Shown: positions 1 through 33,598 of the stretch, one piece after another | Position numbering within the stretch: the first letter of the stretch is position 1 | How the letters are laid out: each line of letters starts with the position of its first letter | Source of the DNA: Candidatus Saccharimonadota bacterium | GTDB lineage: Bacteria; Patescibacteriota; Saccharimonadia; CAILAD01; BJGX01 | Direction: 5' to 3' | DNA length: 33,598 bases | Assembly (NCBI GenBank): GCA_009691435.1 | Contig: SICO01000004.1 | Coordinates: 1 to 33,598, forward strand | Notes under the pieces: generated by a model | What the model was told of the DNA's origin: nothing | What the model saw: the letters and a program-made list of their open reading frames with translations, nothing else | The model's database searches: none | Made by a program: the position numbers and the translations under genes

Positions 1-11
1 AGGAGAAACCA

Positions 12-542
12 ATGTTAAGGCTAAACCAACCGGCCCCAGACTTTAAACTACCGGCTTACCAAAAAGGCATTAAGGGCGACTACCGCGACCTCAGCCTGAA
101 AGACTTCAAGGGCAAATGGATTATTCTGTTTTTTTATCCCCGCGACTTTACCTTTGTCTGCCCGACCGAAATCGAGGGTTTCGCAAAAATGGAGAAGGAT
201 TTCGAAAAAATTAACACCCAAATCCTGGCAGCTAGCACCGATAGCGTATTTTCACACAAAGCTTGGTTTGAGCGAGACCTCAAGGCTGTCGGCTTCCCAA
301 TCGTAGCCGATACAGCCCACTCGCTAACAAAAGATTACGAAATACTCAAAGAAGATAGCGGTGAGGCCGAGCGCGGAACTTTTATTATTGATCCCGAAGG
401 CGACCTGCGTTATGTCGTGATGTCTGATGACAATGTCGGCAGAAGCGTCGAAGAGACAATGCGCGTCGTTAAGGCCCTCCAGACTGGTGGACTTTGCCCG
501 GTCGATTGGGAGCCAGGCGATGCTAACTTGCAAAAGGGATAA
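12..542 (+). CDS. Peroxiredoxin (AhpC/TSA family, 2-Cys type)
   Basis: PAPDFKLPAY, FFYPRDFTFVCPTEI with peroxidatic Cys, C-terminal GGLCPVDW resolving Cys; SD-like aggaga just upstream. Confidence 0.93.
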   Translation: MLRLNQPAPDFKLPAYQKGIKGDYRDLSLKDFKGKWIILFFYPRDFTFVCPTEIEGFAKMEKDFEKINTQILAASTDSVFSHKAWFERDLKAVGFPIVADTAHSLTKDYEILKEDSGEAERGTFIIDPEGDLRYVVMSDDNVGRSVEETMRVVKALQTGGLCPVDWEPGDANLQKG

Positions 543-544
543 CA

Positions 545-1264
545 ATGGAAGCTAATAACCCACTTAACAATCCTACGTCAGCTCCATCTGGGCCAAGCCT
601 ACCTAATCCCAGTGCCTTGAATTTAACTCCACCGACCAAAAAGAAGACAGGGCTGATACTAGCAATTGGGTTTGGCATTGGTATTGTCGTTTTGCTCCTA
701 GTGGCTTTAATAGTAGTCTCGGGAAACAGTTCAAAGACCAAAAAAGCCGATCTAGACGCCCAGTATCAAAAAGGACTAACGCAAGGAGTAGCCGACCAAA
801 CCGTAGTATCTAACAATGAACTTTTAGCTCAAGCCTATGTTTATAAGTCACCGCCAGAGTTCGGTAGTTTTGAAATACCTATCCCCAAGCTCTGGAGCTC
901 GGCCGTTGAGCCTAAGCCTACCGATGGCACCATCATAGGCTATGCAGACCCTAACTATATCGATCTAGAATCTGATTTTCATAAGTTCAAGCTTCAATTG
1001 AAAAGGGCTGATTATGATAAAGTCATTAAGGAATATGATGATAAATCTAAAAAAATAGGCAGCAATATCAAAGCTACAGATTTCACGGTATCAGGCATTA
1101 CCGGCCGAAAGTATGTTGGCATCATTGATGATAAAAATAAGCAAAAGAGTGAGGTAGTGATTATCCCACTACGCGAAAAAATTATGATTTTCAGTACAGA
1201 TGACGCCGATAACTATGGCGCTATCTTCGAGGGAATACTGAAGGGCACAAAACTAGTACCTTAA
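545..1264 (+). CDS. Hypothetical membrane-anchored protein (Pro/Asn-rich N-terminus, one TM helix, extracytoplasmic domain)
   Basis: Intact ORF directly after peroxiredoxin; KKKTGLILAIGFGIGIVVLLLVALIVV TM segment. Confidence 0.8.
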   Translation: MEANNPLNNPTSAPSGPSLPNPSALNLTPPTKKKTGLILAIGFGIGIVVLLLVALIVVSGNSSKTKKADLDAQYQKGLTQGVADQTVVSNNELLAQAYVYKSPPEFGSFEIPIPKLWSSAVEPKPTDGTIIGYADPNYIDLESDFHKFKLQLKRADYDKVIKEYDDKSKKIGSNIKATDFTVSGITGRKYVGIIDDKNKQKSEVVIIPLREKIMIFSTDDADNYGAIFEGILKGTKLVP

Positions 1265-1312
1265 GTATCTTATGCTTGCCCTCATAGCTAGCATGCCTAT
1301 AAGATTGTAGGT

Positions 1313-1939
1313 ATGCTGTTTGACTATAACTATTTTAATTTTGTTCTGGCAGAATTAGTCGGCCGCATAGCCTCTGACCAACTCATTATTGAAGATACTC
1401 TAAAGCCCCGCCCAGCCTGTAAGCTTAGCTCGAAATTAATAAAATCGCTCTCAAAGCGTAATAAATTTAATGTTGACCTCCTAAGTCAACTGCTGTTTAT
1501 CGGTAGGGAAATGGACGATTTTGATATTACAACAGCTAACCTACTAGAAGCCATTATATTGGCTAAGTCTGCCCTACAGACTGTTGATATCAAGCTTAAT
1601 ACCAGCCGTGTTAAGCCACTAGTGGATGTGATAGGGGAAGCAAGGGTCCTATCTGCAATTATACGTATGACCCTAGATATAATAATTCTCGATGACCTAT
1701 CAATTAGCGTGCTAGAGATGTCCTTAAGGCGCAGAGGAGATTTTGTAACTCTACGCATTGCTGCTCCCAAAATAGCTACTACTGCTAGTTTCACAAAAGA
1801 TATCCTAGAATTTATTGATAAACTTATCAAGAATTATGGCGGTAACATAAAATTCGTTAATTCTGCCAGCCAGCGCCTAGTGTTTATTCGCATGAGATTG
1901 TCTAATCAGATACCACTCCTGTACAATAAAAAGATATGA
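1313..1939 (+). CDS. Histidine-kinase-like ATPase-domain protein, degenerate
   Basis: C-terminal layout resembles HATPase_c (..LIKNYGGNIKFVNSASQRLVFIRMRLS) but lacks recognisable H-box and DxGxG/GxGxG glycine motifs; start/stop coupled to the downstream receiver. Confidence 0.6.
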   Translation: MLFDYNYFNFVLAELVGRIASDQLIIEDTLKPRPACKLSSKLIKSLSKRNKFNVDLLSQLLFIGREMDDFDITTANLLEAIILAKSALQTVDIKLNTSRVKPLVDVIGEARVLSAIIRMTLDIIILDDLSISVLEMSLRRRGDFVTLRIAAPKIATTASFTKDILEFIDKLIKNYGGNIKFVNSASQRLVFIRMRLSNQIPLLYNKKI

Positions 1940-2319
1940 GCCAATCCGTATTGATAGTTGAAGATGATAGATTATTGGCAGAGGTTTATCAAAAATCCCT
2001 ACGAGCCGAAGGCATTAAATCTGTTGTGACGTACGATTTTACGGGCGCCATAGCAAAGTTTAAGTCCAGCCAGCACTGGTTAGTTGTTTTAGATATTATG
2101 TTAGCTGATAAAAATGGCTTCGAATTATTAAAGAGCCTGAGGCGACAGCCAGGAGGTAATCGTTTCGCGGTATTGGTAGTTAGCGGTATGGCCACCAATG
2201 TGCTGAGTATTAACAAGGAAGTGATGGTTGCCCTAAATATTATTGGTGTCTATACCAAGAGTCAGTTTTCGATAGCGCAGTTTGTGCAGTTAGTAAAATC
2301 TCGTAGCAGGCAAATGTGA
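1936..2319 (+). CDS. Stand-alone response-regulator receiver domain protein
   Basis: MSQSVLIVEDDRLLAEVY, VVLDIMLADKNGFELL phospho-Asp, conserved Lys near the end (YTKSQ); no output domain. Confidence 0.88.
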   Translation: MSQSVLIVEDDRLLAEVYQKSLRAEGIKSVVTYDFTGAIAKFKSSQHWLVVLDIMLADKNGFELLKSLRRQPGGNRFAVLVVSGMATNVLSINKEVMVALNIIGVYTKSQFSIAQFVQLVKSRSRQM

Positions 2320-3053
2320 AACAGCTAGAGATCACTGGCTTTATAGTGGGGCGCATAAGCCTCAAGGATACCGATAAGATAATCACAGTGTTCTCTAAAG
2401 AGCAGGGGAAAATTAGTTTTATTGCTAAGGGGATTAAAAAACCAACTGCTAAATTACAGTCACATATGGAACCATTAGTAGAGACTAAATTTCGAGTATT
2501 AGCTAGCGCTAAGCTGCCGATAGTGGTAGCTGCCAGAGCGATTGGCAAGAACCAGTATAGCTCAAAGACCATAGAGATTAACATTAGTGGCCTACTACTG
2601 ACTGAAGTTGTAGGGATGGTAATAGTCGAACAAATGCCCAACGCCGTGCTTTATCGCACCTACCGGCAAGCCTTAGCTGATATTGCTTCATCCAGCAAGA
2701 CATCATTAATGCTGGGCTATGCACTTTTGGGCATTATGCAGGCATCTGGGATTGCACCTAATATTCAATTGCGAGAGGGGGTCAGCCGATATTATTTTAA
2801 TTTTTCAGAAGGTTCTTTAGACAGTTCAAGGGTAGGCCACGACAGCACGATTATGAACACTCAAGTGGCTAAGCTCTGGAAAGTTTGCTTAGAGCACCAC
2901 AAGTCAACAGTTAGAAGGCTAGATGTTAATGATCAAATATTGTCAGAGTCACTCAATTTGTTACTAGATTTCTTGCAGTATAGCTTAGAGCGCAAGATTA
3001 AAGCAGTTAAGGTCTTGAGTACAAGCACAAACCTTTTGCAGGCTGGTAGGTAG
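2316..3053 (+). CDS. recO: DNA repair protein RecO
   Basis: ITGFIVGRISLKDTDKIITVFSKEQGKISFIAKGIKKPTAKL typical RecO OB-fold N-terminus; GTG start overlapping the receiver stop. Confidence 0.85.
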   Translation: MKQLEITGFIVGRISLKDTDKIITVFSKEQGKISFIAKGIKKPTAKLQSHMEPLVETKFRVLASAKLPIVVAARAIGKNQYSSKTIEINISGLLLTEVVGMVIVEQMPNAVLYRTYRQALADIASSSKTSLMLGYALLGIMQASGIAPNIQLREGVSRYYFNFSEGSLDSSRVGHDSTIMNTQVAKLWKVCLEHHKSTVRRLDVNDQILSESLNLLLDFLQYSLERKIKAVKVLSTSTNLLQAGR

Positions 3054-3065
3054 CTAAGGTATAAT
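3036..3065 (+). promoter_or_regulatory. glyS promoter (TTGCAG-N18-TATAAT), predicted leaderless
   Basis: TATAAT 3060-3065, 6 nt before ATG 3072. Confidence 0.6.
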
Positions 3066-3071
3066 AAAAAC

Positions 3072-4448
3072 ATGAAGCAAAAGGACAATAAAACTTCAAA
3101 ATTATCTGTAGACGAGTTAACTAGTTACGCCAAGAGGCGTGGCTTTGTGTTTCAGGCTAGTGAAATATACGGCGGCTTATCTGGTTTTTGGGATTATGGT
3201 CCTTATGGTGTGGAACTTATTAATAACCTTAAACAGGCCTGGTGGAAGACCTTTGTATATAATAATTTTAATATCTTTGGTTTAGATAGCGCTATTATTC
3301 AAAACCCAAAACTATGGGAGGCAAGCGGCCATGTCGCTGGCTTTGCAGACCCTATGATTGACTGTAAGGCGTGTAAACATCGCTTTAGGGCCGATCATGT
3401 TGCTGGCACTGACAGTGCCAACCTCAAAGAGCTAGAAACTGCGATACTAGACAAAGCTTGCCCGCAGTGTGATGCCAAGGGCTCCTTTACTAAACCTAGG
3501 CAATTCAATATGATGCTTACAACCCATGTTGGGCCAGCAGAAGATGATGCCACCCTAACTTATCTGCGACCCGAAACAGCAGGGAGTATTTATACCAATT
3601 ATGAAAACGTACGCGAAACTATTCGTGGCAAAATTCCTTTTGGGATAGCGCAAATTGGTAAGGCTTTTCGCAATGAGATTACTCCTAGAGATTTTATTTT
3701 TCGCACTAGGGAACTGGAACAGATGGAAATGCAGTATTTTATCCACCCCGATACTAGCAAGGATGAATATGAGAAGTGGCGTGAATATACCTGGAAATTT
3801 TTGACTGAAGTCGTAGGCCTTAATAAATCTAACATGAGCTGGCATCAGCATGGCGAGGGCGAAAAAGCCCACTATGCATCAGCTGCACATGATGTTTATT
3901 ATAATTTCCCACATGGCAACAAGGAATTGGCTGGTATCCATGATAGATCTAGCTATGACCTAAAGAGCCATAGCAAGGCGAGCGGCAAAGACCTTAGTTA
4001 TTTTGACGATTTAACCAATAAGCGTTATGTTCCTCACGTTATAGAGTCTTCAATGGGCGTAGGGCGGCTATTTATCGCCGCATTAACGGAGGCCTATACC
4101 GTGGAGCAAGTTAATGGCGAGGAAAGGATAGTACTTAAATTAAAACCCCAGCTAGCCCCTGTGAAGGTAGCTATTTTGCCACTCAGCAAAAAACTAGAAC
4201 TTTCTAAGCTAGCAAAAAGTATATTCACTGATATTGCTGGTGAGTATAATGTTGAGTACGATGAGACCCAGAGCATTGGCAAGCGCTATCGCCGTCAGGA
4301 CGAAATTGGCACCCCTTACTGCGTCACGATAGATTTTGATAGTATTCATGACCAAGCTGTGACCCTCCGTGAACGCGACACGATGGCGCAAGAGCGTATC
4401 AAAATAAGTGAGCTCAAAGCTTACCTCGCAAAAAAACTTGCCAGCTAG
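3072..4448 (+). CDS. glyS: Glycyl-tRNA synthetase (single-chain class II type)
   Basis: SYAKRRGFVFQASEIYGGLSGFWDYGPYGVELINNLK, Zn CxxC motifs, FRTRELEQMEMQYF, SSMGVGRLFIA. Confidence 0.96.
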   Translation: MKQKDNKTSKLSVDELTSYAKRRGFVFQASEIYGGLSGFWDYGPYGVELINNLKQAWWKTFVYNNFNIFGLDSAIIQNPKLWEASGHVAGFADPMIDCKACKHRFRADHVAGTDSANLKELETAILDKACPQCDAKGSFTKPRQFNMMLTTHVGPAEDDATLTYLRPETAGSIYTNYENVRETIRGKIPFGIAQIGKAFRNEITPRDFIFRTRELEQMEMQYFIHPDTSKDEYEKWREYTWKFLTEVVGLNKSNMSWHQHGEGEKAHYASAAHDVYYNFPHGNKELAGIHDRSSYDLKSHSKASGKDLSYFDDLTNKRYVPHVIESSMGVGRLFIAALTEAYTVEQVNGEERIVLKLKPQLAPVKVAILPLSKKLELSKLAKSIFTDIAGEYNVEYDETQSIGKRYRRQDEIGTPYCVTIDFDSIHDQAVTLRERDTMAQERIKISELKAYLAKKLAS

Positions 4449-4452
4449 CTAT

Positions 4453-4950
4453 TTAGACCTTAAAAGTTACCCCGATTATTAGGCCGATACCGGTTGCGAT
4501 ACCGCCTACTATCAAGACCTCAGCCGCACCTCTGAGGCGACTTTTATGGGTTAATTTGCCTTTCAATATCCCTAGCGCTATTAACCCGAGTAGGGCTAGG
4601 CCAATACTGACCGGGATAGCTCTCATGTAGGGCCATATTAGGTATGGCAATAGTAGTATTACGCCAACTACAATATATGCAACAAAAATTAAGAGGGCAC
4701 TTATTAGAGGGTTAGCTGGTAGTTTTTCTTTTATAACAGCCTCCTCGGTCTCCTCGCTAATAAACTCACTAGCAGCCATTGATGTTGATGATACGGAGAT
4801 AATTACTAGAGCAGTTAGTAGTATCAAAGATTTGCTGCCGGCACCTATGGCGACACCTGCTAGGACTCCTGTCGTTGATATTAAGCTATCTTCAATACCG
4901 AAAAACAAACTATGGACGTAACCGCCAGATATTTTTTTATTATGTCTCAT
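4453..4950 (-). CDS. VIT1/CCC1-family membrane protein
   Basis: FFGIEDSLISTTGVLAGVAIGAG and multiple TM segments typical of VIT family. Confidence 0.85.
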   Translation of the reverse strand: MRHNKKISGGYVHSLFFGIEDSLISTTGVLAGVAIGAGSKSLILLTALVIISVSSTSMAASEFISEETEEAVIKEKLPANPLISALLIFVAYIVVGVILLLPYLIWPYMRAIPVSIGLALLGLIALGILKGKLTHKSRLRGAAEVLIVGGIATGIGLIIGVTFKV

Positions 4951-4956
4951 TCTTAC

Positions 4957-4985
4957 ATTATAGCAAATTTTTTTAGTGTGGGTAA
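4957..4985 (-). promoter_or_regulatory. Putative promoter of VIT-family gene (TTACCC-N17-TATAAT)
   Basis: Reverse-strand TATAAT at 4962-4957, 6 nt before the ATG at 4950; no SD seen. Confidence 0.6.
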
Positions 4986-5061
4986 TTCGTTTTTTGTTCG
5001 CCTAAATGTCCAGGGTTATTGTTATATAAAACATTAAAAAACTACACTAAAACCCTTTACA

Positions 5062-5108
5062 GTGGGTAGTGAAGTGGAGTACAATGGTTCTAGTGGGTAA
5101 AAGTGGGT
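5062..5108 (+). promoter_or_regulatory. Putative MraZ box array (TGGG-like repeats at ~10-nt spacing)
   Basis: agtgggtagtgaagtggagtacaatggttctagtgggtaaaagtgggtaac immediately upstream of mraZ; TGG cores at 5063, 5075, 5085, 5094, 5104. Confidence 0.7.
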
Positions 5109-5124
5109 AACAAAAAGAGCAACA

Positions 5125-5475
5125 ATGGATTACTTCGAACGAAAATTAGATGAGAAAAACAGGCTTACAATTCCAAGTGAATTGCAAAGTGAACTAGGCA
5201 ACGAAGTAGTAGTCACACAAGGCTTCGGCCACTATCTGCACCTTTATTCCAAAATTGTTTGGGACGGCGAGATGGAAGATGCTTTATCGGGGGACATTCT
5301 AGATGAGGCTAAAGCTGATTTGAATGTTAAATTCCGTATCGGCAAGTCTACCTCAAAGCTTGATTCTAAACAGGGAAGAGTTACTTTAGAAGCCCACCAG
5401 ATGGCTCTACTAGGGAATGTGCGTAATGTTGCGCTGGTTCGTGCCGGCAAGTATTGGCGCATTATACCCGGGTAG
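5125..5475 (+). CDS. mraZ: Transcriptional regulator MraZ
   Basis: YFERKLDEKNRLTIPSELQSEL (AbrB-like fold), first gene of dcw cluster. Confidence 0.93.
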   Translation: MDYFERKLDEKNRLTIPSELQSELGNEVVVTQGFGHYLHLYSKIVWDGEMEDALSGDILDEAKADLNVKFRIGKSTSKLDSKQGRVTLEAHQMALLGNVRNVALVRAGKYWRIIPG

Positions 5476-5515
5476 ATTTATTTGGTGGACTTATAAACAA
5501 AGCCTGATCCTTAAC

Positions 5516-5730
5516 AAAAATAAAAATAAAAATACAAAGTCAACTATTCGGCAGTCAGTGAGCGTTTCTGGAGGGTGACGCTTAATAAAAGATTCCCTAG
5601 TATCTTATGAAAAAATATAAAACTCCACCTCACAAACTAAACAAGGACTTATCTAAGTCCTTACCACATAGTAGTTCAGGCGCCACTCAAGGCCCTGAAC
5701 TTATTAACCAAAAAATAAAAATAAAAATAA
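5516..5730 (+). ncRNA. Candidate structured intercistronic regulatory element between mraZ and rsmH, flanked by A-rich linkers
   Basis: Linkers 5516-5534 and 5710-5730; hairpins 5559-5565/5578-5584 (7 bp), 5589-5593/5602-5606 (5 bp), 5643-5651/5654-5662 (9 bp), 5674-5684/5691-5700 (10 bp, one bulge). Confidence 0.5.
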
Positions 5731-5753
5731 ACAGCTGGCTGCTGGATAGGTGA
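5607..5753 (+). CDS. Possible 48-aa small protein MKKYKTPPHKLNKDLSKSLPHSSSGATQGPELINQKIKIKINSWLLDR
   Basis: ORF from ATG 5607 to TGA 5751-5753, overlapping the possible GTG start of rsmH; no SD at normal distance, and it overlaps strong hairpins. Confidence 0.25.
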   Translation: MKKYKTPPHKLNKDLSKSLPHSSSGATQGPELINQKIKIKINSWLLDR

Positions 5754-5761
5754 CCTTGACA

Positions 5762-6658
5762 ATGAAATTACATAAACCAGTATTGTTAGAAGAAACTCTC
5801 AAACTACTAGATATCAAGAGTGGTGAGGTAGTTATCGATTTAACAGCAGGATACGGAGGACACGCCGAGGAGATCTTAGGTCTCCTGGGGGTTAATGGCC
5901 GATTAATCTTAGTCGATAGAGACCTAGAGGCAATTAGCGCGTTGAGAAGTAAGTTTCAGGCTTACTCTAATGTAGAATTCCTACATAGCAACTTCCTAGA
6001 CTTGAATTGGAGTAAAGTTGGTAAAGCTGATAGGATTTTGATGGATTTAGGGGTATCATCTCCTCAGCTGGATCAGCCACAGCGGGGCTTTAGCTTCAGT
6101 AAAGAAGCCAAGCTAGATATGAGAATGGACCAAAGCCAAGCCTTAAGCGCGAGCCAGGTAGTTAATGAGTACACCGAGGAAGACCTAGCAAACCTAATAT
6201 ACCAATTTGGCGAGGAACCAAGGTCTAGGCAAATAGCCAGGGCGATTGTAACCCAAAGAGAAGTCTCGCCGATTGAAACTACCAAACAATTAGCCGATAT
6301 AGTTAGCAAGTGCTTGCCTGCAAACCCTAGGGTCCATCCCGCTACCAGAACCTTTCAGGCCATTAGAATCTTGGTCAACCAAGAACTCGAAAACCTTACT
6401 AAGACTCTTCCGCAGGCTACCAGGCACCTTAATGAAAATGGCCGGTTGGCGGTTATCAGCTTCCATAGCCTTGAGGATAGAATAGTAAAGCAGTATTTTA
6501 AGGCAATTGTGACCCCCGTCAAAGACATAGTAACTGGCAATGTAATATCTTCACCAAACTTTAGGCTGATTAATAAGAAGCCTATTAAGGGATCAATTAA
6601 CGATAACAACCCACGGGCTCGTAGTGCTAAATTACGACTCGTCGAAAAAATAAAATAA
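5762..6658 (+). CDS. rsmH: 16S rRNA (cytosine-1402-N4)-methyltransferase RsmH/MraW
   Basis: HKPVLLEETLKLLDIKSGEVVIDLTAGYGGHAEEIL, GVSSPQLDQPQRGFSF, SFHSLEDRIVKQYF, NPRARSAKLRLVEK; ORF can extend to GTG 5750. Confidence 0.96.
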   Translation: MKLHKPVLLEETLKLLDIKSGEVVIDLTAGYGGHAEEILGLLGVNGRLILVDRDLEAISALRSKFQAYSNVEFLHSNFLDLNWSKVGKADRILMDLGVSSPQLDQPQRGFSFSKEAKLDMRMDQSQALSASQVVNEYTEEDLANLIYQFGEEPRSRQIARAIVTQREVSPIETTKQLADIVSKCLPANPRVHPATRTFQAIRILVNQELENLTKTLPQATRHLNENGRLAVISFHSLEDRIVKQYFKAIVTPVKDIVTGNVISSPNFRLINKKPIKGSINDNNPRARSAKLRLVEKIK

Positions 6659-6683
6659 ATAAAAATAAAAAGGAGTCTATACC

Positions 6684-6749
6684 ATGAGTATCAAAGTTAA
6701 AGATCAATCTCCCCGCGCTCGAAAATTAAAAGTACGCATAGTTAAATAG
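6684..6749 (+). CDS. 21-aa micro-ORF MSIKVKDQSPRARKLKVRIVK resembling the RsmH C-terminal tail
   Basis: ATG 6684, TAG 6747-6749; aaaaaggag SD 8-9 nt upstream; similar to RsmH tail SINDNNPRARSAKLRLVEKIK. Confidence 0.55.
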   Translation: MSIKVKDQSPRARKLKVRIVK

Positions 6750-6786
6750 TTCAAGTTAAAAAAAATAAAAAAAGGAGCCTTTCGGA

Positions 6787-7113
6787 ATGTCTACAGCAGC
6801 AATGTCATTGCGCAAAAATCAGAATATAGTTAGGAACAAAATCAAAATTCAGTCTGGGCCAATTACTGCAGTGCTGATGTTGGTAATGCTAGTGGTATTG
6901 CTAGGATTGATGTATCTTAATCAAGTGACTAAAACATCAACTTTCAATTACAAAATATCTAATCTCGAGCGTAAGCAGAGTGGGCTACAAGTTACGAAGG
7001 ATAATCTGAGCATAGATGCCGCACGCCTGCAGTCAATTGCTGTGGCTAAGCAAGCTGCCGAGTCCGCAAAGTTAGAACCGATTAAAACCGTTTCCTACAC
7101 GACTGCTCGCTAG
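6787..7113 (+). CDS. ftsL: FtsL/DivIC-like cell division protein
   Basis: Short basic N-terminus, one TM (AVLMLVMLVVLLGLMYL), coiled-coil after; dcw position; SD aaaggagcc. Confidence 0.7.
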   Translation: MSTAAMSLRKNQNIVRNKIKIQSGPITAVLMLVMLVVLLGLMYLNQVTKTSTFNYKISNLERKQSGLQVTKDNLSIDAARLQSIAVAKQAAESAKLEPIKTVSYTTAR

Positions 7114-7122
7114 GCTTGTTCA

Positions 7123-8883
7123 ATGCCAGATAACGATCGTTTAGAGAAAATACCAAATAGGCGCATCACATATTTAGTAGTGTTGATGTGTTTTTTGGCT
7201 TTGGGGGTGGCTGCGAGACTAGTTTATGTCCAGCTATTTAGGCACCAATCGTATCTAGAAAAGGCTAATGCTCAGCAATCGCGTAAATTTACTATTGAAG
7301 CTCGTAGGGGGCAGATATTCGTCAATGATGGCAACGGGGAACTCTATCCAATTGCTCTTAACCAGCAGTTATTTTTACTAGCGGCCGACCCAGCATTTAT
7401 TGTTAACCCACGCGAGACCCTAGCCAAGCTTAGTAAGTACATAGCTCAACCAGAGGATGGCGATTTACTCGCTAAGCTTAGCAACAAGGATAATAGATAT
7501 TTAGTTCTCAAAAAGGGCTTGAGTTTGCAGGATGCCGAAGTAATTAAGACCCTAAAAATTCCTGGTATTATTCTCCCTCCACAAGATGGACGCAACTATC
7601 CCGAAGGGGAACTGTTCTCGCATATTACAGGGTATGTTAATAATGATGGGGTAGGGCAATATGGCATTGAAGAGTTCCTCAATGACTCATTATCTGGGGT
7701 AGATGGTATCAGTAGGGCTATCACCGATTCGCTTGGTGTACCAATTACATCCAATGAGAATACCATTATTACGCCGGGGAATGGTAGCGATTTGGTATTA
7801 ACAATAGATAGGAATGTCCAGCAGATGGCTTCTCAGGCAATTACTACAGCAGTTAAAAACAACAAGGCCGAGTCGGGCAGTATTATCGTTATGGACCCAA
7901 AAACTGGAGCTATCAGGGCAATGGCTAATTATCCGAGCTACGACCCCAATAACTATCAGTTAGTAGGCGCAGATAGTTACCAGAAGTTTATTAATAGCTC
8001 TATTACTAATCTTTTTGAACCTGGCTCAGGCTTTAAGGTTATTACAATGGCGGCTGGGCTAGATAGTGGCAAGGTTCAGTCAAGTACTAAGTATGAAGAT
8101 ACTGGTGAAGTTAAGATAGACGATCGGACAATTAACAATGCTGACAATAAGAAATTTGGCATATCAACTATGTCAGATGTTATCCAAAAGTCAATAAATA
8201 CAGGCGTTGTCTTTGTTCTTAAACAGCTCGGTACCGACCCGGACAAGATTACCTTGAAGGGAAAGGAGATATTATATGACTACATTAAGCGATTTGGTTT
8301 TGGCGAACGCACAGGCATCGAATTATCGGGTGAGTCCAAGGGTTATATCAAAAAACCAGATACCTATAATGTGGATTATGCCAATATGAGTTTTGGGCAA
8401 GGGCTTTCAGCTACTAGCTTGCAGCTTATTAATTCGGTATCAGCCATAGCCAACGGAGGCACACTTTATAAGCCCTACATAGTAGAACGAGAGATAAAAG
8501 CCAATGGGGAGGTTAAGCAGACCAAACCAGAGGCAATCAGGAACAATGTCATTAGCACCCAATCCGCCGCTACATTATCCGAGATGTTAAAGCAGGTTGT
8601 AGCGCATGGTTCAGGTTGGCCAACCCGCACAGCTGGGTATTCGATAGGGGGCAAGACAGGTACGGCACAGGTTCCAAGATCAGATGGCAAGGGCTATGAA
8701 GAAAATCTGAATATTGGTAGCTTTGTTGGCTTTGCACCCATCGAGGATCCTAAGTTTGTGATCCTAGTCAGAGTTGATTATCCAAAAGTCGAGGGATTCG
8801 CCGAAAAAACTGCTGTCCCAGCATTCGCCGAAGTAGCCCGACAACTATTTATATATTATCAGATAGCCCCGAGTGGGAATTAA
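7123..8883 (+). CDS. ftsI: Penicillin-binding protein 2 / FtsI-type transpeptidase
   Basis: N-terminal TM, ARRGQIFVNDG, EPGSGFKVITMAAGL (SxxK-like region), KTGTAQVP motif. Confidence 0.92.
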   Translation: MPDNDRLEKIPNRRITYLVVLMCFLALGVAARLVYVQLFRHQSYLEKANAQQSRKFTIEARRGQIFVNDGNGELYPIALNQQLFLLAADPAFIVNPRETLAKLSKYIAQPEDGDLLAKLSNKDNRYLVLKKGLSLQDAEVIKTLKIPGIILPPQDGRNYPEGELFSHITGYVNNDGVGQYGIEEFLNDSLSGVDGISRAITDSLGVPITSNENTIITPGNGSDLVLTIDRNVQQMASQAITTAVKNNKAESGSIIVMDPKTGAIRAMANYPSYDPNNYQLVGADSYQKFINSSITNLFEPGSGFKVITMAAGLDSGKVQSSTKYEDTGEVKIDDRTINNADNKKFGISTMSDVIQKSINTGVVFVLKQLGTDPDKITLKGKEILYDYIKRFGFGERTGIELSGESKGYIKKPDTYNVDYANMSFGQGLSATSLQLINSVSAIANGGTLYKPYIVEREIKANGEVKQTKPEAIRNNVISTQSAATLSEMLKQVVAHGSGWPTRTAGYSIGGKTGTAQVPRSDGKGYEENLNIGSFVGFAPIEDPKFVILVRVDYPKVEGFAEKTAVPAFAEVARQLFIYYQIAPSGN

Positions 8884-8913
8884 AGGTATTTTTTGCTAAA
8901 ATAGAGTAACACT

Positions 8914-9939
8914 ATGACAGAACAACAGCTTATCCAAAATTTTACATTTATACTAATCCAAGCCTCGCTTGGTTTTGGTGTAGCGATTGTGTTAACGCCA
9001 ATTTATACATTCTTTGCCTTTCGTTTGCAGCTCTGGAAAAAAATCCGAGAAACTACTACCACTGGCGAAAAGGCTAAGGTCTTTACAAGCCTTCATGCCG
9101 AGAAACACAAACGCAATATTCCAACTATGGCGGGGGTTGTGATGATCATAGCAATAACCATAGTAACCGTACTATTAAATTTTTCGCGTTCGCAAACCTA
9201 CTTGCCAATCTTTGGCTTACTAGCTGCCGGTTCAATTGGCCTGTTAGATGACATTATCAATATTCGTGGGTCTGGGAAGGGAGTTGCAGGCTTAAAATCA
9301 ACCATTAAGTTCTTATTGATACTATTAATAGCTGTGGCTGGTGCCTTATACTTTTATTTTAAGCTCAATTATAGCGTTATACACATTCCGGCAATTGGGA
9401 ATTTCGAAATAGGCATTCTGTACATCCCACTATTTATATTAGTGATTGTTTCGACTGCCAATGCTGTTAATATCACCGACGGTCTCGATGGCCTATCTGG
9501 CGGTTTATTATCTATTGCCTTTGGGGCATTTGCTATTATTGCCCTTGCCCAGGGGCATATTGGGATAGCTGGCTTCTGTATGGCGGCAGTCGGTGCAGTG
9601 CTCGCCTATACTTGGTTTAATATATTTCCAGCTAGATTTTTTATGGGTGATGTTGGGTCATTTGCACTAGGCACTGCACTTGGGGTGATTGCGATGCTTA
9701 CCAATTCAGTTTTTGTTTTACCAATTATTGGCTTGGTCTTTGTTGCCGAAGCTGGCTCCAGTGTGGTTCAGATATTATCTAAAAAAATATTTAAACGTAA
9801 AATATTTATTTCAGCTCCACTACATCACCACCTAGAGGCTATAGGGTGGCCAGAAACCAAAATTACTATGCGGTTTTGGGTGATTGGAGTAGTCTGCGCC
9901 AGTATTGGCGTCATGATTGGGCTGGTTGGCAGAGGTTAG
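8914..9939 (+). CDS. mraY: Phospho-N-acetylmuramoyl-pentapeptide-transferase MraY
   Basis: ANAVNITDGLDGLSGG, FNIFPARFFMGDVGSFALGTALG, APLHHHLEAIGWPETKITMRFW. Confidence 0.96.
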   Translation: MTEQQLIQNFTFILIQASLGFGVAIVLTPIYTFFAFRLQLWKKIRETTTTGEKAKVFTSLHAEKHKRNIPTMAGVVMIIAITIVTVLLNFSRSQTYLPIFGLLAAGSIGLLDDIINIRGSGKGVAGLKSTIKFLLILLIAVAGALYFYFKLNYSVIHIPAIGNFEIGILYIPLFILVIVSTANAVNITDGLDGLSGGLLSIAFGAFAIIALAQGHIGIAGFCMAAVGAVLAYTWFNIFPARFFMGDVGSFALGTALGVIAMLTNSVFVLPIIGLVFVAEAGSSVVQILSKKIFKRKIFISAPLHHHLEAIGWPETKITMRFWVIGVVCASIGVMIGLVGRG

Positions 9940-9945
9940 CAAGAT

Positions 9946-11175
9946 ATGGAACAGCGTCAAAAACAAAAAAAAGCTATATTTTATAAACACCGACCCGATT
10001 ACTTGGTTACAGTTTTAGTATTTTTCTTAGTGGGATTTGGCTTAATCCTGATATATTCTACTGGATGGATTGCAGTTTTAAAGCGTACCTCTGGAGTTAG
10101 CGAAACAAATAGCTTCTTTATTACTCAACTCATCGGCATGGCTGTAGGAGTAATTGGCTGGTGGGGTGCTAGCAAACTAGATTATCATAATTGGCAGAAG
10201 TACGCTACACCAATTTTTATTGCATCTATCGTGATTATGCTTTTAGTATTAATCCCGGGCTTATCTGTTAGTAGGGGGGGAGCCAGCAGGTGGGTTAAGC
10301 TAGGCTTCATAGGTTTTCAGCCAGTTGAATTTTTTAAGATTGCAACTATTATTTTTATGGCGGCCTGGCTTGCGAAACACAAGAAGAGTTTGGCTAGACC
10401 GCTGAAGGGACTTTTACCATTTTTGATAATTATCTCTGTAGTGGCACTATTGGTAGTAATAATCCAAAGGGATATGGGGAGCGCCATGGTAATAGCAGTC
10501 ACGATGCTAGTAATGTACTTTATTTCTGGCGCTCCATGGTGGAGTACTGGTGTCGCTACATTAGTTTTGGCCGGTGGGGCAGGTATGCTAGCCCTTATAG
10601 CGCCGTATAGGATAGCTAGGCTGATGACTTACCTCGATAGTAGTGAGGATATCGCCGGTACAGGCTATCATATCAATCAATCCTTAATAGCTATTGGTAG
10701 CGGAGGGTTACTAGGTAGAGGCCCAGGCAAGAGCCTGCAAGCTTATGGGTACTTACCAGAAGCAACCAATGATTCAATTTTTGCAATTATCGGCGAGGAG
10801 TTTGGGCTATTGGGAACCTCAATAATCATTGTAGCTTTTTCATTGCTATTTTGGCGGGGGGTTAGAATTGCTAAATCTGCGCCTGATGATTTTGGTAGAC
10901 TCCTGGCTGCTGGTATAATTTTTTGGATATCATTCCAAGCATTAATAAATATCTCGGCGATGCTTAATCTGATTCCGTTAACTGGTATAACCCTGCCGTT
11001 TATTAGCTATGGTGGAACTAGCATTTTGGCCTTGCTCTTGTCGGTCGGGATATTACAGAATATTTCAAAATACACATATAAGGAGGTCTATGATGAAGAT
11101 CCTAGTGGCAGGAGGCGGAACAGCCGGGCACATATCGCCGGTACTAGCCGTCATCGCATCAATTCACAAACTTAA
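9946..11175 (+). CDS. ftsW: FtsW/RodA/SpoVE-family lipid II polymerase/flippase
   Basis: Polytopic; LGRGPGKSLQAYGYLPEATNDSIFAIIGEEFGLLG; NLIPLTGITLPFISYGGTS. Confidence 0.94.
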   Translation: MEQRQKQKKAIFYKHRPDYLVTVLVFFLVGFGLILIYSTGWIAVLKRTSGVSETNSFFITQLIGMAVGVIGWWGASKLDYHNWQKYATPIFIASIVIMLLVLIPGLSVSRGGASRWVKLGFIGFQPVEFFKIATIIFMAAWLAKHKKSLARPLKGLLPFLIIISVVALLVVIIQRDMGSAMVIAVTMLVMYFISGAPWWSTGVATLVLAGGAGMLALIAPYRIARLMTYLDSSEDIAGTGYHINQSLIAIGSGGLLGRGPGKSLQAYGYLPEATNDSIFAIIGEEFGLLGTSIIIVAFSLLFWRGVRIAKSAPDDFGRLLAAGIIFWISFQALINISAMLNLIPLTGITLPFISYGGTSILALLLSVGILQNISKYTYKEVYDEDPSGRRRNSRAHIAGTSRHRINSQT

Positions 11176-12241
11176 ACCTGGCATCGATATTTTGTTTGTC
11201 TGTGCCGGGGGCGAATATGAGACTAGCTTACTCAAGCATAGTGCTATTAGCTATAAGAGTATCCCAGCTGGTAAATATAGAAGGTATGGCAGGGGGAAGC
11301 TTAGGGAAATCATTGATATTAAGACGCAGTCCCAAAATGCCACAGACTTATTCAAAACTGTTAAGGGCTACGCGTATAGCCGCAAGATTATTAAACAATT
11401 TAAGCCCGATGTAATTTTTATTAAAGGTGGCTATGTTGGCCTGCCAGTGGGGCTAGCTGCAGCCCACCTAGGTATTCCATACGTTATCCATGAAAGTGAT
11501 GTGGTAATGGGTAAGACTAACAAGATATTATCCAAGAGAGCCTCGGCAATTGCTGTGAGTTTTCCGATTAGTGCCTATCAGGACGCTGACCAAAATAAAT
11601 TATTCTTTACCGGCAATCCAGTTCGCCCCGAATACTATATTTCGGCCGATCAAGGAGCAAAAAGCTTTAATGAACAAAAACCGAACATTATGATCTTTGC
11701 TGGTTCGCAGGGGGCCGAGGCAATTAATAGGGTAGTGTTCGAAAATATTGAGTTGCTAACAAAAAACTTTAACATTCTGCACATAGCAGGGAGGCAAGGG
11801 GTAGAGAGAGCAAGGTTTATGCGCCATAGGTTGCCGATAGAACAAAAAAGATGCTATGAACCACACGGGTTTTTGACTGAGGAAATGATTGCAGCCTACC
11901 ATTGGTCTGATATTGTTGTTGCTCGGGCTGGTATGAATTCACTATCTGAAATAGCCGCCTTATCTAAGCCCGCCATTATTATCCCGTTGCCAAGTTCTAC
12001 CAATAACCACCAGCTCAAGAATGCCCAATATTTAGCTCGACAGGGAGCAGTGAGGCTACTTATGCAAGATCAGTTGCATGGGGTTAGGCTAACTAATGAG
12101 CTATCAAAACTATCCGGCGACCCCAGCTCTATGAATTATCTGGCCGCTACGGTGCATAAATTTTTTAAGCCAGAGGCCTCAATTAGTCTGGCAAAGGTTA
12201 TATTGTCGGTGGCAAGTGACAATAAAGGTAGTCTAGCTTGA
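11090..12241 (+). CDS. murG: UDP-N-acetylglucosamine transferase MurG
   Basis: MKILVAGGGTAGHISPVLAVIAS; FIKGGYVGLPVGLAA; SEIAALSKPAIIIPLPSSTNNHQLKNA; start refined to ATG 11090/11093 after AAGGAGG (ORF opens at 11009). Confidence 0.95.
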   Translation: MMKILVAGGGTAGHISPVLAVIASIHKLKPGIDILFVCAGGEYETSLLKHSAISYKSIPAGKYRRYGRGKLREIIDIKTQSQNATDLFKTVKGYAYSRKIIKQFKPDVIFIKGGYVGLPVGLAAAHLGIPYVIHESDVVMGKTNKILSKRASAIAVSFPISAYQDADQNKLFFTGNPVRPEYYISADQGAKSFNEQKPNIMIFAGSQGAEAINRVVFENIELLTKNFNILHIAGRQGVERARFMRHRLPIEQKRCYEPHGFLTEEMIAAYHWSDIVVARAGMNSLSEIAALSKPAIIIPLPSSTNNHQLKNAQYLARQGAVRLLMQDQLHGVRLTNELSKLSGDPSSMNYLAATVHKFFKPEASISLAKVILSVASDNKGSLA

Positions 12242-13065
12242 ACCGCCGGCAAGTTAGAAGGTCCTATGAGTACACACCAATTAGCAAGTTGGAGCCGAAG
12301 CCTAATAGTGGCATTATCAGGAAACCCACAAAGGTTAGTTGGTGGAAGCTGGCAAGGAAGTTACTCCCATATCTAGCCGTACTCGTAATTATTGTCTGGG
12401 TAGTTTTTATCTCAAGCATCTTTCGAATTGATAGGGTAGACGTACAAGGACCGAACACCGAGCTTTCCCAGAAGTTATCAGATGAGGTTAATAGATACCT
12501 AAGCTCGGCCGTAGCAGGGAAGAACTGGCTTTTCTTAAATGGAGCGGACCTGAAGGACCGACTTCAAAAAACTTTCACAGGTCAGGAATCTGTCATAGTA
12601 GAAAAGAAATTTCCCAACCGCCTAGCTGTCAGGACTGGTGAGCAAAAATCAGGTATTATCTGGCAGACTGCTGGTCATCAGTACGTTATATCTGTCAATG
12701 GGCAGGTTATGGCTGATACCCAGGGACAGAACACCCAAGGCTTAGTCGTTTTAACAGATGGGAGTAGCCTACCGGTTAATATCGGTGATAGAATACTTTC
12801 ACGAGAATTTATTAGTTTTGCAATCAAGATTGGCGATTATATTAAAGCTAATAATTTAGGGCCCGAGAAAATATATATAACAGATACCACCAAGGAGTTG
12901 ATAGTTAAGACTGCTGCGGGCTATGAGATAAAATTTAATACATCCGTCGATCCTGAGTCGCAACTCAGGTCTCTTAAGGCAGCTATTGACCTGCTGAGCT
13001 CACAAGGTAAACAGGTTAAGGAGTATATAGACCTGCGAGTATCAGGGCGGGCCTTCTATAGATAG
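12238..13065 (+). CDS. ftsQ: FtsQ/DivIB-type POTRA-domain cell division protein
   Basis: One TM then FRIDRVDVQGPN POTRA start; dcw position; TTG start overlapping murG stop (TTGA). Confidence 0.8.
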   Translation: MNRRQVRRSYEYTPISKLEPKPNSGIIRKPTKVSWWKLARKLLPYLAVLVIIVWVVFISSIFRIDRVDVQGPNTELSQKLSDEVNRYLSSAVAGKNWLFLNGADLKDRLQKTFTGQESVIVEKKFPNRLAVRTGEQKSGIIWQTAGHQYVISVNGQVMADTQGQNTQGLVVLTDGSSLPVNIGDRILSREFISFAIKIGDYIKANNLGPEKIYITDTTKELIVKTAAGYEIKFNTSVDPESQLRSLKAAIDLLSSQGKQVKEYIDLRVSGRAFYR

Positions 13066-13354
13066 CTAGTATTTTGGCTTAAAATAGCCACCCCTATCCT
13101 AAGTTCGGTTTTTGTTTATTAATGATATTTGGTCGCTTGGTAGTTAGCGCTTGGTGCTAGCGCACAAACCCGAGCTAAAGGGTATTAAAAATTAGAAAAT
13201 AGTAGGGAATAAGAATTTTAACTAAATTAATTAAACACAGCCAGTTAGAGCGCAAGTGTCGCAAAAGGTATATTGTGCGACATGTAATATTATCCATCGA
13301 TTGGTTGTATAGTATAGCTTTTTAGCTTTTATAAAAGCTAAAGTAGCTCTTGCC

Positions 13355-16000
13355 CTAGCGTTTGTGTTTGTGGTGGTAGTTGTTATTTTGTTTTGGAGGC
13401 TGCCCCTTGCCCTTAATGAGATCGCTATAACGCCTAGGTTCAGCACCACTAATTTCAGGCTTACTTTCATGCGTCGGCTGCTGTGGCTGCGTGTTGCTAT
13501 TATTAGCAGCTGGCTGACCATTATAGTTATTAGGACTGCTACTATGCTCTGGTGGCGCTGCCCAATCCGCAATAATCTTCTCAACATCGCTACGAGAACT
13601 CGAATAGTGTTTGCGGGAGTGCTCGATAATCTCAGTAGTATTGTCATGCTCCGGGGCTGGCATATTTAAACTTTGGGCACTAAATGGTATTGATGTTTGT
13701 CCATCGATACTCATCGAGACATAGATATTCCTCTTATCTAAATTAACTAAATCAACTGGCTCAAAGGCAGGCTCAAAATACTTAGATAAATATTGTGCGT
13801 CATCAGCTCCAATTCTGAAGGTAATCAGCGACCCAACATTACCAAAAACTGCGTCTCTAACCTCATCTGGCATCTGCGAGACGTACTGGTTTGCTACCGT
13901 TAAGCGCAAGCCGTATTTGCGTGCTTCTGATAAAATCACTGCAAATGATTCAGTCGCGAAGTTTTGGAACTCATCAACATACAAATAAAACGGTCGGCGG
14001 TCGTTAATATCCTTTATATCAGACCTGCTCATTGCATCGAGCTGAATTTTAGTGATAATCAGCGAACCTAGGATTGCTGCATTATCCTCACCAATCAGTC
14101 CTCTGCTAAGATTAACAATGATAATTTTACCCTCGTCCATAGCTTTGCGCATTGAAAATGAACTTTTAGGTTGGCCAATAATATTGCGCACAATTGGGAC
14201 GGCCGTGAATGCCCCAACCTTATTTAATACTGGCTGAACGGCTTCAGCTGCAAACTTATCGTTCCAGCTGGCAAACTCAGTGACCCAGAATGCTTTTACG
14301 ACAGGATCACTGATGTTGGACACGATTATTTTACGGTAGTTTTTGTCTGTTAGCATGCGAGTTATTCCGAGCATTGTAGTGTCTGGTGTTTCTAGCAATG
14401 CTAGCAAGGTGAACCTTAGGATATGTTCAAGCCTTGGGCCCCAGCTATCTCCAAACATTTTCTTGAGTACGCCGACAATCTCAGAAGCAATGTTATTGCG
14501 CCTGTTCACATCGCTGTATTCCATAGGGTTAAAGCCCACTGGAAAGTCAGCGTCATCGGGGTTAATATATATCACATCCTTAATACGGTGCTGAGGGATA
14601 TAATGCATAATATCCTGGGCAAGATCACCGTGGGGGTCAACGATAGCAAAACCTTCATTTTGATGTATATCTGACAGCGCTAGTAAGTTAAGCATAAATG
14701 ATTTACCGACACCACTTTTGCCGATAATGTATAAATGTCTTTCCCTATCAATTCTCTTGATACCGAACTTATGGTTCCCTTGCCTGAAGGTAGTACTGCC
14801 AAATAAGCTTAGATCCTCGGCCTTGGTATTAGCAAGGGTTGGTAATCCAGCTGGAGGCTCCCCTACCTTCGTAGATGTATAGGCAATATTTGGCGTCTCT
14901 ACATTAGTATGGGGTAAATGAAATACGCTAGCGACCTCCTCGATATTTAGTATGTATCCATGTTCATCAAATTGCCTACGCCGATAGGCCTCTAAGCTAG
15001 CTTCCTCGCTAGTTATTGGTGTTGCCATGAAACCATTTAAGTTAATAGTATTAAATTGCTTGAAACCACCAACTAAGGCCTGCAGCCGTTGCTTGGCAGC
15101 CTGCTCGCTAGTGCCTATATAGCAAACCCTGATCTTTGTTGCATAGCCTAGTTTTTGGGCTTTAGTTTCAATAGCTGCTAACAGAGTCGTCTCACCTGAC
15201 GAGAGATCTTTTTTATCTGGCTTTGCTTTGAGGGCCGTCTTTTCAGCATAGGTTACAGGAGTAATAGCAGCTGAGGCCAAAGTGCCAGCAAACTTAAAGG
15301 GTGAAGCTAGGGCCCTTCTCCCCCAATTATCAAAGATACCGATAGTTTTGCCATTACGGACTTCATCTAAGTATCGTAGGGATTTTACATGCCAACTATC
15401 ATCAACAGGCTCTAGTAATATTTGAATCCACATTTCTTCATTATCACTCAAGCTTGATAGCACAGTAGTAATACCGGCTAGCGGGTCTACTTCAAATGTT
15501 AGGAAGGTTTTAATTGGGAATATCTCATCTTTAGTCAGTACGATTTCAGTCGAGTATGGGGTCTTGTCTCCCAGACGCTTCTTACTATAATCAGACTCTA
15601 GTTGAGTAATCTGTACTCTAGGGTATTGGGCATAAATTTGGCTTTCGATGTAGTCGGCCACTCGTTTTTGGCACCATACGTAGAAATAAATTAGATGGTC
15701 ATGCGATACAATCTCAAAGCTAATGTAGTCTCTAAACTTATCACCGCTATTGGCTGGTTTTAATATTCCATGTAGGCTGGCAAATAATTGTTCAGCCGAG
15801 AGCTCATTTTTGTCATTATCCCTTGGTACAATAATCTGTAAAAGTGCGCTCCCTCGCCTTTCAATCAATGGCATTTCTTGCTTATTTTTATATATTTTAT
15901 AAGCTAGCCAGGCGGCTATAAAAACCCATCCCCAGAATTTAAAAAGTATCGTATTTAATACTTGTATGATTGTCATAAAAATAGTGCTTAAGGTTTCCAT
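13355..16000 (-). CDS. VirD4/TraG-like (type IV secretion coupling ATPase family) membrane ATPase
   Basis: N-terminal TM; LYIIGKSGVGKSFMLNLLALSDI Walker A; FAIVDPHGDLAQDI; PFYLYVDEFQNFATESFAVILSEARKYGLRLTVANQYVSQM; Asn/Gln/His-rich C-terminal tail. Confidence 0.85.
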   Translation of the reverse strand: METLSTIFMTIIQVLNTILFKFWGWVFIAAWLAYKIYKNKQEMPLIERRGSALLQIIVPRDNDKNELSAEQLFASLHGILKPANSGDKFRDYISFEIVSHDHLIYFYVWCQKRVADYIESQIYAQYPRVQITQLESDYSKKRLGDKTPYSTEIVLTKDEIFPIKTFLTFEVDPLAGITTVLSSLSDNEEMWIQILLEPVDDSWHVKSLRYLDEVRNGKTIGIFDNWGRRALASPFKFAGTLASAAITPVTYAEKTALKAKPDKKDLSSGETTLLAAIETKAQKLGYATKIRVCYIGTSEQAAKQRLQALVGGFKQFNTINLNGFMATPITSEEASLEAYRRRQFDEHGYILNIEEVASVFHLPHTNVETPNIAYTSTKVGEPPAGLPTLANTKAEDLSLFGSTTFRQGNHKFGIKRIDRERHLYIIGKSGVGKSFMLNLLALSDIHQNEGFAIVDPHGDLAQDIMHYIPQHRIKDVIYINPDDADFPVGFNPMEYSDVNRRNNIASEIVGVLKKMFGDSWGPRLEHILRFTLLALLETPDTTMLGITRMLTDKNYRKIIVSNISDPVVKAFWVTEFASWNDKFAAEAVQPVLNKVGAFTAVPIVRNIIGQPKSSFSMRKAMDEGKIIIVNLSRGLIGEDNAAILGSLIITKIQLDAMSRSDIKDINDRRPFYLYVDEFQNFATESFAVILSEARKYGLRLTVANQYVSQMPDEVRDAVFGNVGSLITFRIGADDAQYLSKYFEPAFEPVDLVNLDKRNIYVSMSIDGQTSIPFSAQSLNMPAPEHDNTTEIIEHSRKHYSSSRSDVEKIIADWAAPPEHSSSPNNYNGQPAANNSNTQPQQPTHESKPEISGAEPRRYSDLIKGKGQPPKQNNNYHHKHKR

Positions 16001-16056
16001 ATAGCTATCTATTAATTGTACTTAATTTATTGTGTTAATGCTATCTACTTTAGTTT

Positions 16057-17067
16057 TTAAGCCAGGCAGTAGATGCCTTTTGCAACTCGTCTAAATTGAG
16101 ATTTTTCTTGCAGGTTCAGTATTATGGTAGTGGTTCTGACTTGCCTGCGAGATAGTACACGTCTAATAATTTCCTCTTTCGCAAGTGGGCCATTTTCTTC
16201 CTTCATGACTTCCTCAATGATGTCTGCTACGGTACCAGACCTGTAGCCCCATTCTGCAAGTGCATAGATACCTCGGCCAATCAAAACAAATCTTTGGTCC
16301 TTAATGAGTTCATTATGAACAGCCTGAGTTGTAACATTTTTGGGGTTTGTCGTTAAGCTAGCAATCTTGCTGGCTATTTCCGAGAAATGTATCGGCCTGC
16401 CAGTTTTTTTCAAAACCAAGTAGATTTTGTCACGGATGCTCTTAGGATTAACTTCGGGCCAAGTACTCAGACCCCAGTTCCCATCTAGTTCGCAGAGCCC
16501 GTTGGAGGCCTTAGCCATTTCCTGCATTGTCGATAGGCTATGAGGGCCATCTATAAGCTTATAGATATTATCAAACTTTGCTGGCTTACCCATCTGCTGT
16601 ACAGTGCTAAGTAAATTTTGATGGACAGCTTGAATGCTATTGGCATTAAAACTATCGCCATCAGCTATCAGCTGAGAATAAGTATCGTTGCGTTCAATGA
16701 AAACTAGATTGGGGTTAATTTTTACTAAAAAAATGGCGTGAGGCTCAAGGCTACTATCAAGATTGGCTTCTTGGCTGACAGTAGCTAAGCTCACTAACCC
16801 TCCCCTCCTTCTGACTAGGAATGTGACTGCTTTGGTAAATTCATTTTTTACATCGGCTCTGTTTTGTAGTCTAATCAGAGCAGCCTTCTCAATCTGGCGA
16901 ACTCTCTCCCTGGTAATGTTTAAGCTATTGCCAATTTGTTCCAGAGTCTGCGATGGAACATTGATACCACCCCTTAGTCGCAAAATCTCCTTATCACGAT
17001 CCTTCCTAAGGTCATCAAGTGCCGAATTAACTAGGCTATTTAGCTGCTGGGAGGTAAATTGTGTCAT
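16057..17067 (-). CDS. Sigma-70 region-4-like HTH protein fused to HARE-HTH/RpoE-delta-like winged helices
   Basis: TLEQIGNSLNITRERVRQIEKAALIRLQNR (region 4); RPIHFSEIASKI... and GPLAKEEIIRRVLSRRQVRTTTIILNLQEKSQFRRVAKGIYCLA (HARE-like); no region 2. Confidence 0.75.
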   Translation of the reverse strand: MTQFTSQQLNSLVNSALDDLRKDRDKEILRLRGGINVPSQTLEQIGNSLNITRERVRQIEKAALIRLQNRADVKNEFTKAVTFLVRRRGGLVSLATVSQEANLDSSLEPHAIFLVKINPNLVFIERNDTYSQLIADGDSFNANSIQAVHQNLLSTVQQMGKPAKFDNIYKLIDGPHSLSTMQEMAKASNGLCELDGNWGLSTWPEVNPKSIRDKIYLVLKKTGRPIHFSEIASKIASLTTNPKNVTTQAVHNELIKDQRFVLIGRGIYALAEWGYRSGTVADIIEEVMKEENGPLAKEEIIRRVLSRRQVRTTTIILNLQEKSQFRRVAKGIYCLA

Positions 17068-17196
17068 TGGAGTGTATGATTATTGACTTATAAAAATGAC
17101 CATTTAGGCCACCTCAATCTAAAACATTATAACATCTAAGGTCATGATGGTCAACATTACTATCTAACTTTTGCCTAAATCACCAAATATTATTTT

Positions 17197-19500
17197 TTAT
17201 TTAGTACTTTTTTTGCCACGGCGTTTAGTTTTAGTAGGAGCAGTGGCAAGGATTTTTTTTGCTTGTTCGTGCGTTACGCTTTGAGGTTTAGTCCCCTTTG
17301 GTATCTTGGCATTCTTCTTGCCATCAGTAATGTAGGGTCCGTAGCGGCCATTTAAGACCTTCACTCCGTCGCCAAAATCAGCGATGTTTTTCTCGGCCTC
17401 CTCAATCAGCTTGGCTTGATATAAATCTAGAGCTTCTTCGATGGTAATGGTTTGGGGGTCGAGAGGCTTAATAGATACAAATAGCTTGTCGACTTTAATG
17501 TATGGTCCAAAGCGACCAGCATTGGCCATTATATCCTGGCCATCCTTAGTTTTGCCGACGGTCCTAGGCAACTTAAACATTTCTAGCGCTTGCTCTAAAG
17601 TCACGGTTTTGATCTTAGCCCCTGCTGGCATCGGTGCAAAACGGGGCTTATCGGTCTCGTCTTTAGTCAAGCCCATTTGTAGCATTGGTCCGTAACGACC
17701 AAAACGCGCTATTATCGGCTTACCAGTTTTAGGGTCAGCACCAATCTCACGAGACTGCGCTGCTTCACCTCTTCCGATATCAACCGACAATTCTATGAGC
17801 TTATGAAAAGGAACATAAAAGTCCTCTAGCATTTTATTGCGTTGTAGTTTGCCATCAGCAATCAAGTCAAATTCTTGTTCAGCCTTGGCGGTGAAATCAT
17901 AATCAACGACTCTATCGAAATGGCCTGTCAAAAAATCACTGACCACTTCTCCACTGGGGGTCGGCACAAGCTTACCTCGATCCGAGCCAGTCTTCTCCTG
18001 CACAATGGTCCGCTTAAGTTCATCGTCTTGGAGTGTCAAAACAATCGTATCGCGTGGCGTGCCCTCATCCTCGCCCTTAATAACGTAGCCCCTGAGTTGG
18101 ATAGTATCTATAATAGTGGCATATGTCGATGGCCTCCCTATGCCCAGCTCCTCGAGCTTTTTTACTAGGCTTCCTTCACTATAACGAGCTGGCGGTCGTG
18201 CAAAAATCTGCTTGGCGGTGGCAGTTGCGTAGTTCAGGCTATCACCAGCTTTGACCACTGGCAAAATGTCATCAACCTTTTTATTAGCACCATAGACTTT
18301 CAAGAAACCATCGAAAATTATTATTTCTCCCTTCGCTACTAACAGCGCATCATTTTTTGAAATATTAATAACAATGGTCGTCTTTTCGAGTTTGGCCGGC
18401 GCCATTTGGCTAGCCAGGGCTCGGGAGCGAATTAGTTGGTAGAGCTTTTGATTGTAGCTATCACCACTGGCGACTTGCTGCGTAAAGTCGGTTGGGCGTA
18501 TCGCCTCGTGTGCCTCCTGGGCACCGCTCGACTTAGTTTTGAAAGTTCTATGCTGATGGTAAGTTGGGCCGTACTCGGATTTAATGTATTTTTCCATCTG
18601 ACCCAGAGCCTGGCTACTAAGCTTAACAGAATCAGTTCTCATGTAGGTTATCCTACCTTCCTGGTAGAGCTTTTGAGCCGACGCCATAGTGGCTTTAGCA
18701 CTAAAACCCAGCCGGCTGTTGGCTTCTTGCTGCAAGGTGCTGGTTGTGAACGGCGGCCCTGGGTTGCGAGTGCTGGGGCTAGTAGTGACGTCGGCGATGG
18801 TAAATGTCGCACCAATCAGGCTTTCCAGGAAAACCTGGGCTTTGCTTTCGCTGTCAAATTTACTGGGCAGCTCGGCTTTGATATCTGCTCCATCAACACT
18901 AAAAATAACCACTACCTTAAATGATGTGCTCCCCTCAAATGCTTCAATCTCGCGCTCACGCTCCACCAGCAAGCGCACAGCTGGCGACTGAACTCTTCCG
19001 GCCGATTTGCCACCAGGTACTTTTTCCCAGACTACAGGTGATAATTCAAAACCCACTATCCTGTCGAGTATTTGCCGGGCCTGTTGAGCCTGCACCAAAT
19101 CCATATCAAGCACTCGAGGATTTTTGACAGCCGACTCAATAGCATCTTTAGTTATTTCATGGAATACAATGCGCTTGGTGGTAGTCGGGTCGAGCTTTAA
19201 GACTTCACAGAGATGCCAAGCAATCCCCTCTCCTTCGCGGTCTTCATCGGTAGCCAGCCAGACCTGCTTGCCGCTGGCGGCTTTCTTGAGCGCCGTGATG
19301 GTCTTCCTTTTGTCTGGATCCACCTCGTAGCTAGTAGCGAAGCCAGCCTTAACATCAATAGCATCGCCACCATCCTTGCTTTTTTTGGCGATTGAGCGAA
19401 TATGACCCATGCTACTGAGTACTTCAAAATCACCACCGAGGTATTTCTTGATAGTATTAGCTTTGGCCGGAGATTCAACTATAACTAAGTTTTTAGGCAT
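17197..19500 (-). CDS. topA: DNA topoisomerase I
   Basis: LVIVESPAKANTIKKYLGGDFEVLSSMGHIR; LATDEDREGEGIAWHL; GRITYMRTDS; C-terminal GRYGPYI repeats. Confidence 0.97.
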   Translation of the reverse strand: MPKNLVIVESPAKANTIKKYLGGDFEVLSSMGHIRSIAKKSKDGGDAIDVKAGFATSYEVDPDKRKTITALKKAASGKQVWLATDEDREGEGIAWHLCEVLKLDPTTTKRIVFHEITKDAIESAVKNPRVLDMDLVQAQQARQILDRIVGFELSPVVWEKVPGGKSAGRVQSPAVRLLVEREREIEAFEGSTSFKVVVIFSVDGADIKAELPSKFDSESKAQVFLESLIGATFTIADVTTSPSTRNPGPPFTTSTLQQEANSRLGFSAKATMASAQKLYQEGRITYMRTDSVKLSSQALGQMEKYIKSEYGPTYHQHRTFKTKSSGAQEAHEAIRPTDFTQQVASGDSYNQKLYQLIRSRALASQMAPAKLEKTTIVINISKNDALLVAKGEIIIFDGFLKVYGANKKVDDILPVVKAGDSLNYATATAKQIFARPPARYSEGSLVKKLEELGIGRPSTYATIIDTIQLRGYVIKGEDEGTPRDTIVLTLQDDELKRTIVQEKTGSDRGKLVPTPSGEVVSDFLTGHFDRVVDYDFTAKAEQEFDLIADGKLQRNKMLEDFYVPFHKLIELSVDIGRGEAAQSREIGADPKTGKPIIARFGRYGPMLQMGLTKDETDKPRFAPMPAGAKIKTVTLEQALEMFKLPRTVGKTKDGQDIMANAGRFGPYIKVDKLFVSIKPLDPQTITIEEALDLYQAKLIEEAEKNIADFGDGVKVLNGRYGPYITDGKKNAKIPKGTKPQSVTHEQAKKILATAPTKTKRRGKKSTK

Positions 19501-19611
19501 TTATATTGTTACCATTTGATTATGCTAATGTTTAATTGATAATTTTGCAAATATCCTAAGCTTGGATAAGTAGCAAACTATAACCGACAACAGCTTGTTT
19601 TGTCAAATTTA

Positions 19612-19652
19612 GTAAAAATTATGGGGCTCGGTGATATTATCCACCGAGCCCC
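19612..19652 (-). terminator. Rho-independent terminator of the minus-strand ncRNA
   Basis: GGGGCTCGGTG-gataatat-CACCGAGCCCC then ATAATTTTTAC on reverse strand. Confidence 0.75.
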
Positions 19653-20002
19653 TAGCTCCTTGGTTAAACTGCAGTATTTAGCAGTTGTCATGTTTGGAGT
19701 GACGCTCCCTAGTAATTACAAGGTCGTTGTCGTAGGAGTGGTAAACTCCATTAGGAGAGATCGACACACACACTCCCGCAATCTATCGCAGGAGTCTACC
19801 AGTGGCGCCCATGAGCAATCACTAGCTAATACGTAAACGGTCAACCATGGTTAGCAGACAGAGGATGATTACTCCACAGGCCCTGTGGGGCAACTGTCTG
19901 CTTACTTTTACCCAGTAGATCGCGTTAAGGGCTGGTAGACCATCGGGGGTGAAAGGTTAAAGTCCCCCTTTGTTTTCGTATTATTTACCAAGGAACAATT
20001 AC
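19622..20002 (-). ncRNA. Candidate structured ncRNA (~380 nt), unidentified family
   Basis: Reverse-strand promoter TTGATA-N17-TATAAT (20037-20009); closing helix 19987-19996/19655-19664; long-range 9-bp helix 19932-19940/19794-19802; nested hairpin 19853-19902; 11-bp terminator 19623-19652 followed (reverse strand) by AUAAUUUUU. Confidence 0.75.
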
Positions 20003-20008
20003 GAGCAT

Positions 20009-20037
20009 ATTATAATATATATTACTATGATTATCAA
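20009..20037 (-). promoter_or_regulatory. Promoter TTGATA-N17-TATAAT for the minus-strand ncRNA
   Basis: Reverse complement reads atcTTGATAatcatagtaatatatatTATAATatgctcg; exact 17-nt spacer. Confidence 0.75.
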
Positions 20038-20040
20038 GAT

Positions 20041-20892
20041 TTAGGTTTGAACCCAACTCCCGGCGCCTAGGTTTCTAATTTTACCCGTTATTTCCATCAA
20101 ACTAATGATTGAGGCGAGGTTTATGGCGTCAATTTTTGTTAGGTCTATTAGCTGCTGGGAAGTAAGTGACTGCTTGCTAAGTAGTTCTAATATCATGGCC
20201 TCTTGCTTACTATCGGCTCGGGGTTTTTTCTTGACAAGCTTAGGACTAATAAAGCCCAGTAAAGCCAGTACATTGGCAGCATCAGTGACTAAATAAGCAC
20301 CATTTCTTATCAGGTTATTAGGCCCAGCCGACCTAGGGCTACTAATGTTGCCAGGCACCGCCATCACCATTCTATTAGCTTGTAGGGCAAAATTGGCAGT
20401 AATTAAACTCCCCGAAGAAGCATCAGCTTCAGTTACAACGACAGCCATACTAAGCCCAGCAATTATCCTATTACGTGCTGGGAAGTTAGATTTATAGGGC
20501 TCTGTGCCAGATGGGTACTCGCTAATTACTGCTCCGCCCGATTTAATAATTGCTTCAGATAATCCAGTGTTACATCTAGGGTAGGGTTGGTCTAGCCCAC
20601 AGCCCAGGACAGCCACCGTTGAGCCACCGGCTTCAAGCGTAGCCTGATGGACAAGCGTATCAATACCTAGAGCCATCCCACTGACAATACAAAACCCAGC
20701 TTTCGCCAGATCACTAGCTAGCCGAAAAGTCACCTGCTGCCCATAGCTAGTTGGCTTCCTAGTGCCAACAATTGCGACCATTGGTAGTTCAGGAATTTTG
20801 CCTTTAACAAAAAGGCCTTTTGGTGGGCTGGCAATATCCCGGAGTGAATTCGGAAAAGTATTGCTATTATACTTAATATATTGTATATTCAT
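20041..20892 (-). CDS. dprA: DNA-processing protein DprA (Smf)
   Basis: MVAIVGTRKPTSYGQQVTFRLASDLAKAGFCIVSGMALGIDTLVHQATLEAGGSTVAVLGCGLD; VVVTEADASSGSLITANFALQANRMVMAVPGNI. Confidence 0.95.
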   Translation of the reverse strand: MNIQYIKYNSNTFPNSLRDIASPPKGLFVKGKIPELPMVAIVGTRKPTSYGQQVTFRLASDLAKAGFCIVSGMALGIDTLVHQATLEAGGSTVAVLGCGLDQPYPRCNTGLSEAIIKSGGAVISEYPSGTEPYKSNFPARNRIIAGLSMAVVVTEADASSGSLITANFALQANRMVMAVPGNISSPRSAGPNNLIRNGAYLVTDAANVLALLGFISPKLVKKKPRADSKQEAMILELLSKQSLTSQQLIDLTKIDAINLASIISLMEITGKIRNLGAGSWVQT

Positions 20893-20948
20893 ATTTCTGC
20901 TTCATCTGGACTTTATTGAGACATTATTAGCATAAGGGGTAAAAGGTA

Positions 20949-20977
20949 TTGACAATATACTTCTTATGTGATAACAT
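20949..20977 (+). promoter_or_regulatory. Promoter TTGACA-N17-TAACAT for plus-strand ncRNA
   Basis: Perfect -35 at 20949-20954, 17-nt spacer, TAACAT at 20972-20977; no + strand ORF follows. Confidence 0.75.
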
Positions 20978-20983
20978 ACTACT

Positions 20984-21215
20984 CGTTCTTTTAACAACAA
21001 CATATTTCCCACATATTACAAGGGAGTAATCTGCTCCGCGAGGCTTAATCTAAAAATCACCCTCCTTTTAGATCTCGCGAGCAGATTACTCCCTTTAACG
21101 CCACGTCCTACTTATATATTTTATGACGGTCGCAAAAATCCCGTTTCGGGGGCATTAAAGGGAATAACAAACAGATCAGTTCGAGTTTATACGGCTGGTC
21201 TGTTTTTTATTTTTG
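20984..21215 (+). ncRNA. Candidate structured ncRNA (~230 nt) with ~30-bp hairpin, unidentified family
   Basis: Hairpin 21020-21095; alternative helix 21090-21102/21151-21163; hairpin 21140-21150; terminator 21171-21215; promoter at 20949. Confidence 0.75.
21171..21215 (+). terminator. Strong Rho-independent terminator
   Basis: ACAGATCAG / CTGGTCTGT 9-bp stem followed by TTTTTTATTTTT. Confidence 0.8.
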
Positions 21216-21282
21216 TTTTTATTGGGTATAGCTTATCAAGCTAAGATTGTTATTGCGAGCATGGAGCGGAATAAAATTGCAA

Positions 21283-21834
21283 TTATTTTATTGAGGTCTG
21301 TTCGGGACCGCTACTAAGAGAGTCGATAATCACCTCAACTGCTCTTTTAGTAACATCGCCGAGCTTAGCTTGCTCGCTAGCACTGAACTTTTGTAGTACA
21401 AAGGCTTCGGCTGGGAGCTCCTCAGAGCTATCATTCTTGATCCCCACCCTAAACCGAGTGAAACCCTCCCCGAGTTTGGCTATTAGATCCTTGAGTCCGT
21501 TATGTCCGCCACTGCTTCCGCCAGCACGCACTCTGATAGTTCCAAAATCTAAATCAAGATCATCTGAGATAACCCAAATATCACTAGCATCAATTTTGTA
21601 AAAATGGGCAATTTTAGCAATACTATCGCCACATAAGTTCATGTATGTTTGGGGCTTTGCTAATATTAATGTCTCGTCTTTTACGAGCATGGCAACATCA
21701 GCTTTGAGTTTTTTATCAAACTTGACCGCTACTTTTAGCTTCTTTGCCAGCTCATCGATAACCATGAATCCGAGGTTGTGTCTGGTGTCTTGGTACTCTT
21801 GCCCGGGGTTTCCTAGTCCAGTAATAAGTTTCAT
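21283..21834 (-). CDS. pth: Peptidyl-tRNA hydrolase
   Basis: MKLITGLGNPGQEYQDTRHNLGFMVIDEL; PQTYMNLCGDSI; GGSSGGHNGLKDL. Confidence 0.96.
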   Translation of the reverse strand: MKLITGLGNPGQEYQDTRHNLGFMVIDELAKKLKVAVKFDKKLKADVAMLVKDETLILAKPQTYMNLCGDSIAKIAHFYKIDASDIWVISDDLDLDFGTIRVRAGGSSGGHNGLKDLIAKLGEGFTRFRVGIKNDSSEELPAEAFVLQKFSASEQAKLGDVTKRAVEVIIDSLSSGPEQTSIK

Positions 21835-21849
21835 ACTCTTAAGTATAGA

Positions 21850-23172
21850 CTATTTCTCTTTATACTTGCTCTTGAAGCTCAACTTAATTGGTACCCCTAC
21901 AAGGTCAAAGTTTTTTCGTATTTGGTTTTCCAGGTATCTAGCATAGCTAAAGTGTATTAATTCAGGATGAGTTCCGAATATCGATAATTCAATTGGGTTA
22001 TTGCCAGTTTGGGTAATGTAATTAAGTTTGGCGTGGTAGCCTTTGGTGGTGACGGGAGGTTGTTTATTGACAGCCTCGCGTAGCATCTCGTTGAGCTTGG
22101 TGGTGGCCAGCTTGGTACTGATTCTACCATTAACCTCAACTAGCAGTTGCTTTAGTTTTTCTAGGTTTTGCTTGTCATTGGCGGAAGTAAAAATTAGCGG
22201 TGCCCACCAGACATACTGCAAGTTAGCCGATATTTGGTTGCCCATATAAGCCATTAGGTTTTCGTCTTTATCCTCGATGGCATCCCACTTGGTGACTACC
22301 ACGATAAGGGCTTTTTGGGCCGTCTTAACCATTCCTATAATGTGTTCATCTTGTTTTGAAAGTCCTTCTATAGCATCAATTAAAACCAAGCAGATATCGG
22401 CTCTTTCAATCGCTGACTTTGTTCTAGTAGCAGAAAAAAACTCAATTCCTGCCGAGATTTTACCGCGTCTTCGCAGGCCTGCAGTATCAAATAGATCAAT
22501 TCGTGTTTCTTGGTATTTTAGTTCGGCAGAATTAACGTCCCTAGTTGTGCCAGCGACATCACTAACCAAGGCAATTTCGTCATTAGCTAGGGCGTTGAGT
22601 AAGGCACTTTTACCGACGTTAGGGCGCCCTAAAAGCGCAACCCTGATAGATTCTTTTATTTTGGCTGTTTTTTTACGTGGGATAACCTTGACAATAGTAT
22701 CTAGTAGCGCGCTAATGCCTTGCCCATTTTGGGCAGAGGCTGTCATGATATTTTCAAAACCTAGCTTGCGAAAGTAATTCTCATCATGCATAAATTCTTT
22801 TTTATCTAGCTTATTGATAAGTAGAATAGTATTAACTTTGCTTTTCATTACCATTTTGGAAAGCTTCAAATCGTTACTATTTAGTTCGCTAGTTCCGTCG
22901 GCAATGAATAGTACTAAATCACTTTGCTTGATGGCGCTAGCTATTAGTGAGATAGCCAGCCTATTAAGCTCATCAGCCGTTTTTGCGAAGCCAGCGCTAT
23001 CTACTAACTCAAATGCTATGCCGTCGTGCTTAACGACTCCCCTGTTCTGGTCTCTGGTAGTGTGTGCGATATGCGAAGTAATCGCCTGATTGCTGTGAGT
23101 CAGACGATTAAATAAAACGCTTTTACCAACATTGGGTTGGCCTACTATAATTACTCTTGATAATGTTTTCAT
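21850..23172 (-). CDS. der: Ribosome-associated GTPase Der (EngA)
   Basis: Two G domains: IVGQPNVGKSVLFNRL and LLGRPNVGKSALLNAL; C-terminal KH-like domain. Confidence 0.96.
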   Translation of the reverse strand: MKTLSRVIIVGQPNVGKSVLFNRLTHSNQAITSHIAHTTRDQNRGVVKHDGIAFELVDSAGFAKTADELNRLAISLIASAIKQSDLVLFIADGTSELNSNDLKLSKMVMKSKVNTILLINKLDKKEFMHDENYFRKLGFENIMTASAQNGQGISALLDTIVKVIPRKKTAKIKESIRVALLGRPNVGKSALLNALANDEIALVSDVAGTTRDVNSAELKYQETRIDLFDTAGLRRRGKISAGIEFFSATRTKSAIERADICLVLIDAIEGLSKQDEHIIGMVKTAQKALIVVVTKWDAIEDKDENLMAYMGNQISANLQYVWWAPLIFTSANDKQNLEKLKQLLVEVNGRISTKLATTKLNEMLREAVNKQPPVTTKGYHAKLNYITQTGNNPIELSIFGTHPELIHFSYARYLENQIRKNFDLVGVPIKLSFKSKYKEK

Positions 23173-23173
23173 T

Positions 23174-24082
23174 TTATTGCCAAATATAATTCTTGAACGC
23201 CCAGTCTATCATACTTTTGCTTTCTTGAAAACGGTCAGGGCTGTTGAGGACCACCGCTACGATGCCGTGCCCTTCACGGACTGCTAATGTCACTAAGCAT
23301 TCCCCAGACGCTAGCGTGTAGCCAGTTTTGATACCGACTACTCCGTTGGTACCTAGTATCTTATTGGTAGTAGTGAGCGTATAGCCCTTGCCCTGTTGGT
23401 TATAAATTTTCGTAGAGGCCGTATTGACAATCTCCTGGAAAAGTTTATTGTTATAGAGTATTCTGGCCAGAGTCAGGACATCTTCAGCACTACTGTATCC
23501 GTCAGCTTGGTCTAGACCAGAAGGATTAGCAAATTTACTATTGTCTAGCCCCCACTCGCTAGCTTTGGCGTTCATCTTTTCTGCGAAAGCATCTATTGAG
23601 CCGCTATCATATATTGCCAGAGCATTGGCTACGTCGTTACCAGAATAAATTAACAAGGCCTTCATAAGATCAAGCAATTGAAATTTTTCGCCAGGAGAAA
23701 TACCAATTTTCTGGTCAAATAAATTTAGAGTTGGGATATTACCAATAGTAACAATCTCATCGGCAGAATGGTTTTGCATAATTACTAGCGCCGTCATTAG
23801 CTTTGCCATTGAGGCTATTGGGCGTTGTTCCTGAGGGGACTTTTCGTAGAGCGTTATTCCAGAATTAAGATCGTAAATTATGGCCGAGGATGCTCCAACG
23901 GTGGTATTTTGGTAGTCAGCTTTCTTGACGGGCTGGGGGGTATAAATAGACTTCTGGTATGGCTGGTTGGCGTTAGGGGCAGTCGAGGGGTTATTGGTTA
24001 CTGCCGACAATGGCTGGAAGATGGGTATCCCATTAAGAGTTAGAAGGCTTATGACTAGCCCGCTTATTATTAGTAAGCTCAA
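23174..24082 (-). CDS. dacA: D-alanyl-D-alanine carboxypeptidase (DacA/PBP5-like)
   Basis: PIASMAKLMTALVIM (SxxK), YSGNDVANALA (SGN), VVGIKTGYTLASGECLV (KTG); signal-anchor N-terminus. Confidence 0.92.
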   Translation of the reverse strand: MSLLIISGLVISLLTLNGIPIFQPLSAVTNNPSTAPNANQPYQKSIYTPQPVKKADYQNTTVGASSAIIYDLNSGITLYEKSPQEQRPIASMAKLMTALVIMQNHSADEIVTIGNIPTLNLFDQKIGISPGEKFQLLDLMKALLIYSGNDVANALAIYDSGSIDAFAEKMNAKASEWGLDNSKFANPSGLDQADGYSSAEDVLTLARILYNNKLFQEIVNTASTKIYNQQGKGYTLTTTNKILGTNGVVGIKTGYTLASGECLVTLAVREGHGIVAVVLNSPDRFQESKSMIDWAFKNYIWQ

Positions 24083-24783
24083 ACCACGTCCTCTGGTTTA
24101 ATAAATACAAACTCCGTTGGGCCTAAGCTCTTGTTGGAGTATAACCCAATTCTAACTCTCTGTAATTTAATAATAGTTAGACCAACAGTTTCAAAACTGC
24201 GCCTAATTTGCCTGTTCCGACCTTCACTGATTATTATCTTGGCTCTAGAGCGACCAACCTTACTGGCCTTAAGTTTACTAACTCCATCTAGGAGCCGAAC
24301 CCCCTTATTGAACTGTTCTATGGCATCGTCGCTGATGTCTTGTTTGGTATCAACCAAGTAGGCTTTACTCTTATGGCTACTAGGGTGAGTGATCTTGTTA
24401 ATAAATGCTCCGTCGGAACTTAAAATCATTAAACCCTCACTATCCTTGTCAAGTCGCCCAGCAATTTTTAAGCTAGTAAAGGCAGGGGGTAATGCATCGA
24501 AGATAGTTCTGCCGCCATCATTTTTGCTATGAGAGCAGACCAAACCTTTGGGCTTATTATAGGCAAGATAAATATCCGCCCTCAGCTTGCCGCTCTGCCC
24601 ATCTAGCTCAACCTTATCAGTACTATTAACCCTAGAGCTTAAATCGCTAACAACTTGGCCATTAAGCGTTACGCGCCCAGAGGATATTATCTTATCGGCA
24701 CTACGCCTGGACTGTGCTAGCCCGGCTGCAACTAAGTACTTATTAAGCCTAGGGTTTTTATTTGCTTGTTCCATCAGACCCAT
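24079..24783 (-). CDS. rluB: RsuA/RluB-family pseudouridine synthase
   Basis: RLNKYLVAAGLAQSRRSADKIISSGRVTLNGQVV (S4); GRLDKDSEGLMILSSDG; EGRNRQIRR. Confidence 0.92.
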   Translation of the reverse strand: MGLMEQANKNPRLNKYLVAAGLAQSRRSADKIISSGRVTLNGQVVSDLSSRVNSTDKVELDGQSGKLRADIYLAYNKPKGLVCSHSKNDGGRTIFDALPPAFTSLKIAGRLDKDSEGLMILSSDGAFINKITHPSSHKSKAYLVDTKQDISDDAIEQFNKGVRLLDGVSKLKASKVGRSRAKIIISEGRNRQIRRSFETVGLTIIKLQRVRIGLYSNKSLGPTEFVFIKPEDVV

Positions 24784-25255
24784 CTAGCTTGCCCAGCCCG
24801 TGCAGCGAGTTGATACCAGCCACCCTTAAAAACTCAAGCGTCGTAATGTACGACGTGGCATTACCTTCGGTAATTTTTTTAATTAAACCCTTATTGATTA
24901 GATTACGGATTGACTGATCGCTACTAATACCACGAATTTCGTCAATATTCATTTTGCCTATTGGCTGTTTGTGGGCGATAATACTTAATACTTCAAGAGC
25001 TGGCTGGGACAATGGTTCTGGCGAGGTTTCGTAAAAGTTCTCCACAAGGAGCGAGTATTTACTTTGTATAGCCAGTTGCATAGAATTGGTATCTCCGAGT
25101 ATAACTAAGCCGATAGCACCTAGCTTGGTATTGGTATTTTTTTTGAGTTCACCTAGCTCGGCCTTATCGATACTCAAGGTTCTAATAATATGCTTAATAG
25201 ATATTGGCTCCGCCGAGTAAAATAACAATGCTACTAGTTTTGCTTCGGTCTCCAC
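24758..25255 (-). CDS. scpB: Segregation and condensation protein ScpB
   Basis: LVALLFYSAEPISIKHI; EPLSQPALEVLSIIAHKQPIGKMNIDEIRGISSDQSIRNLINKGLI. Confidence 0.9.
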   Translation of the reverse strand: METEAKLVALLFYSAEPISIKHIIRTLSIDKAELGELKKNTNTKLGAIGLVILGDTNSMQLAIQSKYSLLVENFYETSPEPLSQPALEVLSIIAHKQPIGKMNIDEIRGISSDQSIRNLINKGLIKKITEGNATSYITTLEFLRVAGINSLHGLGKLDGSDGTSK

Positions 25256-25256
25256 G

Positions 25257-25916
25257 CTACGCCGCCTCCACTACAAACTGACAGTCATCGCCGTTGACCT
25301 TGCCCTGGTTAATGAGCTCTAGTAGTGTCAAGAAATATATGATAGCTTCAAATTTATTGTCAGATTTTTCTATGACCTCGTAGCTTGAAAATTTTTTAAT
25401 CTTAGCAAGATGAGTACAGAAACGTTTCCTAAGGTCCTCGATAATTAATTTTTTTGATGTTATTTTTTTAGTTTTTGGACGGTTATTATATTTTTCTAAA
25501 AGACTCAAAAATATTGTGTTGAGCTTGGCATTAGACAAGTCTACACGCTTTGTACTATTTTCAATATTACTACCTCTACCATACATTGGAGTTTTAAATT
25601 GAGCTGTCATTGCGGTAGCCATATTTTTAATATGTTGGTATTGCTGGAGCGACTCAAGGATATCAATATCATCATCGTTATAATCTGGAGTCATTTTAAG
25701 CATAAGCTGACTTTTATCTAGCGCTAGCTTAGTAGCTATAAGCAGGAACCAATTCATTTCTTCAATATTTAAATCTATCTTTGCGATGTAGTCCAGGTAT
25801 TCGGAGGTAACTTCAGCCAGCGAGACATCTGTAATATCAAGCTTGTGGTTGGTTAGTAGTTTTAATAGTACATCAAATGGACCCTGGAAGTTTTCGAGTT
25901 CTAGTACAAAAACCAT
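25257..25916 (-). CDS. scpA: Segregation and condensation protein ScpA
   Basis: LENFQGPFDVLLKLLTNHKLDITDVSLAEVTSEYLDYI; adjacent to scpB. Confidence 0.92.
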   Translation of the reverse strand: MVFVLELENFQGPFDVLLKLLTNHKLDITDVSLAEVTSEYLDYIAKIDLNIEEMNWFLLIATKLALDKSQLMLKMTPDYNDDDIDILESLQQYQHIKNMATAMTAQFKTPMYGRGSNIENSTKRVDLSNAKLNTIFLSLLEKYNNRPKTKKITSKKLIIEDLRKRFCTHLAKIKKFSSYEVIEKSDNKFEAIIYFLTLLELINQGKVNGDDCQFVVEAA

Positions 25917-25920
25917 TGTC

Positions 25921-27327
25921 TTAACTTTTTTTATTTTTGACGGTAATGTCCAGCTCGTCGAGCTGTTCGGGCATTACCTCTGAAGGACTTTTAAACATCA
26001 AATCCCTGGCGTCACCAGTTTTGGGAAAGGCAATAACTTCTCTGATTGAGCTTTCCCCAAGCAATTCGGCCAGTAGCCTATCGAGCCCTGGACCGAAGCC
26101 ACCGTGCGGTGGCACACCATACTTAAAAGCCTCTAGGAAGTCACCAAATCTCTGGTCCACTTCGGCTTGGCTCAGACCAAACCTTTCAAAAATTGCTTTT
26201 TGGACATCTGGGTCAGTGATGCGCAAACTGCCGCTACTGATTTCGACTCCGTTTAAGACCAAATCAAAGCAGTGGGCCCGCATTTTTAATAAGTCGTCAA
26301 CATTCTCAGAGCTCAGTAGCCCGAGGTCTTCATCGCGTGGTTTCGCAAAAGGGTTGTGGGCAAAAGTAATGTGCCCCTCGGCAGTCTTCTCAAATACCGG
26401 AAAGTCTACAATCCAGCAAAAAGCCAGTTCGTCGGGGTCATCCTTGTTGGTTCTGATGTCCGGCTTGTCGGTGCCGTATTTTTTTAATGAATCAGCGTAG
26501 GTTATGACTTCAAATTTTGTAGGTAGCTTCTTGTTGGGTAGTAATTTTGAGATAATCTCTTTGAACATTTGCTCATTAAAATCCAGTATTTCCTCTTGAC
26601 TCACAAAGCTCATTTCCATATCAAGTTGAGTGAACTCTGGCAGCCGGTCGCCCCGCTGGTCCTCGTCTCTAAAACACCTCGCGATTTGGTAGTATTTTTC
26701 AAAACCTGCAATCATTAAGAGTTGCTTGAACTGTTGTGGCGCTTGAGGCAAGGCGTAAAACTTCCCCTTGCTTAGCCTTGATGGTACCAGAAAGTCGCGG
26801 GCACCTTCTGGAGATGATTTCGCTAGAATAGGAGTCTCTATTTCTATGAACCCCGACTTATCCATGTAATCTCGAATAGCCTTAATAAATTTATGGCGGA
26901 AGTGCATATTGGCCTGCATCTGCGGACGTCGTAGGTCAAGATACCTATAGCGCATTCTAATATCCTCGTGGGTTTTAGATTTTTCTTCTGTGATTTCAAA
27001 TGGCAATGTCTGCGCTTGGCTCAATATTTTTAGATCCTTAATTTCAAATTCTATTGTACCGGATGGATGGGTATCCTTGACCATCTCTTTAGGCCTAGCC
27101 TTAACCAGGCCAGTAGCTTCTATCACAAATTCAGAGCGCAGTTGGCTAATAGTTTTATCTAGCTTACTATCGGACTTAAAATAGACAGCCTGGACAATAG
27201 ACGACGCATCGCGTATTTCAAGAAATGTCAGCTTAGCATGGTCCCGTCTAATATGGACCCATCCTTTAATAGTTTTTGTCTCACCAATACACTTAGTAAG
27301 CTCACTAATCATAGTTCTATTATTCAT
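25921..27327 (-). CDS. aspS: Aspartyl-tRNA synthetase, bacterial type but lacking the GAD insertion
   Basis: GWVHIRRDHAKLTFLEIRD, MRYRYLDLRRPQMQ, ARCFRDEDQRGDRLPEFTQLDMEMSF, GFGPGLDRLLAELLGESSIREVIAFPK; YGTDKPDIR-TNKDDPDELAF-CWIVDFPVFE shows the insert missing. Confidence 0.94.
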   Translation of the reverse strand: MNNRTMISELTKCIGETKTIKGWVHIRRDHAKLTFLEIRDASSIVQAVYFKSDSKLDKTISQLRSEFVIEATGLVKARPKEMVKDTHPSGTIEFEIKDLKILSQAQTLPFEITEEKSKTHEDIRMRYRYLDLRRPQMQANMHFRHKFIKAIRDYMDKSGFIEIETPILAKSSPEGARDFLVPSRLSKGKFYALPQAPQQFKQLLMIAGFEKYYQIARCFRDEDQRGDRLPEFTQLDMEMSFVSQEEILDFNEQMFKEIISKLLPNKKLPTKFEVITYADSLKKYGTDKPDIRTNKDDPDELAFCWIVDFPVFEKTAEGHITFAHNPFAKPRDEDLGLLSSENVDDLLKMRAHCFDLVLNGVEISSGSLRITDPDVQKAIFERFGLSQAEVDQRFGDFLEAFKYGVPPHGGFGPGLDRLLAELLGESSIREVIAFPKTGDARDLMFKSPSEVMPEQLDELDITVKNKKS

Positions 27328-27334
27328 AAATACA

Positions 27335-27363
27335 ATTATATCTTATAATAGGCAACCGACTCA
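27335..27363 (-). promoter_or_regulatory. aspS promoter (TTGAGT-N18-TATAAT), predicted leaderless
   Basis: Reverse-strand TATAAT 27340-27335, 7 nt before ATG at 27327; no SD. Confidence 0.6.
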
Positions 27364-27387
27364 ATAACAATAATAACTTTCTGCTAG

Positions 27388-27852
27388 TTACGCTTCTGGA
27401 GTCGGAGCTGGTGGGGTGTCTTCTGTCTTGTCGGTTTTGGCTTGTTCTGGGGCACCAACTATCTTTTCGCCTGTGCTGGCAGCTGGGGTGTTCAGTATTT
27501 TTTTGATGTTGAGTACAACATCCTCTAAGGTAACCTGAGATTTAACAAGATATTTATCAACTCCTAGTCTTTCGCCTCGTTCCCTATCAGTAGTACTACC
27601 AAGGGCGGTCATCATAATAACCTTAGTGTGCGCTAGGTCAGGTGTAGTTCTAATCATATCCAGGACATCAAAGCCAGAGATTCGTGGCATCATAACATCT
27701 AATACTATTAAGTCAGGCCGAACCCTAACGGCCATCGCTAGGGCTTCCTCGCCGTTACTCGCCACCGATAGATCATAGCCGTCCGCTTGGAGGCGGGCGA
27801 AATAGACGTCTCTTAGGCTGATATCATCTTCTACTAATAAAATTTTAGGCAT
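27388..27852 (-). CDS. Receiver-domain response regulator with Pro/Thr-rich disordered tail
   Basis: MPKILLVEDDISLRDVYFARLQADGYDL, LIVLDVMMPRISGFDVL, YLVKSQ; start refined to the MPKILL Met (ORF opens at 27903); no output domain. Confidence 0.88.
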   Translation of the reverse strand: MPKILLVEDDISLRDVYFARLQADGYDLSVASNGEEALAMAVRVRPDLIVLDVMMPRISGFDVLDMIRTTPDLAHTKVIMMTALGSTTDRERGERLGVDKYLVKSQVTLEDVVLNIKKILNTPAASTGEKIVGAPEQAKTDKTEDTPPAPTPEA

Positions 27853-27903
27853 ATTCCCTCTTTCCTTGATTATATAATAATACTTTTTATGTTCATAATG
27901 CAA

Positions 27904-29565
27904 CTATCTAGCTGTTAGCGGGAGCTTAAAGGCAAAAGTAGAACCCTTACCGAGGCTAGATTTTACCCATATTTTACCACCATAAAGCTCAATTAAGTTG
28001 CGGGCGATATACAGACCCAGGCCAGTACCGGACTGCTCGCGTGTCATAGAGTTATTAACCCTATAGAACTTTTCAAAGAGATGCTTTTGCTCCTGGGCAG
28101 ATATGCCGATACCGGTATCATGAACCATAACCGTAACAGACTTACCGTCACTCTCTATCTCAATATCTACACTGCCCTGGCTAGTATATTTTATGGCATT
28201 ATCAATAAGGTTAGTCAGGACTTCGGAGAGTTTTTCTGGATCTGCTAATACATTGTAGGCTGGTGCTATGACGGTTTGGTTTTTAATCCCAGCCCCACCA
28301 ATGTGTGTCGTCAAGCCTAGCCCCTTTTGGGTGGCATTAGCTTGCATCTGGGAGGATACCATGAGCACTATATCGCTAATATTAAAGACTACATTGCTAT
28401 GTCTCATATCCTTATCTTCAATTATGCTGACGCTCAAGAGGTCTTGAAAGAGCTTCCCTAGATGGATAGAAGCCGCATGGGCCTTATCTAGAAAACCCCT
28501 AGCCCTCTCGTCAATTTGAGCTAATTTAGGGTTGGATGCCATCGCTAGGTAGCCTTCGATGGCAGCAACAGGGGTACGCATTTCATGGCTGGCTGTTGAT
28601 ACGAACTCATCTCTTTGGCGTTCTAGCGCCTTTTGCTGTGAGATATCGGTGATAACGGCTATTGCACCACTGACCATCGCCTCGCCGTTAAAAGTTGGCG
28701 CAATTGATATCGAGAGGTCTTTGCGCACATTATCCTTAGACAGAATATGGTATTGGTTAGTGCGTAGAGCTTGCTTACTGGCTAGCACTGCTGCGAATGG
28801 GTCAATATTGCCAGAAGGCTCATTGCCATTAGCATCCTTAAGTTTTAAAACCTCACTGCACGGAAAATTAAGCGCATCATGCATATCCCAGCCAGTTAGG
28901 TTTTGGGCTGCCTCATTCATTAAGGTAATCTTGCCAGAGGAATTAATGCCTACCAGGGCATCGGCAATTGAACCTAGTATAATCTTCCCAGAGTTATTGA
29001 TATCATTAAGCCCAGAGCTAGCTGTTTGGGCCTTCTTGCCGCCATCGGAGTAGGAGTCGCTAGCATAGGCAACAAGGCCTGCTACAAATAAGCCAGCAAT
29101 AGTTACTGGTAATAATGCAAGGTGCGAAGAGAACTCCTCGCCTCGCGACAGGCTAAGTACAATAGTGGACGCATAGATTGCTGATACTAGGGCGATATTA
29201 GTCAGAAATGCTCCAAAGCCCAGCACAGAACAGCCAATAGTCAGCATCAGAAAGATTAAATACCAAGTTGAGCTTATACCGCCTGTGAAATAAGCAACAA
29301 CTAGAACCTCAACCATAACTATTAGCAACTGCAGATACTTTGATAATGTCTCCATCCGTTTCGGCGGACAGATGCCAAGTACAAGATTGTAGATTAGGCC
29401 AAGGGCGATTAGACTACCTAGTATGTAGCACAAGAGCTGGTTACTGCTGGTAGTAATATTAAATAAAAAAATTGCTCCAACAAAGAGACCCATAGCTAGG
29501 TTCAGAACCGTCGTAATAGCCGTTAATTGAATATAAATATATTTAGAGGTTTTTGACTTTTTCAC
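27904..29565 (-). CDS. Membrane sensor histidine kinase (multi-TM, PAS, HisKA, HATPase_c)
   Basis: FVSTASHEMRTPVAAIEGYLAMA H-box; LTNLIDNAIKYTSQG N-box; VHDTGIGISAQEQKHLFEKFYR; GTGLGLYIARNLIELYGGKIWV. Confidence 0.93.
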   Translation of the reverse strand: MKKSKTSKYIYIQLTAITTVLNLAMGLFVGAIFLFNITTSSNQLLCYILGSLIALGLIYNLVLGICPPKRMETLSKYLQLLIVMVEVLVVAYFTGGISSTWYLIFLMLTIGCSVLGFGAFLTNIALVSAIYASTIVLSLSRGEEFSSHLALLPVTIAGLFVAGLVAYASDSYSDGGKKAQTASSGLNDINNSGKIILGSIADALVGINSSGKITLMNEAAQNLTGWDMHDALNFPCSEVLKLKDANGNEPSGNIDPFAAVLASKQALRTNQYHILSKDNVRKDLSISIAPTFNGEAMVSGAIAVITDISQQKALERQRDEFVSTASHEMRTPVAAIEGYLAMASNPKLAQIDERARGFLDKAHAASIHLGKLFQDLLSVSIIEDKDMRHSNVVFNISDIVLMVSSQMQANATQKGLGLTTHIGGAGIKNQTVIAPAYNVLADPEKLSEVLTNLIDNAIKYTSQGSVDIEIESDGKSVTVMVHDTGIGISAQEQKHLFEKFYRVNNSMTREQSGTGLGLYIARNLIELYGGKIWVKSSLGKGSTFAFKLPLTAR

Positions 29566-29606
29566 TAATAAAATTATAACATAAGCACTATCGGATATTC
29601 TCCCTA

Positions 29607-30341
29607 CTAGACCTTAAAAAACTCTTCAGTATAATTTGGGAACCAGTCTTGTTTGATATCTGACTCAGCTACTCCCATCGCAACTAGCTTCGGAGCAAAG
29701 GCCTCGACCATTGGCTCGGGCCCAGAAATATAAAATTGCTTACCAGCAACCATTTTGGATGCTCGCAGTATCATCGCTTCATCGACCAGCCCTGTCTCGC
29801 CAGCCCAGCCAGTTGGAATATCATCAACCAGTGTCATTACCAAATTAAACTTCGGCATTTGTTTGGCTGCGTTCGACCACAGATCGCCAAAGCATATATC
29901 TTGCTCAGTACGGTTAGAATATATCAGTGTAATGTCTCGATCCAACTGCTGGTTATCAATCAAAAATTTAAGCTGAGATCTAAACGGCGTAATACCAATC
30001 CCGCCTGCAATCCATACGACTGGTTTTTGTACATCATGTGGCAACAAAAAATTGCCCTGTGGTCCAATCGCCTCTACCTTATCAGCTGGCTCCAAATCAA
30101 TCAAAGCCTGCTTAAAACTCGAGTGCTTCTCGACAAAGCGGGTAGTCAGCATTATATCGCCCTCCGTCGGCGAGCTCGACATTGTAAACCAACGCTTGAT
30201 TCCTCGCGAATCGACCTTGGGGTGTTTGAGATTGATCTCTAGATACTGCCCTGGTTTATAAACGAAGCCGTCGGGCTTTTCAAACATCAGCTCCCAGCTA
30301 TCACGAGCTATTTTTTCTTTGTGTATAAATTTTAGTTTCAT
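29607..30341 (-). CDS. Ferredoxin-NADP reductase-like FAD/NAD(P)-binding oxidoreductase
   Basis: GQYLEINLKHPKVDSRGIKRWFTMSSSP (FAD), VWIAGGIGITPFRSQLKFL (NAD binding), FYISGPEPMVEAF. Confidence 0.9.
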   Translation of the reverse strand: MKLKFIHKEKIARDSWELMFEKPDGFVYKPGQYLEINLKHPKVDSRGIKRWFTMSSSPTEGDIMLTTRFVEKHSSFKQALIDLEPADKVEAIGPQGNFLLPHDVQKPVVWIAGGIGITPFRSQLKFLIDNQQLDRDITLIYSNRTEQDICFGDLWSNAAKQMPKFNLVMTLVDDIPTGWAGETGLVDEAMILRASKMVAGKQFYISGPEPMVEAFAPKLVAMGVAESDIKQDWFPNYTEEFFKV

Positions 30342-30351
30342 GGTTGCCTCC

Positions 30352-30370
30352 TGTATAATTCAATTATACA
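30352..30370. promoter_or_regulatory. Perfect 19-nt palindrome TGTATAATTCAATTATACA containing opposing TATAAT -10 boxes
   Basis: Direct reading; centred in the 33-bp gap between the divergent FNR-like and COG0523 genes. Confidence 0.75.
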
Positions 30371-30374
30371 TCAT

Positions 30375-31406
30375 ATGCCTAAGCCAATAATAGAATTCAA
30401 TAAAATACCAATTACCGTCTTACAGGGCTTTTTGGGGTCCGGCAAAACAACCATGCTCAATTATATCCTAACCCACAATGAAGGTATGAATATCGGTGTT
30501 GTGGTCAATGATTTTGGTGATATCAACATTGATAGTAAGTTAATTAAAAGCCAGAGTGATAAGCAATTAGAACTTACCAGTGGCTGTATTTGCTGCAGCC
30601 TCAAGACACTCGATCTTCAGCAGGCCATCGACCAGTTTGTCTTTAAGGGTAGCAATATCGACTACATCATCATCGAGGCTTCGGGCTTGGCGGAGCCACG
30701 CGACTTGGCTCTGACCCTGCGTACAACCCTAGGCCAAAAGGTCAGGCTAGATGGTATCGTAACCGTTATCGATGCCGAGAATATAGAAAAAAACGCTGCC
30801 AAACACGACATCGCCCGCGACCAAATTTTGTTTTGCGATTTTGTGGTAATCAATAAGGTCGACCTCGTAAAGCCTGACAAAATTCAAGACATCCGCCAAA
30901 TGATAACTAGCTTTAACCCCAGAGTCAGAGTGCTAGAATCAACCAAAGGCCAGATCGATATCAGGCTAGTGCTCGACCAAGACCTCTACAAATCGCGCCC
31001 CCTGCTTACAAATGATGCAAGCATTGACCACTCCGGCGACCATTCCAATCATCTGCACGAAAAGTACACTAGCTACTCATGGACCAGCCCCGAGCCCTTG
31101 CATCCGATGAAGTTTCAGGATTTTGTGAACTGCAAATTGCCCACCAATGTCTACCGAGCCAAAGGTATTATTGATTTCGGCTTAAAAGGCCACAGCCGCA
31201 AGTATATATTTCAGCTAGTCGGTGTACGCCCTGAGCTAGTCTGGGAAAACTGGGACCAAAAGCCCCTGACAGAAATCGTCTTTATTGGCCAAGACATCGA
31301 CAAAAGTCTAATCAAAAAAGAGCTTGAAGCTTGTATCGACGAAAGTCCCGACAAACAGCTCGAAAGCAACATCGAGCTAAAGCTACCCAAAAAAGCCGAT
31401 TTATAG
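30375..31406 (+). CDS. COG0523/CobW-family GTPase (putative metallochaperone)
   Basis: ITVLQGFLGSGKTTMLNYIL Walker A; SGCICCSLK CxCC metal motif; NKVD; His-rich DHSGDHSNHLHEK linker. Confidence 0.95.
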   Translation: MPKPIIEFNKIPITVLQGFLGSGKTTMLNYILTHNEGMNIGVVVNDFGDINIDSKLIKSQSDKQLELTSGCICCSLKTLDLQQAIDQFVFKGSNIDYIIIEASGLAEPRDLALTLRTTLGQKVRLDGIVTVIDAENIEKNAAKHDIARDQILFCDFVVINKVDLVKPDKIQDIRQMITSFNPRVRVLESTKGQIDIRLVLDQDLYKSRPLLTNDASIDHSGDHSNHLHEKYTSYSWTSPEPLHPMKFQDFVNCKLPTNVYRAKGIIDFGLKGHSRKYIFQLVGVRPELVWENWDQKPLTEIVFIGQDIDKSLIKKELEACIDESPDKQLESNIELKLPKKADL

Positions 31407-31485
31407 TTTTTAATGCCTAAATTCTAAAAAGGTGTATAATGAACTTGCATCAGCCATGATGCGTACCTAAACTTAGGGGATGCAG

Positions 31486-31836
31486 ATGAGTGAGCAACAG
31501 TTCACGCTCGATGCCTTAAACCAGGTTCGAGCCTCAAGCGGTGCCAGTACAATCCGTCAACTTCCCTCGGGATTACGACGCGATCCGAGCAATTGCGTGG
31601 TTGCACGAGCACTCTTTGATATCGACCCAACCATCCTTGTTTACAAGGAAGGTATTTTCACAGAGGACGAGACCTTCGCGCAAATTATTGCCAGAAGCTT
31701 CAATTACGACACTAATTCCGTCCTATTTTCAGAGGAAGAGAACCTACCTCGCTACTTTGTGCCAACCCCCTATAAAATGTGTCGATTCATCGACGATTTC
31801 GACACTGGGCTATATCTAGAGCTAGTAAGTAGCTAG
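31486..31836 (+). CDS. Small hypothetical protein (~116 aa), no family recognised
   Basis: ORF with TATAAT 31435-31440, SD TTAGGGG 7 nt before ATG 31486 (ORF track opens at in-frame ATG 31480), followed by strong terminator. Confidence 0.75.
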   Translation: MSEQQFTLDALNQVRASSGASTIRQLPSGLRRDPSNCVVARALFDIDPTILVYKEGIFTEDETFAQIIARSFNYDTNSVLFSEEENLPRYFVPTPYKMCRFIDDFDTGLYLELVSS

Positions 31837-31864
31837 CTGCTAACATCAAAATTAGCCCTACCTT

Positions 31865-31896
31865 ATGAGTCCTAACATTTAGGACTCATTTTTTTA
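31865..31896 (+). terminator. Rho-independent terminator
   Basis: ATGAGTCCTAA-cat-TTAGGACTCAT 11-bp perfect stem then T7. Confidence 0.85.
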
Positions 31897-31973
31897 ATCT
31901 CTGGTTTTAGTACGCGGCGAACATTGTTGGTCATCTGGTTTCATAGTGGCTATCCTAATCTAATTATTATAAC

Positions 31974-32454
31974 CTAATGTACGCTGTTGTTGCTATGCTT
32001 ACAAGCAATAAAAAAACCCACCCCCCACTTCAGTTTTTTATTAAGGCCAAAGAGCAGATTTATAACTAGCTCACCGGTAGCACTATCGAGGTTGCCAGTA
32101 GGTTCGTCGGCAAAAATAATCTTCGGCCTATTGACGATCGCTCTGGCTATCGCCAGGCGCTGCTTTTGGCCACCCGACAGCGTCCGAGGCCAAGGCATCG
32201 ACTTTTTCTTGCAACCCAACAGCTTTAAGGGCCGCCTCGACTCGCCGTTTGCGCAGGCTTCTTGGGGCTTTAGCAATCTCTAAAGGTAGCATTACATTTT
32301 GAAAACAGCTCTGGTTGGCTTCCACGAAAAATGCCTGAAATATAAAACTCATTTCTGAGGCCCTGAAAGCATCAATTTGCTTGGCTTTCATCTCAGTTAG
32401 GCTTTTGCCACCTATTACAACCTCGCCACTCGAAGCGTGGTCGAGCCCGCTCAT
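31974..32454 (-). pseudogene. Decayed LolD/MacB-type ABC transporter ATPase remnant
   Basis: Frame A: SGLDHASSGEVVIGGKSLTEMKAKQIDAFRASEMSFIFQAFF...; frame [51 protein letters not shown]; Walker A absent, H-loop region lost. Confidence 0.85.
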
Positions 32455-32515
32455 AAATTATGTTGGTTATGTCAAACTCTTAACTGTACTTTTGCTGGCA
32501 CTATCGTAATATTTG

Positions 32516-33412
32516 TTACTTTGCCCATCTCCAGCTATTTGATACTTCTTTTAATAGTGAGCTACTGCTATTGCTATTCTTAGTTACAATATTAATATTA
32601 AAAATACTAACTTTATCATCACTTCCTGGGGTTACTGAATATTCCTTTGGTGAAGTAGTCCAAATTATGTCCGCGTACTCATCACCTCTAGATAGTGAGT
32701 ATTGATAGGCCTTTCTGCCATCTAGAGTAGTTTGATTTTGGCTAGCTAGGGTACCGCCGCTCGTCGCTATTTGCGCATCATAAATTTTGATTATCTGATT
32801 TAAATAATCATCCTTGTCTACACTAATATCATCAACGGGGGCTCCCTTAACAATTACCGCTTGTCCCTCAGAATCTTTACCATCAATTATTATCATTTCG
32901 AACCCAAGATTACAATCCGTATTGTCGCCAACTTTGACAAATTTTTTAGACAACTCCAATGTATAGCATGGTGTTGTAATCTTTTGCTTACTGGTCGCTT
33001 GAATAATAAAATAACCGACAAGGATCACCCCAACTAGAGTAAATACTGCTGAGATCACAATTGCTATTGTCGCAATGGCGTTTTTGTTGCCGGCCTTTTT
33101 ACTTTTAGATTGCGCCACCACGCCCAGCACAAAACCGACGAATGGAATAAATGACAGGGTAATGGCGATGATTGCCAAAATCTTACCGGGGTCAGTGCTG
33201 GTCGCTGCTACATTGCCAGGCATCACAGAAGGGCCAGTCGCCGCTGGTTGCAATGGGGATGGTGTAGGTATTGCTGGCGCAGGCGCAGGATCAGGCGCAG
33301 GAACAGGCGCAGGAACAGGCGCAGGAACAGGCGCAGGAACAGGCGCAGGAACAGGCGCAGGAACAGGCGCAGGATCAGGCGCAGTTGGCTGGTTTTGGCC
33401 TTCAGGTTTCAT
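32516..33412 (-). CDS. DUF4190-like membrane protein with N-terminal (PAPV)n repeat and extracytoplasmic domain
   Basis: APDPAPVPAPVPAP...; KILAIIAITLSFIPFVGFVLGVVAQSKSKKAGNKNAIATIAIVISAVFTLVGVILVGYFII; start refined to MKPEGQN at 33412. Confidence 0.75.
   Translation of the reverse strand: MKPEGQNQPTAPDPAPVPAPVPAPVPAPVPAPVPAPVPAPDPAPAPAIPTPSPLQPAATGPSVMPGNVAATSTDPGKILAIIAITLSFIPFVGFVLGVVAQSKSKKAGNKNAIATIAIVISAVFTLVGVILVGYFIIQATSKQKITTPCYTLELSKKFVKVGDNTDCNLGFEMIIIDGKDSEGQAVIVKGAPVDDISVDKDDYLNQIIKIYDAQIATSGGTLASQNQTTLDGRKAYQYSLSRGDEYADIIWTTSPKEYSVTPGSDDKVSIFNINIVTKNSNSSSSLLKEVSNSWRWAK
33276..33384. repeat. 12-nt in-frame tandem repeat (gcgcaggaacag)n encoding PAPV units
   Basis: Six ggaaca-type units bracketed on both sides by ggatca-type variants. 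Confidence 0.95.
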
Positions 33413-33552
33413 AGTAGTCTTTCTTATTATGCTATTAATATACCAATAATACCACAGGCATGCAACGCTGGGCATCCAGTATAAGAGTCTAGAAAAAACA
33501 AACATAGCTGTTATAATGAATTACAATTCTATTAAATAACAGAGGTCATGAT

Positions 33553-33598
33553 ATGAAGTCAAAAATAAAGTACCTAATTGCTTTTGTAGCTGTTATCG
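33553..33598 (+). CDS. 5' end of a CDS truncated by the window (MKSKIKYLIAFVAVI..., signal-peptide-like)
   Basis: TATAAT at 33512-33517, SD-like agaggt, ATG 33553, hydrophobic N-terminus. Confidence 0.6.
   Translation, partial: MKSKIKYLIAFVAVI

Follow-up and report, generated by a model that had tools for sequence, protein, structure and literature searches.

A functional structured RNA gene almost certainly exists in the interval between dprA (20041-20892, minus strand) and topA (17197-19500, minus strand) of the window analyzed here, a stretch of 33,598 nts that constitutes contig C24 of the 560-kb genome G000. Both TopA and DprA place this genome with Saccharibacteria (class Saccharimonadia). 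The RNA very probably belongs to an undescribed family, a judgement bounded by the searchable literature and by unpublished models. It is a new family within a known kind, the orphan large structured bacterial RNAs, where it is filed because placing it in a kind of its own would require a demonstrated mechanism. With moderate confidence, the complete reading is that of an independently transcribed, non-coding structured RNA of an undescribed family that acts in trans. The original prediction of an independent minus-strand structured RNA outside recognized families is supported by the lack of an Rfam match together with covariation. The body of the RNA comprises about 345 nts, to which the terminator is added. 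Features of the locus are as follows:

20009-20037, minus strand: sigma-70-type promoter, TTGATA-N17-TATAAT, matching 11 of 12 consensus positions
19613-20002, minus strand: gene of the structured non-coding RNA, spanning about 390 nt with its terminator counted, with the start inferred from the -10 box
19987-19996, minus strand: 5' strand of P1, GUUCCUUGGU, pairing with ACCAAGGAGC over 10 bp
19825-19986, minus strand: domain A (P2-P5), common to all four genera according to R1 model matches and covariation on seven sequences
19945-19968, minus strand: P3 hairpin with a pyrimidine-rich loop (CUUUAACCUUUCA)
19929-19941, minus strand: 5' strand of the core, GGUC-U-ACCAGCCC, comprising P4 and the start of the P4.1 hairpin
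19854-19901, minus strand: P5, a variable apical stem-loop (GCAGACAG/CUGUCUGC)
19839-19847, minus strand: 3' strand of the core, UGGUUGACC, the 3' side of P4
19687-19826, minus strand: domain B (P6-P8 and a hairpin), with conservation of sequence and structure limited to genus g1
19773-19794, minus strand: P7 hairpin, CUCCUGC/GCGGGAG, kept in the genus
19687-19708, minus strand: GGAG-CGUCA-CUCC hairpin, almost unchanged within g1, for which a GUCA/UGAC pseudoknot is possible
19667-19686, minus strand: variable 3' hairpin ahead of the 3' strand of P1
19655-19664, minus strand: 3' strand of P1, ACCAAGGAGC, pairing with GUUCCUUGGU
19623-19652, minus strand: intrinsic terminator stem-loop, whose 12 counted pairs include 9 G-C, with a T tract running to about 19613
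19577-19606, minus strand: TTGACA-N18-TATAGT, a separate promoter for topA that lies past the RNA terminator and is not part of the RNA

The family genomes compared with the window genome comprise three more members of its genus g1 (G001, G002, and G003) and nine genomes in seven other genera. A DNA search detected G002 as a 93% copy, together with fragments from G001 and G003. When the DNA preceding topA was read in all family members, one and the same layout emerged in the four g1 genomes and in G007 (g5), G008 (g6), and G010 (g8). A model of the 5' domain (R1, covering P2-P5), which was built from the four g1 sequences and run with no filters, located the RNA where expected outside g1, with E values of 7e-5 (G010), 1.7e-4 (G008), and 5e-3 (G007). 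Six orthologs are thus known beyond the window genome, three in g1 and one in each of the three other genera. All seven members, which represent four genera of one Saccharimonadia family, lie in the dprA-topA interval, with a single copy per genome at this one conserved place.

The transcription unit itself is well preserved. Both a promoter and a terminator had been predicted on the minus strand; both are present, and the promoter spacing, P1, and the terminator are kept in all seven orthologs. The 17-nt spacer is exact in each of them (7/7), with 9-11 of 12 box matches, and the RNA start, as delimited by us, lies 4-6 nt from the -10 box in every member. The terminator hairpin is located 0-2 nt past P1, or abuts or overlaps the end of P1, in 7/7. 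The helix of 10 bp that was proposed to join the two ends of the RNA was also recovered, measuring 10-12 bp in all seven. Compensatory change is evident in P1, which reads GUUCCUUGGU/ACCAAGGAGC in the window, GUUCUUCAGAU/AUCUGAAGAAU in G001, and CCCAUGGAAA/UUUCCAUGGG in G008. The -10 region of the RNA gene (ATATATTATAATATGC, window 20000-20020) nearly equals that of the RNase P RNA gene in the same genome (L115), a similarity hinting at a promoter type for stable RNAs that the two genes may share. Because of this resemblance, the promoter is expected to be strong and would give a stably expressed RNA.

Comparison of the orthologous intervals, which had been suggested as a check, revealed strong covariation over seven genomes in four genera. 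When the four g1 sequences were aligned with plain MAFFT, RNAalifold predicted 88 pairs, 19 of which show compensatory double changes. In the 5' domain of all seven sequences, 93.4% of cells are standard pairs, double changes occur at 19 of 33 pairs, and the covariation score is 0.505, with the rows of G007, G008, and G010 fitted to the g1 model, which favors the structure, and the four g1 rows not fitted. As a control, the partner strand was slid by 1-3 columns, whereupon no more than 48% of cells were paired, at most five pairs had double changes, and the score did not exceed 0.107. Domain B was examined in the four g1 sequences, where 96.5% of cells are paired and four pairs show double changes. 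It was not found in G007, G008, and G010 using model R3, although one helix of this model is misregistered by one column, which makes the result weaker evidence. With regard to the strand, G.U cells far outnumber A.C cells (35 vs 6) in the counted pairs, and the functional strand is therefore the minus strand. The same argument had been made from a single U.G pair in P1, which is real, and it is borne out across the counted pairs.

Folding energies are consistent with these results. The minus-strand minimum free energy (MFE) is -150.1 kcal/mol vs -107.4 +/- 6 for dinucleotide shuffles (z = -7.1), and the plus-strand fold has a z-score of -4.8; values for three divergent members are -7.1, -5.9, and -6.9. 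The letters conserved among the seven sequences make a junction, namely (GCUAnGG), ACCAGCC, GG(G)U(U)AA, and AUGGU, and they are found in this junction and in helices, not in one exposed seed. CCAGCC is kept in six of the seven members and is UAUCAGCC in G008. Two elements, a local ACCA/UGGU helix and a GCC../..GG(U) hairpin, explain the ACCAG segment in 7/7. Although the window and G002, which is 93% identical, both have the complementary strands of the 9-bp long-range helix (GUCUACCAG/CUGGUAGAC) proposed in the original prediction, each of the two strands is altered in G001 and G003, so that this helix is not conserved. The proposed nested hairpin at 19853-19902 is real and corresponds to P5, though it is variable among members, and the predicted 7-bp CUCCUGC/GCGGGAG hairpin is kept within g1. 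The loop sequence of P3 is conserved within g1 and pyrimidine-rich in the other members. In domain B, the GGAG-CGUCA-CUCC hairpin is followed by AAAnAUGAC, and the combination is almost invariant in g1. It is possible that a GUCA/UGAC pseudoknot forms in the g1 RNAs as modeled here; because all eight pairs are invariant in the four sequences, this pseudoknot can only be inferred.

No match was found among 4227 Rfam families, either in the whole window at curated thresholds or in the interval at E<=10. An IRES_mnt match in the interval at E<=10 is on the wrong strand and was rejected as chance. The Rfam search, also suggested beforehand, therefore assigned no known family to the locus, even at this relaxed level. 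The searchable literature on non-coding RNAs of Saccharibacteria and Patescibacteria describes no such RNA and contains no non-coding RNA family particular to these groups. The gap had been described as devoid of a credible ORF; in agreement with this, none of the ORFs of the interval is conserved in relatives, and a small protein product was rejected since no reading frame is conserved.

Among the large structured RNAs of bacteria, raiA/ModT (RF03072) gave no covariance-model match at the locus. It is a growth-transition regulator (PMC11706538) with a compact fold determined by cryo-EM (PMC11751092). Like the new RNA, it is independently transcribed and non-coding, has a closing P1, a multihelix junction, and pseudoknotting (a possible feature of the new RNA), and is thought to act in trans. 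However, raiA/ModT has about 210 nt, very high sequence conservation, and a distribution of >2500 species of Bacillota and Actinomycetota, whereas the new RNA has 330-400 nt, low sequence conservation, and a range of one Saccharimonadia family. The folded core of raiA/ModT has two pseudoknots; in the new RNA, one possible pseudoknot, GUCA/UGAC, was noted, and it is invariant in g1. Covariance-model matches at the locus were also lacking for the ornate RNAs OLE, ROOL, and GOLLD, which cryo-EM has revealed to be RNA-only homo-oligomers (PMC12286853). These are likewise large, multidomain, and separately transcribed, and mostly of unknown function; unlike them, the new RNA is smaller and has no Rfam match and no phage or plasmid match. 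If confirmed, it would be another orphan structured RNA beside raiA/ModT, OLE, ROOL, and GOLLD.

The genomes of Saccharibacteria, and of Patescibacteria at large, are tiny; those of the carriers, which are ultra-small and probably host-dependent, measure about 0.4-0.7 Mb. A 390-nt RNA gene whose promoter, fold, and terminator are kept in such genomes must pay its way. As to what it does, we lean slightly towards a lineage-specific large RNA with a compact core that is needed by its carriers as a trans-acting ribonucleoprotein scaffold, an RNA-only assembly, or a ribozyme. The RNA would act in trans as a folded molecule, and its most likely role, by analogy with what is thought of OLE or raiA/ModT, would be that of a scaffold or regulator of a ribonucleoprotein. 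The conserved junction may then represent a binding or active center, and the 3' domain a faster-changing accessory.

A trans-acting base-pairing regulator, which would expose the pyrimidine-rich P3 loop (ACCUUUCA; GCCUCCUUUGC in G007) to the ribosome-binding sites of mRNAs, is unlikely, although this loop is pyrimidine-rich in 7/7 and the closed P1 with its many hairpins resembles the layout of RNAIII. RNAIII of Staphylococcus aureus, a long RNA with a regulatory role, has paired ends as well as hairpin loops rich in pyrimidines, and its C-rich loops target the ribosome-binding sites of mRNAs. The new RNA shares the paired ends and a pyrimidine-rich hairpin loop, but it differs in having no conserved small coding sequence, and Shine-Dalgarno targets are rare in the window, where very few of about 30 gene starts have a recognizable Shine-Dalgarno sequence. 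In addition, the letters with the strongest conservation lie in the paired junction and not in the loop, and by inspection AAAG in the joiner between P4.1 and P5 could be a partner for the loop CUUU in g1 instead. Two points favor a folded trans-acting RNA over an antisense regulator: conservation is located in the junction instead of an exposed seed, and the window has few Shine-Dalgarno sites, which would be the natural candidates for pairing with the pyrimidine-rich P3 loop.

It is improbable that the RNA is a cis-acting leader or attenuator, which would control topA or the next gene through conditional read-through of its terminator. The RNA is indeed located upstream of topA in all seven carriers, on the same strand, and ends in a terminator. 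However, topA has its own promoter past this terminator, and a similar promoter precedes topA in family members that have no such RNA. Nor was any alternative terminator/antiterminator pairing seen, as P1 and the terminator co-exist. In G001 and G003, moreover, another gene with its own upstream region intervenes. This gene between the RNA and topA (L014/L015) is membrane-protein-like, and the window is without it. Phylogenetic trees of the two neighbors also bear on the leader reading: TopA groups g1 with other Saccharimonadia lineages, apart from G007, G008, and G010, whereas DprA groups g1 with the other carriers. Because the two trees place g1 differently, it appears from these sequences that topA of g1 (window 17197-19500) was probably replaced in place while the RNA was retained, and such a replacement without RNA loss argues against a leader.

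The distribution of the RNA is narrow. No such RNA was seen upstream of topA in G004, G005, G009, G011, and G012, whose topA-upstream DNA was read, or, by inspection, in the topA-upstream regions of six other Saccharibacteria picked by TopA similarity. In G006, topA starts at a contig edge, and a covariance search of the whole genome found no copy. Searches with models R1 and R2 over 39 relatives, 198 + 396 genomes of the class, and 389 genomes of the phylum recovered family members only, apart from weak matches; the weak phylum match (E = 0.007, one genome of 389) agrees with chance-level expectation and was discarded. On the DprA tree, the seven carriers form one clade with support of 99/99, and no non-carrier falls in the sampled clade. 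Presence of the RNA requires one change on this tree, and the pattern needs only one origin. The finding is solid and new, but its distribution is narrow; the restriction to four genera (g1, g5, g6, and g8), with sister genera (g2, g3, g4, and g7) that have no such RNA, makes its role testable by comparison.

Sequence divergence was assessed by comparing the window with G002, in which the RNA has an identity of 92% and the flanking dprA and spacer 98-99%. The RNA thus evolves more rapidly than the adjoining DNA, an atypical behavior for a housekeeping RNA. The G002 RNA folds at -155.8, compared with -135.8 +/- 7.2 (minimum -152) for a set of 100 randomly mutated window RNAs having the same substitutions. 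Based on the single-sequence MFE structure of the window, 10 pairs are broken in G002 vs 11.7 at random, which is no significant shortage. In the consensus fold of the two sequences, 29 of 33 differences fall in unpaired columns, the fold having been chosen to fit both. A rate so high relative to the flanks, as well as the patchy distribution in the class, would suit an RNA of a mobile element or of a defence/counter-defence locus that became fixed in the lineage. This origin has a low probability, given that the RNA has one copy in one conserved place, that one gain on the DprA tree suffices, and that its neighbors are housekeeping genes; furthermore, phage and plasmid collections yielded no DNA match, and a search of IMG/VR contigs for the genus motif was negative.

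A divergent housekeeping RNA (RNase P RNA, tmRNA, or 6S RNA) is very improbable. The likeness of size and closed ends to RNase P RNA and tmRNA, which had been pointed out in the original prediction, is genuine, and class A RNase P RNA (RF00010) and tmRNA (RF00023) are multidomain as well; identity with either is excluded, since there is no sequence or covariance match at the locus and both were found above cut-off elsewhere in the same genome. The model of RNase P RNA, including CR I (GAGGAAAGUC), matched nothing here even at E<=10, and the genuine gene is at G000:C16:16407-16998 (154.6 bits, cut-off 100). For tmRNA, with its tRNA-like domain and tag frame, neither ARAGORN nor Rfam gave a match at the locus; the genuine gene is at G000:C16:284-679 (129.2 bits, cut-off 47). 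6S RNA (RF00013) is also an independently transcribed structured RNA, but it forms one long hairpin with a central bubble, whereas the new RNA is multibranched; it had no covariance-model match at the locus, and carriers possess separate 6S-like loci near RNase P (E = 2e-8 in G008, 2e-5 in G007, and 2.4e-4 in G003). Finally, the notion that the interval holds no functional RNA, only a chance of composition or a long terminator or spacer, is scarcely credible: single-sequence folds alone prove nothing, but the z-scores, the compensatory changes, and the promoter spacing and P1 kept in 7/7 argue against it.

Several additional observations were made on these RNAs in the genomes analyzed. The RNase P RNA of g1 (G000:C16:16407-16998, L115; L116-L118) contains three long hairpin insertions with nearly identical ends (CCCAGCACC...GGUGCUGGG), one of them located at P12 and the others ahead of CR I (the P3 position) and CR V. 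At the three sites, the insertion copies are similar to one another, a pattern suggestive of gene conversion or of repeated insertion events. G007 possesses a second tmRNA-like gene (L120, G007:C3:20700-22200; 101 bits), and about 170 nt upstream of it there is a match resembling a type III hammerhead (41.9 bits, cut-off 48.5). G009, G012, and G014 likewise have multiple tmRNA matches that exceed the cut-off. In Saccharimonadia, 6S-like RNAs occur at a similar distance from RNase P (L136 1344-1503, L138 5603-5773, and G008:C6:28563-28727), and those of several genomes score just below the Rfam cut-off. Elsewhere in the window, an ORF at 32516-33505 has consecutive PAPVPAPVPAP repeats and, after these, a hydrophobic segment.
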